Shown here: in pieces, positions 1 to 64,000 of the stretch
How positions within the stretch are numbered: the stretch's first letter is position 1
Layout of the letters: each line of letters starts with the position of its first letter
NCBI RefSeq assembly: GCF_900168115.1
Contig: NZ_FUZC01000001.1
Coordinates: forward strand, 558,001 to 622,000
DNA length: 64,000 bases
From: Salegentibacter salinarum
GTDB taxonomy: Bacteria; Bacteroidota; Bacteroidia; Flavobacteriales; Flavobacteriaceae
Reading direction: 5' to 3'
Translations under genes and position numbers: made by a program
The notes under the pieces: generated by a model
What the model saw: only the letters and a program-made list of their open reading frames with translations
Databases searched by the model: none
What the model was told of the DNA's origin: nothing

Positions 1-328
1 AATCTTTAAGCGGTTCTAAAAGGTATTTTTTTAGTAATTCTTGATAGGCTTCGCGCTCTCTTTCATTTTTTGGATAACCTTTAGGTTTAAGAAAATTCCC
101 GGGTACCAAAAGAGTAGCCTTTTCTTCTTTTTGAGAAGCTTCTACTATAGATTTCATTATTTTGCCAGCATCCCCTTCTAAATCGTTGCCAATATTCCCA
201 GCGACATAAAAAGTATGTTCTAAGGCTTTGGCATTTTGATTTTCAGCAGGGCCATTTTCCTGGGCACCGGCAAAAAAAACCGTAAGTATAAAAATATTTA
301 GAAATAAAAGTGTATTAATCTTCCCCAT
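1..328 (-). CDS. Metallophosphoesterase-like secreted protein, N-terminal part (cut by window edge)
   Basis: About 109 residues are visible, starting at the ATG complementary to 326-328 and running off the left edge. The first ~22 residues form a signal peptide (MGKINTLLFL, then a hydrophobic core and AGAQ). The next part resembles the start of the secreted calcineurin-like phosphoesterases of Bacteroidota, which normally show GDAGN and then GDNIYPKG. Here the matching pieces read AGNIGND and PGNFLKPKGYP, so the metal-binding aspartates expected in both motifs appear to be Asn or missing. An acidic/basic helix (ERERE...LLKKYLLEPLKD) follows, as in the family. The assignment rests on pattern memory of a short fragment; an unrelated secreted protein is possible. 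Confidence 0.4.
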   Translation of the reverse strand, partial: MGKINTLLFLNIFILTVFFAGAQENGPAENQNAKALEHTFYVAGNIGNDLEGDAGKIMKSIVEASQKEEKATLLVPGNFLKPKGYPKNEREREAYQELLKKYLLEPLKD

Positions 329-453
329 GTGTAAGTGCAAAGTTTGAATTAGAATAAAATCCAATTTTTTAAAAAACGGCGATACAACAATAGGTTTTAA
401 CGCATTATAACACTTGTCTTTAGTAAGTCTTTAACGTTGGTTAATTGAGTGAA

Positions 454-903
454 TTAATTTAAATTTCGCTTCTCTATAAAAAAGCGTTTAAGTAATGCTG
501 AAGCCTCTTTTGCCAGAATACCGGATTTTACTTCGGTTTTTGGATGCAGTTTAACCCCGGTTTTTCGGTAACCGCGCTGTTTATCTTCTGCAGCGAAAAT
601 CAGTTTTGAAATTTGGCTCCAATATAAAGCACCCGCGCACATTTGGCAGGGCTCCAGGCTCACATACATGGTGCAATCTTTTAAATATTTTCCGCCGATA
701 AAACTGGCAGCAGCGGTTATAGCCTGCATTTCGGCGTGAGCGGTCACATCGTTCAAGGTTTCGGTTAAATTATGTCCGCGAGCGATTACCTGATTATTAA
801 TCACCACCACAACCCCAACAGGAATTTCGCCTCTTTCAAAAGCTTTTTCGGCTTCATCCAGGGCTTTTCGCATAAAATATTCGTCATCGTAAGGCTGCAG
901 CAT
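454..903 (-). CDS. tadA: tRNA-specific adenosine deaminase TadA
   Basis: A 149-residue cytidine-deaminase-fold protein of normal TadA length. It carries the zinc motif HAE (His56, catalytic Glu58) and PCQMC (Cys86, Cys89). TadA converts A34 of tRNA-Arg(ACG) to inosine in the cytoplasm so that one tRNA can read CGU, CGC and CGA. The C-terminal region with basic residues and KRFF is typical for TadA rather than for guanine deaminase. It is a single gene, transcribed away from dxs; the two share the ~97 bp between 904 and 1000. The ATG complementary to 901-903 gives the usual N-terminus and there is no obvious Shine-Dalgarno site, as is normal in this phylum. Confidence 0.9.
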   Translation of the reverse strand: MLQPYDDEYFMRKALDEAEKAFERGEIPVGVVVVINNQVIARGHNLTETLNDVTAHAEMQAITAAASFIGGKYLKDCTMYVSLEPCQMCAGALYWSQISKLIFAAEDKQRGYRKTGVKLHPKTEVKSGILAKEASALLKRFFIEKRNLN

Positions 904-986
904 TTAAATAATCTTTTCCACGGAAAGATAAAAATTATAAAATTAGCTTCTGAACAAATCCTTATAAGAAATAAGTTTTCAAAGCT

Positions 987-994
987 TAACTTTG
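987..994 (+). promoter_or_regulatory. Bacteroidota -7 element (TAACTTTG) for dxs
   Basis: TAACTTTG matches the Bacteroidota sigma consensus TAnnTTTG and ends only 6 nt before the dxs ATG at 1001. If used, the transcript would start at or next to the start codon, giving a leaderless or nearly leaderless mRNA. No clear -33 TTTG partner is seen, so confidence is moderate. Confidence 0.45.
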
Positions 995-1000
995 CGCACT

Positions 1001-2779
1001 ATGAACCTCAAGATTTTAGAAGATATAAACTCACCTGAAGAACTGCGAAAACTCCCGGCTGAAAAGTTACAGGAAGTCTCGGCAGCGCTCAGGAAATTTA
1101 TTATAGATATAGTTGCAACCAAAGAAGGGCATCTTGGTGCCAGCCTTGGCGTGGTAGAATTAACACTTGCTTTGCATTATGCGTTTAATACTCCTGAAGA
1201 TTTATTGGTTTGGGATGTGGGACACCAGGCTTATGGTCATAAAATTTTAACCGGTAGACGAGAGAATTTTCATACTAACAGACGACTAAACGGAATTAGC
1301 GGATTTCCAAAAAGGGAAGAGAGCCAATACGATACTTTTGGCGTGGGGCATTCTTCTACCGCAATCTCGGCCGCCCTGGGAATGGCTATAGCTTCAAATC
1401 TGAATGGCAAATTTAAAAAGCATCATATTGCGGTTGTGGGAGATGCTTCTATTGCCAGTGGGATGGCTTTTGAAGGATTAAATCACGCTGGAGTAACCAA
1501 AGCTAATTTATTGGTGGTACTCAACGATAATGCCATTGGGATAGATCCCAGCGTTGGAGCTTTAAAACAATATTTAACTAAAGCGCGGGTTGGTTTTAAG
1601 CCAAAGCAAAGCAATATTATTGAAGCGCTTAATTTTAAATATTTTGGACCGGTAGATGGGCACGATATTACGGGCTTGCTTGAGGTTTTTGAACAAATGA
1701 AGCAAATTGAAGGACCAAAGTTTCTTCACGTGATTACCACCAAAGGTAAAGGTTTAAAAAAGGCTGAAGAAGACCAGGTGAAGTATCACGCGCCGGGGAA
1801 ATTTAGTCCTGATACCGGTGAACTTTTACCTTATGATACCGCCGGGCTTCCTTTAAAATACCAGGATGTTTTTGGACTTACTTTGGTAGAATTAGCTAAA
1901 AATAACGAAAAAATTATCGGGATTACGCCTGCAATGCCAACGGGAAGCTCTTTGAAATTTATGATGCAGGCTTTTCCCGAAAGGGCCTTTGATGTTGGCA
2001 TAGCCGAGCAACACGCCGTAACACTCTCTGCAGGGATGGCTACCCAGGGTTTTAAGGTTTTTTGCGCTATATATTCAACTTTTTTACAGCGCGCTTACGA
2101 CCAGGTTATTCACGATGTAGCCATTCAAAAATTACCGGTAGTTTTTTGCCTGGATAGGGCAGGGCTGGTAGGGGAAGATGGCGCTACCCATCACGGCGTT
2201 TTTGATATTGCATATTTAAGATGTATCCCTAACATTATAATTGCCGCGCCTAGCGATGAAAATGAACTTAGAAACCTGCTATATACCGCCCAGCTCGATT
2301 TAAAACTCCCCATGGCAATAAGATATCCACGAGGAAGAGGCATTAAAACAGACTGGGAAACCCCTTTTAAAGAAATAGCAATAGGAAAAGCCAGGCGCCT
2401 GAAAGAAGGTGATAGAATTGCTGTTTTAAGCATTGGAAATATGGCCCAAAATGCTGTTAAGGCCATAGAAAATATTACAACAGAAAAAATTGGGCATTTT
2501 GATATGCGCTTTGTAAAACCGCTGGATGAAGAGCTACTGCATATTCTTTTTCAAAAATACCAAGCCTTTATTACTATTGAAGATGGAGCGGTAGTCGGCG
2601 GCTTTGGTAGTGCTATTTTAGAATTTGCCTCAAAGCACGATTATAATGTTAAAATTAGGAATTTAGGTTTGCCAGATAAATTTATTGAACAGGGAAATAT
2701 AGATGAGTTACAAGAAATTGCGAAAATTAGCGTTGAATATATTGAGAAAGAAATAGTCACTCTTCTTCAAAATCTTTAA
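1001..2779 (+). CDS. dxs: 1-deoxy-D-xylulose-5-phosphate synthase
   Basis: DXS condenses pyruvate and glyceraldehyde 3-phosphate using thiamine diphosphate, the first step of the MEP route to isoprenoids. The ~592-residue protein shows the ThDP motif starting at VVGDASIASGMAF and ending at LNDNAIG, the catalytic AEQHA region in the pyrimidine-binding domain, and a C-terminal transketolase domain (PRGRG, IEDGAVVGGFG). It is slightly shorter than the ~620 residues of the E. coli enzyme. A TTG at 992 would add three residues, but it lies inside the promoter-like TAACTTTG, so the ATG at 1001 is preferred. The DUF3078 gene follows after 31 nt. Confidence 0.93.
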   Translation: MNLKILEDINSPEELRKLPAEKLQEVSAALRKFIIDIVATKEGHLGASLGVVELTLALHYAFNTPEDLLVWDVGHQAYGHKILTGRRENFHTNRRLNGISGFPKREESQYDTFGVGHSSTAISAALGMAIASNLNGKFKKHHIAVVGDASIASGMAFEGLNHAGVTKANLLVVLNDNAIGIDPSVGALKQYLTKARVGFKPKQSNIIEALNFKYFGPVDGHDITGLLEVFEQMKQIEGPKFLHVITTKGKGLKKAEEDQVKYHAPGKFSPDTGELLPYDTAGLPLKYQDVFGLTLVELAKNNEKIIGITPAMPTGSSLKFMMQAFPERAFDVGIAEQHAVTLSAGMATQGFKVFCAIYSTFLQRAYDQVIHDVAIQKLPVVFCLDRAGLVGEDGATHHGVFDIAYLRCIPNIIIAAPSDENELRNLLYTAQLDLKLPMAIRYPRGRGIKTDWETPFKEIAIGKARRLKEGDRIAVLSIGNMAQNAVKAIENITTEKIGHFDMRFVKPLDEELLHILFQKYQAFITIEDGAVVGGFGSAILEFASKHDYNVKIRNLGLPDKFIEQGNIDELQEIAKISVEYIEKEIVTLLQNL

Positions 2780-2784
2780 TTTTG
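2777..2784 (+). promoter_or_regulatory. Possible -7 element (TAATTTTG) for the DUF3078 gene
   Basis: TAATTTTG fits TAnnTTTG and overlaps the dxs stop codon; the downstream ATG is at 2811. It could give the DUF3078 gene its own start of transcription with a leader of about 20 nt. No convincing -33 element is seen at the right distance. Confidence 0.35.
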
Positions 2785-2810
2785 CCATTCCGAAAAATCT
2801 AAATTAACTA

Positions 2811-3833
2811 ATGAAAACCAAAGTCTTATGTCTTTTAGCCTGCTTAATTTACTTAACCACAACCGCGAACAATTCAATTTCAGATTACTATTTTGACATT
2901 TATAACGATACTATAAAACCTTCAGATTCTATTAAAGTGGTACAGGATACTACCGAGGTAGATTCGGTGGTAGTGACGTTTTGGACAGAAAAGAATGAAG
3001 TTGGAGTAAACCTAAGTGAGGTTGCTTTTATTAACTGGAACGCCGGTGGAAACAATTCAATTTCTGCATTGGTTTACGGTAATGTGGAACGAAATTATAA
3101 TAAAGACCATCTTAACTGGCGTAACCGGGCCACGGTGCGCTATGGTATAAACTCTCAGGAGGGCCAGGAGCTTAGAAAAACCGAAGACGAATTACGTTTA
3201 AATTCATCTTTTGGATATAGAAAAGATTCAGTTTCCAACTGGTTCTATTCGGCAAAATTTAATTTTAACACGCAGTTTACTAACGGGTATAAATATCCGG
3301 ACACCGATAGTCCTATTTCGAAATTTATGGCTCCGGGGTATTTATTTCTGGGTATTGGTACAGAGTATTCAGATCCTGTAGAAGATCTTACCATATACAT
3401 TTCACCGGTAACTCAAAAATCGACTTTTGTGCTGGATCAAAGATTAGCTAACGAAGGGATGTTTGGTGTGACGGGAGCCGTTAGGGATACGCTTGGCAAC
3501 ATTGTAGAAGAAGGAGAAAATGTGAGAACTGAATTTGGTTTCCTGGTTACCAGTGATTTTTCAAAAGAAGTTTTTGAAAATGTTGAACTTGATAACCAAT
3601 TAAGTCTGTATTCAGACTATCTCAATAAATTTGGAAATATTGATGTGGAGTGGCAGTTAAACGTGAATTTAAGAGTAAACGATTTTATAAAAGCTAATGT
3701 AGGTTCCCATTTGCGTTATGATGACGATGTGAAATTTAAGGAAGATACTAATGGCGATGGAGAACTGGAAACCACCGGGCCCAGGGTGCAGTTTAAGCAA
3801 ATGCTTGGGGTGGGGCTCGTCTACGAATTTTAA
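2811..3833 (+). CDS. DUF3078 family outer-membrane-type protein
   Basis: A 340-residue protein with an N-terminal signal peptide (MKTKVLCLLACLIYL, then TTTANN), a short acidic linker, and a DUF3078 domain opening with FINWNAGGNNSISAL. Alternating hydrophobic strands and the C-terminal MLGVGLVYEF with a final aromatic residue suggest an outer-membrane beta-barrel. DUF3078 proteins are conserved in Bacteroidota; their function is unknown to me. A paralogue with the same motifs lies at 52172-53065 at the end of the suf operon. This copy follows dxs by 31 nt and ends at a strong bidirectional hairpin shared with dgt. Near the C-terminus there is an acidic DTNGDGELETTG loop. Confidence 0.8.
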   Translation: MKTKVLCLLACLIYLTTTANNSISDYYFDIYNDTIKPSDSIKVVQDTTEVDSVVVTFWTEKNEVGVNLSEVAFINWNAGGNNSISALVYGNVERNYNKDHLNWRNRATVRYGINSQEGQELRKTEDELRLNSSFGYRKDSVSNWFYSAKFNFNTQFTNGYKYPDTDSPISKFMAPGYLFLGIGTEYSDPVEDLTIYISPVTQKSTFVLDQRLANEGMFGVTGAVRDTLGNIVEEGENVRTEFGFLVTSDFSKEVFENVELDNQLSLYSDYLNKFGNIDVEWQLNVNLRVNDFIKANVGSHLRYDDDVKFKEDTNGDGELETTGPRVQFKQMLGVGLVYEF

Positions 3834-3866
3834 AGGTGCCGGCTGTCTAAGCCAGCACCTTTTTAT
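3831..3866. terminator. Bidirectional rho-independent terminator
   Basis: AAAGGTGC and GCACCTTT form the outer stem (3832-3839 / 3855-3862), with GGCT/AGCC inside and one mismatch between. The stem is flanked by A and T runs on the two sides, so it can end both the DUF3078 gene (+) and the convergent dgt (-). Confidence 0.8.
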
Positions 3867-5212
3867 AATTTAATTCCCTTATATTTTTCAAAAGAAGCAA
3901 CGGTAAAACCATCGGTTAAAGAGGCGGTGTGTGAGCAAATTGCAAGTAAGCGTCTGTAAACCGAATTCTCATCCTGGAGATACGCTAAATTTGGAACTGA
4001 TTTTAATACCAGTTTATTGAAATTAGAATTTTCTTCTGCTTTCTGCGGAAGTAAGGCTTCAGTATAAGTATCTAAAAGGTGCGAAAGCATTTTATAGCCT
4101 GCAATTTCTTTACTAATTACCTCTTCACTCTCGTAGATTTTTTCAATACTAATTTTAATAATATCGTCTATTTGCGCTTCGTATTTACTCCTATCTAACA
4201 ATCCCTGATGAAATTTTCCTGAAAGGATTGCATCTTCATTTTTCAAGAAGGTTTCTACCGCTTCAGTAATTAAGGTATTTATGGCAAGCGCTCTTAGGTA
4301 ACTTAACCTATCTGCGGTATTGGTGAGACTGTTGTACTTCCCGGTATTTATATTGTCTTTTACAAGTTTTATAAGATATTCCAGCGCATAATCCTCATCA
4401 ATGAGCCCCAGGTTTATCCCATCTTCAAAATCTATTATAGTGTAGCAAATATCATCGGCTGCTTCTACCAGGAATGCCAATGGGTGGCGGTAATAACTTA
4501 CATCGCCCCCTTTTCCGGTTTTTATTAAGCCGAGTTCGGTTGCAAGCTCTTCAAAAATCTCTTTTTCTGTCTGGAAAAAACCAAACTTTTTATCAGCAAC
4601 ATTTTGTGTGGGTTTATGCGGTAAAGATTCTTTAGGATATTTTATAAAAGCTCCCAAAGTTGCATAAGAAAGCCGAAGCCCCCCGTCGCTACCCGGTCTA
4701 TTTTGGGTAAGAATCTTAAAACCGTTGGCGTTCCCCTCAAATTTTACAAGATCCTGGTATTCTTTTAAAGAAAGTTCATCTTTAAAACGTTTTCCATTCC
4801 CGTGACTAAAATATTCCCCGATCGCTTTTTCACCTGAATGGCCAAAAGGCGGATTTCCAATATCGTGAGCCAGTGCCGCTGCGGCTACAATGGCGCCAAA
4901 ATCGTTCATTCTATAGGCGTGGGTTTTCTCAAGCTGAGGATGTTTCTCCAGAATTTTTTGCCCTGCCAGTCTACCTAAGGATCGGCCAACTACCGAAACT
5001 TCTAAACTATGCGTGAGACGGGTATGCACAAAGTCGGTTTTTGAAAGTGGAATTACCTGGGTTTTATCCTGCAAACTTCTAAAAGCCGAAGAAAAAATAA
5101 TTCGGTCATAATCTACCTCAAACCCAAGTCGGGTTTCATTTTGTTCTTTTCGTAAGCGTTTATTGGTATCTCCAAAACGTTTTAAGGAAAGAAGTTGCTC
5201 CCAGTTCATCAT
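3863..5212 (-). CDS. dgt: dGTP triphosphohydrolase (dGTPase)
   Basis: A 449-residue HD-domain protein. His68 (RLTHSLE), His116-Asp117 (AHDIGNPPFGHSGE) and a later acidic EAADDICYTIIDFEDG form the H...HD...D metal site typical of dGTPases. The family cleaves dGTP, and often other dNTPs, to the nucleoside and tripolyphosphate, helping set dNTP pools. Two ATGs are adjacent (MMNW); the first was taken. The gene upstream on the same strand, 208 bp away, is an NrdB-like protein, so two genes linked to dNTP supply are neighbours, but a hairpin lies between them and they are probably not one transcript. Confidence 0.9.
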   Translation of the reverse strand: MMNWEQLLSLKRFGDTNKRLRKEQNETRLGFEVDYDRIIFSSAFRSLQDKTQVIPLSKTDFVHTRLTHSLEVSVVGRSLGRLAGQKILEKHPQLEKTHAYRMNDFGAIVAAAALAHDIGNPPFGHSGEKAIGEYFSHGNGKRFKDELSLKEYQDLVKFEGNANGFKILTQNRPGSDGGLRLSYATLGAFIKYPKESLPHKPTQNVADKKFGFFQTEKEIFEELATELGLIKTGKGGDVSYYRHPLAFLVEAADDICYTIIDFEDGINLGLIDEDYALEYLIKLVKDNINTGKYNSLTNTADRLSYLRALAINTLITEAVETFLKNEDAILSGKFHQGLLDRSKYEAQIDDIIKISIEKIYESEEVISKEIAGYKMLSHLLDTYTEALLPQKAEENSNFNKLVLKSVPNLAYLQDENSVYRRLLAICSHTASLTDGFTVASFEKYKGIKL

Positions 5213-5363
5213 AATTTAATGCTGTATAAAATTGAATTTGTAATGCAGGTTCAAAAATAGAAAAAGCTTAGGAATATTGGCCAAATGAAAGCGTTTTGCT
5301 GAAAGGTCTTGATAGTTTCAGTCAGACAATTTAGAAATTGAAGGAGGGTGAAACCGGGCAGCG

Positions 5364-5421
5364 GTGGATAAAAAAACTGAAACAGCGACATATTGGGGAG
5401 CATGGCGCCGGTTCCAGTTTT
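5364..5421 (-). terminator. Terminator-like hairpin after the NrdB-like gene
   Basis: Read on the minus strand, AAAACTG (complement of 5415-5421) pairs with CAGTTTT (complement of 5373-5379). CGGCG/CGCTG pairing extends the stem inward, and a run of T follows. It begins at the stop codon of the NrdB-like gene and would separate it from dgt. Confidence 0.55.
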
Positions 5422-6353
5422 TACAAATCAGTTTTTTTACTGACTTTATTAAACTCCTTGTCTGTTTTATTAATTTGAGAAAAATCCTGTGCTCTCTTGC
5501 TAACTAAGATTTCTTTGGCTAAATCCTCTCTTATTATGCTTCGGTTTAGCATTAAATCGGTAAACAATCTTCTGCTTTCGTACTCCAGGTATTCGGTTAA
5601 AGATTTCGTTTTCAGTTCAATTAAATCTAAAGGAAGAAATTCAGCAATGAATTCTTTTTCTATAGCTACAGCTTCACCAATAATTTGCTGTATTTTTTTA
5701 TCTGAAATTTCCTCTAGAAGATGATCTCTAAATAACTGCACTGCAAAATCACGATGCAGGGCTTTATCGCGGTAAATCATCTCGTAGGTGTAACAAAGTC
5801 CTGGTATTAAACCGCAATTTTTTATCCAGAAAATAGAAGCAAAACTACTGTAGGAAAAGATACTTTTTGCCGTTGCAAGGGCTACTAATTTTTCAGCAAA
5901 AGAAGTGCTGTTCGACCATTTTTGCAACCATTCTTCCCTCGCAATCGTAGCAGGATGCTTTTGAATTTCTTTAAAAATCTCTTCTTGTAAAGTGGTATTA
6001 AAAAAAGAATTTATACACATACTATAAGCTTCTGTATGTGTATTTTCCATGACTAGTTGTAAATCCAGAAAGGATCTGGCCTCAGGAAGATTAATCTTTT
6101 CGCTAATTTTTTTGGTTAAACCGCTCAGGTTTTTTTCTGTAGAAAGAATTAAACCAAGAACTTTATTAAGAAACTGGCGTTTCTCCCCATTTAATTCTTC
6201 CCAGGCTACTAAATCTTTTTGAATATCTATTTGTCCTAAAGTCCAGAAGTTAGCTTCAATAGCTTTATAGGCATCCCAAATATCGTTATGCTTAACAGGA
6301 AATATTACAAATCTGTCTTTGTTATCCCGAAGCAGGGGTTCCTGTTTACTCAT
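5421..6353 (-). CDS. Divergent ribonucleotide reductase small-subunit (NrdB/R2-like) protein with altered metal site
   Basis: A 310-residue protein clearly homologous to class I RNR radical subunits: EPLL...RFVIFPVKHNDIW, EANFWT, ENTHTEAY, FASIFWIKNCGLIPGLCY. Against mouse R2 from memory, ligands D139, E170, H173 and H270 correspond to Asp43, Glu103, His106 and His200, and the radical Tyr177 to Tyr110. E233 falls on Lys163 and E267 on Lys197, so two of four carboxylate ligands are lysine. Trp26 and Asp196 of the radical path are kept. The last ~45 residues have no Tyr and do not resemble the R1-binding tail. No nrdA, nrdI or ATP-cone is present here. It may be a metal-free or mononuclear R2 variant, or a non-catalytic paralogue; I cannot decide. 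A terminator-like hairpin starts at its stop codon. Confidence 0.75.
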   Translation of the reverse strand: MSKQEPLLRDNKDRFVIFPVKHNDIWDAYKAIEANFWTLGQIDIQKDLVAWEELNGEKRQFLNKVLGLILSTEKNLSGLTKKISEKINLPEARSFLDLQLVMENTHTEAYSMCINSFFNTTLQEEIFKEIQKHPATIAREEWLQKWSNSTSFAEKLVALATAKSIFSYSSFASIFWIKNCGLIPGLCYTYEMIYRDKALHRDFAVQLFRDHLLEEISDKKIQQIIGEAVAIEKEFIAEFLPLDLIELKTKSLTEYLEYESRRLFTDLMLNRSIIREDLAKEILVSKRAQDFSQINKTDKEFNKVSKKTDL

Positions 6354-6521
6354 TTATGTGGGGTGTTACCGTTTATTTAAAGGTTCAGTAACAAATATTA
6401 AAAAATATTCTCATTTTGTTAATATTATTTGTTTAATATTTTTACAAAGTTTTCAACACAAAAAACTAATAATTAGCAGTTTGGAGTGTCTGATATAGCT
6501 AATAATGCAAAAAATACAACT

Positions 6522-6557
6522 AACAAATGTTGAAAAGTATAGGGCGAAACAAATGTT
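6522..6557. repeat. Pair of AACAAATGTT palindromes upstream of the NrdB-like gene
   Basis: AACAAATGTT occurs at 6522-6531 and again at 6548-6557, 26 bp apart. Each copy has inverted AACA/TGTT ends. They lie in the 248 bp between the gene ending at 6602 and the NrdB-like start at 6353, so they could be tandem operator sites, but AT-rich chance similarity is possible. Confidence 0.35.
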
Positions 6558-6601
6558 AAAACCCCTAATAGCCTGCTTTCGGGAGAATAAATATATTAAT
6601 C

Positions 6602-7339
6602 TTACTTTTCAGCAGAAAAATACCAGTTAATTTCTGAAGGGATATTTTCAATGCGTTGAATTTCTGTTGTTTTTGGAAAAATCTTTCCGGTAGAATCTTC
6701 AAAAACTTCAGTGATGTGATATTCAATAAGATTCCATCCTTCTTTTAAATCTAAAGAATAGTTTTTTGACGCCTTAAAACTTTCATTTTGGTTCTTGGTA
6801 AAAGTTGTATTGATACAGGTGCCTTCTACGGTAGCCGGTTCATCGAGATATGTCCACTCTAAATATTTCCCCGTATCGCTATTTTTTTCGCTAAAAGTAA
6901 AGAAAAAGTCTGCAACTGCTTTATTAGATGCGGGCATTAGCAAACCCAGAATTTCCTTTTCATTTTTAAACACTACCAGCTGTCTGGGGAGACTGCTTAG
7001 GTTGGTCTCTCCATTTTTATAAGATAAACCGCCAGACAGGCATGGAAAGGTTCCAGAAACGGTTTTTAAGGATGCCTGCCAGTCGTCGGGAGATTTTTCC
7101 TGTTCCTTCTCCATTTGTTCCTTCATTTTTTGAAGAAAACCAGGCTGCAGTTCAAGCGTTAAATTTCCGTTTTCATCTATACTTCCAAATTCCTGGGTGC
7201 TGCCCGAAATAAAATCCAGCACTCCAATTTTGGCTGTACCATATTCCCAGTTCTCCACATTAGCTTCAATCAGGTTTTGAGAAATTGCATTAAAACTAAA
7301 TAGAAAACAGGTTAATAAGCTTAGAATTAAAGTTTTCAT
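6602..7339 (-). CDS. Secreted protein of unknown function
   Basis: A 245-residue protein with a clear signal peptide (MKTLILSLLTCFLFSFNAIS/Q). The ATG at 7339 is preferred over an upstream in-frame start because it begins the signal peptide exactly and sits 2 nt after the stop of the preceding DUF4870 gene. The body is beta-rich, with an acidic, glutamate-rich helix around residues 65-85 (MKEQMEKEQEKSPDDW) and a C-terminal half that ends in EINWYFSAEK. I do not recognise a family. Its position suggests coexpression with the DUF4870 and DUF4412 genes upstream. Confidence 0.7.
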   Translation of the reverse strand: MKTLILSLLTCFLFSFNAISQNLIEANVENWEYGTAKIGVLDFISGSTQEFGSIDENGNLTLELQPGFLQKMKEQMEKEQEKSPDDWQASLKTVSGTFPCLSGGLSYKNGETNLSSLPRQLVVFKNEKEILGLLMPASNKAVADFFFTFSEKNSDTGKYLEWTYLDEPATVEGTCINTTFTKNQNESFKASKNYSLDLKEGWNLIEYHITEVFEDSTGKIFPKTTEIQRIENIPSEINWYFSAEK

Positions 7340-7341
7340 CT

Positions 7342-7698
7342 TTAAATATTGGCAAACCATTTCTCAAATTGATGCCCAAGAATGGGAACCGGTTTTGTTT
7401 TATGATTAACAGCGTTAATAAGCCCCATAATCCATAAATACAGCAAGAAAATTGAACCGAGGAAACTTAGGATCCATCCAAGAATCGGGATCATTCCAAT
7501 AATAAAAAGTCCTAAACTAAGCACTACCAATCCCAGGGATTGTTTAATATGAAATCCTGCAAATTCGTCTTTTTTATCGTTGTTTAATACAAAAGCTACC
7601 ACGAGCCCAATGATGGTTAAATAAGCAATAATTGCTATGGTTTTTGGATCAAAAGTGCTCTTCGCGTCGTTAGTGTGCTGTGTGTTTGAATTTTCCAT
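7342..7698 (-). CDS. DUF4870 family small membrane protein
   Basis: A 118-residue protein with a polar N-terminus followed by three to four hydrophobic segments (IAIIAYLTIIGLVVAFVL, SLGLVVLSLGLFIIG, ILSFLGSIFLLYLWIMG). The sequence FAGFHIKQSLGL and the C-terminal NAVNHKTKPVPILG are typical of DUF4870, a family of small integral membrane proteins with no established function. It is the middle gene of a minus-strand trio: the DUF4412 gene ends 11 nt upstream and the secreted protein begins 2 nt downstream. Confidence 0.8.
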   Translation of the reverse strand: MENSNTQHTNDAKSTFDPKTIAIIAYLTIIGLVVAFVLNNDKKDEFAGFHIKQSLGLVVLSLGLFIIGMIPILGWILSFLGSIFLLYLWIMGLINAVNHKTKPVPILGHQFEKWFANI

Positions 7699-7709
7699 GA
7701 TTTTATTTG

Positions 7710-8531
7710 CTATTTAGATGCGCCCAGGGCAGAATAATTTTCTTTGTTTATTGAAAAAGATTTTTTCTCAAGGCTGGTACAGCGCATATTGGTGTTATGA
7801 TCTGAATTATTTTTATCTACCATTATCATTTCCATCATTAAAGCATCGCCATCTTCCAACCAGTCAGCATTCCAGCCTTTTGGGATATTGCTTTTCTCAT
7901 CACTGTACATATTAGCAAAACTAATGGGAGCTTCCCGTGTAAGATAAAAGGTAAACTTGTGTTCTTCGGTTTCGGTTTCATAACCCTGGCATTCGTAACC
8001 CAGAATATTTTTTGTACCAATTTTCTTTAACTCTGAATTTTCATAAGGGTTCGCTTCTTCTTCAGTATTACTGAGATCTATTTTACTGGCGGTAATAAAG
8101 TTGGTATCTTCAGAAGAGAGATACATAACGGTAAGTTTTTTATCCATATCAAGCACCATAAACATACCCTCGGCTTGCGGCACCCGCATTCCAAAATAGG
8201 GAGCATCCTCCTTAAGAAGATAGGTCATGTCTACATTGCCATCTTTGGTTTCCATACTTAACTGGTATTCCCAGTTAAAATCGTAAGATTGTGGAACTTC
8301 GCTAACATCCACGCGATTAGCGCCCATTGGTATAGGACTGTTCTTGAGGTCGGTTTCCCACATTTTGTTGAGGGACTTGTTAGCCTCGTTAGCAGCTTTA
8401 TCAGAAATATTCTCGGTAACTGCATGTTCAACTTTTTTTTCAACTTTTTCTTTTAATTTCTTTAAAAACTGGGCCTCTGTAGTAGAAACACATAATAAAA
8501 GAGAGCACCCTAATAGAATTAGTTTTTTCAT
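7710..8531 (-). CDS. DUF4412 domain secreted protein
   Basis: A 273-residue protein with a signal peptide (MKKLILLGCSLLLCVSTTEA/Q). A basic, helical stretch follows (FLKKLKEKVEKKVEHAV), then a beta-rich domain with the pattern of DUF4412: a strand hairpin YLLKEDAPYFGM, VLDMDKKLTVMYLSSED, and later ILGYECQGYETETEEHKFTFYLT. In this family the second segment is usually read as a protein-resistance or export-linked periplasmic/surface domain of unknown role. It is the first gene of the trio 8531-6602. No good -7 promoter match is visible just upstream; TATATTTT near 8550 on the minus strand is one base off. Confidence 0.7.
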   Translation of the reverse strand: MKKLILLGCSLLLCVSTTEAQFLKKLKEKVEKKVEHAVTENISDKAANEANKSLNKMWETDLKNSPIPMGANRVDVSEVPQSYDFNWEYQLSMETKDGNVDMTYLLKEDAPYFGMRVPQAEGMFMVLDMDKKLTVMYLSSEDTNFITASKIDLSNTEEEANPYENSELKKIGTKNILGYECQGYETETEEHKFTFYLTREAPISFANMYSDEKSNIPKGWNADWLEDGDALMMEMIMVDKNNSDHNTNMRCTSLEKKSFSINKENYSALGASK

Positions 8532-8742
8532 AATTTAAATTTTAAGTTATAAAATATACTGCAAGCGAAAACTTACGGGTAGGGGTAAAAACTGAAAAAT
8601 GTAGGGGAATAATTCAAATACCGGTTTGAGGGTGAATACCGATTTTTTAAGGGGCGAAATTCAAAAATTAAAGGTACAAAATTTTTTAGAATATTTAAAA
8701 TAATACCCTGTAAATCAAATGTATGGGTGGGAATCTCAGTGT

Positions 8743-9306
8743 TTAGAGGTCTTTTGCGGCTGCTTCTAACTGGTTGTACCAATCTTCGCCAAACTTTCTA
8801 ATGAGGGCGTCTTTAGTGAATTTATACACCGGCACCTGAAGTTCGGCTCCAAGGCTGCAGGCATCATCACAAATTTGCCATTTATGATAGTTTACCGCAG
8901 AAAATTCAGAATATTCCTGAATCCTTATAGGATATAAGTGGCAGGAAATAGGTTTCTTAAAATCAATATCGCCCTGGTTGTAGGCTTCTTCAATTCCGCA
9001 GAGAGCAATACCGTTATCATCAAAAGTAACGTAGGCACAATCGGCGCCATCTATTAACGGGGTTTCAATTTCGTCAAGATCGGTGGTAATATAGGTACCT
9101 TGTTTTTCTATGGCATCTATACCTTTTTGCCTTAAATAGGGTTTTACTTTGGGATAGATTTCGTCTAAAATTTGACGCTCTTCGGGTGTTACCGGTGCGC
9201 CGGCATCGCCATCTACACAGCAAGCACCTTTGCAGGCCGAAAGGTTACACACAAAATCTTTGGTTAAGATCTCTTCTGAAACTATGGTTTTTCCTATTTG
9301 AAACAT
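8743..9306 (-). CDS. DUF3109 family cysteine-rich protein
   Basis: A 187-residue protein with Cys-rich metal-site motifs: CNLSACKGACC near residues 20-31, CGIEEAY in the middle, SCHLYPIRI, and ICDDACSLG. This pattern matches DUF3109, related to the YkgJ-type Fe-S/zinc cluster proteins. The biochemical role is not known to me. The start ATG complementary to 9304-9306 gives MFQIGKTIVSEEI, the usual N-terminus of the family. It is divergent from marC, with 134 bp between. Confidence 0.85.
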   Translation of the reverse strand: MFQIGKTIVSEEILTKDFVCNLSACKGACCVDGDAGAPVTPEERQILDEIYPKVKPYLRQKGIDAIEKQGTYITTDLDEIETPLIDGADCAYVTFDDNGIALCGIEEAYNQGDIDFKKPISCHLYPIRIQEYSEFSAVNYHKWQICDDACSLGAELQVPVYKFTKDALIRKFGEDWYNQLEAAAKDL

Positions 9307-9385
9307 TTGGCAAATATAGTTTTATCGGGATTTTTATTGAAGAAAATGTAACTCAATTTTAATAAAAAATTTACCTGGTAATTCC

Positions 9386-9415
9386 TTGATGCTGTGTTTT
9401 TAAAAATTAATTTTG
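9386..9415 (+). promoter_or_regulatory. Bacteroidota promoter for the marC operon
   Basis: TTG at 9386-9388 and TAATTTTG at 9408-9415 are separated by 19 nt, the spacing expected between the -33 and -7 elements in Bacteroidota. The marC ATG follows at 9441, giving a leader of about 20 nt. This is the best complete promoter match in the window. Confidence 0.6.
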
Positions 9416-9440
9416 CGCAAAATTTTTCAAAAAGTGAGTT

Positions 9441-10022
9441 ATGTGGAAATTGCTCGATGCAAAACAAATTTTTACCGCGGGAATGATCCTTTTTGCGGTA
9501 ATTGATATTATTGGAAGTATCCCCATTATTATAGACCTGAGAAGAAAAGTAGGTCACATTCAAAGTGAAAAGGCCTCGGTTGTGGCAGGTTTTATTATGA
9601 TTGTATTCCTTTTCGTGGGGAAAGAGATTTTGAATTTAATTGGGATAGATGTAAACTCTTTTGCAGTAGCAGGAGCGTTTATATTATTTTTTCTGGCCTT
9701 GGAAATGATTTTGGGAATTACACTCTATAAAGATGATGAACCAGAAACTGCATCAGTAGTGCCGTTAGCGTTTCCATTAATAGCCGGTGCAGGTACGCTT
9801 ACCACCCTGGTTTCACTTCAGGCAGAATATGAAACGGTAAATATCATTGTAGCAATACTTATCAATATTATCTTTGTATACGTGGTGCTAAAATCTTCTA
9901 CCAGAATGGAAAAAGTTTTAGGCAGCCAGGGAATTAGTGTAATTAGAAAAGTATTCGGCGTAATTTTGCTGGCTATTGCCGTAAAATTATTCGCCACAAA
10001 CATTCAGAGTTTATTTTCATGA
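9441..10022 (+). CDS. MarC family integral membrane protein
   Basis: A 193-residue protein with six predicted membrane spans and the MarC/UPF0056 signatures: FAVIDIIGSIPI in the first helix, FAVAGAFILFFLALEMILG in the third, and PLAFPLIAGAGTLTT at the start of the fourth. The family is called NAAT after a reported neutral amino-acid transporter, but most members have no proven substrate; the link with multiple antibiotic resistance in E. coli was not upheld as far as I recall. Its stop overlaps the ATG of the next small membrane protein by 4 nt (ATGA), so the two are translationally coupled. Confidence 0.88.
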   Translation: MWKLLDAKQIFTAGMILFAVIDIIGSIPIIIDLRRKVGHIQSEKASVVAGFIMIVFLFVGKEILNLIGIDVNSFAVAGAFILFFLALEMILGITLYKDDEPETASVVPLAFPLIAGAGTLTTLVSLQAEYETVNIIVAILINIIFVYVVLKSSTRMEKVLGSQGISVIRKVFGVILLAIAVKLFATNIQSLFS

Positions 10023-10216
10023 AGTTATTTATTTATACCGTAATTTTTTTCGCAGTGGTCATTATTGGCTATAGCGCAACTGTATTGAATTTTGATGATC
10101 TTTTAAAAGGCGATAGCGGGACATCAGTACTTGTTATTGTAGCGAGTCTTTGCGTAATTATTCTTATGGGGATTTTATTAACCTCAAGAAGCATTGCGAA
10201 AAAGCATAATTCTTAA
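10019..10216 (+). CDS. Small two-span membrane protein
   Basis: A 65-residue protein made almost wholly of two hydrophobic segments (LFIYTVIFFAVVIIGYSA and VLVIVASLCVIILMGILL), joined by a loop FDDLLKGDSG and ending in a basic, polar tail (SRSIAKKHNS). It overlaps marC by 4 nt and the FAD enzyme starts 1 nt after its stop. This tight packing is the main evidence that it is a real gene. I do not recognise a family; it may be an accessory subunit of the MarC protein or a tether for the flavoprotein. Confidence 0.7.
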   Translation: MKLFIYTVIFFAVVIIGYSATVLNFDDLLKGDSGTSVLVIVASLCVIILMGILLTSRSIAKKHNS

Positions 10217-10217
10217 T

Positions 10218-10823
10218 ATGAAATTTGATGTTCTTATTATAGGCGGTGGTGCGGCAGGCATGTCTTGCGCCCTTATTTTGGGGTCTGCACTGCAGAATAA
10301 TATTGTCTCTAATAAAAAAGTGGGAATACTTATTCATCAAAAAGCTTCGCATTTAAATTCGGCGCTTCTAAATAATGTTTTGGGGGTTGTACCGGGAACT
10401 CCAGGACAGCAAATTCTAAAAGAGGGAATTCTACATTTAGAAGAACAATATCCTGAAATTGAACAACTAGCTAAAGAAAAGGTGAAGGATATTATTCAGT
10501 TAAATGAAGGTTTCAGGGTAGTTACCAACAAGAACACTTACGACGCTGAAAATGTTGTGATTGCCACAGGTTATACCAGTCCTTTTAGAATAACAGGATT
10601 AGAAGATGAAATAATTCAGCATCAAAAAGCTAAAGCTTCTAAAGATCGAATTCAGTTAAAAAATGAAGATCATTTAGTAAAACCGGGATTATATGTTGCC
10701 GGTAGCCTTGCAGGATGGCGCAGTCAATTTTCTATTGCTTGCGGGAGTGGTGCAAGTGTAGCTACAGATATCTTAAGTTTGTGGAAAGGAGAGCACACTA
10801 AAGTGCACGATAAGCTTTTATAA
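10218..10823 (+). CDS. Short FAD-dependent oxidoreductase (thioredoxin reductase-like, lacking the NADPH domain)
   Basis: A 201-residue flavoprotein. It opens with the Rossmann FAD motif (MKFDVLIIGGGAAGMSCA), has the ATG motif NVVIATGYTSPF near residue 115, and ends with the FAD-binding PGLYVAGSLAGW. A thioredoxin reductase has ~310 residues with an inserted NADPH domain carrying CxxC; here the two FAD halves are joined by a short linker and there is no CxxC. The ATG at 10218 is chosen over a TTG at 10194 because it starts the FAD motif. It is the last gene of the marC operon. The 3' end overlaps the convergent gene at 10818 by 6 nt. The substrate is unknown. Confidence 0.75.
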   Translation: MKFDVLIIGGGAAGMSCALILGSALQNNIVSNKKVGILIHQKASHLNSALLNNVLGVVPGTPGQQILKEGILHLEEQYPEIEQLAKEKVKDIIQLNEGFRVVTNKNTYDAENVVIATGYTSPFRITGLEDEIIQHQKAKASKDRIQLKNEDHLVKPGLYVAGSLAGWRSQFSIACGSGASVATDILSLWKGEHTKVHDKLL

Positions 10824-11120
10824 CATAATATAGCCTGTGACCATCAAAGGGATTGATAGTAACATTAAAATTAGGCAGGTACGGTGCAATCTTCTGTAAA
10901 GAAGGGCAAGCCTTAATTTCTCTTTGAATTCTATATCCTCGGTTTTTTTAATCTGATTTTTAATGGAAGTAACCGAAACGTTCGCTGAAGAAACCAGAAT
11001 ATCTTTTTGTAAAAAGAGTAATGCACTATTGTCCAAAAGCCGGAAGCTCACCGCGATTATGAAGAAAAAAAGCGGGGAAACGGTTAAAAAAATTATAAAA
11101 TTATCATGATTCGCACTCAC
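10818..11120 (-). CDS. Small membrane protein of unknown function
   Basis: About 100 residues, starting at GTG (complement of 11118-11120). It has one hydrophobic segment near the N-terminus (FIIFLTVSPLFFFIIAVSF), a central charged helix (IKNQIKKTEDIEFKEKLRLALLYRRL) and a second span at the C-terminus (LILMLLSIPLMVTGYIM). It starts 12 nt after the stop of the S41 protease gene on the same strand, so it is probably the last gene of the deaminase-protease operon. No family is recognised. Confidence 0.6.
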   Translation of the reverse strand: MSANHDNFIIFLTVSPLFFFIIAVSFRLLDNSALLFLQKDILVSSANVSVTSIKNQIKKTEDIEFKEKLRLALLYRRLHRTCLILMLLSIPLMVTGYIML

Positions 11121-11132
11121 GAATGCAAGCTA

Positions 11133-12719
11133 TTAATTTTTTTGCGATAATTCAAGAACTTTCTCAATAGCAGGATCATTTTCATTAATTAATTTCTCGA
11201 AAGCTGTGGTACCGTAGAGTTGTTGGGCAATTACCGCTTTTAGGTATTGCTTTAATAAAGTAGTATGGTTATTTACACTAAGGCGAATATTTCCATTCCC
11301 AACAAATCGAACAAAGTCCTGTACCATTTCGTTAGAGATTGTCACTTTTTCATCAAAATCTTCACGCTTTACATTGTTGTAAAAAGTACGGTTTTCTTCC
11401 AGTACGTTAAAGATAAACCGACTCATATAACCGCCGTGTAAGAGAAGTTTTATATTGTTTCTTTCATTATTACTGTCTTGCGGAATAAACACATCGGGAA
11501 TAATTCCCCCACCGCCGTAGACAATCTTTCCTTCAGGAGTTTCGTATCTAAGCGAATCGTCTACATTTATGCTATCTGCATTACTAAGCTCCCCGTTTTT
11601 ATAGCGCCGCATATAATCTTTAAAATAGCTTTCGTTCCCGTTGTCATAAGGTTTTTGAATAGAACGGCCTGTTGGTGTGTAATATCGGGCAATGGTTAAT
11701 CTTACTGCACTACCGTCTCCCAGATCCATTTCCCGTTGCACAAGACCCTTGCCATAAGATCTGCGACCTACGATGGTTCCACGATCATTATCCTGTAAAG
11801 CGCCGGCCACAACTTCACTTGCCGAAGCCGAATTTTCATTAATAAGAACAAAAAGATCACCCTTCTCTAAAAGGCCTTTTCTTTTGGAAAAAGTTTCTTC
11901 AACCGAGCCACTTTTGTTTTTGGTATAAAGTATCAGTTTATCGTCTTCCAGAAATTCATCTACAATCTTAATCGCTTCAGAAAGATATCCGCCAGGATTG
12001 TCCCTAAGATCCAGGGCTATTTGATTGGCGCCTTCTTTCTTAAGTTTTTCTAAAGCCTCTTCAAATTCTTTATAAGTGGTTTCAGAAAATCTATTCACTT
12101 TAATATAACCTAACTCAGGAGATAACATATATGCAGCATCTACACTTTTTAAAGGAACACGGCCACGTTTTACTTTAAAGGTGAGCAAGTCTTTAATCCC
12201 TTTTCGTTTTACTTTTAGCGTTACGCGGGAATCTTCTTCACCTTTTAGATGTTTGGTAAGCGAATCGTTAGTGATATCTTTATTAAAAAGCGGAGTGCCA
12301 TCGGCGTACAAAATACGGTCGCCACCCCGAATCCCAATTTTTTCACTGGGACCGCCTTCCAGGGCCTGAATTACAACTACGGTATCGTTGACATTGTAGA
12401 AACTAACACCAATTCCCACAAAATCACCCTGCATATTTTCTATAACACCTGCATATTCTTCTTTTGGAATATATACCGAATGCGGATCAAGATTTTCAAG
12501 AATTTTATTAACCGTAATATCTACAATACTATCGGTATTTACATCGTCTACATATTCATAGTCTATGTAGTCTATAAGTCGGTTGAGTTTTTGTTTTTTC
12601 GGGTTTGAAGAAAATAAGGCATCAGAAGAAGAAAAATCCAGTTTCCCGCCCAACAAAACACCTGCGGCACAAGCTGTAGCGAGAAGGATAGGGATTAATA
12701 TTTTTTGCCTGGTATTCAA
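11133..12719 (-). CDS. S41 family C-terminal processing peptidase with PDZ domain
   Basis: A 528-residue periplasmic protease of the Ctp/Prc/TSP group. An N-terminal membrane anchor or signal peptide (residues 5-25) is followed by a helical region, a PDZ domain (~95-185, with GIRGGDRILYADG), and the peptidase core. The core has the nucleophile region NENSASASE (residues 295-302) and general-base Lys324 in RRSYGKGLVQ. Such proteases trim the C-termini of exported proteins. The start overlaps the stop of the upstream deaminase by 4 nt. A C-terminal helical extension (~400-528) is longer than in CtpA. Confidence 0.9.
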   Translation of the reverse strand: MNTRQKILIPILLATACAAGVLLGGKLDFSSSDALFSSNPKKQKLNRLIDYIDYEYVDDVNTDSIVDITVNKILENLDPHSVYIPKEEYAGVIENMQGDFVGIGVSFYNVNDTVVVIQALEGGPSEKIGIRGGDRILYADGTPLFNKDITNDSLTKHLKGEEDSRVTLKVKRKGIKDLLTFKVKRGRVPLKSVDAAYMLSPELGYIKVNRFSETTYKEFEEALEKLKKEGANQIALDLRDNPGGYLSEAIKIVDEFLEDDKLILYTKNKSGSVEETFSKRKGLLEKGDLFVLINENSASASEVVAGALQDNDRGTIVGRRSYGKGLVQREMDLGDGSAVRLTIARYYTPTGRSIQKPYDNGNESYFKDYMRRYKNGELSNADSINVDDSLRYETPEGKIVYGGGGIIPDVFIPQDSNNERNNIKLLLHGGYMSRFIFNVLEENRTFYNNVKREDFDEKVTISNEMVQDFVRFVGNGNIRLSVNNHTTLLKQYLKAVIAQQLYGTTAFEKLINENDPAIEKVLELSQKN

Positions 12720-13147
12720 TCTTCTAAATCGTTAATTTGTTCGAGGGTTACTCCCGCTTTTTTAAGAAAATCCAGCCCGGAATTATCTTTATAATCTATA
12801 TGATAAACCAACCTGGTAATTCCTGCCTGGTGAATTAATTTACTGCATTCCTTACAGGGAGACATGGTGATGTAAAGTGTTGCACCATTACAGGATTGCG
12901 TAGATCCTGCAACTTTTAGAATAGCATTGGCTTCAGCGTGTAGCACATACCATTTGGTGTAACCTTCATCATCTTCACAGTAATTTTCAAAACCTGTGGG
13001 AGTGCCATTGTAACCATCAGAAATTATCATTCTATCTTTTACAATAACTGCGCCAACCTGCTTTCTTTTACAATGTGATAATTTACTCCATTCGCGGGCA
13101 ATTCTTAAATATGCTTTATCGTACTTTAATTGTTTTTTCTGATCCAT
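12716..13147 (-). CDS. dCMP/deoxycytidylate deaminase family protein
   Basis: A zinc-dependent deaminase of ~143 residues with HAEANAI (His and catalytic Glu) and PCKEC (two Cys). The segments KQVGAVIVKDRMIISDGYNGTP and CEDDEGYTKW are typical of the dCMP deaminase/ComEB group, which makes dUMP for thymidylate synthesis. The ATG at 13147 (MDQKKQLKYDKAY) matches the usual family N-terminus; an ATG at 13168 would add seven residues. It is the first gene of a minus-strand operon and overlaps the S41 protease by 4 nt. Confidence 0.85.
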   Translation of the reverse strand: MDQKKQLKYDKAYLRIAREWSKLSHCKRKQVGAVIVKDRMIISDGYNGTPTGFENYCEDDEGYTKWYVLHAEANAILKVAGSTQSCNGATLYITMSPCKECSKLIHQAGITRLVYHIDYKDNSGLDFLKKAGVTLEQINDLED

Positions 13148-13211
13148 ATTAGCGGTATAATCCGGCATTTTTAGGCTTCATTTTTCGCCTTATTTTTAAT
13201 TCACTAATTTA

Positions 13212-13799
13212 TTAAATAGCCTGAAAATTTTCCTGAAGAATTGGTAAAATAATACCTATTACTATGGCTGAAGTTACTAATATCCAGTCCCTTTTGGACA
13301 CCGAGAAGATATTTTGGGCAATAAAACTAAGAATAATCACAGCAATCACTACAAGTACCTGTGCGGTTTCTATACCAAGGGCGAATTCTAAAAGTGGTAG
13401 AAATTTACTTTCGGTATTTGAAGCTACCATTTTAAAATATGATGAAAAACCAAGCCCGTGAATTAAGCCGAAAAAAACGGTGGTGAAATACAACGGATTA
13501 TGATTCTTATTGCGTTCTTTTCTACTTGCTGTAATAATATTGTATAAAGCAGTGAGGATTATTGTAACAGGAATTAGCAATTCTACCCAGGCCGAATCTA
13601 CTTTAACAATTTCGTAAACCGAAAGAAATAAAGCTAAGGTGTGGCCAATGGTAAATAAGGTTACCAGCCAGAGAATTCGTTTCCAGCTGCTAAAAGTATA
13701 GGCTGCAACCAGAACAATAAGAAATAAAATATGGTCGTAAGCCTGCCAGTCAAGAACGTGTTCCAGACCTAATCTAAAGTACAGCCAGAATTGGGACAT
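13212..13799 (-). CDS. HupE/UreJ family membrane protein
   Basis: A 195-residue protein with about six membrane spans and conserved membrane His residues: WQAYDHILFLIVLVAAY, LFTIGHTLALF, and FFGLIHGLGFSSYFK. These mark the HupE/UreJ_2 family, first linked to nickel uptake for hydrogenase and urease. No hydrogenase or urease genes are near, so a metal-transport role here is only inferred. It stands alone, 44 nt upstream of the deaminase operon on the same strand, next to a 386 bp non-coding stretch. Confidence 0.8.
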   Translation of the reverse strand: MSQFWLYFRLGLEHVLDWQAYDHILFLIVLVAAYTFSSWKRILWLVTLFTIGHTLALFLSVYEIVKVDSAWVELLIPVTIILTALYNIITASRKERNKNHNPLYFTTVFFGLIHGLGFSSYFKMVASNTESKFLPLLEFALGIETAQVLVVIAVIILSFIAQNIFSVSKRDWILVTSAIVIGIILPILQENFQAI

Positions 13800-13860
13800 A
13801 ATAAAAATATTAGAAAAACCCGAAAGTACAACTTATTCAGAATATTGCAAAAGCTTTTGA

Positions 13861-13909
13861 GGCTCTTAGTTTTATACCTTAATGTGTATAAAATGGCATT
13901 CTAAGAGCC
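13861..13909. repeat. Nested inverted repeat (two-part stem-loop)
   Basis: GGCTCTTAG (13861-13869) pairs perfectly with CTAAGAGCC (13901-13909), and directly inside it TTTTATAC (13870-13877) pairs perfectly with GTATAAAA (13886-13893) around an 8-nt loop. A 7-nt bulge (TGGCATT) sits on one side only. That gives 17 base pairs with no T run after it, so it does not look like a terminator. It may be a structured leader, a regulatory site or a decayed repeat. Confidence 0.6.
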
Positions 13910-14083
13910 GTTTTGGGAACTATCATTATAATCGACTTTTTATTACTTTTTGCTGAAGAAAATTTTTGGGTTTTTGTTGTTTTAAATTGAAATGAAGGAT
14001 TGGTAGAATATTTATTGTTGAATTTTTTCCGCTATAAACTCAACATTAACGTTGGTTTAAAGAGTGTTGAATATGATTTTAGG

Positions 14084-14091
14084 TAATTTTG
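14084..14091 (+). promoter_or_regulatory. Possible -7 element (TAATTTTG) for the PAS gene
   Basis: TAATTTTG matches TAnnTTTG and lies about 95 nt before the ATG at 14186, which would leave an 85-90 nt leader. No clear -33 element at the usual spacing. Confidence 0.35.
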
Positions 14092-14185
14092 CTTGTTAAG
14101 CAGATTGCGAAATACTGGTTTTTAGGGTTTCCAAAGAACTTTTAATAATTAGAATTGAATTTATTTCACCGCTAAAAAATCGACT

Positions 14186-14749
14186 ATGAAGAAGAATCTA
14201 ATGAATATGCAATGTCTTGATATCTATCTTTCCTCCTTAAGCCAGGAAGAATATGAAGAAATTGAAGACGAGATTACTGTTTCTGATATTAAATTGATGC
14301 CACTTCGTAGCTGGGATATTTATAATGAGCATTTCGCAAATCAAATATTGAGTTTAAAACAGCAAAAAGCAATTAATTCGTTTAAAGAATTGGCCAGGAA
14401 ATTCGACTGGAAGAACAATTGGAACGAAATATTTAAAGACAAAACTTTTGATGCTTTGGTTTTAACTAATCAGGAAGTTAAAATTCAATGGGTGAGTGAG
14501 GGCTTTACCGATATGACCGGTTATAGCAGCAGGTTTGCGATAAATAAAACACCTCATTTTTTACAGGGCAAAGATACCGACAGGGTTGTTTTAAACCGAA
14601 TTAAACATAAACTATCTCGAGATGAGCCTTTTACCGAAGTTTTGGTGAACTATAAAAAAGATAAAACTCCTTATAAATGCGAAATTAGTGTCATCCCGTT
14701 GATTAATGAAAGAACTACACATTATTTAGCCCTGGAGCGCCAGGCATAG
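14186..14749 (+). CDS. LOV-like PAS domain protein without the photoactive cysteine
   Basis: A 187-residue soluble protein. Residues 1-80 are helical with no recognised domain; residues ~85-185 form one PAS domain: VKIQWVSEGFTDMTGYS, then HFLQGKDTDR, then EVLVNYKKDKTPY, ending LALERQA. This is the layout of LOV domains, where the photoactive motif is NCRFLQG. Here the matching piece is TPHFLQG, so Pro123 takes the place of the cysteine that forms the flavin adduct. Asn155 at the first flavin-contact position is kept; the second (usually Asn in FWN) is changed. It has no output domain and stands alone. A flavin-binding but adduct-free sensor or a simple PAS partner protein are both possible. 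Confidence 0.7.
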   Translation: MKKNLMNMQCLDIYLSSLSQEEYEEIEDEITVSDIKLMPLRSWDIYNEHFANQILSLKQQKAINSFKELARKFDWKNNWNEIFKDKTFDALVLTNQEVKIQWVSEGFTDMTGYSSRFAINKTPHFLQGKDTDRVVLNRIKHKLSRDEPFTEVLVNYKKDKTPYKCEISVIPLINERTTHYLALERQA

Positions 14750-14800
14750 ACCTTTCGCATTTCCTTAAATTTTTGTAATTTCTGATGAGAAATCAGGATT

Positions 14801-15328
14801 ATGAAAAAAACCATCCAGAATATTAAAATTGAAGTTTCCCGGGGAGATATAACTAATCAACCCGATTTAGAAGCTGTGGTGAATGCCGCCAATGCCGAAC
14901 TTGCTAGCGGCGGTGGAGTAGCCGGTGCAATTCATCGCGCCGCGGGCCCAGAACTTTATGAAGAATGTAAACCTCTTGCTCCCATTGCTCCGGGCGAGGC
15001 TGTAATAACAGGCGCTTATAATTTGCCAAATCGGTTTGTGATTCACTGTTTAGGTCCTGTTTATGGCCGCGACAAGCCTGAAGATAAGCTTTTGGAAGAT
15101 TGCTATAGGAACGCTTTAAAACGAGCTGAAGGGAAAAAAGTAAAGTCGATTGCTTTTCCCGCAATTTCTACCGGAGCTTTTGGTTACCCTATAAAAGAGG
15201 CGACAATGATCAGTTTTAATACAATTTTAGCCGAAATCCCTAAACTTAAACACCTGCAAAAGCTTAAATTTGTGCTATTCAGTGAAGCAGACCTTGAGAT
15301 TTACGAAGCGATGCTTGCCGAAGTTTAA
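14801..15328 (+). CDS. Macro domain ADP-ribose-binding protein (YmdB-like O-acetyl-ADP-ribose deacetylase)
   Basis: A 175-residue single macro domain of standard length. It opens IKIEVSRGDITNQ, has the ADP-ribose-binding and catalytic segment VVNAANAELASGGGVAGAI (residues 26-44) and the phosphate loop AISTGAFGYPIKEA. Family members hydrolyse O-acetyl-ADP-ribose or remove mono-ADP-ribose from proteins. It is the first gene of a three-gene plus-strand cluster with pncB (14 nt after its stop) and pncA, so a link with NAD turnover is likely. Confidence 0.9.
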   Translation: MKKTIQNIKIEVSRGDITNQPDLEAVVNAANAELASGGGVAGAIHRAAGPELYEECKPLAPIAPGEAVITGAYNLPNRFVIHCLGPVYGRDKPEDKLLEDCYRNALKRAEGKKVKSIAFPAISTGAFGYPIKEATMISFNTILAEIPKLKHLQKLKFVLFSEADLEIYEAMLAEV

Positions 15329-15342
15329 ACCAACCAAAAGCT

Positions 15343-16746
15343 ATGCTAAATTTTTCCGCTACTTATACCGACCAGTATCAACTGGCAATGTCGCAGGTAT
15401 ATTTTAAAAACGGCCAAAAAGACCACACCGCGATCTTTGATTACTATTTTAGAAAACTTCCTTATCACGGTGGTTATGCAATTTTTGCCGGACTTCAGGA
15501 TTTACTCAAAATTATTGAAAACTTAAGATTCAGCGATAAAGATCTGGAATATCTGAAAAAACAGGATTTTGATGATGATTTCCTGGAATACCTTAAAGAT
15601 TTTAAATTCCGCGGGAATATTTATTCGGTACAGGAAGGTGACGTGGTTTTTCCCACACGGCCTATTTTGCAGGTAGAAGCCAATATTATTGAAGCACAAA
15701 TTATTGAAACTATTTTACTTAATTTACTCAATTTTCAAACTTTAATAGCGACAAAAGCCAGTCGAATCAAACTGGTTTCTGGAGAACGCACTTTATTGGA
15801 TTTTGGTTTAAGAAGGGCACAGGGTCCCGGCGGTTATTATGCAACCCGCGCCGCAATTATTGGTGGTTTTAACGGGACCAGTAATGTTATTGCTGGAAGG
15901 GATTTTAATATCCCGGTTTCGGGAACTATGGCACATTCGTTTATTCAGAGTTATGATGACGAACTTTCTGCTTTTAGAGATTTTGCTGAAGGCAGGCCTA
16001 AAGATTGCGTTTTACTGGTAGATACTTATGATACCTTGAAAAGTGGTGTTCCAAACGCTATTAAAGTGGCAAAAGAAATGGAAGAGCACGGTCAGAAATT
16101 AATGGCAATAAGGCTTGATAGTGGCGATTTAGCCTACCTCTCCAAACAGAGCAGGAAAATTCTGGACTCTGCCGGACTCGACTATGTAAAGATTGCAGCG
16201 TCAAATCAGTTAGATGAAAATGTAATAAAAAGTTTGCTGGAGCAGGGCGCAAAAATAGACGTTTTTGGTGTGGGAACAAATCTCGTTATTGGTAGTCCTG
16301 ATGCGGCATTAGACGGAGTTTATAAATTGGCTTATTCCAACGGGAAACCAAGGATTAAAATTTCAGAAAGTATTGTAAAGGTTACGCTTCCGCATAAAAA
16401 GCAGGTGTACCGTTTAAGAGATACCGAAGGTAATTGCGTGGGCGGTGATTTGGTAGCTCTTTTTGAAGAAGAAAATATTAAAAATATGATCCATCCTTTT
16501 GAGCCTTATAAACAAATGAGAATTGATAGTTTAGAAAAAGAAGCTTTATTAAAACCCGTAATGGACAACGGGGAAAATAAACTGGAAGAAAAATCGTTAC
16601 AGGAAATCGCCGAATACAGTAAGGACCGTCTAGCAGAACTTTCTATAGAGTATAAACGTTTTAACAATCCGCATATTTATAAAGTGGGTATCAGCGAAGC
16701 ATTAAAAGCCGAACGCGATATATTAATAGCATCTTTTAAAAATTAA
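15343..16746 (+). CDS. pncB: Nicotinate phosphoribosyltransferase
   Basis: A 467-residue enzyme converting nicotinate and PRPP (with ATP) to nicotinate mononucleotide in the NAD salvage route. Visible family segments are TDQYQLAMSQVYF at the N-terminus, DFGLRRAQGPGGYYATRAA, the active-site region VSGTMAHSFIQSY, AIRLDSGDLAYLS and DVFGVGTNLV. Length is right for the shorter bacterial NAPRTase group. It sits between a macro domain gene and pncA, which makes its substrate; the spacing to pncA is only 5 nt. Confidence 0.95.
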   Translation: MLNFSATYTDQYQLAMSQVYFKNGQKDHTAIFDYYFRKLPYHGGYAIFAGLQDLLKIIENLRFSDKDLEYLKKQDFDDDFLEYLKDFKFRGNIYSVQEGDVVFPTRPILQVEANIIEAQIIETILLNLLNFQTLIATKASRIKLVSGERTLLDFGLRRAQGPGGYYATRAAIIGGFNGTSNVIAGRDFNIPVSGTMAHSFIQSYDDELSAFRDFAEGRPKDCVLLVDTYDTLKSGVPNAIKVAKEMEEHGQKLMAIRLDSGDLAYLSKQSRKILDSAGLDYVKIAASNQLDENVIKSLLEQGAKIDVFGVGTNLVIGSPDAALDGVYKLAYSNGKPRIKISESIVKVTLPHKKQVYRLRDTEGNCVGGDLVALFEEENIKNMIHPFEPYKQMRIDSLEKEALLKPVMDNGENKLEEKSLQEIAEYSKDRLAELSIEYKRFNNPHIYKVGISEALKAERDILIASFKN

Positions 16747-16751
16747 GAACT

Positions 16752-17363
16752 ATGAAAACCTTGATTATTATAGATCCTCAAAACGATTTTATGCCTGGTG
16801 GCTCACTTGCTGTACCCAATGGGGATGAAATTATCCCGGCGATAAATAAACTCCAGGAAAAGTTTGATTTAGTTATTGCATCCCAAGATTGGCATCCTAA
16901 CGGGCACGCCAGTTTTGCCAGCAGTCATAAAGGAAAAAAAGAGTTTGAAACCATTGATTTAAACGGGATCGAGCAAGTGATGTGGCCGCAGCATTGTGTA
17001 GAAAATACCGCAGGTGCCGAGTTTCACAGCGATTTAAAAACCTCAAAAATTGAAGCTATTTTTAGAAAAGGAACCAATCCTGAAATAGACAGCTACAGCG
17101 CTTTTTACGATAATCAACATCTAAAATCTACGGGACTTTCTGGATATTTAAAGGAAAAGAAAGCAGAAGACCTATATTTCTGCGGGCTTGCGGCTGAAAT
17201 TTGTGTTCATTTTACGGCTAAGGATGCTATAAAAGAAGGTTTTAAAGCTACAATTATTGAAGATGCGACAAGAGCACTAAATAAAGAGGCTTTTAAAAAA
17301 GCAAAAGATGAATTAAAAGAAATGGGAGGCAAAATTATTACTTCTAAAGCTATTGAAAATTGA
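16752..17363 (+). CDS. pncA: Nicotinamidase / pyrazinamidase
   Basis: A 203-residue cysteine hydrolase that deamidates nicotinamide to nicotinate, which PncB then uses. The triad is visible as Asp8 (IIIDPQNDF), Lys106 (FRKGT) and Cys151 (GLAAEICVHFTA). Metal ligands Asp46, His48 and His52 are in SQDWHPNGHASF. Length is typical. It is the last gene of macro-pncB-pncA. Its 3' end overlaps the convergent gene at 17350 by 14 nt, so no separate terminator is seen. Confidence 0.95.
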   Translation: MKTLIIIDPQNDFMPGGSLAVPNGDEIIPAINKLQEKFDLVIASQDWHPNGHASFASSHKGKKEFETIDLNGIEQVMWPQHCVENTAGAEFHSDLKTSKIEAIFRKGTNPEIDSYSAFYDNQHLKSTGLSGYLKEKKAEDLYFCGLAAEICVHFTAKDAIKEGFKATIIEDATRALNKEAFKKAKDELKEMGGKIITSKAIEN

Positions 17364-18129
17364 TATAATAAACATAGCCCACATTCACCCAAAAAATATA
17401 ATCGTTGAATTTATTCTGCGGCGCGTCAATATTTAATCCGTCAAGCCAGTCGCTGCCGTAATATTGTCCGCGGGCTTCAATTAAAAGATCGTGTCTAAAT
17501 CCCAGTCGGTAACGTAAACCCAATCCCCCAATTATGGAATAAGTGCTGCCACGTTCAAAGTTTATCCCGCCTATAAAAGTCGGGAACACGTTTTTAGGGT
17601 TTTCCAAAGAACCTAAATCGGAATATGCATCAGCTTTATGAGATACATAATGCCCACCTAAACTTATATAAGGCGAAAACATATACCCCGAATGTGTAAA
17701 ATCCCGAATTCGAAAAGGATGGTATTCCAAATGTATTCCACCTTCAATAATTTCACTTTCACCGTGCATTGCTCTTAATAACTGGCCGCCAAGGGTTGGT
17801 TTGCTGGCTACAGGACCAAAATGCTCTAATTTGGAATAGAAATAATCCAGTTCAGTCCTAATTCTAAAATGATTGGTAAAAAAGGAAGTGGCTTGCGAGT
17901 AATGGCAATCGGTTTTATATGCAAAATTCATATAATGGGAAATCCCAATTCCGTAGCCTGCATTGTTAAGGTTGTTCCTAACATTCCAGCGTTCGCCATA
18001 ATCGGTAAAAAATGAAGCCGGCCCGGCCTTAACACCAATTTCGTGTGCAATACCAAATTGAGCATAACTCTTTCCCTGAAAGAATAATGTAAAAACTAAA
18101 AGAGCTGTAAATATCTTGCAATTATGCAT
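17350..18129 (-). CDS. THC0290_0291 family outer-membrane protein
   Basis: A 259-residue protein with a signal peptide (MHNCKIFTALLVFTLFFQGKSYA/Q) followed by FGIAHEIGVKAGPASFFTDYGERW, a sequence typical of the flavobacterial THC0290_0291 family. The rest is a series of amphipathic strands (LGLRYRLGFRHDLLIEARGQY, IFWVNVGYVYYINF) and it ends on an aromatic residue, as in beta-barrels. Function unknown. It converges on pncA with a 14-nt overlap. Confidence 0.7.
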   Translation of the reverse strand: MHNCKIFTALLVFTLFFQGKSYAQFGIAHEIGVKAGPASFFTDYGERWNVRNNLNNAGYGIGISHYMNFAYKTDCHYSQATSFFTNHFRIRTELDYFYSKLEHFGPVASKPTLGGQLLRAMHGESEIIEGGIHLEYHPFRIRDFTHSGYMFSPYISLGGHYVSHKADAYSDLGSLENPKNVFPTFIGGINFERGSTYSIIGGLGLRYRLGFRHDLLIEARGQYYGSDWLDGLNIDAPQNKFNDYIFWVNVGYVYYINFQ

Positions 18130-18273
18130 AGTTCAGGCTTGGGGGTGCAACAAATATATAAAAACTACTTTAACAAAAAATTAGATAAATTATTCGATTT
18201 ATAAAATGCTGAAAGTAAGAAGTTAATTTTATATGAAAAGATAAAAATTTGAGGTCAATTTTTATAGAACTCA

Positions 18274-18281
18274 TATATTTG
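18274..18281 (+). promoter_or_regulatory. -7 element (TATATTTG) for gdhA
   Basis: TATATTTG fits TAnnTTTG and is ~50 nt before the gdhA ATG. A TTTG at 18247-18250 lies 23 nt upstream, near the long end of the usual -33/-7 spacing. The leader would be ~45 nt. Confidence 0.5.
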
Positions 18282-18330
18282 CAGTACAAAACACAGCTTT
18301 TTTTATAAACTATTTGAAGTATCACATAAT

Positions 18331-19674
18331 ATGGAACAAAATATTCAAGATTTCCTAGATAAAGTATCAAAAAGGAATCAAAATGAACCTGAATTCATGC
18401 AGGCCGTGCACGAGGTTGCGGAAACAATTATTCCTTTTATAGAAGAGAATAAAAAGTACCAGAACAAGCAACTTTTAGAGCGTATGGTAGAGCCAGAACG
18501 TGTAATTATGTTCAGGGTTTCCTGGTTAGATGATGAAGGTAATATTCAGGTGAATCGCGGTTTTAGAATTCAAATGAATTCAGCAATCGGGCCTTATAAA
18601 GGTGGCTTGCGTTTTCACCCTTCCGTAAATCTTAGTATTCTTAAATTTCTTGCTTTTGAGCAGGTATTTAAAAACAGCCTTACCACCTTACCAATGGGTG
18701 GCGGAAAAGGTGGATCTGATTTTAATCCAAAAGGAAAATCAGATAATGAAGTAATGCGTTTCTGCCAGAGTTTTATGACGGAACTTTATCGCCATATAGG
18801 CGCAGATACCGATGTTCCTGCTGGTGATATTGGTGTTGGTGCCCGTGAAGTTGGTTATATGTTTGGCCAGTATAAAAGATTGCAAAATGAATTTACCGGG
18901 ATTTTAACCGGAAAAGGACTTTCCTATGGTGGTTCTCTTATTCGTCCTGAAGCTACCGGCTACGGAAATGTGTATTTTACACAAAATATGCTTAAAACAC
19001 GTGATGAATCTCTTGAAGGTAAAACTGTAGTGGTTTCAGGATCTGGAAATGTAGCGCAATATGCTGCAGAAAAAGCTCTTGAATTTGGAGCGAAAATCTT
19101 AACGATGAGTGACTCTGGAGGATATATTTATGATACAGCCGGAATTGATTCAGAAAAGCTTCAGTTTATAATGGATCTTAAGAATGTACGACGTGGAAGA
19201 ATTAGCGAGTACGTAGATCAATATCCTTCAGCTAAATATTATGAAGGAGAAACTCCATGGGGTGTAAAATGTGATGTAGCGCTTCCTTGTGCTACGCAAA
19301 ACGAACTTCAAAAAGCTGATGCCGAAAAGCTAATTGAAAACGGCTGTATGTGCGTTGGCGAAGGTGCCAATATGCCATGTACTCCAGATGCTGTTGAGGT
19401 ATTTAAGGAAGCAAAAATCCTTTTCTCTCCCGGTAAAGCTTCAAACGCCGGTGGTGTTGCTACTTCTGGTTTAGAAATGAGCCAGAATTCTATGCGATAT
19501 AACTGGACGTCTCAAGAAGTAGATCAAAAACTTCACGCAATTATGAACGATATTCACGATCGGTGTGTGGAGTTTGGAAAAGAAGAAGATGGTTATATAG
19601 ACTACGTAAAAGGAGCAAATATTGCCGGTTTCGTTAAAGTTGCCGATGCCATGCTTGCACAGGGAGTAGTTTAA
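18331..19674 (+). CDS. gdhA: NADP-specific glutamate dehydrogenase
   Basis: A 447-residue enzyme that interconverts 2-oxoglutarate plus ammonia and glutamate. Typical segments of the hexameric small GDHs are seen: GPYKGGLRFHPSVN, LPMGGGKGGSDFNPKGKSD with the catalytic lysine, DVPAGDIGVGAREVGYMFG, the Rossmann motif VSGSGNVAQYAAEK and CVGEGANMPCTPDA. Length and motifs favour the NADP form. It is a single gene with its own promoter and a terminator at 19701. Confidence 0.95.
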   Translation: MEQNIQDFLDKVSKRNQNEPEFMQAVHEVAETIIPFIEENKKYQNKQLLERMVEPERVIMFRVSWLDDEGNIQVNRGFRIQMNSAIGPYKGGLRFHPSVNLSILKFLAFEQVFKNSLTTLPMGGGKGGSDFNPKGKSDNEVMRFCQSFMTELYRHIGADTDVPAGDIGVGAREVGYMFGQYKRLQNEFTGILTGKGLSYGGSLIRPEATGYGNVYFTQNMLKTRDESLEGKTVVVSGSGNVAQYAAEKALEFGAKILTMSDSGGYIYDTAGIDSEKLQFIMDLKNVRRGRISEYVDQYPSAKYYEGETPWGVKCDVALPCATQNELQKADAEKLIENGCMCVGEGANMPCTPDAVEVFKEAKILFSPGKASNAGGVATSGLEMSQNSMRYNWTSQEVDQKLHAIMNDIHDRCVEFGKEEDGYIDYVKGANIAGFVKVADAMLAQGVV

Positions 19675-19700
19675 AATTACTTTTTAAATACAATAAATTA

Positions 19701-19726
19701 AGGTCGCTGTTCAGGCGGCCTTTTTT
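19701..19726 (+). terminator. Rho-independent terminator after gdhA
   Basis: AGGTCGC (19701-19707) pairs with GGCGGCCT (19714-19721, one G-T pair), with a 7-nt loop and a run of six T. It lies 26 nt after the gdhA stop. Confidence 0.75.
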
Positions 19727-19756
19727 AATTACCTTCGGATAAATAATTTTTCAATA

Positions 19757-20476
19757 ATGCTTGTTACCACTCCGGCAATTGTAATTAGTGCTTTAAAATA
19801 TGGCGAAGCCGATTTGATTGTGAAGGCCTATACCTATAGCGATGGCTTAAAAACCTATATGCTTAAGGGAGTGCTGAAGTCTAAAAAAGGAAAGTTTAAA
19901 GCTTCCCAGTTTCAGTTACTTACCCAATTGGAGATCGTGGCAAACCACCGCAACCAGGGAAAAATGGAATACCTGAAAGATGCTAAGGTATTGCACACCT
20001 ACACCAGCCTGCATACCAATATGGTGAAAGGCGCGATGCTCATGTTTTTAGCCGAAGTTCTAAAAAATGCAATTCGGGAAGAAGAAACCAATCCGCAGCT
20101 GTTTAATTATCTTGAAAATTCCCTGATGTGGCTGGATTTGAATGATAAAATTGCCAATTTTCATCTTTTGTTTTTACTGAATTTAACCCGTTATTTGGGC
20201 TTTTATCCTGATGTAGCTTTTAAGAACCAAAATTACTTTAATCTTCTTGACGGGGTTTTTGAAATGAATAGTATCAATAATTACTGTAGAGAAGGGCAAA
20301 ATGTCGCTATTTTACGCCAGTTATTAGGCATAAATTTTGATACCCTCAATGAAGTAAAGTTAAATCAGCAAAGTCGGTCTAATTTTTTAAGTATGCTGCT
20401 TTTGTATTACGAGTTGCATATTGAAGGTTTTAAGAAACCAAAATCGCTCGCCGTGCTTAACGAAATTTTTAGCTAA
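19757..20476 (+). CDS. recO: DNA repair protein RecO
   Basis: A 239-residue protein with the OB-fold start VTTPAIVISALKYGEADLIVKAYT, then the helical C-terminal half. RecO binds SSB and loads RecA on gapped DNA with RecR. LEIVANHRNQGKMEYLKDAKV and ALRQL-like later sequence fit the flavobacterial RecO set. There is no CxxC zinc site in the C-terminal half. The stop codon touches the ATG of the TonB receptor, so the two are likely cotranscribed although not functionally related. Confidence 0.9.
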   Translation: MLVTTPAIVISALKYGEADLIVKAYTYSDGLKTYMLKGVLKSKKGKFKASQFQLLTQLEIVANHRNQGKMEYLKDAKVLHTYTSLHTNMVKGAMLMFLAEVLKNAIREEETNPQLFNYLENSLMWLDLNDKIANFHLLFLLNLTRYLGFYPDVAFKNQNYFNLLDGVFEMNSINNYCREGQNVAILRQLLGINFDTLNEVKLNQQSRSNFLSMLLLYYELHIEGFKKPKSLAVLNEIFS

Positions 20477-22882
20477 ATGCGAAGTCTAACTGGAGTAATA
20501 CTCCTTTTTTTTATGGTTAATTGTATCTACGCCCAGCAGATACAGGTTTTGGATGAAGAAAGTCACGAACCTCTTACCAGCGTGGCCATCTATAATGCGA
20601 ACAAGTCTAAAAGTGCTCTTACTAATTTTGATGGTGAGGCCGATATTTCAGCATTTGACCTCGATGAAATTATACAATTTTCGCACGTTAATTATTCCAA
20701 CAGAAGTCTTCAGAAGTCCCAGATTCTTCAAGATGAAAATAAAGTTTATCTAAAGGGTAATGATAACGAGTTGGAGCAGGTGGTACTGTCGGTGGCGAAA
20801 TTTGAAATGAATAATGATGAAATTCCGCAGAAGATAGTCAGTTTTTCAGCTAATGATATTATTATGGCCAGCCCGCAAACTTCGGCCGATCTTTTGGAAA
20901 GCAGTGGGCAGGTGTACGTTCAAAAAAGTCAGTTGGGAGGCGGAAGTCCCATAATTCGTGGTTTTTCCACAAACAGACTTTTAATTACGGTAGATGGTGT
21001 AAGAATGAATACCGCAATTTTTAGAAGCGGAAATCTTCAGAATATAATTTCTATAGATCCGCTGGCAGTAGAAAATACCGAAGTAATCCTTGGCCCGGGC
21101 TCGGTGGTTTATGGAAGTGATGCCGTTGGTGGCGTGATGAATTTCTATACCTTGAAGCCTAAATTTTCTTTCGGAGATAAAGCTTCTGTTTCCGGAAATG
21201 CATATTCCCGTTATGCTTCTGCTAATAATGAAAAAACGCTACACGCCGATGTTAATATTGGGCTGGAAAACTGGGCGTTTGTAAGTAGCGTGACTTATTC
21301 AGATTTTGAAGATTTAAAAATGGGATCTCACGGCCCGGAAGAATATTTACGAAATGAATATGCAGTGAGAAGAAATGGAGAAGATGTAATTGTTTCCAAT
21401 GACAACCCACGGGTGCAAAAACCAACTGGTTATAATCAAATAAATTTACTGCAAAAGGTAAAATTTATGCCGCATAAAGACTGGGATCTTAATCTCGGAC
21501 TTATATATTCCACAACATCAAATTTTCCAAGATTTGACAGACTTTATAGAAAACGCGATGGTGAATTGCGTTCAGCAGAATGGTATTACGGTCCGCAGGA
21601 ATGGTTTATGGGGAATTTTAAAATCAACAAAAAAGGCTACGGTGCATTATATGATAAAGCCCAGATGACCGCTGCATACCAGTTTTTTGAAGAGAGCCGG
21701 CATAACCGGGATTTTGGGGAAGACTGGTTATATAACACCCAGGAAAATGTAAATGCATATTCGGTGAATTTTGATTTTGAAAAGACTTTTGAAGAAAGCC
21801 GTTTATTTTATGGAGCAGAATATGTTTTTAATAAAGTAAACTCCATCGGGAATGCACAAAATATTTTAACCGAAGAAGAAAACCTTACCGCTTCCCGATA
21901 TCCAGACGGTTCTACCTGGCAATCTATTGCAGCTTATACTACTTATCAATGGAAAATTCAGGAAGATTTTTCTTTTCAATCGGGACTTCGCTATAATTAT
22001 ATTCTGGTAGATGCTGAATTTGATGAAAACTTATACGATTTTCCGTTTCAGGAAGCCAAAATTAATACAGGGGCTTTAACCGGAAGCGCTGGAATTAATT
22101 GGCAGCAAAATAGGTTTATAGGTTGGCGATTAAACCTTTCCACAGCATTTAGAGCGCCAAATATAGATGATGTTGGGAAAATTTTTGATTCTGAGCCGGG
22201 AGCTGTTGTAGTGCCAAATCCAGATTTAAAACCTGAGTATGCGTATAGCAGTGAACTTGGTTTTGATTGGAAGCCGGCAGAGAATATCAGTTTTATCGCT
22301 ACTGCATTTTACACTTATTTAAACGATGCAATGGTTCGCAGGGATTTCAATTTAAACGGGGAAACCGAAATTGATTACCGGGGAGAACCCAGCCGGGTGC
22401 AGGCTATTCAAAATACTTCAAAAGCTCACGTATATGGTTTTGAAAGTGGCATAGAAATAGACCTTTCGGTGGCCTTAAGATTCAGTTCGCAAATTAATAT
22501 TACTGAGGGGAAAGAAGAGCAGGAAGATGGTTCTACAGCGCCACTTCGCCATGCCGCTCCAATTTTCGGAAATACACATTTAACCTGGCATAAAAAACGA
22601 CTGAAACTCGATCTTTTTGCAGAATATAATGGTCAGTTCGATTATGAAGATCTTGCCCCTTCAGAACAGGGAAAAGCTTTTTTATATGCTGTAGACAATA
22701 ACGGAAATCCATATTCTCCTTCCTGGTATACCATTAATTTAACGGGGCAGTATAACATAAGTAAAGATCTCCTGGCCACAGTTTCTTTAGAAAATATTAC
22801 CGACCAGCGATACCGCACTTATTCTTCGGGGATTGCGGCTGCAGGAAGAAATCTAATTCTGGCGTTGCGCTATAGTTTTTAA
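20477..22882 (+). CDS. TonB-dependent outer-membrane receptor
   Basis: An 801-residue receptor. Signal peptide residues 1-19 (LLFFMVNCIYA/Q), a carboxypeptidase-like regulatory domain (~20-95, IQVLDEESHEPL...TNFDGEADIS), a plug domain (~115-225: SPIIRGFSTNRLLITVDGVRMN, GPGSVVYGSDAVGGVMNF) and a 22-strand barrel ending in ALRYSF. The plug sequence is closest to the group that includes heme and cobalamin receptors, but the substrate cannot be called. A late segment, LENITDQRYRTYSSGI, is typical for the family. Its ATG follows directly on the recO stop. Confidence 0.88.
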   Translation: MRSLTGVILLFFMVNCIYAQQIQVLDEESHEPLTSVAIYNANKSKSALTNFDGEADISAFDLDEIIQFSHVNYSNRSLQKSQILQDENKVYLKGNDNELEQVVLSVAKFEMNNDEIPQKIVSFSANDIIMASPQTSADLLESSGQVYVQKSQLGGGSPIIRGFSTNRLLITVDGVRMNTAIFRSGNLQNIISIDPLAVENTEVILGPGSVVYGSDAVGGVMNFYTLKPKFSFGDKASVSGNAYSRYASANNEKTLHADVNIGLENWAFVSSVTYSDFEDLKMGSHGPEEYLRNEYAVRRNGEDVIVSNDNPRVQKPTGYNQINLLQKVKFMPHKDWDLNLGLIYSTTSNFPRFDRLYRKRDGELRSAEWYYGPQEWFMGNFKINKKGYGALYDKAQMTAAYQFFEESRHNRDFGEDWLYNTQENVNAYSVNFDFEKTFEESRLFYGAEYVFNKVNSIGNAQNILTEEENLTASRYPDGSTWQSIAAYTTYQWKIQEDFSFQSGLRYNYILVDAEFDENLYDFPFQEAKINTGALTGSAGINWQQNRFIGWRLNLSTAFRAPNIDDVGKIFDSEPGAVVVPNPDLKPEYAYSSELGFDWKPAENISFIATAFYTYLNDAMVRRDFNLNGETEIDYRGEPSRVQAIQNTSKAHVYGFESGIEIDLSVALRFSSQINITEGKEEQEDGSTAPLRHAAPIFGNTHLTWHKKRLKLDLFAEYNGQFDYEDLAPSEQGKAFLYAVDNNGNPYSPSWYTINLTGQYNISKDLLATVSLENITDQRYRTYSSGIAAAGRNLILALRYSF

Positions 22883-22988
22883 AAGTTTTGAATGTTAAAA
22901 CTCAGTGATCTTCTTGAGTTTTATAGCTGATTTTTGAGGCAATATCTTTTGGGTTAGCTTTTTCCGTTTTTCTATCGCACTCTTTTCT

Positions 22989-22996
22989 TAAATTTG
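22989..22996 (+). promoter_or_regulatory. -7 element (TAAATTTG) for ileS
   Basis: TAAATTTG matches TAnnTTTG and precedes the ileS ATG by 34 nt. A TATTTTCG 3 nt further on is a weaker variant. No clear -33 element. Confidence 0.4.
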
Positions 22997-23030
22997 ATTA
23001 TTTTCGCGACTCATTGGAAATTTTGAAGAA

Positions 23031-26000
23031 ATGAGCAATAAGTTCCCTGAATATAAAGGACTTGACTTACCTAAAGTAGCCGAAGAAATCTTAAGTTACT
23101 GGAAGGAGAACGATATTTTTGAAAAAAGCGTTTCTACACGGGAAGGCAAAGAACCGTTTGTGTTTTTTGAAGGGCCACCTTCAGCAAATGGGCTTCCGGG
23201 AATTCACCACGTAATGGCGCGTGCCATTAAAGATATTTTTTGCCGATATAAAACCCAAAAAGGATTTCAGGTTAAACGAAAAGCCGGTTGGGATACTCAC
23301 GGTTTGCCCGTAGAGCTTGGAGTAGAAAAAGAACTCGGGATAACAAAAGAAGATATTGGAACCAAAATTTCTGTTGAAAAGTATAACGATGCCTGTAAAA
23401 ATGCGGTAATGCGTTACACCGATGTGTGGAATGATCTTACGGAAAAAATTGGCTACTGGGTAGATATGGAAGATCCATTTATTACCTATAAATCAAAATA
23501 TATGGAAACGGTTTGGTGGCTGCTTTCCGAAATTTATAAAAAGGGCCTTATTTATAAAGGCTACACCATTCAGCCGTATTCGCCAAAAGCAGGAACAGGA
23601 TTAAGTTCACACGAGCTAAACCAACCGGGAACTTATCAGGACGTAACCGATACTACGGTTACCGCGATGTTTAAAATTGCTGATGCTTCAGCGGCTGTAA
23701 TAAATAATTTAGAAGGGGCTTATTTAATTGCCTGGACCACCACTCCGTGGACTTTGCCTTCTAACACTGCATTAACCGTTGGTCCCAAAATCGAATATGT
23801 TTCGGTAAAAACCTATAATCAATATACGTTTGAACCGATTACGATTCTTGTAGCGAAAGCACTGGCGAAAAAGCAATTCGATAAGAAATTTACAGAAGTT
23901 CAAACCGAAGAAGACTTAAAGGCTTATACTGAAGGTGATAAAAAGATTCCATTTTTAATCGGGGAAACCTTTTTAGGAAAAGATCTAGTTGGGATAAAAT
24001 ATGAGCAGTTATTGCCTTATGTGCTTCCGGCCGAAAATCCTGAAAATGCATTTCGCGTAATTTCAGGAGATTTTGTAACTACAGAAGATGGTACCGGGAT
24101 TGTACATACTTCACCAACATTTGGTGCAGACGATGCGATGGTGGCAAAACAGGCTACACCGCAAGTCCCGCCATTATTGGTAAAAGATGAAAACGGGAAT
24201 TTAGTTCCGTTAGTAGATCTTCAGGGAAAATTTAGACCAGAAATGGGCGAATTTGCCGGGAAATATGTAAAAAATGAATATTATGACGATGGGCAGGCGC
24301 CGGAGAAATCTGTAGATGTTGAACTTGCCATTAAATTGAAAGAAGAAAATCGTGCTTTTAAAGTAGAAAAGTACGTTCACAGTTATCCAAATTGCTGGAG
24401 GACTGATAAACCTATTTTGTATTATCCGCTAGATTCCTGGTTCATTAAAGTGACCGAGTTCAAAGATCGTATGCACGAGCTTAACCAGGGTATAAACTGG
24501 AAACCAAAATCTACCGGCGAAGGCCGATTTGGAAACTGGCTGGCCAATGCTAACGACTGGAATTTATCCAGAAGCCGTTATTGGGGAATACCTTTACCGA
24601 TTTGGAGAACCGATGATGGTAAAGAAGAAAAGCTCATTGGTTCTATTGCAGAATTAAAAGAAGAAATGGCGAAGGCGGTAAAAGCCGGAGTTATGGATAA
24701 AGATATTTTTGAAGGTTTTGAACCCGGAAATATGAGTGAAGAAAACTATAATTTGGTTGATCTTCATAAAAACGTGGTAGATGAAATCACATTAGTTACA
24801 GATTCTGGGAAACCGATGAAACGCGAAGCCGATCTTATAGATGTATGGTTCGATTCTGGTTCTATGCCTTATGCACAATGGCATTATCCGTTTGAAAATA
24901 AAGAAAAAGTAGAAGGAGGAGACAGACAGGCCGATTTCATAGCCGAAGGCGTTGACCAAACTCGTGGATGGTTTTATACCCTGCACGCAATCGCGACTAT
25001 GATCTTTGATGATGTCGCTTATAAAAATGTAGTTTCTAACGGACTAGTTTTAGATAAAAACGGCCAGAAAATGTCTAAACGCCTCGGGAATGCGGTAGAT
25101 CCATTTGAAACTTTGGCGGCTTACGGGCCCGATGCTACGCGCTGGTATATGATCTCTAACGCGAATCCATGGGATAACTTAAAATTTGATATTGAAGGAA
25201 TTGCTGAGGTGCGTCGTAAATTCTTCGGTACGCTTTATAATACTTATTCTTTCTTCACCCTATACGCGAATATTGATAATTTCACTTACGAAGAGAAAGA
25301 TGTCCCGCTGGAAGAAAGACCTGAAATAGATCGATGGATCCTTTCAGAATTACATACGCTTATCAGGAAAGTTGATAAATTCTATGCCGATTATGAGCCT
25401 ACAAAAGCAACCCGGGCAATTTCAGAATTTGTTCAGGAAAACCTTAGTAACTGGTTTGTGCGATTAAGCAGAAGAAGATTCTGGAAAGGCGATTATCAGC
25501 AGGATAAAATTTCGGCCTATCAAACCCTTTATACCTGCCTGGTTGAAGTGGCTAAATTGGGAGCACCGGTAGCGCCATTTTTTATGGACAGGCTTTACAA
25601 AGACTTAAACCACAGCACACATAAAGAAAACTTTGATTCAGTACATTTGGCTGAATTTTCAAAGTATGATGATAAGTTTGTTGATAAATCTTTAGAGCGA
25701 AAAATGGAGAAAGCTCAAACCATTTCTTCGCTGGTATTATCTCTTAGAAAAAAGGAGATGATAAAAGTGCGCCAGCCGCTGCAAAGGGTAATGATCCCGG
25801 TGCTTGACGAGCAGCAACGTGAAGAGATTCAGGCGGTTGAAGACCTGATAAAATCTGAAGTAAATGTAAAAGAACTTCAGCTTATAGATGATGCTTCAGG
25901 ATTGCTGGTAAAGCAAATAAAACCAAATTTTAAGGTGCTTGGCCCAAGATTTGGAAAGGATATGAAGCTGGTAGTCAATGAGATAAATAAATTGGCTCCC

Positions 26001-26429
26001 GAAGATATTAAAATGATAGAGCGCGAAGGCGGTATTGCTATAAACCTTAACGGAGAAATGATTAAATTAGCTGCTGAAGAAGTAGAAATTACTTCTCAGG
26101 ATATTGAAGGCTGGTTAGTGGCAAGTAGTGGGAATATTACCGTAGCTTTAGACGTTAGTATCTCTGAAGAATTGAAAAAAGAAGGAATTGCCAGGGAATT
26201 GGTAAACAGGATACAGAATATGAGAAAAGATTCTGGCTTTGAAGTTACCGATACTATTGATGTAACCCTACAAAAGGACGGTATTGTCGAGGATGCCGTT
26301 AACCAAAATATAACCTATATTAAGAATGAAACATTAACTGCAAGTCTCGAATTTGTAGAGGTGGTAACCGAAGGAGCCGAGGTGGCTTTTGACGATATTA
26401 CTACCAAAATGTTTATTAAAAAACATTAG
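23031..26429 (+). CDS. ileS: Isoleucyl-tRNA synthetase
   Basis: A 1132-residue class I synthetase that charges tRNA-Ile. The HIGH-type motif is GIHHVMARAIKD (near residue 60), KMSKR is in NGQKMSKRLGNAVDPF, and an editing CP1 domain lies between (WTTTPWTLPSNTAL, GTGIVHTSPTFGADD). The long length and the C-terminal part without a zinc site place it in the eukaryote-like type of IleS found across Bacteroidota, the type tied to mupirocin tolerance in other bacteria. The DksA-like gene follows after 5 nt and lspA a little later. Confidence 0.97.
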   Translation: MSNKFPEYKGLDLPKVAEEILSYWKENDIFEKSVSTREGKEPFVFFEGPPSANGLPGIHHVMARAIKDIFCRYKTQKGFQVKRKAGWDTHGLPVELGVEKELGITKEDIGTKISVEKYNDACKNAVMRYTDVWNDLTEKIGYWVDMEDPFITYKSKYMETVWWLLSEIYKKGLIYKGYTIQPYSPKAGTGLSSHELNQPGTYQDVTDTTVTAMFKIADASAAVINNLEGAYLIAWTTTPWTLPSNTALTVGPKIEYVSVKTYNQYTFEPITILVAKALAKKQFDKKFTEVQTEEDLKAYTEGDKKIPFLIGETFLGKDLVGIKYEQLLPYVLPAENPENAFRVISGDFVTTEDGTGIVHTSPTFGADDAMVAKQATPQVPPLLVKDENGNLVPLVDLQGKFRPEMGEFAGKYVKNEYYDDGQAPEKSVDVELAIKLKEENRAFKVEKYVHSYPNCWRTDKPILYYPLDSWFIKVTEFKDRMHELNQGINWKPKSTGEGRFGNWLANANDWNLSRSRYWGIPLPIWRTDDGKEEKLIGSIAELKEEMAKAVKAGVMDKDIFEGFEPGNMSEENYNLVDLHKNVVDEITLVTDSGKPMKREADLIDVWFDSGSMPYAQWHYPFENKEKVEGGDRQADFIAEGVDQTRGWFYTLHAIATMIFDDVAYKNVVSNGLVLDKNGQKMSKRLGNAVDPFETLAAYGPDATRWYMISNANPWDNLKFDIEGIAEVRRKFFGTLYNTYSFFTLYANIDNFTYEEKDVPLEERPEIDRWILSELHTLIRKVDKFYADYEPTKATRAISEFVQENLSNWFVRLSRRRFWKGDYQQDKISAYQTLYTCLVEVAKLGAPVAPFFMDRLYKDLNHSTHKENFDSVHLAEFSKYDDKFVDKSLERKMEKAQTISSLVLSLRKKEMIKVRQPLQRVMIPVLDEQQREEIQAVEDLIKSEVNVKELQLIDDASGLLVKQIKPNFKVLGPRFGKDMKLVVNEINKLAPEDIKMIEREGGIAINLNGEMIKLAAEEVEITSQDIEGWLVASSGNITVALDVSISEELKKEGIARELVNRIQNMRKDSGFEVTDTIDVTLQKDGIVEDAVNQNITYIKNETLTASLEFVEVVTEGAEVAFDDITTKMFIKKH

Positions 26430-26434
26430 AAATT

Positions 26435-26818
26435 ATGGCAACTGAAGTAAAAGAACGGTACAGCGATGCCGAATTAGCTGAGTTTAAGGCCCTGATTAAA
26501 GGCAAAATCGCGAAGGCACAGGAGCAATTGGAAATTTACGAAAATGCTTATAAAAATGATGGAAATAACGGTACCGATGATACTGCTCCTACATTTAAAG
26601 CTTTTGAAGAAGGAAGCGAAACTATGAGTAAGGAAGCGAATTCTCAATTAGCCATTAGGCAGGAAAAGTTTATCCGTGACCTTAAAAATGCTTTAACCAG
26701 GATTGAAAACAAAACTTATGGAATATGCCGTGTAACCGGAAAGTTAATCGCCAAAGAGCGTTTAAAACTGGTGCCACACGCTACCTTGAGTATTGAGGCT
26801 AAAAATATGCAGAAATAA
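26435..26818 (+). CDS. TraR/DksA family zinc-finger-like protein
   Basis: A 127-residue DksA-type protein: a long charged coiled coil (residues ~10-90), then the C-terminal family segment TYGICRVTGKLIAKERLKLVPHATLSI. DksA binds in the RNA polymerase secondary channel and tunes promoters with ppGpp. Only one Cys is left in the zinc-finger region instead of four, which seems normal for the flavobacterial version and suggests the fold does not need zinc. It lies between ileS (5 nt) and lspA, with a terminator just after it. Confidence 0.85.
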   Translation: MATEVKERYSDAELAEFKALIKGKIAKAQEQLEIYENAYKNDGNNGTDDTAPTFKAFEEGSETMSKEANSQLAIRQEKFIRDLKNALTRIENKTYGICRVTGKLIAKERLKLVPHATLSIEAKNMQK

Positions 26819-26848
26819 ATATTCTTCTGTTAATTATATTATTTATAG

Positions 26849-26880
26849 CGTCCCTCTGCTTATGCTTTGGGACGTTTTTA
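26849..26880 (+). terminator. Rho-independent terminator after the DksA-like gene
   Basis: CGTCCC (26849-26854) pairs with GGGACG (26869-26874), with a 14-nt loop and a T run after it. It lies between the DksA-like gene and lspA, so lspA probably has its own start or depends on read-through. Confidence 0.7.
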
Positions 26881-26988
26881 TTTTAGAGATTAAACAATTA
26901 TAAAAATGCTTCCCAGAAGCTGATTTTTAGCCGGGTAAAAACTAAATAATATTAGTATTTTAGCGGCGTTTTAAATTCCACAGAGTTC

Positions 26989-27612
26989 ATGTCCTTAAAA
27001 AAAGCGGGTATTATTATCGTTTTGGTTCTTTTAATAGACCAAATTTCAAAATTTTATATCAAAACAAATTTTTCGCTTGGCGAAGAGGTGCCGGTTTTTG
27101 ATTGGTTTAGAATTCTATTTGTAGAGAATGAAGGAATGGCTTGGGGAACCAAAATCCCGGGAGAATACGGGAAGCTTTTCCTTACTTTATTTAGACTGGT
27201 GGCTATAGTTGGTATTGGTTACTGGCTGTGGGACTCGGTTAGAAAAAATGGTTCGCGGATTTTAATTACTGCAATTGCTCTAATTTTCGCCGGAGCTTTC
27301 GGGAATATTATAGACTCTGTTTTCTACGGAATTGTCTTTAACGACAGTTATGGTCAAGTAGCTGAATTTATGCCGGCAGAAGGCGGCTACGGTACCTTAT
27401 TTCACGGTAAGGTGGTAGATATGCTTTACTTCCCTTTATGGCAGGGCAATTTACCCGAATGGATTCCTTTCTGGGGCGGAAATTACTTTACATTCTTTGA
27501 ACCAGTATTCAATATAGCGGATACCGCAATTAGTGCGGGCGTAATTTTACTTCTGCTTTTTAATAAGCGCGCTTTCCCGAAAGAAGAGGAAGACGTTAAA
27601 GAAAGTAAATAA
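26989..27612 (+). CDS. lspA: Lipoprotein signal peptidase (signal peptidase II)
   Basis: A 207-residue inner-membrane aspartic peptidase that cuts lipoprotein signal peptides after diacylglyceryl attachment. Family marks: LLIDQISKF with the first conserved Asp, FVENEGMAWG, GNIIDSVFYG, the catalytic Asp144 (GKVVDMLYF) and Asp178 (FNIADTAIS). It is ~45 residues longer than E. coli LspA: an extra ~25-residue, glycine-rich stretch follows GNIIDSVFYG, and the loop before FNIAD is also long (LPEWIPFWGGN). The gene ends exactly where the convergent response regulator begins (27612/27613). Confidence 0.92.
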   Translation: MSLKKAGIIIVLVLLIDQISKFYIKTNFSLGEEVPVFDWFRILFVENEGMAWGTKIPGEYGKLFLTLFRLVAIVGIGYWLWDSVRKNGSRILITAIALIFAGAFGNIIDSVFYGIVFNDSYGQVAEFMPAEGGYGTLFHGKVVDMLYFPLWQGNLPEWIPFWGGNYFTFFEPVFNIADTAISAGVILLLLFNKRAFPKEEEDVKESK

Positions 27613-28035
27613 CTAAGCCGCTGCGTTCCCGTTTCGCTCAAAAATCTTTTCGAATTTTTTCAATTCTATTGGCTTAATCAGGTAATCTGTAACCAAATTA
27701 ATAGATTTGGCACGTTCCAGATCTCTTGGATCTATAGAGGAACTTACCACGTAAAGCGTAATCTTCTTTTCAAAGTTATTCTTTATCTTAATAAACTCAT
27801 TTAAAAACTCCCAACCGTCCATAACTGGCATATTGATATCTAAGAAGATAATATCGGGAAGTCTTTCTTCGGTAGCGTTTTCAAGGATCAATTTAAAATG
27901 ATCTAAAGCTTCCATACCGTTTTTAAAAATGAGAAGATTATTAGAAAGTTTTTTAATTTCAATAATCTTTTTAACCAGGTTAACGTATATTTTGTCATCG
28001 TCAATAATACACGCCAATTCTACTTTTTGCCCCAT
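27613..28035 (-). CDS. Single-domain response regulator
   Basis: A 140-residue receiver (REC) domain and nothing more. The acidic pair Asp12-Asp13 (CIIDDDKIY), phospho-acceptor Asp66 (FLDINMP), Ser98/Ser99 (VVSSS) and Lys121 (YLIKPIE) form the full phosphorylation site. With no DNA-binding or enzyme domain, it must work by binding a partner or as a phosphate shuttle. It starts 18 nt after the stop of the PAS histidine kinase on the same strand, its likely phosphodonor. The end abuts lspA. Confidence 0.9.
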   Translation of the reverse strand: MGQKVELACIIDDDKIYVNLVKKIIEIKKLSNNLLIFKNGMEALDHFKLILENATEERLPDIIFLDINMPVMDGWEFLNEFIKIKNNFEKKITLYVVSSSIDPRDLERAKSINLVTDYLIKPIELKKFEKIFERNGNAAA

Positions 28036-28053
28036 GAGAATTAGTTTAATTTT

Positions 28054-29502
28054 TTAAAATTTAATCTTAAATGTAGTACCTACATCTACAGTGCTGGTTA
28101 CCGAAATTGAACCTCCAAGTGTTTCCACCTGGTTTTTAGTTATAAAAAGTCCAATTCCACGGGAATCCAGGTTCTCATGAAAGGTTTTATACATCCCAAA
28201 CATCTTGTCACCATATTGATCCAGGTCAATGCCCAAACCATTGTCACTCACCTCCAAAAAAGGAGTTTCATTCTTCAAATAGGTTTGAATATAAATTACC
28301 GGTCTTCTACCGGGATGTTTATATTTAATGGCATTTGTAATTAAATTTAGTAAAATACTTTCAAGATACTCAGAGATATAGCTAATTTCTTTTAGGGCGT
28401 GAAATTCAGCTACGATTTTTGCATTTTCCCGATTAATTAAAGATGAAGTTGAAGCCATTACCCCACTTAGGGCTCTTTCGAATGAAACAATTCGGCGCTC
28501 TTTTTCTAAAACTGTTTGTTTATTTACAATTTCGTTGAGCTCATTTATAGCTAAATCCAGATTTTCAGAAATATCTGCTACATTCGGGATTAATTCAATT
28601 TTATCTTTATCGGTTTTGGCGTCTTTTAGTAATTCTACAATAAGACAAAGATTGCTACTGTGGGAGCGCAAATGGTGAGAAACAATATGTGCGAAATTGA
28701 ATAAGCGGGAATTTTGAGAGGCAACAAGGTCCAGGGAATTCTGTAAATTCAGTTCATTTATTTTTTGGTCGTTTATATCCTGGAAAACTCCCCGAATTCC
28801 TATAATATCCTGTTCTTCGTTATAAACTGGTTTTCCGGTGGCACGCACCCAGAAATCTTTGTCATAAAGATTCCGCATTTTTAATTCAACTTTAAACGGG
28901 ATCCCATATTTCTCACATTTATCAAAAGCCGAAGTTACTTCAGGGTGTTCCTCGGGCGCATAAAATCGTAAATGTTCTTCGTAGGGCGGTTGATAGTCCA
29001 GGGGGCATCCAATTATCTTTTTCGTAACATTATCCCAATAGATATTCTTGTTTTGGGTGTCTATGTACCAACCACCGGTATTGGTCATTTGCGCGGTTTC
29101 GCGATAATAAAAGAAGTTTTCTTCAATGGTGTATTGGTCGCGCTTATTCTGATGAATATTTACGAAAAGAAGAACTGCGGTTTCTTTCTTATTCTCTTTA
29201 TTTTTTAAATTTCGGCATTCAAACCAGCGGTATTTACCGTTATTAAGTTTCAGTTTAAGCTCTATGCTGAAAGCTTCATTTTCTTCAGTAAGTTTATCAA
29301 AATAAAGCCTGAAATCATAGCGATAGTCCTGGTGCAGAATTTCCTTTAAAAAATATTCAAAATGGGATTCAGAAAAAATGGGTTTACCAACAAGCGTGTC
29401 AAAATGCTCTGACCAGCTCACCTCTTTATTCAGAAGATTGATCTTCCAGTAGGCGATATCAAAATCTTCAAGAATGCTGTTTAATTGAAGGTCGTTTAGC
29501 AT
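28054..29502 (-). CDS. PAS domain sensor histidine kinase
   Basis: A 482-residue protein with no signal peptide or membrane span, so probably cytoplasmic. Two PAS domains come first (about 5-118 and 125-248, the second ending IIGIRGVFQDINDQK). Next is the dimerisation helix with His276 in FAHIVSHHLRSHSSN, and the ATPase domain (N box LLNLITNAIKYKH, G1 SDNGLGIDL, G2 DSRGIGLFITK). The sequence around the His (VSHHLRS) fits the flavobacterial group of HisKA-like kinases. The signal is unknown. The response regulator follows 18 nt downstream; the folate gene lies 49 nt upstream. Confidence 0.88.
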   Translation of the reverse strand: MLNDLQLNSILEDFDIAYWKINLLNKEVSWSEHFDTLVGKPIFSESHFEYFLKEILHQDYRYDFRLYFDKLTEENEAFSIELKLKLNNGKYRWFECRNLKNKENKKETAVLLFVNIHQNKRDQYTIEENFFYYRETAQMTNTGGWYIDTQNKNIYWDNVTKKIIGCPLDYQPPYEEHLRFYAPEEHPEVTSAFDKCEKYGIPFKVELKMRNLYDKDFWVRATGKPVYNEEQDIIGIRGVFQDINDQKINELNLQNSLDLVASQNSRLFNFAHIVSHHLRSHSSNLCLIVELLKDAKTDKDKIELIPNVADISENLDLAINELNEIVNKQTVLEKERRIVSFERALSGVMASTSSLINRENAKIVAEFHALKEISYISEYLESILLNLITNAIKYKHPGRRPVIYIQTYLKNETPFLEVSDNGLGIDLDQYGDKMFGMYKTFHENLDSRGIGLFITKNQVETLGGSISVTSTVDVGTTFKIKF

Positions 29503-29551
29503 TAAAGGGGGCGAAAGTTTTGTTAAAAATAACAGAATACTTCTTAATTCC

Positions 29552-30121
29552 CTAATTTTTAAAGCTATATATTTTATTTGGTGTAACGCAGAAATCTAAA
29601 GGAATATCGCTGCTAAAGATTTCTTTAAAAGGAGTTTCTGCTTCAAAAAAAGAGAGTCCAATTTTTATCACTTCTGGCTTGCATTCGCTTAAAAAATTAT
29701 CGTAAAAGCCTTTGCCGTAACCTATGCGATGGCCGTGCTCATCAAATGCAAGAAGCGGAACAAATACCACATCTATTTGCTTAGGCGGGATAGGAATTCC
29801 TCCTTCAGGCTCTGGAATATTCCAGTTATTCTTTTTAATAATGCTGGTATCGGTAAGTAAAAAATGCTCTAATTTATGATCTTTGACATTGGTTTTAGAA
29901 AGCACCACATTTTTATCTTTCCCTTGCAGAATATGCAAAATATTTTCGGTATCAATTTCCTTTTGTTCCGCAATGCTTAAGAAAAGATGGTAGAATTCTT
30001 TTTCCCAGACCGGTAAATTCAGTAATTGATTAGCAATTTCCAGGCTGAGCTCTTCAATTTTTTCTTCGGAAAGTTCTAAACGTAAAGCTTTGTACTTTTT
30101 TCTTAATTTGGCTTTATTCAT
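29552..30121 (-). CDS. 5-formyltetrahydrofolate cyclo-ligase
   Basis: A 189-residue enzyme that turns 5-formyl-THF into 5,10-methenyl-THF using ATP. The N-terminal KAKLRKKYKALRLELS and the C-terminal RIGYGKGFYDNFL are the family marks. The ATG at 30121 (MNKAKLRKK) is preferred to an upstream start because it gives the usual N-terminus; it overlaps the stop of the AstE-like gene by 8 nt. It follows the rim cluster on the minus strand and may be cotranscribed with it and with the kinase gene. Confidence 0.92.
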   Translation of the reverse strand: MNKAKLRKKYKALRLELSEEKIEELSLEIANQLLNLPVWEKEFYHLFLSIAEQKEIDTENILHILQGKDKNVVLSKTNVKDHKLEHFLLTDTSIIKKNNWNIPEPEGGIPIPPKQIDVVFVPLLAFDEHGHRIGYGKGFYDNFLSECKPEVIKIGLSFFEAETPFKEIFSSDIPLDFCVTPNKIYSFKN

Positions 30122-31094
30122 CTTTTGGTGGTGCTGAAATATGAAAAACTGCATCTCCCTGGTACACGATGGGAGATTCGTTTATATTAATTACATAACC
30201 GGTATTCACTGCCTTAATTTTATGTCTGAATTTTCCATAAGGATCGGTAATGGTACCAATGTATTCTCCTTTTTCAACGTGTTTTCCGCAGGGAATTTTG
30301 ATATGCAGGAGTCCGCTGTATTTTGCACGCATCCAGTTGGTATTTTCAATCACTACCGTTTCGGTAATCGCATCAGGATATTCAAACTTTGGATTTAGCA
30401 TTTCCAAAAAGCTTAATATTCGCATCGCGCCTTCTACACCGTGTTTGGCAATATCTTTATTACTGTCTTGAGATTTTCCACCTTCAAAAAGCAACACCGG
30501 AATTCCTTTTTTAGCACAGGTTTCACGATAAGATTTTGTAATTGTCTTAGAGTAAATTGTAAAGGGAGCGCTAAATATTCGCGCATATTTTAAGCTTTGC
30601 TCATCGCCGCGTTTAACCCTGATTTGTGGAGCATTAAACCTGCTCGCCCCACCGGTATGAAAGTCTAAACAGAAATTTGCGAGCGGCAGTATTTTCTTTA
30701 CAAACTGAAAGGCAAACCTACTGGCCAGGGAGCCGTGTTTGGTTCCGGGGAACATTCGGTTTAAGTCACGACCATCAGGAAATTCCCGGTGTAAATTTAA
30801 AAAACCAAAAATATTCACTACGGGAATACAAATAATAGTTCCTTTTTGAGGCCTGTTGATTCCTTTAGAGATAATTTGTCTAACAATCTCAACACCGTTT
30901 ATTTCATCACCGTGAATTCCTGCGGTTATTAATACGACTGGGCCGGGTTTTTTTGAACGCTCAATAATTACCGGCACCTCTACCGAAGTAGTGGTGTAGA
31001 GTTTAGCCATATTAAAGTTAATAGTGGCGCTTTTTCCCGGCTTTACTTTTTCGCCGAGTATTTCCAGAACATTGTCACTGGTTATTTTTGACAT
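30114..31094 (-). CDS. Succinylglutamate desuccinylase/aspartoacylase family protein
   Basis: A 326-residue zinc carboxypeptidase-fold protein of the AstE/AspA group. Zinc ligands are His61 and Glu64 in TAGIHGDEINGVEI and His146 in LDFHTGG. The catalytic Glu is probably in VLLFEGGKS. A C-terminal beta domain (PCGKHVEKGEYIGTITDPYG) is typical of this subgroup. It sits 3 nt after rimK and overlaps the folate gene. Its usual neighbours RimK and a retropepsin-like protease suggest it acts on an amino-acid or glutamyl conjugate rather than in arginine breakdown. Confidence 0.88.
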   Translation of the reverse strand: MSKITSDNVLEILGEKVKPGKSATINFNMAKLYTTTSVEVPVIIERSKKPGPVVLITAGIHGDEINGVEIVRQIISKGINRPQKGTIICIPVVNIFGFLNLHREFPDGRDLNRMFPGTKHGSLASRFAFQFVKKILPLANFCLDFHTGGASRFNAPQIRVKRGDEQSLKYARIFSAPFTIYSKTITKSYRETCAKKGIPVLLFEGGKSQDSNKDIAKHGVEGAMRILSFLEMLNPKFEYPDAITETVVIENTNWMRAKYSGLLHIKIPCGKHVEKGEYIGTITDPYGKFRHKIKAVNTGYVININESPIVYQGDAVFHISAPPKDE

Positions 31095-31097
31095 AGG

Positions 31098-31970
31098 CTA
31101 AACGTTCCTTTCAATATATCTTATTATAGATTTGGCAATATCTTTCCCGGTAGCTTTTTCAATTCCTTCTAACCCCGGAGAAGAATTTACTTCCAGGATT
31201 AGCGGTCCACGTGCACTTTGTAGCATATCTACGCCGGCAACGCCAAGCCCCATTGCTTTGGTAGCTTTAACGGCGGCAATTTCTTCTTCATCTGTTAGTT
31301 CTACAACCTGCGCACTACCGCCCCGGTGAAGGTTAGATCTAAACTCTCCTTCTTTACCCTGTCTCTTCATTGCGCCCACAACGTGGCCATCTACCACAAA
31401 AGCCCGGATGTCTCCACCTTTGGCTTCCTCAATAAACTCTTGCACAATTACACGAGCCTGTAAACCGTTAAATGCTTCAATTACCGATTCTGCAGCGTTA
31501 TTGGTTTCAGCAAGTACCACGCCAACACCCTGGGTTCCTTCCAGTAATTTTATAACCAGGGGTGTTCCGCCAACTTGTTTGATTACTCCAGAAACATCCC
31601 TGGAATAATTAGTAAAAACGGTTTTTGGTAAACCAATTTTTGCACGAGAAAGTACCTGTAAGCTTCTTAATTTATCACGGCTTCTCACTAAAGATTCAGA
31701 TTCCGTGGTGGTAAAAGCTCCCATCATCTCAAACTGGCGTACCACCGCGGTACCGTAAAAAGTAACCGAAGCTCCAATTCTTGGTATTACGGCATCTACA
31801 CCTTCTATATATCCACCTTTGTAGTAAATATTAGGTTTACGCTTCTCAATAACAATGTCACATTTTAGAGGATCTATTACTTCTACTTCGTGCTTGCGTT
31901 TTGTAGCGGCTTCTACAAGACGTTTTGTAGAATACAAATGGCTATTACGCGAAAGGATTTTTATTTTCAT
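31098..31970 (-). CDS. rimK: RimK-type ATP-grasp glutamate ligase
   Basis: A 290-residue ATP-grasp enzyme. RimK in E. coli adds glutamates to the C-terminus of ribosomal protein S6; other members make oligo-glutamate or modify other peptides. The ATP-grasp parts are visible: [55 protein letters not shown] and [15 protein letters not shown]. The start overlaps the stop of the retropepsin-like gene by 4 nt. Order protease-rimK-astE-like is a known conserved group, so a protein or peptide tagging and untagging role is plausible; the target is not shown here. Confidence 0.9.
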
Positions 31971-32392
31971 TTTTGTTTAAGATTGTAAGAAACGTCAGTT
32001 AATTCGGTGTCCACGATAAATTTTTTGGTAAGGAATTTTCGGCCAATTAGCACCGGAAACCTCATCTCCTGTCGGGAGGACAAAGAAAGCGAAATTTTAT
32101 AGACCTTATTAAAAATTTTAATAGTAGATGTTACCTGATATCTTTTTTGAATAATTCCGTTACTGCTGCGCACAAAAACGATATCATAATCTGTAAAAGT
32201 AAATTTTTTTCCGTTGTACAAAGGATGCTCTTCATCAAGAAAAGTACATTCTAAAATTCCATCTTTTTCAACAATATTTTCACAGTGAATAGATGAAGTA
32301 TAAGCACCGGTATCAATTTTAATAGCTATATCATTTAAATGCAGCGCAGGGAAATCTGCTTTGTCAAAACGCCCAATTACTGTTTTCTCCAT
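31967..32392 (-). CDS. Retropepsin-like aspartic protease (RimB type)
   Basis: A ~141-residue protein of the PF05618 family, annotated in databases as a putative ATP-dependent zinc protease but having a retropepsin-like active site: [15 protein letters not shown] with the DTGA motif near residue 31. It is small, as retropepsins are, and would work as a dimer. The ATG at 32392 (MEKTVIGRF) gives the usual N-terminus; an ATG at 32416 would add eight residues. It overlaps rimK by 4 nt, and this pairing with RimK is widespread. Confidence 0.82.
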
Positions 32393-32557
32393 ACCGCAAG
32401 GTAGTAAAATACCCATCTATTTTTTTTATAGAAATTATAAAATTTAATGAACGTCAAGCCCATAGCTAAGCTGGTTACCGGAATTTCAACCTTCGAATTA
32501 ATATAAATTTAACATTTACTGGCGCTACCAATTTTTACTGCTACGCATAATAAATTC

Positions 32558-32565
32558 TACCTTTG
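32558..32565 (+). promoter_or_regulatory. Bacteroidota -7 element (TACCTTTG) for uvrC
   Basis: TACCTTTG fits TAnnTTTG and ends 5 nt before the uvrC ATG at 32571, so transcription would begin at about the start codon. Together with dxs this suggests leaderless transcripts. The -33 element is not clear. Confidence 0.45.
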
Positions 32566-32570
32566 GGGAA

Positions 32571-34367
32571 ATGGAAACGCTAGCTTTAGAAGTACAATTA
32601 CAAACCCTCCCCAACAGTCCCGGAGTATACCAGTATTACGATAAAAATGGGAAGATTTTATATGTGGGGAAAGCCAAAAACCTTAAAAAAAGGGTGACTT
32701 CCTATTTTACCAAACGCCACGACAGTCATAGGATTGGCGTGATGGTAAAGAAGATTAAAGAAATAAAGCATATAGTAGTAGCTTCAGAAACTGATGCTTT
32801 ACTTTTAGAGAATAACCTTATAAAGAAGCATCAGCCGCGGTTTAACGTGATGCTTAAAGACGATAAAACCTACCCGTGGATTTGTATTAAAAATGAACGT
32901 TTCCCTCGGGTTTTTCCCACCCGAAAATTAATAAAAGACGGTAGCGAATATTATGGGCCTTTTACCAGTTTTAAAACGGTAAACACTCTTCTAGATTTAA
33001 TTAAAGGACTTTATAAGCTTAGAACCTGTAATTATGATCTTTCAGAAGAAAAAATAAGGAATGGGAAGTATAAAGTTTGCCTGGAATATCATTTAGGGAA
33101 CTGCAAAGGGCCTTGTGAAGGGAAACAGGCTGAGGCAGAGTACAATAACAATATTGAAGCGATTCGGCAAATTGTAAAAGGGAATTTTAAAGATTCGTTA
33201 CAGCAGTTTAGAGAGCAAATGAAAGCTCACGCTGAAAAAATGGAGTTTGAAGATGCGCAGCGTATAAAAAATAAGATTGATGTTCTCGAGAATTACCAAT
33301 CTAAATCTACGGTAGTAAATCCAAAAATCACCAATGTAGATGTGTTTTCCATAATATCAGACGAAGGTTATGGTTATGTAAATTTTCTTCAGCTTTCTCA
33401 CGGTGCAATTATTAGGTCGCATACTATAGAAATGAAGAAAAAGCTGGAAGAAACCGATGAGGAACTATTGGAACTGGCCATTACCGAAATACGGCAGCGC
33501 TTCAGTTCAAATTCCAAAGAAATATATGTGCCTTTTAAGGTTGATGCCGGCGAAGAAGTGAAAGTAACTATTCCAAAGTTGGGGGACAAAAAGAAGATTG
33601 TAGATCTATCGCTTAGAAATGCTAAATATTACCGTCAGGAACGATTTAAGCAAATGAAAATCGTAGATCCAGACCGGCACGTAAAGCGAATTATGGCTCA
33701 AATGAAGGAAGACCTTCGATTAAATGTAGAGCCTCGACATATTGAGTGTTTTGATAATTCTAATATCCAGGGAACAAATCCGGTTGCGGCTTGTGTGGTT
33801 TTTAGAAATGGGAAACCAAGCAAAAAAGATTATCGTAAATTTAATATTAAAACCGTGGAAGGGCCAGATGATTTTGCTTCTATGGAAGAGGTAGTTTTTA
33901 GGCGTTATAAACGGTTAATGAATGAAGGTGAAGAATTGCCGCAACTCATTATTGTAGATGGGGGTAAAGGTCAGCTTTCTTCGGGTGTGAAAGCTCTTGA
34001 AACTTTGGGTTTACGCGGAAAAATAGCTATTATAGGAATTGCAAAACGCCTGGAAGAGATTTTTTATCCGGGAGATACTATTCCGCTTTATTTAGATAAA
34101 AAGTCTGAAACTTTAAAAATTATCCAGCAGCTTAGAAATGAAGCGCATAGGTTCGGGATTACTTTTCATCGTAACAAAAGGAGTAAAACTGCGTTAAATA
34201 CAGAGTTGGAAGAAATTACCGGCATTGGAGAAAAAACCGTGGTAGAATTATTAAAACAATTTAGATCGGTAAAACGAATAAAAGAAGCCTCAGAAAAAGA
34301 ACTGGCCGAAGTTATTGGAGTTTCTAAAGCGGGAATAATTTACAATCATTATCAATCAAAAAAATAA
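32571..34367 (+). CDS. uvrC: UvrABC excinuclease subunit C
   Basis: A 598-residue nucleotide-excision-repair nuclease. N-terminal GIY-YIG domain (~15-95: SPGVYQYYDKNGKILYVGKAKNLKKRV), Cys-rich stretch, UVR helices near residue 210 (MEFEDAQRIKNKI), the RNase H-like nuclease core (HIECFDNSNIQGTNPVA, LIIVDGGKGQL) and two C-terminal helix-hairpin-helix motifs (EEITGIGEKTVVELL, ELAEVIGVSKAG). It makes both the 3' and 5' cuts around a lesion marked by UvrB. Length is normal. Patatin-like gene follows after 35 nt. Confidence 0.96.
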   Translation: METLALEVQLQTLPNSPGVYQYYDKNGKILYVGKAKNLKKRVTSYFTKRHDSHRIGVMVKKIKEIKHIVVASETDALLLENNLIKKHQPRFNVMLKDDKTYPWICIKNERFPRVFPTRKLIKDGSEYYGPFTSFKTVNTLLDLIKGLYKLRTCNYDLSEEKIRNGKYKVCLEYHLGNCKGPCEGKQAEAEYNNNIEAIRQIVKGNFKDSLQQFREQMKAHAEKMEFEDAQRIKNKIDVLENYQSKSTVVNPKITNVDVFSIISDEGYGYVNFLQLSHGAIIRSHTIEMKKKLEETDEELLELAITEIRQRFSSNSKEIYVPFKVDAGEEVKVTIPKLGDKKKIVDLSLRNAKYYRQERFKQMKIVDPDRHVKRIMAQMKEDLRLNVEPRHIECFDNSNIQGTNPVAACVVFRNGKPSKKDYRKFNIKTVEGPDDFASMEEVVFRRYKRLMNEGEELPQLIIVDGGKGQLSSGVKALETLGLRGKIAIIGIAKRLEEIFYPGDTIPLYLDKKSETLKIIQQLRNEAHRFGITFHRNKRSKTALNTELEEITGIGEKTVVELLKQFRSVKRIKEASEKELAEVIGVSKAGIIYNHYQSKK

Positions 34368-34402
34368 ACCGGCATTTTGCTGAATAAAAATTCAAATTAC
34401 AA

Positions 34403-36631
34403 ATGAGAAAATTACTGCTTTTACTTTTTCTGTTTGTAATGCTTCCTGGAATTTCCCAGGAGCAGGAAGATTTAAAAGTCGGCCTGGTTTTAAGTGGTGG
34501 TGGTGCAAAGGGCCTGGCTCATATTGGCGCGCTAAAAGTAATTGAAGAAGCAGGAATTAGAATAGATTATATTGGAGGGAGTAGTATGGGCGCAATTATT
34601 GGTGGTTTGTATGCTTCCGGATATACTGCGCACGAGTTGGATTCAATTTTTCACGAGACTAATTTCAATATTTTAATTCAGGATAATATCCCGCGTAGTG
34701 CAAAATCTTTTTACGAAAAAGAAGACGCCGAAAAATATGCGATTAGCTTACCTTTTGATGATTTTAAAATAGGTTTCCCTGCAGGACTTTCAAGGGGACA
34801 AAATATTTATAATTTAATGTCCCAGCTCACTATGCACCTGGGAAATGTTGATGATTTTAAAGAATTACCCATTCCATTTTTTTGTGTTGCAGCCGATGTT
34901 GAAACCGGCGAAGAAGTGATTTTAGATGAAGGCTCCCTTGCCCAGGCAGTTTCTGCCAGCGGCGCAATTCCTTCTATTTTTAGTCCTGTAAGTCTCAACG
35001 GAAGACTGCTTACCGATGGCGGGGTCGCGAATAATTATCCGGTAGAAGAACTTAGAAAAAGAGGTGCTGAAGTGATTATTGGCGTAGATGTGCAAGATAG
35101 CCTGGTTAATAAAGACGATTTGCGGAACGTTTTTGACATTCTTGCCCAAATAAGCAATTTCCGGACAATTAGTGATATGAAGGAAAAAATTCCTAAAACC
35201 GATATTTACATCAAACCAGATATAAGTCCGTTTTCAGTGTTGTCTTTTGAAAAAGGGGAGGCGATTATAGATTCGGGAAGGGTTGCTTCGCTTAAAAGAA
35301 AAGATGATCTCGAAAAACTAGCTGCGCGTCAAAACAGTTCTCCTCGAAATATTTTAATTCCGGAGATGGATACCCTGCAAATAAGTACGCTTACATTAGA
35401 GGGAAATAATAACTATCCTCGTTCTTATATTCTGGGAAAATTAAGGTTGAATTATTTCACAGATTTCACCTTTAAGGAGCTTAACGAAGGCATAAATAAT
35501 CTATCTGCTACCGGGAATTTCAACCGAATTAATTACCGGTTAATTCCAAATAACGACGATCACCTTTACACTTTAAGCCTGCAAATAGAAGAAAGTGAAA
35601 ATAAGAGTCAGCTGCGGTTGGGGGTTCACTATGACGAGCTTTATCAAATTGGTGCTCTTATTAATTATACCCATAAAAGTTTGTTGTTTACTAACGATGT
35701 CACTTCTTTAGATGTGGTGGTTGGAGATCAATTTCGGTATAATTTTGACTATTATATAGACAAAGGATTTTACTGGAGTATTGGAGTTAAATCGCGGTAT
35801 AATAATTTTGACCATCCGGTTTCTTTTGACTTTGCCAGTGAAAATGCCCAATTACAGGATATTGGGGTAAACAGGATAGATATAGATTACCGGGATTTTA
35901 CCAATCAATTTTACGCCGAAACTTTATTTAAGCAGGTTTTTTCCTTCGGGTTGGGAGCAGAGCATAAATTTTTAAGAATTGCTTCTGAAACTTTAAATAA
36001 TCCAAATCCGGAAATAAGCGATAACAGGCTTTTTGAAAACAGCCATTATTACAGTGCTTTTAGCTATTTAAAATATGATTCTTACGATAATAAATATTTT
36101 CCGTCTCGCGGTGTTTATTTTGATGGAATTTTTCATCTTTATTTATTTTCTTCAGATTTTAATAATGATTTTTCTGAATTTTCTATCGCAAAAGGAACTT
36201 TAGGGTATGCTTTTTCTCCCCTCAATAGATTTTCTACCCGAATTGTAACTGAAGCAGGATTTAAAATAGGAAACGACGGCGTAAATACGCTGGATTTCTT
36301 TTTGGGAGGTTATGGAAATAACCTTATTAATAATTTTGTTCCGTTTTATGGGTATGATTTTATAAGTCTGTCGGGAGATAGTTATATAAAAGGTCTCGTG
36401 GAGTTTGATTATGAAATTTTCAGAAAAAACCACGTTATTGCCAGTGCAAATATTGCCAATGTAGGGAACAAATTATATTCATCTGGAGATTGGTTTAGCA
36501 TGCCAGATTTTACCGGTTACGCACTTGGGTACGGCATAGATACCTTTATTGGACCTTTAGAAGTAAAATACACCTATTCCCCCGAAATTAAATCCAGCCA
36601 GTGGTTTTTTAGCCTTGGTTTCTGGTTTTAA
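34403..36631 (+). CDS. Patatin-like phospholipase with POTRA and Omp85 barrel
   Basis: A 742-residue secreted outer-membrane enzyme of the PlpD type. Signal peptide (residues 1-19, ending GIS/Q). Patatin domain ~25-300: oxyanion loop GGGAKGLAHIG, nucleophile Ser61 in GGSSMGAI and catalytic Asp205 in LTDGGVANN. A POTRA-like domain follows (~320-400: STLTLEGNNNYPRSYI), then a ~16-strand Omp85/surface-antigen barrel ending in FFSLGFWF. The lipase would be carried through or displayed by its own barrel. Substrate unknown; lysophospholipid activity is the family expectation. Confidence 0.88.
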   Translation: MRKLLLLLFLFVMLPGISQEQEDLKVGLVLSGGGAKGLAHIGALKVIEEAGIRIDYIGGSSMGAIIGGLYASGYTAHELDSIFHETNFNILIQDNIPRSAKSFYEKEDAEKYAISLPFDDFKIGFPAGLSRGQNIYNLMSQLTMHLGNVDDFKELPIPFFCVAADVETGEEVILDEGSLAQAVSASGAIPSIFSPVSLNGRLLTDGGVANNYPVEELRKRGAEVIIGVDVQDSLVNKDDLRNVFDILAQISNFRTISDMKEKIPKTDIYIKPDISPFSVLSFEKGEAIIDSGRVASLKRKDDLEKLAARQNSSPRNILIPEMDTLQISTLTLEGNNNYPRSYILGKLRLNYFTDFTFKELNEGINNLSATGNFNRINYRLIPNNDDHLYTLSLQIEESENKSQLRLGVHYDELYQIGALINYTHKSLLFTNDVTSLDVVVGDQFRYNFDYYIDKGFYWSIGVKSRYNNFDHPVSFDFASENAQLQDIGVNRIDIDYRDFTNQFYAETLFKQVFSFGLGAEHKFLRIASETLNNPNPEISDNRLFENSHYYSAFSYLKYDSYDNKYFPSRGVYFDGIFHLYLFSSDFNNDFSEFSIAKGTLGYAFSPLNRFSTRIVTEAGFKIGNDGVNTLDFFLGGYGNNLINNFVPFYGYDFISLSGDSYIKGLVEFDYEIFRKNHVIASANIANVGNKLYSSGDWFSMPDFTGYALGYGIDTFIGPLEVKYTYSPEIKSSQWFFSLGFWF

Positions 36632-36839
36632 GTTATTCAGATTTAATTCTTTTTTTGAATTAGTTGTTGCTAATTTTCTCTCCAGGAATTTACTTTTCTG
36701 CTGCAGGTTTTTAGAGATGTTTTAAGAATGTTTCCTTAAAAATTCCCGATATTTGTTTTAAAGTAAAATAACACTGAAAAAAATAACAAATTCTCAATAT
36801 TCTTTTCGAAATTGGGGGTTGAATTAAAAATATCAGATT

Positions 36840-38009
36840 ATGCCTTTTTATCATAAACTCGGTAAGATTCCTCATAAACGCCATACGATTTTTAAAAAAC
36901 CCGATGGAAGCCTTTATTACGAACAACTTTTTGGTACCATTGGTTTTGACGGGATGTCTTCTAATCTCTACCACGAGCATCGCCCAACGCAAGTAAAGGA
37001 AGTAAGGGGGAGTTATAGTGTAAAACCAAAAATAGCCACAGAAAACAATATAAAATCATATCGACTTAAAGGATTCCAGGTAAAACCTGATCCCGATTAT
37101 CTTGAAAGCCGAAAAGTGGTTTTAACCAATAGCGATGTAGATATCACGCTGGCGTCTCCACAAGGTTCTACCGATGATTATTTTTATAAAAATGCTGATT
37201 CAGATGAATTGCTTTTTATTCATAAAGGAAGTGGAAAATTAAGAACACATCTTGGAAACCTGGATTTTAAATACGGCGATTATTTATTAATTCCGCGGGG
37301 AACTATTTATAAAATAGATTTTGATGATGAAAATAACCGATTATTCATCGTAGAATCAAGAAGACCAATCTATACGCCTAAACGCTATAGAAACTGGTTT
37401 GGGCAGTTATTGGAACATTCTCCATTTTGTGAGCGCGATCTAAGACAACCACACGAACTGGAAACAAACGATGAAACAGGAGATTTCCTGATTAAAATTA
37501 AGAAACAGGGAGAAATCTTTGATATGGTTTACGCTACGCATCCATTTGATGTAGTGGGTTACGATGGTTACAACTACCCGTATGCTTTTTCCATTCACGA
37601 TTTTGAACCTATTACGGGAAGAATTCACCAACCACCACCGGTGCACCAAACTTTTGAAACAGATGCTTTTGTGGTATGCAGTTTTTGTCCGCGTAAATAC
37701 GATTACCATCCGGAAAGTATTCCGGCACCATACAGCCATAGTAATATAGACAGCGATGAGGTGCTTTATTATGTAGATGGTGATTTTATGAGCAGAAACG
37801 ATATTGAAGCGGGACATATTTCACTACACCCGGCGGGAATCCCCCACGGGCCGCACCCGGGAGCAGTAGAACGCAGTATTGGCCAGGTAGAAACCGAAGA
37901 ATTAGCGGTAATGGTAGATACTTTTAAGCCACTTATGCTTACCGAAGACGCGATGGAAATTGCCGATGAAACCTACCATAAATCCTGGTTGGAAGACAAC
38001 CATAATTAA
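36840..38009 (+). CDS. hmgA: Homogentisate 1,2-dioxygenase
   Basis: A 389-residue cupin-fold iron enzyme that opens homogentisate in tyrosine breakdown. Family stretches are MPFYHKLGKIPHKRHTIF at the N-terminus, GSGKLRTHLGNLDFKYGDYLLIPRGTIYK in the first cupin, and the C-terminal HPAGIPHGPHPGA plus EVLYYVDGDFM with iron-ligand His and Glu residues. It is shorter than mammalian HGD (~445) but normal for bacterial forms. hppD, which makes its substrate, follows 47 nt downstream. Confidence 0.93.
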   Translation: MPFYHKLGKIPHKRHTIFKKPDGSLYYEQLFGTIGFDGMSSNLYHEHRPTQVKEVRGSYSVKPKIATENNIKSYRLKGFQVKPDPDYLESRKVVLTNSDVDITLASPQGSTDDYFYKNADSDELLFIHKGSGKLRTHLGNLDFKYGDYLLIPRGTIYKIDFDDENNRLFIVESRRPIYTPKRYRNWFGQLLEHSPFCERDLRQPHELETNDETGDFLIKIKKQGEIFDMVYATHPFDVVGYDGYNYPYAFSIHDFEPITGRIHQPPPVHQTFETDAFVVCSFCPRKYDYHPESIPAPYSHSNIDSDEVLYYVDGDFMSRNDIEAGHISLHPAGIPHGPHPGAVERSIGQVETEELAVMVDTFKPLMLTEDAMEIADETYHKSWLEDNHN

Positions 38010-38056
38010 TCAAAGAAAGTTCAAATAGCTAAAAAGTAGCAATAAAAATTATAAAA

Positions 38057-39199
38057 ATGAGTACTGATAATACATCACTTAAATTAGAAAAGGTAATGCA
38101 GGATGCCGAAGATTTTCTGCCAATCCTGGGAACCGATTTTGTTGAACTTTATGTTGGGAATGCCAAGCAGGCCGCATATTATTATCAACACGCCTGGGGT
38201 TTTCAGCCTGTGGCTTATTCCGGCTTGGAAACCGGTAGAAAAGACAGCGTTTCTTATGTACTTCAACAAGGAAAAATTAGAATTGTACTTACTTCCCCGC
38301 TTCAGCCCGAAGGCGATATAAATGCCCACATCAATAAGCATGGTGACGGGGTAAAAATGGTGGCTCTTTGGGTAGACGATGCCAGGAAAAGTTATGAAGA
38401 AACCACGAAACGTGGAGCGAAATCTTTTGTTGCACCTTATGAAATGGAAGATGAACACGGTAAAGCTGTGATTTCGGGAATTCATACTTATGGGGAAACC
38501 ATTCACCTGTTTGTAGAACGAAAAGATTATGAAGGGCCATTTCTTCCCGGTTATAAAACCTATGCCACCAAAGTACAGGCAGAAGATACCGGGTTAAAAT
38601 ACATAGACCATATGGTGGGAAATGTAGGTTGGAATGAGATGAACAAATGGGTAGATTTCTACGCTAAAGTAATGGGCTTTGCGCAAATGGTATCTTTTGA
38701 TGATAAAGATATTTCTACAGATTATACGGCCCTTATGAGTAAGGTAATGAGTAACGGGAATGGGAGAATTAAATTCCCCATTAACGAACCTGCTGAAGGA
38801 AAGAAAAAATCCCAGATAGAAGAATATATAGATTTTTATAATGGTGCGGGTGTACAGCATATCGCGCTGGCTACCGATAATATTATTGAAACCGTAACTC
38901 AACTTAGAGATCGCGGGGTAGAATTCCTTTATGTTCCGGAGACTTATTATGATACTTTATTAGATAGAGTAGGAAAAATAGATGAAGATCTTGAACCATT
39001 AAAAGAGCTCGGAGTATTGGTAGATCGTGATGATGAAGGTTACCTTTTACAGATATTTACCAAACCGGTTTTAGACCGTCCAACAATGTTTTTTGAGATA
39101 ATTCAACGAAAAGGAGCCCAATCTTTTGGAAAAGGAAACTTTAAAGCCCTTTTTGAAGCAATCGAGAGAGAACAGGATTTGCGAGGAACCTTGCAATAA
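38057..39199 (+). CDS. hppD: 4-hydroxyphenylpyruvate dioxygenase
   Basis: A 380-residue non-heme iron enzyme turning 4-hydroxyphenylpyruvate into homogentisate. Two glyoxalase-like halves are visible. The iron ligands fall at His185 (YIDHMVGNV), His268 (GVQHIALATD) and Glu347 (FFEIIQRKG). FFDLVEL-like N-terminal sequence FVELYVGNAKQAAYYY is typical. Cotranscription with hmgA is likely (47-nt gap, none of it a terminator). Further genes for the pathway, such as fumarylacetoacetase, are not in the window. Confidence 0.95.
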   Translation: MSTDNTSLKLEKVMQDAEDFLPILGTDFVELYVGNAKQAAYYYQHAWGFQPVAYSGLETGRKDSVSYVLQQGKIRIVLTSPLQPEGDINAHINKHGDGVKMVALWVDDARKSYEETTKRGAKSFVAPYEMEDEHGKAVISGIHTYGETIHLFVERKDYEGPFLPGYKTYATKVQAEDTGLKYIDHMVGNVGWNEMNKWVDFYAKVMGFAQMVSFDDKDISTDYTALMSKVMSNGNGRIKFPINEPAEGKKKSQIEEYIDFYNGAGVQHIALATDNIIETVTQLRDRGVEFLYVPETYYDTLLDRVGKIDEDLEPLKELGVLVDRDDEGYLLQIFTKPVLDRPTMFFEIIQRKGAQSFGKGNFKALFEAIEREQDLRGTLQ

Positions 39200-39389
39200 A
39201 TTTTAAAATATTTACTTTAACTAAAACTTATAGTTAAAAAATTGAATTACTGAAAATTTTTGTGTTAAACTCAATTTTTCGGTTGTTATAACTCCATTAA
39301 ATACGGACTTTTGCGCTCGCATTTTTGGAGTGGTTACCAATAATGTAATTAATTTTTCATAATTTAAGTTTTAGTTGGTTAATAAGACA

Positions 39390-39422
39390 AAAACCCCGTC
39401 ATTAATTTGATGGGGTTTTTTG
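39390..39422 (+). terminator. Rho-independent terminator after hmgA-hppD
   Basis: CCCCGTCA (39394-39401) pairs with TGATGGGG (39408-39415, one G-T pair) around a 6-nt loop, followed by TTTTTT. It lies ~190 nt after hppD and ~80 nt before the DUF3108 gene. The 190 nt before it hold no frame or other site that I can support. Confidence 0.75.
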
Positions 39423-39498
39423 TTTTAATACATTTGGAATAGAAATTGTAAATATCCTTAGCCCAAGAACTCTGTAGATCAGTATTTAAAAATTTGGT

Positions 39499-40278
39499 AT
39501 GAAAAAAAGTATATTTACAATATTCCTTCTTCTTTTAACCGGCGTCGCGCTTCAGGCTCAGTCCCAAAAAGCATTTAGTGCGGGTGAATGGTTTAAATTC
39601 CGCATACATTACGGTCCCTTTAATGCCAGTTTTGCAACTTTAGAAGTTGATGAAACCAGTATAAATGGGAAACCGGTTTATCATGTGGAAGGCAAAGGGA
39701 AATCTACAGGTTTACTGCATTGGTTTTTTAAGGTAGATGATAACTATCAAACTTATATAGATAAACAAGACGGGAAACCGTATAAATTTATTAGAAAAAT
39801 AGATGAAGGTGGCTATACCAAAGACCTGGAAATAGACTTTGATCACAGTGATAATAAAGCATACGTTTTCGACAGAAAACACAACGAAAATCACACCTAT
39901 ACTACCAAGCCGAAGGTACACGATATGTTATCGGCATTTTATTATATTCGCAACAATATAAATACTGACGAGCTTCAGCCAGGGGATGATATGAATCTCA
40001 ATCTTTTTATAGATGATGAGAACATGGATTTTAAACTGAAATTTTTAGGCAGGGAAGTAATCAAAACCAAATTTGGTAAGGTTGCAACTTTAAAATTCAG
40101 ACCTTATGTTATGGCTGGCAGAGTTTTTAAGGAAAAAGAAAGTCTTACTTTTTGGGTAAGTGACGATGCTAATAAACTGCCTATTAAAATTGAAGCGAAT
40201 CTCGCTGTTGGATCTTTAGATGCCGATTTAGATGAATATAAAGGCCTTAAGCATCCGTTTAAAATAATTATGGAATAA
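39499..40278 (+). CDS. DUF3108 family periplasmic protein
   Basis: A 259-residue protein with a signal peptide (MKKSIFTIFLLLLTGVALQA/Q). FSAGEWFKFRIHYGPFNASFATLEV is the DUF3108 opening, and KFRPYVMAGRVFKEKESLTFWVSDDANKLP is the usual late segment. The fold is beta-rich and the function is unknown. It is 7 nt from the tryptophan 2,3-dioxygenase family gene and leads a three-gene group with that gene and an M23 lipoprotein. Confidence 0.85.
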   Translation: MKKSIFTIFLLLLTGVALQAQSQKAFSAGEWFKFRIHYGPFNASFATLEVDETSINGKPVYHVEGKGKSTGLLHWFFKVDDNYQTYIDKQDGKPYKFIRKIDEGGYTKDLEIDFDHSDNKAYVFDRKHNENHTYTTKPKVHDMLSAFYYIRNNINTDELQPGDDMNLNLFIDDENMDFKLKFLGREVIKTKFGKVATLKFRPYVMAGRVFKEKESLTFWVSDDANKLPIKIEANLAVGSLDADLDEYKGLKHPFKIIME

Positions 40279-40285
40279 ATAATAC

Positions 40286-41254
40286 ATGGAAATAAAGCCG
40301 GAAATTGCAGAACGTATTTTTGCATTAGAGGAAAAGTTTAAAAATTCAGGTCAGGATCTGGCTTCCTATTTAGACGGACTTTTATATGACAGATACCTCA
40401 CGTATTGGGATTATTTAAGTATCGACACTTTATTAAGTCTGCAAAAAACCTTAACCCATTTTCCAGACGAAAAAATCTTTATTACCTACCATCAAATTAC
40501 CGAACTGTATTTTAAACTCATTATTCACGAGCAAAAACAGATAATAGAAGCTAAAGCTCCAGATGCCGGGTTTTTAATTGAAAAATATAATCGTTTAAAT
40601 CGTTATTTCAGAATTCTGACCGATTCTTTTGATGTAATGATCAAAGGAATGGAAAGAGAGCAATTCCTTAAATTCCGAATGTCTTTGTTGCCGGCAAGCG
40701 GATTTCAATCTGCACAGTTTAGAATGATAGAAATCTATTCTACCCCTTTAGAAAATTTGGTTTCCTTTAAAATAAGAGAACAGTTTTCTAAAGAGAATAG
40801 TTTAGAAGATTTGTACGAAAATATTTACTGGAAAAAAGGTGGAATTGATTTAAAAACCGGGGAGAAAACTTTAACCTTAAGGCAGTTTGAGAAACGCTAT
40901 ACAGCGCGTTTTCTTAGAATAGCTTCAGAATATAAAGGAAGAACTCTTTTTCATAAATATCAGGAGCTTCCAGATTCGGTTAAAAATAATAAGGGATTAA
41001 AAGAAGCATTACGTAATTTTGACGCCAATGTAAATATAAATTGGCCCCTTATGCATATGGGTGCTGCTTACAGGTATTTAAATAAAGATAAAGAAACTAT
41101 TGCTGCGACGGGTGGAACTAATTGGAAAGAATTTTTACCGGCCGGATTTCAGAGAGTTAGTTTTTTTCCTTATTTATGGAGTGAAGAAGAATTAGAAGAT
41201 TGGGGCAAAGAATGGGTAAACCATATGTTTAACACACAGAAAGAAAATTGCTAA
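40286..41254 (+). CDS. Tryptophan 2,3-dioxygenase family protein
   Basis: A 322-residue, all-helical protein. TYWDYLSIDTLLSLQK, FITYHQITELYFKLIIHE, GMEREQFLKFRMSLLPASGFQSAQFRMIE and the C-terminal MHMGAAYRYL...ATGGTNWKEFLP match heme-dependent tryptophan dioxygenases, which form N-formylkynurenine. Several residues normally near the substrate are conserved, but the sequence around the heme-ligand His (WPLMHMGAAYRY) is far from the canonical form, so the substrate may not be tryptophan. It lies between DUF3108 (7 nt) and the M23 peptidase (4 nt), not in a kynurenine cluster. Confidence 0.85.
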   Translation: MEIKPEIAERIFALEEKFKNSGQDLASYLDGLLYDRYLTYWDYLSIDTLLSLQKTLTHFPDEKIFITYHQITELYFKLIIHEQKQIIEAKAPDAGFLIEKYNRLNRYFRILTDSFDVMIKGMEREQFLKFRMSLLPASGFQSAQFRMIEIYSTPLENLVSFKIREQFSKENSLEDLYENIYWKKGGIDLKTGEKTLTLRQFEKRYTARFLRIASEYKGRTLFHKYQELPDSVKNNKGLKEALRNFDANVNINWPLMHMGAAYRYLNKDKETIAATGGTNWKEFLPAGFQRVSFFPYLWSEEELEDWGKEWVNHMFNTQKENC

Positions 41255-41258
41255 AAAA

Positions 41259-42503
41259 TTGAAGAAAATAAGTTTCCTACTGGTATTGATGTTGGCTTTC
41301 ACGGCCTGTGAAGATGACACAAAAGAAACCGCCCTTAATGAAGAAAAGGTAGAAAAGAAAGTGCCTAAACCTGTTAAGAAAGAATTCGGATTTATTCTGG
41401 ATAATTTTGAGGTTGTAGACGGCACGGTAGAATCTGGAGATAGTTTTGGCTATATCCTGGATCAACACGGGGTAGATCGAGGTAAAATTTACCAGATTTC
41501 AGAAAAAGTAAAAGATACCTTTAATCCCGCTAGAATTACCACCGGGAAAAAATACAAAATACTTAAGGCAAAAGATTCAGCTAATACGCCTGAATTTTTT
41601 ATCTATCAGAATGACAGGGTGAATTATACCGTGCTGGGAATTGGTGATAGTATAAGTGTTGAGCGTAAAAAGAAACCGGTAAGCGTAAAGAGAAGGGAAG
41701 TATCTGGAGTTATTACTTCTTCGCTTTCAGAAGCAGTTCAGGCGCAGGGCTTGAGTAATCTCTTGGTTTATGAACTTTCAGATATTTACCAGTGGAGTAT
41801 AGACTTTTTTAAACTTCAGAAGGGCGATCAGTTTAAAATGATTTATTCTGAAAAATATATTGATGATACCATTTTTGTTGGGATTGAGAATGTTGAAGCC
41901 GCAGTTTTTAAACACGGCGACAAGCCTTTTTATGCTTTTGAATATGAAACCGATTCTTTAACCGGGCAGCCCAGTTTTTATGATGAAGAAGCAAAAGCGC
42001 TACAAAGTTTCTTTTTAAAGGCACCGTTAAATTATAGCAGAATTTCCTCCAGATATACCAAAAGAAGATTTCATCCGGTTCAAAAACGATGGAAAGCTCA
42101 TTTGGGAACAGATTATGCCGCAGCCCACGGCACGCCAATTGTAAGCACTGCCGATGGAACGGTAATCGCTGCCAGCTACACTTCGGGTAACGGAAATTAT
42201 GTAAAAGTTAGGCATAACGATAAATATACCACGCAGTATTTGCATATGAGCAAGAGAAATGTACGTAGTGGACAAAGAGTGAAACAAGGCGATGTTATTG
42301 GTTATGTAGGTAGCACAGGGCTTGCCACAGGGCCGCACGTTTGCTATCGTTTCTGGGTTCACGGCAAGCAGGTAGATCCTTATCGCCAGAATTTACCCAC
42401 CGCAAAACATATAGAACCTGAGCATAAGGAACAGTATTTTGCAGCCATTGAAGATCTAAAAACTTCGTTGGATGAAATTCCATATAAAGATTATAAAAAG
42501 TAA
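41259..42503 (+). CDS. M23 family metallopeptidase, lipoprotein
   Basis: A 414-residue protein with a lipoprotein signal (MLAFTACEDD, Cys ~17) so it is membrane anchored. The start is TTG, 4 nt after the TDO stop; there is no ATG upstream. The C-terminal LytM domain shows HLGTDYAAAHG (zinc His and Asp, near residue 280) and GPHVCYRFW near residue 360, where the usual second motif is HxH. Here the second His is Cys. The middle part (~150-260) has the OapA/peptidase-like repeats. It would cut peptidoglycan cross-links. It closes the DUF3108-TDO-M23 group. Confidence 0.88.
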   Translation: MKKISFLLVLMLAFTACEDDTKETALNEEKVEKKVPKPVKKEFGFILDNFEVVDGTVESGDSFGYILDQHGVDRGKIYQISEKVKDTFNPARITTGKKYKILKAKDSANTPEFFIYQNDRVNYTVLGIGDSISVERKKKPVSVKRREVSGVITSSLSEAVQAQGLSNLLVYELSDIYQWSIDFFKLQKGDQFKMIYSEKYIDDTIFVGIENVEAAVFKHGDKPFYAFEYETDSLTGQPSFYDEEAKALQSFFLKAPLNYSRISSRYTKRRFHPVQKRWKAHLGTDYAAAHGTPIVSTADGTVIAASYTSGNGNYVKVRHNDKYTTQYLHMSKRNVRSGQRVKQGDVIGYVGSTGLATGPHVCYRFWVHGKQVDPYRQNLPTAKHIEPEHKEQYFAAIEDLKTSLDEIPYKDYKK

Positions 42504-42629
42504 ATTTCAATAGATAATCAACATAATATTTAAGTGAAATAGATTGAATAAATCTGTAAATTTCGCTGATTTAATAGAAGAGAATAGAATTAAAAATTTT
42601 TAGGCCTAGGCCAGGAAAGAAGAAAATAA

Positions 42630-44261
42630 ATGAAAAATATTAATCCAACCCAAACAACAGCCTGGAAAAAATTAGAAAAGCATTTTAATGAAGTGCAGCA
42701 GTTGCAGCTTAAAGAGCTATTTGAAAAAGATCCTGAAAGGGCTTCTGCATTTACCATTGCCTGGGAGGATTTTTACCTGGATTACAGCAAAAACCTGATA
42801 ACTAAAGAAACCCGTGATCTACTACTCGAGTTGGCAGAAGAATGTGAACTGAAATCTGCAATAGACTCTTATTTTGGTGGTGATGCGATTAATCAAACCG
42901 AGAATCGTGCGGTTTTACACACAGCATTAAGAGCTCCCGCCGATGTAAAAATCACCCTGGAAGGTGAAAACGTAGTGCCTGAAGTACAGGAAGTAAAAGA
43001 GAAAATCAGGAAATTTTCTGATAAAATAATTAGCGGAGAGAAAAAAGGTTTCACCGGAAAAGCCTTTACTGATGTGGTGAATATAGGGATTGGAGGTTCC
43101 GATCTTGGTCCGGTGATGGTAACTGAATCGCTTCAGTTTTATCAAAACCATCTTAAAGTTCATTATGTTTCCAATGTAGATGGTGATCACGTATATGAAA
43201 TCTTAAAAAACTTAAATCCTGAAACCACTTTGTTCCTTGTAGTTTCTAAAACTTTTACCACGCAGGAAACTCTAACAAACGCTACTACTATAAGAAACTG
43301 GTTCAGAAAAACTGCTCCGCAGGAAGCAGTTGCAGAACATTTTGCAGCAGTTTCCAGCAATTTAAAAAATGTAGAAGAATTTGGTATTACTATAGAAAAT
43401 GTTTTCCCAATGTGGGATTGGGTTGGTGGCCGTTTTTCTTTGTGGAGTGCAGTAGGATTATCTATAAGCCTGGCGGTAGGTTATGGCAATTTTGAAGCTT
43501 TATTAAATGGCGCACATATAATGGACGAACATTTTAAAACTTCAGATTTTAAAGAAAATATTCCGGTACAACTGGCTTTATTAAGTATTTGGTACAATAA
43601 TTTTTATAAAGCAGAAAGTGAAGCGGTAATTCCTTATACTCAATATTTGCACAGGCTCCCGGCGTACTTGCAACAGGCAATTATGGAGAGCAATGGGAAA
43701 AGTGTGGACAGAAACGGGGAAAAAGTAGATTATCAAACAGGGACCCTAATTTGGGGTGAGCCGGGAACCAATTCCCAGCATGCTTTTTTCCAATTAATTC
43801 ACCAGGGAACTAAATTAATTCCTGCGGATTTTATAGGATTTAAAAAATCCCTACACAAAGATGAAGACCATCACAATAAACTGATGGCGAATTTCTTTGC
43901 ACAAACTGAGGCTTTGCTTCAGGGGAAATCTAAAGCGGAAGTAAAACAGGAACTTGAAGCCCAGGGATTATCTAAAGATGCAGTAGAGAAGTTATTACCA
44001 TTCAAAGAATTCGATGGTAATAAACCTACCAACAGCTTACTTATAAACAAACTTACTCCTGAAAGTTTAGGAAAACTTATCGCGATGTACGAGCATAAAA
44101 TATTTGTACAGGGCGTAATTTGGAATATTTTCAGCTACGATCAATGGGGTGTGGAATTAGGTAAGCAGCTTGCAAGCAAAATTCTTGCGGAAATCGAAAG
44201 CAAATCAACCGATTCTCATGATTCTTCTACCAAAAACCTATTATCCTTCTTTTTAAAATAA
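42630..44261 (+). CDS. pgi: Glucose-6-phosphate isomerase
   Basis: A 543-residue glycolytic enzyme. The family signatures are [28 protein letters not shown], the catalytic Glu in [18 protein letters not shown], and the C-terminal [21 protein letters not shown] with the active Lys. Length is typical for the large bacterial PGI. Single gene, with 126 bp before it and no clear promoter match; TAAATTTC near 42556 is one base off the -7 consensus. Confidence 0.96.
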
Positions 44262-44332
44262 AAATTACACTTTTGTTAACACTTGGTTGAAATCTATAGT
44301 TTTCAAAGAATCAATTAGTTGAAAATTTGTTT

Positions 44333-44340
44333 TAGTTTTG
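44333..44340 (+). promoter_or_regulatory. -7 element (TAGTTTTG) for the TonB receptor gene
   Basis: TAGTTTTG fits TAnnTTTG. Transcription from here would leave a leader of about 105 nt before the ATG at 44452. No matching -33 element was found at 17-23 nt. Confidence 0.45.
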
Positions 44341-44451
44341 CGCCGAACAAGATGTTAAAGTTAAATTTCTTAACATTTCCGTAAACTGCGGGTTGTAGGA
44401 TTTAGTTTCATTTGCATCGAAATTTAAACTCAAAACAAACAAATTTTAAAC

Positions 44452-47130
44452 ATGAGGAAATTACTAGCATTAGCGTTGTTTCTAACATCAGCTACAATTT
44501 TTGCTCAAGGAACTCTTACCGGAACGGTGATTGATTCTGAAATGGACGGCCCACTTCCGGGCGCAACCGTTATGGTTGTTGGTACTAACAATGGTACTAC
44601 TACAGACTTTGATGGAAATTTTTCTCTGGATGTTGAATCTACTTCCGGGAAAGTAAGTGTAACCTTTGTGGGTTACCAAAAGCAAACTATTAACTTTGAC
44701 GTAGCAAGTGGGGCTACACAAGATTTAGGTACAATTACTTTAGGTCCCGATGCAGATGCTCTGTCAGAAGTAGTAGTAATTGGTAAAGGAGTTATTGATG
44801 TTGCTATAGGTCGTCAAACACCAGTAGCTGTGAGTACTGTGAGAGCTGAGGAAATACAAAAGTCAGCCGGAAATATGGAATTCCCACAACTACTTAGATC
44901 AGTACCTTCAGTTTACGCTAACACCCAAGGTGGTGGTTATGGAGATTCTGAAATTAGAGTACGTGGTTTTGACCAAAGTAACACAGCTTTCCTTTTAAAC
45001 GGGCAACCTATTAACGGGATGGAAGATGGTAATATGTACTGGAGTAACTGGCAAGGTGTGAAAGATATTGCTAATGCAGTACAGGTTCAGCGCGGACTTG
45101 GAGCTTCGAAATTAGCAATTTCCTCTGTAGGGGGTACAATAAATATTGTAACTCAAACCTATAATAATATTGAAAGAGGTTATGTTCAGCAGGAAATAGC
45201 TAATAACAACTATACAAAGTCTACCGCTTATTATTCTACAGGAAAGAACGATAAAGGATGGTCCTCTACATATATGTTGTCTTACTGGCAAGGTGACGGT
45301 AACTTTTATAAAGGAACTCAAGGAAAAGGAATTACTTACTTCTTTTCAGTTGGTTATAAGCCTTCTAATGAGCACGCTTTCAACCTTCTTTTAACTGGAG
45401 CTCCTCAAACGCACGGACAAGCATACCAGGGGAGCATTGGTGATGCCCTTACTTATGGGAGGGATTATAATGAAAACTGGGGATATAGAGACGGAAGTCT
45501 GTATAATGAAAGAACCAATTTTTATCACAAGCCGGTTTTAAACTTTAACTGGGACTGGAATATCAATAGCAGAACAGATCTTTCTACTGTAGTATATGCT
45601 TCCACAGGTAGTGGTGGAGGAACAGGACCTTTGGGTTATTATGAGAATAAATTTAATAGTAATGGGCAAATTAATTTTGACCAAATTATTGATCATAACA
45701 GAAATTTACCTGCTACAGATATAAATGGTACTAATTACAAAGTTGGAGATCATCCAGATCTTGATGAAGAACTAGGAAATGGTTACATTACTCGAGCTTC
45801 TATGAACAATCACTATTGGGTTGGAGCGGTTTCTAACTTTAATCATGAAATTAATGAAAACCTTGAATTCAACATTGGTGGGGATTATAGATTCTACCAT
45901 GGAGATCATTACAGACAAGTAGTTGATTTTATGGGACTTGATGGCTGGTATGTAGATAATAATGCTTCTATACCTCAGGGTCAGACCGTTTTCGCTAATT
46001 ATGACGTAAACTTGCTTGATCCTACTTTTAACCGCGCTAGAGCTGATCAGCAAATAGGATATAGTAACTCTGAAGATATCTCGTATATTGGTGGTTTTGG
46101 TCAATTGGAATATAAAAATGATGAATTTTCAGCTTTTGTTCAGGGAGCTTTATCAAGTCAGTCTCACACTCGTTATGATTATTTTGTATATAGCCGACCA
46201 GAAAATCAGGAATCAGATAAGATTACTAATACCGGTTATAATGTGAAAGCAGGGGTTAATTACAATATTAACGAGCAGCATAATGTATTTGTAAATACTG
46301 GTTTTTATTCAAGACAACCATTTCATGATAACTTGTTCTTAAACTTTTCAAACGATATTAACCCTCTTACCGAGAATGAAGAGATTACTGGTATTGAAGT
46401 GGGGTATGGATTTCAAGGCGAAAATTTCGGTCTTAACTTAAATGGATACTATACTAAATGGGGTAACAGAACAGATACAAGAACGAGCTTCTTTGATTTC
46501 GATGAAGATGGAGTAGATGAAGAATATCTTGCAAACTTTAACCTATTGGAGCAAACGCATATGGGTGTGGAACTAGATTTTCTTTTTAAACCAACGAATG
46601 CTTTAACCATTAACGGGATGGCTTCTTTGGGGGATTGGACATATTCCGATAACCCAATCCAATCTTTATTTGATGCCGAAGATTTAACTGTGGTACCAGG
46701 ATTTGATAATGTAGAATCATTTATTGACGGAGAAAAAGTTGGTAATGCGCCACAAACTTCTCTGGGAGTAGGTGTAGATTATGCAATTATGGATAATCTT
46801 TCAATTGATGGTGATTGGTTCTATTATGGAGATCTTTATGCAGGTATAGACCCAGTATCCTTTACAGAAGAAGGCGGTGAAGTTGTAAAATTACCTTCGT
46901 ATGACCTTGTAAGAATCGGAGCTTCTTATAACCTTCCGTTAGGAAATAATACATCTCTTGACTTTAGAGCAAATGTTGACAATCTATTTAACGAAGTTTA
47001 TCTAACCAGTTTAGCGACCAATAGACCAGGGTCTGCAGGTGATGATCTTTACAAAGGTATAAACATTGCTAACCGTGGTTACTTCGGATTTGACAGACAA
47101 TGGAGTTTAAGTGTAAAGTATAACTTCTAA
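44452..47130 (+). CDS. TonB-dependent receptor with carboxypeptidase-like domain
   Basis: An 892-residue outer-membrane receptor. Signal peptide 1-19 (LFLTSATIFA/Q); carboxypeptidase-like regulatory domain ~20-105 (GTLTGTVIDSEMDGPLPGATV, TDFDGNFSLDV); plug ~115-235 (QLLRSVPSVYANTQGGGYGDSEIRVRG, AISSVGGTINIVT); then a large barrel ending WSLSVKYNF. No SusD-like partner follows, so the substrate need not be a glycan. The codon use looks smooth and AT-biased (many ATT, AAT, TTT), as in a highly expressed gene. A bidirectional terminator follows, shared with the tonB-like gene. Confidence 0.9.
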   Translation: MRKLLALALFLTSATIFAQGTLTGTVIDSEMDGPLPGATVMVVGTNNGTTTDFDGNFSLDVESTSGKVSVTFVGYQKQTINFDVASGATQDLGTITLGPDADALSEVVVIGKGVIDVAIGRQTPVAVSTVRAEEIQKSAGNMEFPQLLRSVPSVYANTQGGGYGDSEIRVRGFDQSNTAFLLNGQPINGMEDGNMYWSNWQGVKDIANAVQVQRGLGASKLAISSVGGTINIVTQTYNNIERGYVQQEIANNNYTKSTAYYSTGKNDKGWSSTYMLSYWQGDGNFYKGTQGKGITYFFSVGYKPSNEHAFNLLLTGAPQTHGQAYQGSIGDALTYGRDYNENWGYRDGSLYNERTNFYHKPVLNFNWDWNINSRTDLSTVVYASTGSGGGTGPLGYYENKFNSNGQINFDQIIDHNRNLPATDINGTNYKVGDHPDLDEELGNGYITRASMNNHYWVGAVSNFNHEINENLEFNIGGDYRFYHGDHYRQVVDFMGLDGWYVDNNASIPQGQTVFANYDVNLLDPTFNRARADQQIGYSNSEDISYIGGFGQLEYKNDEFSAFVQGALSSQSHTRYDYFVYSRPENQESDKITNTGYNVKAGVNYNINEQHNVFVNTGFYSRQPFHDNLFLNFSNDINPLTENEEITGIEVGYGFQGENFGLNLNGYYTKWGNRTDTRTSFFDFDEDGVDEEYLANFNLLEQTHMGVELDFLFKPTNALTINGMASLGDWTYSDNPIQSLFDAEDLTVVPGFDNVESFIDGEKVGNAPQTSLGVGVDYAIMDNLSIDGDWFYYGDLYAGIDPVSFTEEGGEVVKLPSYDLVRIGASYNLPLGNNTSLDFRANVDNLFNEVYLTSLATNRPGSAGDDLYKGINIANRGYFGFDRQWSLSVKYNF

Positions 47131-47151
47131 TTTTAAGTCCTTAATTTTTAT

Positions 47152-47181
47152 AAAACCACCCCAAATCGGGGTGGTTTTTTT
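47152..47181. terminator. Bidirectional rho-independent terminator
   Basis: CCACCCC (47156-47162) pairs with GGGGTGG (47168-47174) around a 5-nt loop, with AAAA before and TTTTTTT after. It can end the TonB receptor (+) and the convergent TonB protein gene (-). Confidence 0.85.
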
Positions 47182-47183
47182 GA

Positions 47184-47900
47184 TTATTCCTGAACCTGGA
47201 AAATTATTGGTAATGCATAATTTACATTAACTGGTTTTCCGCGTTGTTTCCCCGGTTGCATTTTTGGTAAAGATTTTATAATGTTTTCGGCTTCTTTTTC
47301 CAACTCCGGGTGTGGCGCTCTTGCCTGAATATTTACAATTTCACCCTCGGTATTTATTTGAAAAAGGATATTAATTCGATTAACTCCTGAAAGACCTAAT
47401 TCGCTTCCCAAATCCTTATTAAAGTTCTTGTTTACATACGCGGTTATTTTTTCACTCATACAACTTTTTCTCGCTGAATTATCCTCAAGTGCTTCACAAC
47501 CTGGAAATATAGGCACATCTTCAATTAGTGTGAAGGGAACTGTTTCTATTTCTTCATCGGGCTCATGCTCAATTATTTCTTCCGGTTCTACAATATCATC
47601 AAGGTTTGTTTCGGTAGATTCAATTTCGTCTTCTTTAGCTTCGGGATCATCTTTAATAACCTCTATTTCATCTGGAATTACCGGAGGTTTGGGAGGCGGA
47701 GTGTTTGCCAACTCGGTAATGGGAATAACTTCTTCTTCAAGCTCATCTAAATAGACCTGTTCTTTTGTGAATTCTTCCTTGTCATAGGTTTTCCATTCTA
47801 TTAAAAGTAAGCTGGCCAGTAAGGCTAAAATAAGTCCGAATGATAAAAACAAATTCGATTTTTTCCGAAGATCGGCTTTGGCATTTTTCTTAGGTTTCAT
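47184..47900 (-). CDS. TonB family energy transducer
   Basis: A 238-residue TonB protein: a basic N-terminus, one inner-membrane helix (LFLSFGLILALLASLLLIEW), a long acidic and proline-rich periplasmic linker (PPPKPPVIP, many Glu) and a C-terminal TonB domain (~150-238, GVNRINILFQINTEGEIVNI, KMQPGKQRGKPVNVNYALPI). It passes energy from ExbB/ExbD to outer-membrane receptors. It faces the TonB receptor across a shared terminator, which fits a functional link but does not prove it. Confidence 0.88.
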   Translation of the reverse strand: MKPKKNAKADLRKKSNLFLSFGLILALLASLLLIEWKTYDKEEFTKEQVYLDELEEEVIPITELANTPPPKPPVIPDEIEVIKDDPEAKEDEIESTETNLDDIVEPEEIIEHEPDEEIETVPFTLIEDVPIFPGCEALEDNSARKSCMSEKITAYVNKNFNKDLGSELGLSGVNRINILFQINTEGEIVNIQARAPHPELEKEAENIIKSLPKMQPGKQRGKPVNVNYALPIIFQVQE

Positions 47901-48107
47901 AAGATATTAGATTAATAGTTAGTAAATAAATAATAAGAAACTTAATAGAATGATTGGTATTTTGCATAACTATCAATTAAAATGCCAAAAAACTAAAATA
48001 TAGATACACTGTAATTAATTTGTATTTAAATACGTGATCTTAAACTTAGAAGTACAATGCAGCTGCAATTTTATAGAAAATCCTATATTTACTAAAAATT
48101 TACTCAT

Positions 48108-48545
48108 ATGTATCCAACTGTACAATTCATACATTCCTACTGGGCTTATTTAGTATTAATCGTTTTATTCGTAGCCTCAATAAACGCAATTATTGGTTAT
48201 GCTTCTAATAAAGAATATGGAGCGACTAATTTCAGGATTGCACTTTTCACACTTATCACGTCGCATATTCAGCTTTTAATAGGAATAGTTTTATACTTCG
48301 TATCTCCTTATTTTTCGGTGCTTCTGGAAGAAGGAATGGGTACGGTAATGCCAGATCCAACATTAAGACTTTACATTCTGGAACATCCCTTAATGATGAT
48401 AATTGCTGTAGCTTTAATTACCATTGGATATTCAAAACACAAGAGTAAACTTACTTCAAAACCTAAGTTTAAAATCCTTGCTATATTTTATACCTTAGGA
48501 TTATTGATAATGTTATCCCGTATTCCTTGGAATGCTTGGTTTTAA
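48108..48545 (+). CDS. Four-span membrane protein (cytochrome b-like in flavobacterial annotation)
   Basis: A 145-residue protein with four membrane spans (AYLVLIVLFVASINAIIGYA, FTLITSHIQLLIGIVLYFV, HPLMMIIAVALITIGYS, ILAIFYTLGLLIMLSRIPW). Conserved His residues lie in or next to the spans: FIHSYWAYLV, SHIQLLIG and LEHPLMM. These could bind heme, which is why similar proteins are sometimes called cytochrome b, but no proof is visible. It stands alone between the tonB-like gene and the decayed patch. Confidence 0.7.
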   Translation: MYPTVQFIHSYWAYLVLIVLFVASINAIIGYASNKEYGATNFRIALFTLITSHIQLLIGIVLYFVSPYFSVLLEEGMGTVMPDPTLRLYILEHPLMMIIAVALITIGYSKHKSKLTSKPKFKILAIFYTLGLLIMLSRIPWNAWF

Positions 48546-48561
48546 AGTTTAAAATCTTAAT

Positions 48562-48870
48562 TTACTTTCCGGCATCGGTGGAGCTTGAAGAGACTTCTTT
48601 AAGCAGGTAAATATATACCGGAAAATGGTCACTGTAGTCACCTGGATAGCCGCTATTACCATAACTTCGGAAGGAATATCCCTTGTATTGTCCGTTTTCG
48701 GTAATTAGGTATCTGTTATTAAAAATTCCAGCTTTATAAAACTGAAATTGGAAATAGCCTTTTCCGGTTAACGCTTCTGAAACAAGAATTTGATCAAATA
48801 AATTCCGACCATCACGATAGGCCAGAATACCTATCCGTTTTTCAATATATTCTCATCTATAGTAGTTTCA
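48562..48870 (-). pseudogene. Endonuclease/exonuclease/phosphatase family, C-terminal remnant
   Basis: Read on the minus strand, 48562-48564 is a stop and the frame before it spells KGYPGDYSDHFPVYIYL-like sequence (YSDHFPVYIYL is intact), preceded by ILAYRDGRNLFDQILVSEALTG and FYKAGIFNNRYLIT. This is the end of a secreted EEP-family nuclease/phosphatase. Upstream the frame is lost: a 5-T run at 48838-48842 (5 A on the coding strand) is one short of the frame needed to join TIDEN to KRIGILAY. The catalytic N-terminal half is absent, so this is a broken gene, or, less likely, an assembly error in the homopolymer. Confidence 0.7.
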
Positions 48871-49140
48871 TCGGTATTAAATGCTGAAACCCGAATATAT
48901 CTATTCCAATCAAATGTTCTCGGTTCAAACGCCTTACCGCCTTTTTCATTTATATTTGTCCATCCATTATTTTCCAATACAGCAATATCCCTACGGTGGG
49001 AATTTCAGGTTTATCCTGCAACACCAATTCTTTATAAAAATCGTCTCTCCATCCCTGAAAAACGCATAAGCCGGCTGGTGAGTTCCCCAGTAGATTTAGA
49101 TAGTGTTTCCCGCGCACATTTGTTTTTTGAAATTATGTCT
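48850..49140 (-). pseudogene. Fragment resembling a choice-of-anchor J type lipoprotein, fused to the EEP remnant
   Basis: In the frame that joins the EEP remnant, the minus strand encodes NGWTNINEKGGKAFEPRTF and NRYIRVSAFNTDE, the pattern of flavobacterial choice-of-anchor J type domains (GWTN...NRY..SAFN). A second frame shift near 48985 separates it from an upstream stretch (TNVRGKHYLNLLGN). There is no start codon or signal peptide. The rest of that domain, its C-terminus, seems to lie on the opposite strand at 49180-49398. Confidence 0.5.
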
Positions 49141-49179
49141 TCTATGATAATGTCACTATTTTGAATGTAATGGTAATTG

Positions 49180-49398
49180 AAGAATTTACCGGTAAATGAT
49201 TTAACACCGAACTGGACTCCGCTGGATGCTGTAATTCCTACAGGGCCTACTAATCAATGCAGGAAAAAATTCGTGAAAAGTGAAATAGATAGTTCCTGTT
49301 TAAAGGGTGATATTCATTTCGCCTATAGATATTTAGGTGCTGCGTCAGATAAAAGCACAACTTATGATATTGATAACATACGCATAAACGGGAATTGA
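49180..49398 (+). pseudogene. C-terminal remnant of a choice-of-anchor J type protein
   Basis: The plus-strand frame ending at the stop 49396-49398 encodes TPNWTPLDAVIPTG, then SCLKGDIHFAYRYLGAAS and TYDIDNIRING. This is the usual end of the choice-of-anchor J domain of secreted flavobacterial proteins. The frame is closed by stops just upstream and only a TTG could start it, so it is a leftover, not a gene. It lies head-on to the fragment on the minus strand, as if one locus had been cut and partly inverted. Confidence 0.5.
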
Positions 49399-49428
49399 GT
49401 AAATTGTAAGATTATTTAAAATCAACGC

Positions 49429-49836
49429 ATGAAGCAAACATTACTCTTTCTATTTTTAATTGCAACATCTTTAGGGTTTGCCCAGCATTCCCAGGATTTT
49501 GCCGGGAATTGGTTTTGGGAATCTCCAGACGGCCAAAATACTATGGAACTAGAACTGGAGTATGAAAGCCAGGGAAGTATTAAAGGCAATCATTGTGTGA
49601 TTTTCTCGCAGGGAGAAAATACCGATTGTAAAAGAAACAATGGAAATTCGTTTACAATAAATTTGGTGAAAATTGCGGAAGGTGTGTACGATGGGACTAT
49701 TGAAAGCGCTGTGAGTTTTACCTCAGGAAAGATACGTTTGCAGTATATAGATAGCGAAAAGGCGATTCGGTTTTATTTAAAAGAAGTGCCTCCCGGAGAA
49801 TTCTATATGCCCAAGGAGGCTTTTTTAGTTAGATGA
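49429..49836 (+). CDS. Small secreted protein of unknown function
   Basis: A 135-residue protein with a signal peptide (MKQTLLFLFLIATSLGFA/Q) and a small beta-rich body opening FAGNWFWESPDG, a lipocalin-like start. Two Cys (NHCVIF and NTDCKRN) could form a disulfide. It ends VPPGEFYMPKEAFLVR. No named family is recognised. It lies just after the decayed patch and faces the convergent two-repeat protein, with 12 bp between stops. Confidence 0.65.
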   Translation: MKQTLLFLFLIATSLGFAQHSQDFAGNWFWESPDGQNTMELELEYESQGSIKGNHCVIFSQGENTDCKRNNGNSFTINLVKIAEGVYDGTIESAVSFTSGKIRLQYIDSEKAIRFYLKEVPPGEFYMPKEAFLVR

Positions 49837-49848
49837 TTTTCTTAAATA

Positions 49849-50577
49849 TTATTTCTGATAAGCTTCGCTATATGGTGACCAGATTTCATATATAGGATCT
49901 CCTTTTGAGCTTTTTCCTTTGTGATGCCATTTACCATCTTTTACTTCATACTGAAATTCTAAACTCGCGCCTACACGGCTGGCATCTCGTGAGAAGAATT
50001 CAATATTTTCAGTGTATTTTCCATTTTCAGCAGTGTAGGTTCCTCCGCCGGTTCCATTAAATTCTTTGGTAGCCGAATTAAAAGCAATCCATTGAAATCT
50101 TCCGCCACTTAAGATTTTAACTGTTCTTCTGTCCCCGGGAGTCATCGTATTCATTTCTCCGTTTCTTTCACGACCGGTAATAACCCAGGTGCCCGTTAGC
50201 GCATCTGATTTCTCTGAAACACGTTCCCATATTTTTGTCGTATTTCCGTCAGAGATTTCCATTTTGTCCTCACCATCCCAGGAAATATTATAGTCGTGCT
50301 CTGCCCCGATTTCTTCGGTGTCATAAGTGTCAAAATCCCTTAGTTCCGTCAGGGTTTCATCTTCCAGGCTAAGTTCTCCTCCTGCAGCACCTAAAAATTC
50401 ATTATTACTTAAATTTTTAGAGCCCAGGGCAAAATAACCGTCCTGTATAATTTTAATTACTTCTCTGTCATTAACAGCTTTACCGTCCTTTTCAGTTAAT
50501 TTCCAGGCTCCATCCAATTCCTGAGCTGTGATTATTCCGAAGAAAAAAAGCAATGGTAATAAGATTAATTTTTTCAT
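49849..50577 (-). CDS. Secreted protein with two lipocalin-like repeats
   Basis: A 242-residue protein with a signal peptide (MKKLILLPLLFFFGIITA/Q) and two similar halves. The first (~19-120) runs LDGAWKLTEKDGKAV, then a GYFALGSKN...GAAGGELS core; the second (~125-235) runs LTGTWVITGRERNGEM, then GRFQWIAFNSATKEF..GTGGGTYTAENGKY. Each begins with a G-x-W motif and has a GGG/GGE turn, so the protein looks like a tandem duplication of a small beta-barrel. Function unknown; no other domain is visible. Confidence 0.7.
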   Translation of the reverse strand: MKKLILLPLLFFFGIITAQELDGAWKLTEKDGKAVNDREVIKIIQDGYFALGSKNLSNNEFLGAAGGELSLEDETLTELRDFDTYDTEEIGAEHDYNISWDGEDKMEISDGNTTKIWERVSEKSDALTGTWVITGRERNGEMNTMTPGDRRTVKILSGGRFQWIAFNSATKEFNGTGGGTYTAENGKYTENIEFFSRDASRVGASLEFQYEVKDGKWHHKGKSSKGDPIYEIWSPYSEAYQK

Positions 50578-50644
50578 TGTAGTAATTTATTGGTACACTC
50601 TAAATTACTAAAAAAACAGATAAGGTTTTAGAAGTTTTTTAAGT

Positions 50645-50762
50645 CGTCGCCCTGAATTTATTTTCAGGGGCTAAGCTTGTAGATATTATAAACCTATTAG
50701 AATCCCGAAGTAAATTCGGGATAACGTCTGAATCCATCCCGAAACTTCGGGACAGATTGACG
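50645..50762. repeat. Palindromic intergenic repeat element, copy 1
   Basis: A ~118 bp element with CGTC at the left and GACG at the right. It holds three palindromes: CCTGAA...TTCAGG (50651-50668), ATCCCGAA...TTCGGGAT (50702-50722) and TCCCGAAACTTCGGGA (50737-50752). The right end CGGGACAGATTGACG resembles that of copy 2 (63197-63289). Located between the two-repeat protein and hflX. Confidence 0.65.
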
Positions 50763-50783
50763 TCTCTAGTTTTTCCCTCTAGT

Positions 50784-52004
50784 CTATTTTTCTTCTCCGT
50801 ATTTATCGTATTCCGGGTACAGAAAATTATTGTAAGGAAAGCGGGTGATATGAATCTTACGAACCGCTTCGTAAACTTTTCTTCGGAAATCTTCCATATT
50901 CTCCTTATTCAAAGCAGAAATAAACAACACATTATCTCCCATCTTATTCATCCAGGTTTGCTTCCATTCTTTAAGGGTGTAATGAGCTTTGGTTTTTTCA
51001 GTAATTAAATCGTCGTCTTCAATTTCTTCAGCTTCATATTGATCAATTTTATTAAAAACCATAATAGTTGGTTTGTCATTACTCTTAATCTCACTCATAA
51101 TCTGGTTTACAGACTCTATATGATCTTCAAAATTGGGATGCGAAATATCGACCACGTGCAGTAGCAAATCGGCTTCCCTAACTTCGTCTAAAGTAGATTT
51201 AAAGGACTCTACCAGTTGCGTGGGGAGTTTCCTAATAAATCCTACCGTATCGGTTAAAAGGAAGGGTAAATTGCGAATTACTACTTTTCTTACCGTAGTA
51301 TCTAAAGTCGCAAAAAGTTTATTTTCGGCAAAAACCTCACTTTTGCTAATAGTATTCATTAAAGTAGACTTTCCAACATTGGTGTAGCCTACAAGTGCCA
51401 CCCGAACCAACTGCCCGCGGTTGCCACGTTGCACTTCCATTTGTTTGTCTATAGTTTCGAGTTTCTTCTTTAAAAGCGCAATTTTGTCCCGCACAATCCT
51501 ACGGTCAGTCTCAATCTCGGTTTCCCCTGGTCCGCGCATTCCAATACCACCACGCTGGCGCTCAAGGTGAGTCCACATTCCAGCAAGTCTTGGTAGTAAA
51601 TATTCATATTGCGCGAGTTCCACCTGGGTCCTGGCGTAACTGGTTTGTGCACGTTGGGCAAAAATATCAAGGATAAGCGTAGTTCTATCTAGAACTTTAC
51701 ATTTCAGGATTTTCTCTATATTTTTTTGCTGGGCTGGAGAGAGTTCATCATCAAAAATAGCGGTACCAACCTCATTTTCGTCTACGAATTGTTTAAGTTC
51801 ATTCATCTTCCCTGTCCCAATAAAAGTTTTGGGATTGGGTTTATCCATATTCTGGCTAAAACGCTTTATCACTTCCCCGCCGGCGGTATAGGTTAGGAAT
51901 TCTAATTCGTCCAGGTATTCTTTTAATTTATCGTGCCCCTGCTCTTTGGTAACAATACCAATTAAAACAGCTTTTTCGTGGGTTAGGTCGGTTTTTTCAA
52001 TCAT
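50784..52004 (-). CDS. hflX: GTPase HflX
   Basis: A ~406-residue ribosome-associated GTPase that helps split stalled ribosomes. The HflX N-terminal domain with KTFIGTGKMNELKQF and ILDIFAQRAQTSYARTQVELAQ is followed by the G domain: P-loop ALVGYTNVGKSTLMN, LLTDTVGFIRKLP, and VFNKIDQY (NKxD). The ATG at 52004 (MIEKTDLTHEK) is preferred over an upstream TTG at 52022. It ends next to the repeat element. The upstream DUF3078 gene is separated by a terminator. Confidence 0.93.
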   Translation of the reverse strand: MIEKTDLTHEKAVLIGIVTKEQGHDKLKEYLDELEFLTYTAGGEVIKRFSQNMDKPNPKTFIGTGKMNELKQFVDENEVGTAIFDDELSPAQQKNIEKILKCKVLDRTTLILDIFAQRAQTSYARTQVELAQYEYLLPRLAGMWTHLERQRGGIGMRGPGETEIETDRRIVRDKIALLKKKLETIDKQMEVQRGNRGQLVRVALVGYTNVGKSTLMNTISKSEVFAENKLFATLDTTVRKVVIRNLPFLLTDTVGFIRKLPTQLVESFKSTLDEVREADLLLHVVDISHPNFEDHIESVNQIMSEIKSNDKPTIMVFNKIDQYEAEEIEDDDLITEKTKAHYTLKEWKQTWMNKMGDNVLFISALNKENMEDFRRKVYEAVRKIHITRFPYNNFLYPEYDKYGEEK

Positions 52005-52084
52005 AAATACAAAGTTACACAATAGATTGCTACTGCGATTTTTGCGGAAATTATTTCAACATATATTTAACTAAAATCGCTTAA

Positions 52085-52120
52085 AAACAACAAACCTGCC
52101 GGAATGGGCAGGTTGTATTT
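52085..52120 (-). terminator. Terminator at the end of the suf operon
   Basis: ACCTGCC (52094-52100) pairs with GGCAGGT (52107-52113) around a 6-nt loop, with extra weaker pairing outside. On the minus strand it is followed by a T-rich run. It lies ~60 nt after the DUF3078 stop, the last gene of the suf operon. Confidence 0.7.
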
Positions 52121-52141
52121 TTATTTTTTTGTTTGTTTTGG

Positions 52142-52169
52142 CGTTACGCTGAACTTGAATGACGTTACG
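52142..52169. repeat. Short CGTTACG direct repeat with repeat-family remnant
   Basis: CGTTACG occurs at 52142-52148 and 52163-52169, flanking CTGAACTTGAATGA, a phrase like the ends of the palindromic repeat family (CCTGAACT, TGACG). It may be a worn copy of that family. Confidence 0.3.
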
Positions 52170-52171
52170 GC

Positions 52172-53065
52172 TTAAAATCCGTAGTTAAATCCTAAACCGA
52201 AAACTTCTCTTATTTGAAAACCTTTTACAGCATTATCATCATAGATAGCCTGGAAAATAAGGTTTGTAGAAAGATAATCGTTGATTTTCATTTTCATGTT
52301 CATCGTATAATCGATATCTACATTCTGGGGATCTTCCAAATAGTTGGAGTAGAGGTTGATTAAATTCTCCATGGTCACATTTTCGATTATATTGAATTGA
52401 GCGTATCCTGAAACCGATGCACCAAATTCAAAACGCATGGCTTTTTCGGCATCTACCCCAAAATAATCTCCATCTACATAATCTGGTCCTGAAGTGAAAT
52501 CTTTATCTACAAAGACCATTCTTCCCGTAGCCGGAGCAAGATTTAAATATAAATTTTCACTCTTTTTCCACATCATACCGGGACCAAATTGAAGGTAGGC
52601 GGGGGATAAAAAATTGGTGTATTCTGTTCTGGTGGTTTGACCGCTTTCAGGGTCTTCACCGAATTTATATCCTTTTGTAATTTGTGTTCTGAAATTTAGA
52701 AAAAGGGAATAAAACCAGTTTGATTCCTGTACCTGCTTTCCGGCGATCGAGTTGAATTCTAAGCGGTCACTGGTTTTCCTCGCAAATTCGTCGCTTCGCT
52801 GCTTGGTTATACCATAATCAAGGAGTAATTTATTATCCCAGGTAAAATCGTTTTTCAAATAATTAAAGTCGTAGTCAAAAAGAAAATTCCCTGCAATGTT
52901 GGAAGTTCCTCCGCCTGTCCATTCTTCATTAAAGGCCGACTGATTAAAAAGTAAGGCGATATTTCCTTCTTTAGTCCATCCTTGTTTTTGTTCTTCTTCC
53001 TCTTCCTGTGCCGATAAATTAAAAATTCCGCCAAATAGGGCGAAAGCAAGTACTAATTTTTTCAT
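52172..53065 (-). CDS. DUF3078 family protein, last gene of the suf operon
   Basis: A 297-residue protein with a signal peptide (MKKLVLAFALFGGIFNLSA/Q), then an acidic EEEEEQKQGW and the DUF3078 domain (NIALLFNQSAFNEEWTGGGTSNIAGNF). The barrel-like C-terminus ends FGLGFNYGF with a terminal Phe. It shares the layout of the 340-residue protein at 2811, but with the WTGGG motif where that one has WNAGG. It lies 91 nt after DUF2480 and before the operon terminator, so it is likely made along with the SUF proteins; a role in Fe-S metabolism is not shown. Confidence 0.8.
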   Translation of the reverse strand: MKKLVLAFALFGGIFNLSAQEEEEEQKQGWTKEGNIALLFNQSAFNEEWTGGGTSNIAGNFLFDYDFNYLKNDFTWDNKLLLDYGITKQRSDEFARKTSDRLEFNSIAGKQVQESNWFYSLFLNFRTQITKGYKFGEDPESGQTTRTEYTNFLSPAYLQFGPGMMWKKSENLYLNLAPATGRMVFVDKDFTSGPDYVDGDYFGVDAEKAMRFEFGASVSGYAQFNIIENVTMENLINLYSNYLEDPQNVDIDYTMNMKMKINDYLSTNLIFQAIYDDNAVKGFQIREVFGLGFNYGF

Positions 53066-53156
53066 TTTTTATAATTCTGAATGTCACCTGAACGCTAATA
53101 CAGTAATAATCACTTTCTGGTATTGTTGATTGCGACCAGCATCATACTGGTTCATC

Positions 53157-53669
53157 TTAATTTTTAGGTTTTTTATACAAAGGTACCGATGAGCAGGCCT
53201 CACCATACATTAAACTTTTTACTACGGGTTGTAGTTTTTCTATCAAAAGTAAATAAGCATTCTTTGGAACCGGTTTGTGCGAACAGCCTTTAATAATCAC
53301 AGGTTTATCTGTAAGATCACTAACATCCATTTTGTTAATAGCTTCGGTGTAAAGTACAGTTTCCAGTGTTTCCAGGTTTCCGGTAATCACTTTTTTGGCA
53401 TAAGGCTGCAAATAGGTGGCTAAAAGCATAAACGCCCAGGCCGGGATTATCGCATCACTGGAGCAGGTAAGGGCTATAAATTTACCCTGATATTGGCTCC
53501 AGTCGTGGTTTTTTGCATGTTCCCTAAATTCTCCTTCTCGCAAAACAAAACCTTCCAGAAGCCAGTCTTTCACATCAAACACCACGCGTTCCCCTTCAGG
53601 ATAATAATCCTCAAGGTTGAAGGTGATAAGTTTACTGTTGGCTATGCGGTTTACAATTTCTTCGGCCAT
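53157..53669 (-). CDS. DUF2480 family protein
   Basis: A 170-residue cytoplasmic protein (no signal peptide). Family marks are NLEDYYPEGERVVFDVKDWL, a long AWAFMLLATYLQPYAKKV helix and the C-terminal KGCSHKPVPKNAYL and YGEACSSVPLYKK. The Cys residues (LTCSSDAI, KGCSHK, GEACSS) might bind a metal or Fe-S centre. DUF2480 is restricted mostly to Bacteroidota and usually lies in suf operons, as here, 53 nt after the DUF59 gene. Function unknown. Confidence 0.85.
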   Translation of the reverse strand: MAEEIVNRIANSKLITFNLEDYYPEGERVVFDVKDWLLEGFVLREGEFREHAKNHDWSQYQGKFIALTCSSDAIIPAWAFMLLATYLQPYAKKVITGNLETLETVLYTEAINKMDVSDLTDKPVIIKGCSHKPVPKNAYLLLIEKLQPVVKSLMYGEACSSVPLYKKPKN

Positions 53670-53722
53670 AAATGGAGTTGAATGTTAATGGTTAAAAGTT
53701 AATCGGTTAAAACTTTTAGAAA

Positions 53723-54046
53723 CTATAAAAGGCCCAATTCCAATTTTGCTTCTTCACTAATAAGGTCCTGGTTCCACGGTGGATCGAATGTAATTTCTAC
53801 TTCGGCGTCTTTTACAGTATCTATAGAAGCTACCCTTTCCTTTACTTCCTGCGGCAAACTTTCGGCTACAGGGCAGTTTGGTGTGGTTAAGGTCATTAAT
53901 ATTTTTACTTCGTGATCGGTGTTTACCATCACGTCGTAAATAAGCCCTAATTCGTATATATCTACGGGAATTTCAGGGTCGTAAATGGTTTTTAAAACCG
54001 TTACGATTTTCTCTCCTAATTCCTCGGTGTTTATTTCTTTTTCCAT
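53723..54046 (-). CDS. SUF-associated DUF59/MIP18 family protein (SufT-like)
   Basis: A ~107-residue MIP18-family domain: KTIYDPEIPVDIYELGLIYDV, MTLTTPNCPVAESLPQEV with the conserved Cys, and DPPWNQDLISEEAKLELGLL at the C-terminus. In other bacteria the SufT group helps Fe-S maturation. The ATG at 54046 lies 1 nt after the sufE stop; a longer start is not needed. The position between sufE and DUF2480 fits a target-protein maturation role. Confidence 0.9.
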   Translation of the reverse strand: MEKEINTEELGEKIVTVLKTIYDPEIPVDIYELGLIYDVMVNTDHEVKILMTLTTPNCPVAESLPQEVKERVASIDTVKDAEVEITFDPPWNQDLISEEAKLELGLL

Positions 54047-54047
54047 C

Positions 54048-54476
54048 TTAATTGAGTTGTGTTTGGTATGCCACGGCATACATTTTAAGTTGCTTGATCA
54101 TACTCACCAAGCCATTGGCGCGAGTAGGAGACAAGTGCTCTTTTAGACCAATATCATCAATAAATTGAGTGTCGGCTTCAATAATTGCCGAAGGGTGATG
54201 ATTGGAAAATGCCCTGATTAAAATAGCTACTATTCCTTTGGTAATTATCGCGTCGCTATCGGCAGTAAAAATCAGTTTTTCATTTTCCAGCTCGGCGTGA
54301 ACCCACACTTTACTTTGGCAACCTTTAATAAGGTTTTCGTCTATTTTATATTTTTCGTCTATAAGCGGAAGCGCTTTTCCAAGCTCTATCATATACTCAT
54401 AACGCTGCATCCAGTCGTCGAACATTGCAAACTCGTCTACAATTTCTTCCTGTATTTCCTGTATCGTCTTACTCAC
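54048..54476 (-). CDS. sufE: SufE cysteine desulfurase activator
   Basis: A 142-residue sulfur acceptor. Cys53 in LIKGCQSKVWVH takes the persulfide sulfur from SufS and passes it to SufB. Other family segments are YMIELGKALP and SPTRANGLVSMIKQLK near the C-terminus. The gene overlaps the upstream META lipoprotein by 8 nt and is 1 nt from the DUF59 gene, so the block is tightly coupled. Confidence 0.94.
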   Translation of the reverse strand: MSKTIQEIQEEIVDEFAMFDDWMQRYEYMIELGKALPLIDEKYKIDENLIKGCQSKVWVHAELENEKLIFTADSDAIITKGIVAILIRAFSNHHPSAIIEADTQFIDDIGLKEHLSPTRANGLVSMIKQLKMYAVAYQTQLN

Positions 54477-54897
54477 TGTTTTCTTTTTTTTGCAGGTTTA
54501 AAAGCTCCTGATTTTCTTCAGATAAAAATATTAAATCTTTATCGCTAATTTTAACATTTCTAATCTCCGGGATTACTTCATTAAAAATTTCTTCATATTC
54601 CATCTGTCCTTCGCAGTACATTTTTGTTCCAAGCGGCGGATTGAATTTTACAATAGAATCTTCAATCTTATAAGCCGTTACAAAATTATTGCACCCGGTT
54701 TTTCCCGAAAGTCGTTGTTCTGAACCATTAAAATTTAAGATAAAACCTTCGGAAGAAATATCTTCTCCATCCATTTCCAGCAATTCATAATCGCCGTTAA
54801 GTGAATTCAGATCTGCGGGATCTTCTGAAATTTTTTCTTCTGAATTTCCGCAGGAAACAATTAGAAATAAACTTAATATAAATAGTAATTTCTTCAT
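54469..54897 (-). CDS. META domain lipoprotein inside the suf operon
   Basis: A ~142-residue protein. Signal sequence MKKLLFILSLFLIVSCGNSE gives a lipobox with Cys16, so it is likely an outer- or inner-membrane lipoprotein. The ATG at 54897 starts this signal; a longer frame to 54957 is not needed. The body opens LNGDYELLEMDGEDIS and has GKTGCNNFVTAYKI, the pattern of META/HslJ-type domains. It starts 10 nt after sufS and overlaps sufE by 8 nt, so it is made with the Fe-S machinery although exported. Role unknown. Confidence 0.75.
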   Translation of the reverse strand: MKKLLFILSLFLIVSCGNSEEKISEDPADLNSLNGDYELLEMDGEDISSEGFILNFNGSEQRLSGKTGCNNFVTAYKIEDSIVKFNPPLGTKMYCEGQMEYEEIFNEVIPEIRNVKISDKDLIFLSEENQELLNLQKKENSE

Positions 54898-54907
54898 TAT
54901 GCTGTAT

Positions 54908-56146
54908 TTAAGAAAGCATTGATTTTGCTTTTTTAACCGCATCAATAAACCGGTCAATTTCTTCTTTTGTATTATAAAACGAAAAAGAAGCTCTAACCGT
55001 ACCCGGAATTTTATAAAAATCCATAATGGGCTGTGCGCAATGATGCCCGGTCCTTACCGCGATACCCATTTTGTCGACAAGTGTACCAATATCATACGGA
55101 TGAAGCCCTTCAATATTAAAAGAAATCACTGCGGTCTTGTCTCTGGCAGTCCCGTAGAGTTTCATTCCTTCAATTTCCTGAAGTTTTAAAGTAGCATAAC
55201 CCAGCAATTCTTCTTCGTAGCGAGATATTGCTTCAAAACCTATAGCGTTCATATAATCAAGTGCAGCAGCGAAAGCAATACCGCCACAAATATTTGGCGT
55301 CCCGGCTTCAAATTTATGCGGGAGTTCCGCATAAGTTGTTTTTTCAAAACTTACCGTAGCAATCATCTCGCCACCACCCTGATAGGGCGGGAGTTTGTTA
55401 AGCCATTCTTCTTTCCCGTATAAAACGCCAACTCCGGTTGGGCCACACATTTTATGGGCAGAAACCACGTAAAAATCCACATTCAAGGCCTGTACATCCG
55501 CTTTAATATGGGGAGCGGCTTGTGCACCATCTATTAAAACGGCTGCGCCTTTTTCGTGGGCCTTATCTATAATCTTTTTAATAGGATTTATGGTTCCCAA
55601 CGCGTTTGATACGTGATTCAAGAAAACCATTTTTGTTTTTTCTGAAAGTAATTTTTCAAAAGACTCATAAATAAGTTCTCCCTGCTCGTTCATAGGAATA
55701 ACTTTCAGTATTGCGCCCGTTTTTTCACAAAGCATTTGCCAGGGAACAATATTGGAGTGGTGCTCTAATGCGGAAACCAGAATTTCATCTCCCTCTTTCA
55801 GGACTGAAGCGAAACCACTTGCCACAAGATTAATCCCATGCGTAGTTCCTGATGTAAAAATGATTTCGTGAGTTTTTTCAGCATTAAAATGTTGCTGAAT
55901 CTTTTTCCTGGCGCCTTCGTATTTATCGGTTGCTTCCTGAGACAGGCTGTGCACACCACGATGAATGTTGGCATTGTAATTAGAATAATAATCTACAATT
56001 GCATTCATCACCTGCTTTGGCGTTTGCGAAGTGGCCGCATTATCCAGATAGACCAAGGGATAACCATTAACTTCCCTATTTAAAATAGGGAAGTCTTTTC
56101 TTATTTCTTCAACGTTAAATGCTATATTATTAGTAGCAATGCTCAT
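54908..56146 (-). CDS. sufS: Cysteine desulfurase SufS
   Basis: A 412-residue group II cysteine desulfurase that frees sulfur from cysteine for Fe-S assembly. Lys232 in VSAHKMCGPTG binds PLP; the catalytic Cys is in RTGHHCAQP near residue 372, as in group II enzymes. Opening VYLDNAATSQTPK and SALEHHSNIVPW are typical. It lies 47 nt after sufD and 10 nt before the META lipoprotein. Confidence 0.95.
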   Translation of the reverse strand: MSIATNNIAFNVEEIRKDFPILNREVNGYPLVYLDNAATSQTPKQVMNAIVDYYSNYNANIHRGVHSLSQEATDKYEGARKKIQQHFNAEKTHEIIFTSGTTHGINLVASGFASVLKEGDEILVSALEHHSNIVPWQMLCEKTGAILKVIPMNEQGELIYESFEKLLSEKTKMVFLNHVSNALGTINPIKKIIDKAHEKGAAVLIDGAQAAPHIKADVQALNVDFYVVSAHKMCGPTGVGVLYGKEEWLNKLPPYQGGGEMIATVSFEKTTYAELPHKFEAGTPNICGGIAFAAALDYMNAIGFEAISRYEEELLGYATLKLQEIEGMKLYGTARDKTAVISFNIEGLHPYDIGTLVDKMGIAVRTGHHCAQPIMDFYKIPGTVRASFSFYNTKEEIDRFIDAVKKAKSMLS

Positions 56147-56193
56147 TTTTATATTGATTTGAGGATCCTTTTAAAGCTACTTTAGATAGCGAT

Positions 56194-57510
56194 TTACAGG
56201 TTGAATCCTAATTCTACACCCAGTTTAAGGGCTATAAGTTTATTAATTCTCTTTTTAATTTCCGGGATTTTCACACTTGCCAATACATTATTTGCAAAAG
56301 CGTACATTAAAAGTCCGCTGGCTTCTTTTCTTGGAATCCCACGTGATTGAAGATAGAACAAAGCTTCTTCGTCTAACTGCCCAATAGTACAACCGTGGCT
56401 ACATTTAACATCATCTGCAAAAATTTCCAGCTGAGGTTTTGAGTTTATGGTTGCTTTATCGTTTAATAAAACATTATTGTTAGACTGATAAGCGTTTGTT
56501 TTTTGCGCTTCTTTTTCAACAACTACTTTTCCGTTAAAAACACCGACTGATTTTTCATCAAAAATACCCTTGTAATCCTGGTGGGATTCGCAATTTGGTT
56601 CAATGTGATGCACCAGGGTATTGTGATCTACGTGTTGTTTTCCTTCAATGATAGTTATACCTTTCATTGTAGAATCTATGCGTTCTCCTCTTTGATAGAA
56701 ATTCAGGTTGTTTCGGGTTAATTTTCCTCCCAGGGAAAAAGTATGTACCGAACAGAAACTTTCTGATTTCTGTTCTATGTAGGTATTATCAATTAAAGAA
56801 GCAGAAAGTTTATCGTTCTGAACCTTGTAATAATCTACAATAGCACGTTTATCGGCAAAAATTTCAGTAACCGAGTTGGTAAGCACCGGTTGATCTGTTA
56901 AACTCTGGTGACGCTCAATAATCTGGCAGTGTGAATTCTCGTCTACCACAATTAAATTACGAGGCTGTACTAATAAAGAAGATTCATTTCCGGTAGAGAA
57001 ATTAATAATCTGAATTGGCTTATCGGCCAGAGTATTCTTGTGAATATGAATAAAAGCACCCTCCTTGGTAAAAGCAGTATTCAACGAGTTTAGTCCGTTT
57101 TTTGGAGCAAGTTTGTTGAAATAATTATCAATTACCGGCTTATAAAGATCTTTATTCAAAGCCGAAGACATTAGGCAAACATCAATCTTATCGTGCGTGG
57201 TGCTGGATAAGTGTGATGAGTAAATACCGTCTATAAACACCAAGTCGTAAGTATCAATCTCGTGTATAAAGTATTTTTTAATGTCCTTGTATTCTAGAGC
57301 GTTTTCCTTCTTTGGGAAAAGACTGTAGTCTTCCTTTAAAATCGATTTAAGGGAAGTGTATTTGTAATCTTCTTCCTTTCGGCTAGGGAAACCTATAGTT
57401 TCAAAATCCTTAATCGCCTGATTTCTTATTTTATGAAGATCATCGTTAGTCCCTGTGTACTCTTCTTCAAAAGCCAGGAAAGATGATACTAATTTCTCTT
57501 TTAATTCCAT
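56194..57510 (-). CDS. sufD: Fe-S assembly scaffold protein SufD
   Basis: A 438-residue right-handed beta-helix protein, partner of SufB and SufC in the SufBC2D scaffold. Typical sequence includes PSRKEEDYKYTSLKSIL near the N-terminus, HVDHNTLVHHIEPNCESHQDYKG-like stretches (TLVHHIEPNCES) and the C-terminal CSHGCTIGQLDEEALFYLQSRGI. The gap to sufC (93 nt) contains two small palindromes; the gap to sufS is 47 nt. Confidence 0.95.
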   Translation of the reverse strand: MELKEKLVSSFLAFEEEYTGTNDDLHKIRNQAIKDFETIGFPSRKEEDYKYTSLKSILKEDYSLFPKKENALEYKDIKKYFIHEIDTYDLVFIDGIYSSHLSSTTHDKIDVCLMSSALNKDLYKPVIDNYFNKLAPKNGLNSLNTAFTKEGAFIHIHKNTLADKPIQIINFSTGNESSLLVQPRNLIVVDENSHCQIIERHQSLTDQPVLTNSVTEIFADKRAIVDYYKVQNDKLSASLIDNTYIEQKSESFCSVHTFSLGGKLTRNNLNFYQRGERIDSTMKGITIIEGKQHVDHNTLVHHIEPNCESHQDYKGIFDEKSVGVFNGKVVVEKEAQKTNAYQSNNNVLLNDKATINSKPQLEIFADDVKCSHGCTIGQLDEEALFYLQSRGIPRKEASGLLMYAFANNVLASVKIPEIKKRINKLIALKLGVELGFNL

Positions 57511-57526
57511 TATAATGTATTTTGTC

Positions 57527-57568
57527 TTTCCCGCATAGGCGGGAAACTTGGCCAGTCTTTAAAAGACT
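57527..57568. repeat. Two palindromes between sufC and sufD
   Basis: TTTCCCGC (57527-57534) and GCGGGAAA (57539-57546) form an 8-bp stem with a 4-nt loop. AGTCTTT (57554-57560) and AAAGACT (57562-57568) form a second. They lie inside the operon and might tune sufC/sufD stoichiometry or processing. Confidence 0.55.
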
Positions 57569-57603
57569 AAAATAGCTTTTCTTACTTTTCTCGAAATAAG
57601 TTA

Positions 57604-58356
57604 TTAGATCGCTTTTTCAGCTTTAACCCATTCGTAACCTCTTTCTTCCAGCTCGAGTGCAAGTTCTTTGCCGCCAGATTTTACTATTTTACCATCTATC
57701 ATTACGTGGACAACATCTGGTACAATATAGTTAAGTAAACGCTGGTAGTGAGTAATAAGCAATACTGCGTTGTCTTTGCTTCTTAATTTGTTCACTCCAT
57801 CGGCAACAATTTTAAGCGCGTCAATATCCAGACCTGAATCGGTTTCATCTAAAATAGCCAGTTTTGGCTCTAACATTGCCATTTGAAAGATCTCGTTTCT
57901 TTTCTTTTCTCCACCTGAAAATCCATCATTTAAAGATCTTGACAAAAATTTACGGTCAATTTCAAGACTTTCGGATTTCTCTCTAATCTTTTTCAGCATT
58001 TCATTTGCTGGCATATCTTCGAGTCCGTTGGCTTTTCTATGAGCATTGATTGCTGTTCTCATAAAATTTGTAACTGAAACTCCGGGAATTTCCACCGGAT
58101 ATTGAAAAGAAAGAAAGATACCTTTATGAGCTCTTTCTTCAGGATCCATTTCTGAAATCTCTGTGTTTTCAAAAAGTATTTCTCCTTGGGTTTGTTCAAA
58201 TTCCTCTTTCCCGGCAATTACCGAAGAAAGTGTACTTTTTCCTGAACCGTTAGGTCCCATAATGGCGTGAACTTCTCCCGGATTAATTTCAAGATTAATT
58301 CCTTTAAGGATTTCTTTATCTTCTATACTCGCGTGTAAATTCTTTACTTTTAGCAT
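57604..58356 (-). CDS. sufC: Fe-S assembly ATPase SufC
   Basis: A 250-residue ABC-type ATPase that drives the SufBCD scaffold. Walker A is GPNGSGKST, the ABC signature is GFSGGEKKRNEIFQ, and Walker B is AILDETDSGLD, followed by the switch His in LLITHYQRLL. Length and all motifs are normal. It lies between the 129-residue lipoprotein gene (43 nt away) and sufD. Confidence 0.96.
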   Translation of the reverse strand: MLKVKNLHASIEDKEILKGINLEINPGEVHAIMGPNGSGKSTLSSVIAGKEEFEQTQGEILFENTEISEMDPEERAHKGIFLSFQYPVEIPGVSVTNFMRTAINAHRKANGLEDMPANEMLKKIREKSESLEIDRKFLSRSLNDGFSGGEKKRNEIFQMAMLEPKLAILDETDSGLDIDALKIVADGVNKLRSKDNAVLLITHYQRLLNYIVPDVVHVMIDGKIVKSGGKELALELEERGYEWVKAEKAI

Positions 58357-58399
58357 AAATTATCTGTATGCATCCCGAATAAAATTTGGGATTGGTTTA

Positions 58400-58789
58400 T
58401 TATTCTTCTTCCTGATTTTCTAAAGCCTTCTCAGACTCCAGAATTTCTATAATTTCTCTTATTTCTATATTCTCGTCCCAGCCTTCCTGTCTTGGGTTGG
58501 GAACAATTTTTCCTTTAACTCTTACCGGAACCATATCAAATTCTTCTTTCTGAAATGGTTGTACCTGTTCGGCCAGTACTTTGGACATAGAGTCTATGGT
58601 GACCCCGTAAACAAAATCGGTTCCTCTTAAAATTGCTGCATCGCCGGCATAGATGAATTCCCCGGTTAGCGTTTGAATGCTATCGGGAACTTTTTCTGTT
58701 TCAGGCTGGTTCATAAGATCCTGGCGGCCTTCGTCCTGGCAGGAAAAAGCCGTAACAGCAAGAGTAAGAATTAGCAAAAACTTCTTCAT
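58400..58789 (-). CDS. Lipoprotein of unknown function between sufB and sufC
   Basis: A ~129-residue protein. The ATG at 58789 begins a lipoprotein signal (MKKFLLILTLAVTAFSCQDE, Cys17). The body has a short beta-rich domain with VPVRVKGKIVPNPRQEGW and an acidic end (ESEKALENQEEE). It resembles OB-fold-like small lipoproteins of the NlpE type only loosely. It sits 24 nt after sufB and 43 nt before sufC, so it is inside the operon. Why an exported lipoprotein is placed between two cytoplasmic scaffold genes is not clear. Confidence 0.7.
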   Translation of the reverse strand: MKKFLLILTLAVTAFSCQDEGRQDLMNQPETEKVPDSIQTLTGEFIYAGDAAILRGTDFVYGVTIDSMSKVLAEQVQPFQKEEFDMVPVRVKGKIVPNPRQEGWDENIEIREIIEILESEKALENQEEE

Positions 58790-58813
58790 TTCTTCAATCT
58801 TCATTTTCCCTTT

Positions 58814-60259
58814 TTATCCTACAGATCCTTCAAGGGAAATTTCTAATAGTTTTTGTGCTTCCACAGCAAACTCCATAGGCAATTTGTTCAATACCTCTTT
58901 ACTAAAACCGTTTACGATAAGTGCAATAGCTTTTTCGGTATCAATACCACGCTGATTGCAGTAGAAAATCTGGTCTTCCCCAATTTTACTGGTGGTAGCT
59001 TCGTGTTCTACCTGCCCGGTTTTATTTTTAACTTCAATATACGGGAAGGTATGCGCGCCACATTTATTTCCCATTAAAAGGGAATCACATTGGGAAAAGT
59101 TACGTGCGTTTTCGGCTCTGGCGTTTATTTGCACGAGTCCGCGATAGGAGTTTTGCGACTGTCCTGCAGAAATACCTTTAGAAATAATGGTACTCTTGGT
59201 ATTTTTACCTAGGTGAACCATTTTGGTGCCGGTATCTGCCTGTTGGTGGTTGTTGGTAACCGCGATTGAATAAAATTCACCAATAGAATTATCTCCTTTT
59301 AAAATACAGGATGGATATTTCCAGGTTACTGCCGATCCGGTTTCAACCTGTGTCCAGGAAATCTTCGCTCCTTTTTCGCAAATTCCACGTTTGGTTACAA
59401 AATTGTAAACCCCACCTTTTCCTTCTTTACTTCCAGGGAACCAGTTTTGAACAGTACTATATTTAATTTCCGCCTCGTCTAAAGCTACTAACTCTACTAC
59501 CGCCGCGTGTAATTGATTTTCATCACGGGTTGGTGCAGTACAACCTTCAAGGTAACTAACATAGCTCCCGGGCTCTGCAACTACAAGCGTACGCTCAAAT
59601 TGCCCTGTCCCGGCCTGGTTAATTCTAAAATACGTTGAAAGTTCCATTGGGCACCTAACGCCTTTTGGAATGTAGCAAAACGAACCATCACTAAATACTG
59701 CGGAATTCAATGCCGCGTAAAAATTATCGGTTGTAGGTACTACTGAACCAATATATTTTTTAACAAGCTCCGGATGTTCTCTGATTGCTTCTGAAATTGA
59801 ACAGAAAATAATTCCTTTTTCAGCAAGTGTCTTTTTAAAAGTTGTAGTAACTGAAACAGAATCCATAACTACATCTACGGCAACACCGGCAAGTTTTTTC
59901 TGTTCGTCTACCGAAATTCCAAGTTTTTTGAAGGTATCCAGCAATTCAGGATCTACTTCGTCTAAACTCTCGTATTTCGGTTTTTTATTAGGAGCCGAAT
60001 AGTAAGAAATATTCTGAAAATTAGGCTTTTCGTAATGTACGTTAGCCCATTCAGGTTCTTTCATGGTTTTCCAGTGGCGATATGCTTTAAGTCGCCATTC
60101 AGTCATCCACTCGGGTTCTTCTTTCTTCTTGGAGATCGCTCTAACAATATCTTCATTTAATCCCACGGGAAATGTATCCGATTCAATATCGGTATAAAAC
60201 CCGTACTCATATTCTTTCGTTTCGAGCTCTTTTTTTAAATCATCTTCAGTATATGCCAT
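58814..60259 (-). CDS. sufB: Fe-S assembly scaffold protein SufB
   Basis: A 481-residue core scaffold protein of SufBCD. Family sequence includes [83 protein letters not shown] and the C-terminal [15 protein letters not shown]. The Cys in NFSQCDSLL corresponds to the Fe-S/persulfide site. Length is normal. Lies 74 nt after sufA. Confidence 0.97.
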
Positions 60260-60333
60260 CTCAATTTTTTCTAAAATTATTTAAGGAACAATGTTTAAAA
60301 TTCTTGTTTTTAAATTTTGTTCCTTCTAATTAA

Positions 60334-60663
60334 TTACAGAGAAAAACTTTCTCCGCATCCGCAGGTTCTTTGGGCGTTTGGATTATTAAATACAAATCCC
60401 TTGCCGTTTAATCCGCCGGAAAATTCTAAAACGGTTCCCGCCAGGTATAAAACACTGCGTTTATCTACTACTATTTTTATATCGTTGTCTTCAAAAAGTT
60501 TGTCGTCTTCGGCTTTAGATTTGTCAAAATTCAATTCGTAGGACAAACCGGAGCAGCCTCCGCTTTTTACACCTACACGAACAAAGTCTTGCAAATTGTC
60601 AAAACCCTCTTCACTCATAAGTGCGGCAATCTTTTTTTTAGCGCTTTCGCTTACTTTTATCAT
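60334..60663 (-). CDS. sufA: A-type Fe-S carrier protein (SufA/IscA family)
   Basis: A 109-residue A-type carrier. The three Cys ligands are Cys37 (SGGCSGLSY), Cys101 and Cys103 (RTCGCGESFSL). It takes clusters from SufBCD and hands them to target enzymes. It is the first gene of a minus-strand run of eleven: sufA, sufB, lipoprotein, sufC, sufD, sufS, META lipoprotein, sufE, DUF59, DUF2480, DUF3078. IscA, ErpA and SufA cannot be told apart from sequence alone; the context favours SufA. Confidence 0.93.
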   Translation of the reverse strand: MIKVSESAKKKIAALMSEEGFDNLQDFVRVGVKSGGCSGLSYELNFDKSKAEDDKLFEDNDIKIVVDKRSVLYLAGTVLEFSGGLNGKGFVFNNPNAQRTCGCGESFSL

Positions 60664-60693
60664 AGCTTAAAAAGATTAATTCTAAATTGGGTA

Positions 60694-60701
60694 CAAATAT
60701 A
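60694..60701 (-). promoter_or_regulatory. -7 element (TATATTTG) for the suf operon
   Basis: On the minus strand TATATTTG lies ~31 nt before the sufA ATG (plus-strand complement CAAATATA). Fits TAnnTTTG; no clear -33 at the usual spacing. It is the only good candidate for the start of the eleven-gene operon. Confidence 0.5.
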
Positions 60702-60938
60702 CTATAAAACAAGCGGTTTACCATAGCGCTAGTATATGTTTTAAGAATACATTGATAAGTCCTGCCAATTCTAATTTTTGAAATGTCACTTGCTTTTAAA
60801 TAACTGAAAATTAAGGCATTTAGTATTTAATTTCAATTCTTTCTGAAATAAGTAAACCGTCGTTTTTTTAATCTATGCCTATCTTTATAATGGCAGTTGA
60901 ATAATATTCAGTTATTTTGCAAATTAAAATAATTAGTT

Positions 60939-62012
60939 ATGTTTCAGGATAGTCAGGATATGCGTACAAACCTTTCAGAATTAGGTGAGTTTGGCTTAAT
61001 AGATCACCTTACCAAAGGTTTTGAGCCCAAACTTTCTTCAACCGTAAAAGCAATTGGTGATGATGCTGCGGTATTAAATTTTGAAAATAAACACACCATA
61101 GTTACTACCGATCTTTTGGTGGAGGGTGTTCATTTTGATCTGGCCTACATGCCTCTTAAACATCTGGGCTATAAAGCCGTAATGGTAAATGCTTCAGATG
61201 TTTACGCAATGAATGCAAAAGCTACTCAAATTACCGTTTCTATTGCGGCTTCCAATAGGTTTCCGGTAGAAGCTCTGGAAGAATTATACTCCGGAATTGA
61301 GCTGGCTGCAAAATTATACAATATTGATGTAGTTGGTGGGGATACTACTTCTTCAACTTCAGGATTATTAATTAGTATTACTGCGCTTGGCATTGCCGAA
61401 AAAGAGGATATTGTTTACCGAAGCGGGGCAAAACCTAATGATCTTTTAGTGGTTACCGGTGATCTTGGTGCGGCCTATATGGGATTGCAAATTTTAGAGC
61501 GTGAAAAAGAGGTTTTTAAAGCGAACCCGAATGCCCAACCCGATCTTGATCCTTATACTTATCTAATTGAAAGACAGTTAAAACCTGAAGCCAGAAAGGA
61601 CATAGCGCCTTTGCTGAAAGAGCTTGGAGTAAAGCCAACTTCTATGATAGATATTAGCGACGGACTTTCTTCTGAAATTATTCATTTGTGTAAAAACTCG
61701 CAGGTTGGAGCGAATTTATATGAAGAAAAAATTCCGTTAGATCCTGCTGTTATCTCGGTTTGCGAGGAGTTTGATATAGATAGTACCACTATTGCTTTGA
61801 GCGGTGGTGAAGATTACGAATTGCTTTTCACTATTTCCCAGGATGATTTTGATAAAATAAAAGCAAATCCAAATTTAAGCGTTATTGGACATATGACAGA
61901 GGAAAAAGAAGGAATGCATTTAATAACGCGTGCTAATCAGAAATTGCCATTAATTGCACGAGGCTGGAATTCTATGGAAGATAAAAATGAAAATTCTGAG
62001 AAAAAGGAATAA
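60939..62012 (+). CDS. thiL: Thiamine-monophosphate kinase
   Basis: A 357-residue ATP-dependent kinase making thiamine diphosphate, the cofactor used by Dxs. Family signatures are LSELGEFGLIDHLT, AIGDDAAVL, TTDLLVEGVHFDL, VNASDVYAMNAKATQ, VVGGDTTSS, VTGDLGAAYMGLQ and SMIDISDGLSSEI, ending in LSGGEDYELLFT. Start at ATG 60939 gives a short extension before the conserved RTNLSELG; the next ATG (60960) is possible. A palindrome follows at its stop. Confidence 0.93.
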   Translation: MFQDSQDMRTNLSELGEFGLIDHLTKGFEPKLSSTVKAIGDDAAVLNFENKHTIVTTDLLVEGVHFDLAYMPLKHLGYKAVMVNASDVYAMNAKATQITVSIAASNRFPVEALEELYSGIELAAKLYNIDVVGGDTTSSTSGLLISITALGIAEKEDIVYRSGAKPNDLLVVTGDLGAAYMGLQILEREKEVFKANPNAQPDLDPYTYLIERQLKPEARKDIAPLLKELGVKPTSMIDISDGLSSEIIHLCKNSQVGANLYEEKIPLDPAVISVCEEFDIDSTTIALSGGEDYELLFTISQDDFDKIKANPNLSVIGHMTEEKEGMHLITRANQKLPLIARGWNSMEDKNENSEKKE

Positions 62013-62014
62013 AC

Positions 62015-62036
62015 TTTCGGAATTTTAATTCCGAAA
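62015..62036. terminator. Perfect palindrome between convergent genes (possible bidirectional terminator)
   Basis: TTTCGGAATT and AATTCCGAAA pair perfectly (10 bp) with a TT loop, only 3 nt after the thiL stop and 4 nt before the stop of the gene at 62040. A short AAA/TTT flank on both sides. No long T run, so termination is only likely. Confidence 0.5.
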
Positions 62037-62039
62037 AAT

Positions 62040-62291
62040 TTAAGAAGCGTGGGCATAATGTTTACGCTTTCTTTTTTGATGAATTTTAGAAATATAATCG
62101 TTGGTTTCTTTAAATTTTGGGGTTAGGCGAGCCAGAAAGCCATTTGCGGTATCGGTCATTTCCATACCACATTTCCCGCATTTGTATTCGTGTACGTGAT
62201 CGGTAACATTTTTAGATACACGTAATTTATGTCCGAAAATGCTGCAAAAAACCTTTCCGAACGAAAATCTTGTAGGGTTTTTATCTTTCAT
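62040..62291 (-). CDS. Small Cys protein with zinc-ribbon-like motif
   Basis: An 83-residue basic protein. Cys16 (VFCSIFGHKL), Cys38 and Cys41 (YKCGKCGMEM) with His residues nearby suggest a small zinc ribbon. The C-terminus is strongly basic (KIHQKRKRKHYAH). It is like small DUF1660-type proteins but the match is not certain. It may bind RNA or DNA. It lies between thiL and an alpha/beta hydrolase, 72 bp from the latter, and probably is a single gene. Confidence 0.7.
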   Translation of the reverse strand: MKDKNPTRFSFGKVFCSIFGHKLRVSKNVTDHVHEYKCGKCGMEMTDTANGFLARLTPKFKETNDYISKIHQKRKRKHYAHAS

Positions 62292-62363
62292 AAAAGCTTG
62301 ATTTTCTTGTTTCTGAAAGTCTAAAGTATAAAAAAAAGTTAAACTTTCGATAAAAAGTTAAAA

Positions 62364-63134
62364 TTAATCGATAAAATGCAAAATTTTCGAGAGGTTATCT
62401 TTATTTTCCAAGAAAGCTAAGTGCCCACCAGGAAGACTTTCAAACTCACTTTCACAACGTATAGCTATTGCTTTTATTGTGTTAAAATCCATAACAGAAT
62501 CTTGTTTTCCTGCAATGATAATTTTTTGTCCATTAAATTTTGCAAAAAGCCCGGTATGATCTGTACGAATTTTCATACCCTTGATAGCCGCGTAGATTCC
62601 TTCAGTAGAAAACTTAAGGGCGCGATTTTTTAATTCTTCAATTTGAGATTTGAATATCTTATTATTTTCAGGCGTCAATAAATTTGAGATCGCCATACTC
62701 ACAAAAGCCCTTTTATTTTTTAGAACCAAAGCGACCGCGCGGTCGCGATTTGCTTTTCGTTCTTCAGAATCTGCTTGCGGGGTAGAATTTACCAGCACCA
62801 GACTGTTGCACATGGTAGGAAAAATATTTTGGAATTCCAAACTCACATATCCGCCCATTGAATGACCGGCGAACGATGCTTTTTTAATTTCCAACTCATC
62901 TAAAACCGACTTCACTGTTTCAGCCATTTCTGCCATGCTGTGAACCTCTGATATATTCCCCGATTCGCCGTGACCGGGAAGATCTATACAAATTACTTGT
63001 CGCTTAACCGAAAGTTCTTCGGCGAAATCTTTCCATATTTCTTTCGATTCCAAAAATCCGTGAAGAAGCACCAGCGGATTACCGGTTCCCTGGCTTGTAA
63101 ACGAAATTTGAGTGTTTTTATAGGTTATTTTCAT
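62364..63134 (-). CDS. Alpha/beta hydrolase
   Basis: A 256-residue alpha/beta hydrolase. Oxyanion region LVLLHGFLESKEIWKDF, nucleophile Ser92 in FAGHSMGGYVSLEF, Asp near residue 213 (AGKQDSVMDF) and His near 237 (SLPGGHLAFLENKD) form the triad. No signal peptide, so cytoplasmic. Substrate not known; similar genes are called MenH-like or lactonases, which I cannot support. It has its own place between the small Cys protein and a strong hairpin. Confidence 0.88.
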   Translation of the reverse strand: MKITYKNTQISFTSQGTGNPLVLLHGFLESKEIWKDFAEELSVKRQVICIDLPGHGESGNISEVHSMAEMAETVKSVLDELEIKKASFAGHSMGGYVSLEFQNIFPTMCNSLVLVNSTPQADSEERKANRDRAVALVLKNKRAFVSMAISNLLTPENNKIFKSQIEELKNRALKFSTEGIYAAIKGMKIRTDHTGLFAKFNGQKIIIAGKQDSVMDFNTIKAIAIRCESEFESLPGGHLAFLENKDNLSKILHFID

Positions 63135-63144
63135 TAATGCTTAA

Positions 63145-63186
63145 AATAGAAAAAGCCACGAATTTTCAAATGGGTTCGTGGCTTTT
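63145..63186 (-). terminator. Rho-independent terminator after the aminopeptidase P gene
   Basis: AAAAGCCACGAA (63151-63162) pairs perfectly with TTCGTGGCTTTT (63175-63186), 12 bp. Read on the minus strand the stem is followed by TTTTTC. It lies between the aminopeptidase gene and the alpha/beta hydrolase on the same strand. Confidence 0.75.
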
Positions 63187-63196
63187 GATTTTAACT

Positions 63197-63289
63197 CGTT
63201 ATCCTGAACTGGTTTTCAGGGTCTAATATAATTCTTGTTAGTCTCATGTTTGAAGCTGAAATAACCCGAAGTATCGGGACAGCTTGACG
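63197..63289. repeat. Palindromic intergenic repeat element, copy 2
   Basis: Starts CGTTATCCTGAACTGG with CCTGAA...TTCAGG (63203-63220), contains CCCGAAGTATCGGG (63265-63278) and ends CGGGACAGCTTGACG. The ends and inner palindromes match copy 1 (50645-50762), but it lacks the central palindrome. Located between the aminopeptidase terminator and its stop codon. Confidence 0.6.
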
Positions 63290-63325
63290 GTAAAACATAC
63301 TAAGCTAATTGTAAATATTCTTCAA

Positions 63326-64000
63326 TTAAGAATTCATAACCTCTTCAATCTCTTCAACTTCAATTGGGATATTGCGCATCAGGTTGAAAGGCTCGCCTTC
63401 GGGCTGGATTACCACATCGTCTTCCAGGCGAATTCCGAAGCCTTCATCGGGCAAATAAATTCCCGGTTCTACGGTAAAAACCTGGTTCGGCTTCATCGGT
63501 TCGGTTAAAATCCCGTAGTCGTGGGTGTCTAATCCAATGTTATGCGCTGTACCGTGCATAAAATACTTTTTATAGGCTGGCCATTTTGGATCTTCGTTTT
63601 GAACATCGGCTTTGTCCAGCAAACCTAAATCCAATAACTCTGAGGTCATTAATTCACCGACTTCTTTATGGTAGTCTGCCCAAATAGTTCCAGGTACCAA
63701 CCATTTTGTAGCTTCTTTCTTTACCTTGTTTACCGTTTTGTAAATCTGTTTCTGACGATCGGAAAACTTCCCGGAAACCGGAATAGTTCTTGTCATATCG
63801 CTGGAATAATTGGCATATTCTGCACCGGTATCCAGGAGGATTAAATCTCCCTCTTTACATTGTTGATTATTCTCGGTATAGTGTAGCACATTTGCATTAT
63901 TCCCGCTGGCAATAATTGGAGTGTAAGCGAATCCGCGACTGCGATTTCTAATCATTTCGTGCCAGTATTCGGCTTCAATTTCGTGTTCCCAAACTCCAGG
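63326..64000 (-). CDS. Xaa-Pro aminopeptidase (M24 family), C-terminal part cut by window edge
   Basis: About 224 C-terminal residues of a pita-bread fold metallopeptidase are seen; the frame runs on without a stop to position 64000 (WEHEIEAEYWHEM before the first internal Met), so the N-terminus lies outside. The metal site is visible: LILLDTGAEYANYSSDMTRTI (two Asp), FMHGTAHNIGLDTHD (His), VEPGIYLPDEGFGIRLEDD (Glu, Glu). The family cuts N-terminal Xaa-Pro bonds. The C-terminus ends IEEVEEIEEVMNS-like acidic residues. Ends before the repeat element and terminator. Confidence 0.93.
   Translation of the reverse strand, partial: PGVWEHEIEAEYWHEMIRNRSRGFAYTPIIASGNNANVLHYTENNQQCKEGDLILLDTGAEYANYSSDMTRTIPVSGKFSDRQKQIYKTVNKVKKEATKWLVPGTIWADYHKEVGELMTSELLDLGLLDKADVQNEDPKWPAYKKYFMHGTAHNIGLDTHDYGILTEPMKPNQVFTVEPGIYLPDEGFGIRLEDDVVIQPEGEPFNLMRNIPIEVEEIEEVMNS

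Follow-up and report, generated by a model that had tools for sequence, protein, structure and literature searches.

What role can be left for a protein built like the radical-generating subunit (NrdB, or R2) of ribonucleotide reductase (RNR) when two of its metal-ligand glutamates have become lysines and the gene for its catalytic partner has been deleted? The question arises from one ORF, here called the orphan, in the window, by which we mean the whole stretch of 64,000 nucleotides of Salegentibacter salinarum DNA that was analysed. An initial annotation had read the ORF as an R2-like protein and had proposed that it was either a metal-free or one-metal radical protein or a non-catalytic regulator of dNTP synthesis.

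Identity and distribution of the orphan

5421..6353, minus strand: orphan NrdB/R2-like protein, 310 aa (ORF, PF00268 match, alignment to mouse R2)

The ORF, which is part of contig G000:C17 of the window's genome (G000), is real: in a Pfam profile search its product matches PF00268 with 221.7 bits against a cut-off of 33.6, and so belongs to the ribonucleotide reductase small chain family. Among proteins of solved structure it is closest to the R2 proteins of eukaryotes: human and mouse R2 and p53R2 score about 210–221 bits and yeast and Plasmodium R2 about 169–198 bits; class Ib NrdF and class Ie chains reach about 30–37 bits, and the similarity to the model of the R2-like ligand-binding oxidase is weak (22.4 bits, cut-off 194). 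The AlphaFold model of the orphan (mean pLDDT 73.7) is of moderate confidence and too weak for side-chain claims. Its best Foldseek match is human RRM2 (E 2.4e-14, TMq 0.68), yeast Rnr2 and Rnr4 are also among the fold matches, and the model supports the assignment of an R2 fold. Phage relatives exist as well: 69 records match, and the five listed have 36.6–38.8% identity, three of them being annotated as RNR subunits.

A PF00268 search found an orthologue in 13 of the 15 Salegentibacter genomes, the exceptions being G300 and G308, and no second R2 of the orphan's type in any of the 15. The S. agarivorans protein is 88% identical to that of the window, and the G301 protein is identical to the S. 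flavus one. The 13 orphans split into two groups, clade A (n = 10, including the window) and the flavus clade (n = 3). Outside the genus, none was seen in 299 and 397 genomes of the family or 395 of the order, in overlapping samples surveyed with thresholds of 1e-10, 1e-58 and 1e-76, from which rarer divergent cases might escape. One apparent divergent orphan (G161, E 1.4e-47) was rejected, being a canonical R2 truncated at a contig end. Canonical R2 proteins for comparison were taken from the best-matching loci of two family surveys (28 and 14) together with L041, L132 and L133; protein was obtained from 43 of these 45 loci, L110 and L116 being left out, and gave 35 distinct sequences.

Residues of the metal site

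Residues were mapped by a phmmer alignment of the orphan to full-length mouse R2 (1h0n). Lys163 and Lys197 fall, as had been claimed, on mouse E233 and E267, and Ser167 on F237; Glu103, His106, Tyr110, Asp196 and His200 likewise keep their counterparts at E170, H173, Y177, D266 and H270. Two of the earlier assignments have to be replaced. Asp43, taken for a ligand, lies at mouse 109, which is not a ligand position, and it is Glu73 that stands at D139; Trp26, taken for the tryptophan of the radical path, lies at mouse 92, and Trp37 corresponds to Trp103. Both tryptophans are invariant in all 48 aligned sequences. The metal-ligand set of the orphan is thus E73, E103, K163, K197, H106 and H200, which departs from the four carboxylates and two histidines that a functional NrdB requires.

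6135..6137, minus strand: Glu73 codon, the true first-ligand position, mouse D139 (alignment to mouse R2 and relatives)
5865..5867, minus strand: Lys163 codon, mouse E233 position (Lys in 10/10 of clade A, Asn in 3/3 of the flavus clade, Glu in 35/35 canonical proteins)
5763..5765, minus strand: Lys197 codon, mouse E267 position (Lys in 13/13 orphans, Glu in 35/35 canonical proteins)

All 35 canonical proteins have the full set of D, E, H, E, E and H together with the radical tyrosine. At the mouse 139 position, where these have Asp, clade A has Glu (10/10) and the flavus clade Gln (3/3). The histidine at 173 is kept in 11 orphans and is Tyr in two, and the radical tyrosine at 177 is kept in ten and is Phe in three, the flavus clade lacking it. 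A change from Glu to Asn takes two base changes and passes through a Lys or an Asp codon.

The Lys pair might have reflected a sequencing or alignment error masking normal glutamates, and the initial annotation had named standard Glu in close homologues as the sign of it. None was seen: both glutamates are lost in each of the 13 genome assemblies, the lysine recurs at E267 in every orthologue and at E233 in ten, and both AAA and AAG codons occur at each Lys site among the orphan genes. An error of this kind is thereby refuted.

Deletion of nrdA and ancestry of the orphan

3863..5212, minus strand: dgt, dGTP triphosphohydrolase, on the downstream side of the deleted nrdA (profile match and synteny)
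6602..8531, minus strand: three ORFs (unknown, small membrane-like and DUF4412) between the DUF3109 gene and the orphan (synteny)
8743..9306, minus strand: DUF3109 gene, the ancestral upstream neighbour of nrdB (Pfam and synteny)

In the canonical relatives L132 and L133 the gene order is DUF3109–nrdB–nrdA–dgt, with nrdA products of 813 and 817 aa, the former being NrdA by TIGR02506. A named MAG (L041) has DUF3109, nrdB and then an 813-aa ORF, taken as nrdA from its start and length. The Salegentibacter loci have the same flanks, but the orphan is followed directly by dgt and nrdA is absent. When the 813-aa NrdA was used as a tblastn query on the window and on 14 loci of the genus, nothing above chance emerged; the two matches obtained (E 7.5 and 7.6) both lie elsewhere than between the orphan and dgt. 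The three ORFs 5' of the orphan had no counterpart at L132 and L133; the Salegentibacter loci read have one to three such extra ORFs, apart from S. tibetensis (L036), which has none.

The ORF immediately 5' of the orphan (6602–7360) encodes 252 aa, evolves fast and has no Pfam or NCBIfam match. Its sequence runs into the end of the small membrane-like ORF, and in several species nothing matches it at that place.

In G300 (L127) and G308 (L128) both nrdB and nrdA are missing at the site, the flanking genes being retained; the best tblastn match there of the orphan or of a canonical R2 has an E-value of 0.55. Six genes of the neighbourhood were used for a species tree of 14 taxa, some of them incomplete, over 1870 columns. 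In it, the seven clade-A species included group with G300 and those of the flavus clade with G308, each grouping having a support of 100, and the genus as a whole one of 90. From this tree it follows that the orphan predates the split between clade A and the flavus clade and was lost on two separate occasions. Since it was lost twice, the orphan is dispensable.

The two groups of orphans share ten fixed differences against a six-sequence canonical set, including K197 and R201; against all 35 canonical sequences seven remain, K197 among them. With 1.07 and 1.45 changes per column, the stem branches of the two orphan groups are very long. The tree software issued a warning about long branches meeting, so that parallel change in both groups may lie behind these shared differences in sequence. 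Synteny and tree show that, by position, the orphan is the orthologue of the Flavobacteriaceae nrdB of eukaryote type, left behind after deletion of nrdA in the ancestor of Salegentibacter.

Expression signals

6444..6458, minus strand: upstream element TGTTGAAAACTTTGT (related elements at roughly half of the canonical nrdB genes examined)
5374..5420, minus strand: terminator-like hairpin and T run just past the stop codon (by folding)

The exact 15-mer TGTTGAAAACTTTGT has a single copy in the whole genome, at the orphan. An element close to TGTTGAAAACTTTGTTGAAA lies 98–108 bases before the start of all 13 orphans at up to four mismatches, and of nine at up to two; first-order Markov resamplings, used as controls, gave about 0 matches at two mismatches. 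The same kind of element is found at –108 to –129 in 18 of the 35 canonical nrdB genes (up to two mismatches); none is evident in the remaining 17. We also observe, in front of many nrdB genes of flavobacteria, a tandem element with a spacing of 12 bases, TGTTGAAAACTT–TGTTGAAAAC. In L112 one copy of the nrdB upstream element reads TGTGGATAA, which we take to be a DnaA-box sequence; the idea that the elements are DnaA boxes was rejected, as nothing at the dnaA locus supported it.

A hairpin followed by T residues was present 3' of the orphan in all ten loci folded (of the 13), with stem sequences that differ between species; a simple terminator scan did not list that of the window. It abuts the stop codon in seven of the ten and lies 80–105 bases past it in S. 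salarius, S. holothuriorum and S. maritimus, where it was located by motif. The T run is only four bases long in the two flavus-clade loci folded. The position of this hairpin between the two genes disfavours an operon with dgt. Because both the element and the hairpin are conserved, the orphan looks like a single-gene unit with a retained nrd upstream element, and judging by these signals it is probably transcribed alone.

Selection on the orphan gene

The orphan is kept by purifying selection. By the method of Nei and Gojobori, dN/dS over 48 within-clade pairs (45 in clade A and three in the flavus clade) is 0.06–0.17, at dS values of up to 2.4, and all 13 reading frames are intact, with no internal stops. 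For dgt the same pairs give 0.013–0.049, and the dN of the orphan is 2.4–11.8 times that of dgt. This faster change, the disappearance of nrdA and the lack of the gene in two of the 15 genomes would suit a decaying relic without function that is heading for loss. We regard such a fate as quite unlikely: a pseudogene is disfavoured by the low dN/dS at high dS and by the intact frames, and the upstream element and hairpin have been conserved as well.

Constraint in clade A is concentrated at the former metal site. Whereas 97 of the 197 positions that are invariant in the canonical proteins are fixed in this clade, all nine site positions are (W37, E73, E103, H106, Y110, K163, D196, K197 and H200). 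The hypergeometric P for this excess is about 0.001, and about 0.008 in a control for the same helix face; the nine positions were picked for function, and the conservation of buried positions is controlled just roughly. Five of the nine are fixed across all 13 orphans.

The radical path and the resident reductases

5424..5450, minus strand: C-terminal tail of nine residues, NKVSKKTDL, altered from the R1-binding tail to which it corresponds (sequence alignment)

The phenylalanines of the R2 tail anchor R2 to R1. The tail had been described as missing; it is present, though shortened and altered, the window's NKVSKKTDL standing against a canonical NKISFDADF. In the C-terminal region 12 canonical columns are empty in the window's row, and 8–18 over the 13 orphans. 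The first tail Phe is Lys throughout clade A (10/10) and is kept in the other three orphans, and the last is Leu in nine and absent in four; one or both are therefore replaced or absent in all 13. The other half of that claim, the loss of the last tyrosine of the radical path (Y356/Y370), stands: the residue is Phe291 in the window, and the tyrosine is retained in one of 13 orphans against 35 of 35 canonical proteins (F 5, L 4 and Y 1 in clade A). Radical transfer to R1 needs this tyrosine, and according to PMC8463856 every class I RNR characterised has conserved it.

The window's genome contains a class II NrdJ (TIGR02504, 578.7 bits against 399.95) and, at G000:C5, a second class I pair, in which a 324-aa NrdB that aligns with canonical residues adjoins a 558-aa NrdA (TIGR02510, 734.6 bits against 602.25). 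This supplies the second, normal NrdB that the initial annotation had advised looking for. It is of a different R2 type; the window's protein matches the resident NrdB in G300 at just 21% identity (E 1.5e-4). A cobalamin riboswitch precedes the second nrdBA (RF00174, 44.3 bits against 31.5, L101:5276–5409 at G000:C5; this holds for G000 only) and suggests B12-dependent switching between NrdJ and NrdBA. Across the 15 genus genomes a PF02867 search gave a long NrdJ-type match in all and a short NrdA in 13. Neither the short NrdA nor any NrdB other than the orphan was found in the assemblies G031 (100% complete) and G309 (61% complete), both of which keep the orphan. For NrdI, no PF07972 match was found in the window's genome; the same search matched three of 14 control genomes. 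Separately, G308 has a broken R2 copy near a contig start (G308:C1:11430–12098, L072), beside a second short nrdA copy; this may be the resident nrdBA duplicated at an assembly end.

The NrdA proteins present are thus only of another type, alongside NrdJ, and because its own nrdA is gone the orphan is unable to serve as the normal R2 of its own enzyme. It could have become a functional radical subunit of novel type that serves the short NrdA, either with one metal bound by E73, E103 and H106 or with a modified Tyr110 beside K197 in the manner of class Ie. In clade A, residues E73, E103, H106, Y110, H200, D196 and W37 are invariant (10/10), a short NrdA occurs in 10/10 genomes, and Lys stands at the last-ligand position of class Ie (as described in parts of PMC11846895 and PMC8463856). 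The resident NrdA already adjoins an NrdB with canonical residues, however, and NrdI was not found in the window's genome. The path tyrosine, for all its conservation in the class I RNRs covered in PMC8463856, has varied within clade A, and the tail anchor has changed. A metal at site 1 is less likely if K197 fills it, as the class Ie lysine appears to do according to a passage of PMC8463856, and G301 has a short NrdA yet carries Phe at the radical position. We consider a new radical subunit unlikely.

An arrangement like that of yeast Rnr4, in which the orphan would form a heterodimer with the resident canonical NrdB and aid its metal loading, draws on Rnr4 as the nearest functional analogue with lost ligands (as treated in part of PMC3824934) and on the presence of Rnr2 and Rnr4 among the fold matches. 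The resident NrdB is of another R2 type, however, and G031 and G309 keep the orphan in the apparent absence of any other NrdB, which makes this very unlikely.

From the loss of the path tyrosine in 12 of 13, the changed tail phenylalanines in 13 of 13 and the deletion of nrdA, we strongly infer that the orphan, although under purifying selection, no longer passes a radical to R1. The same evidence disfavours the metal-free or one-metal radical protein first proposed, a reading weakened further by the failure to find NrdI in the window's genome and by the three flavus-clade proteins that lack the radical tyrosine; the other proposal, a non-catalytic protein, fits it.

A proposed function

The reading that we think probable is that the orphan is an R2 turned non-radical and probably metal-free, with lysines in place of metal cations, that has been kept by selection after the deletion of nrdA. 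In this scheme the helical R2 scaffold would be retained, the ammonium groups of Lys163 and Lys197 would take the place of the diiron cations and neutralise Glu73 and Glu103, and these charges would make it possible for the core to fold without metal. The flavus-clade counterpart would be a Gln73/Asn163 pair together with Glu103/Lys197. The difference between the clades, E73/K163 as against Q73/N163 with E103/K197 constant, fits such a charge balance as far as the sequences go. The orphan would then probably serve dNTP metabolism or its control as a binding protein or regulator, with the resident NrdA or NrdJ as candidate partners.

Counting against this proposal, the constraint on the site in clade A exceeds what mere folding might need. 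Because E73, E103, H106, Y110 and H200 are invariant there, redox or one-metal chemistry may persist in the window's clade. The nine invariant residues could form a newly selected redox site, either metal-free with the lysines or holding a single metal, for chemistry other than that of RNR or for a new radical route; we hold this to be improbable, and a single metal there becomes less likely in view of the lysine of class Ie, which appears to take metal site 1.

Comparison with known systems

The orphan shares with the canonical eukaryote-type class Ia R2 proteins (flavobacterial NrdB, mouse R2 and human RRM2) the fold, the gene position, the upstream element, Trp37–Asp196, His200 and Glu103 and, in the window's clade, His106 and Tyr110. 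It differs from them in the replacement of two Glu ligands by Lys and of the first Asp by Glu, in the absence of the path tyrosine, in its replaced tail phenylalanines and shorter C-terminal region, and in the deletion of nrdA.

Class Ie R2 proteins (QSK and VPK), in which three Glu are replaced (PMC11846895, in part), are like the orphan in having lost more than one Glu ligand and in having Lys at the last of these positions, a lysine that appears to occupy metal site 1 (PMC8463856, likewise in part). Membership of class Ie, already doubted in the initial annotation, is rejected: the pattern is E, K, K with E103 kept, the lineage is the wrong one, with bit scores nearest to eukaryote-type R2 and not to NrdF, an adjacent R1 and the path tyrosine are lacking, and the search of the window's genome for NrdI found none.

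Rnr4 and the apicomplexan R2_e2 are described in a portion of PMC3824934 as non-canonical R2 proteins of eukaryotic lineage that act or interact with a canonical R2 and R1. R2_e2 (PfR4) resembles the orphan in forming a fast-evolving, non-canonical R2 clade with intact frames and an unconserved C-terminal Tyr; unlike the orphan, it retains the residues that bind iron and has both R1 and a canonical R2 as interaction partners (same portion of PMC3824934). Yeast Rnr4 (PDB 1sms; 1jk0 chain B) is similar in that its R2 fold has lost residues of the iron site and its role is a non-radical one. It acts together with Rnr2 and R1 (both points from that part of PMC3824934), whereas the cognate R1 of the orphan has been deleted and no canonical R2 of the same type, with which a heterodimer could form, was found in the 15 genomes. 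Among the matches listed in the open-licence literature there was nothing on the Salegentibacter orphan NrdB, and no selected R2 lacking both its R1 and a same-type R2.

At the level of the genus, the reductase has been swapped, NrdJ (B12-dependent) and the second NrdBA (riboswitch-controlled in the window's genome) replacing the ancestral NrdBA. The orphan is thereby a natural case of a radical-generating metalloprotein that has lost its catalytic partner and is still under selection with a rewired metal site, and two questions become testable: whether lysine can be a structural stand-in for a diiron centre, and what role an R2 can have without R1. Its closest comparison is with yeast Rnr4, from which it stands apart in being without both its R1 and an R2 of its own type.
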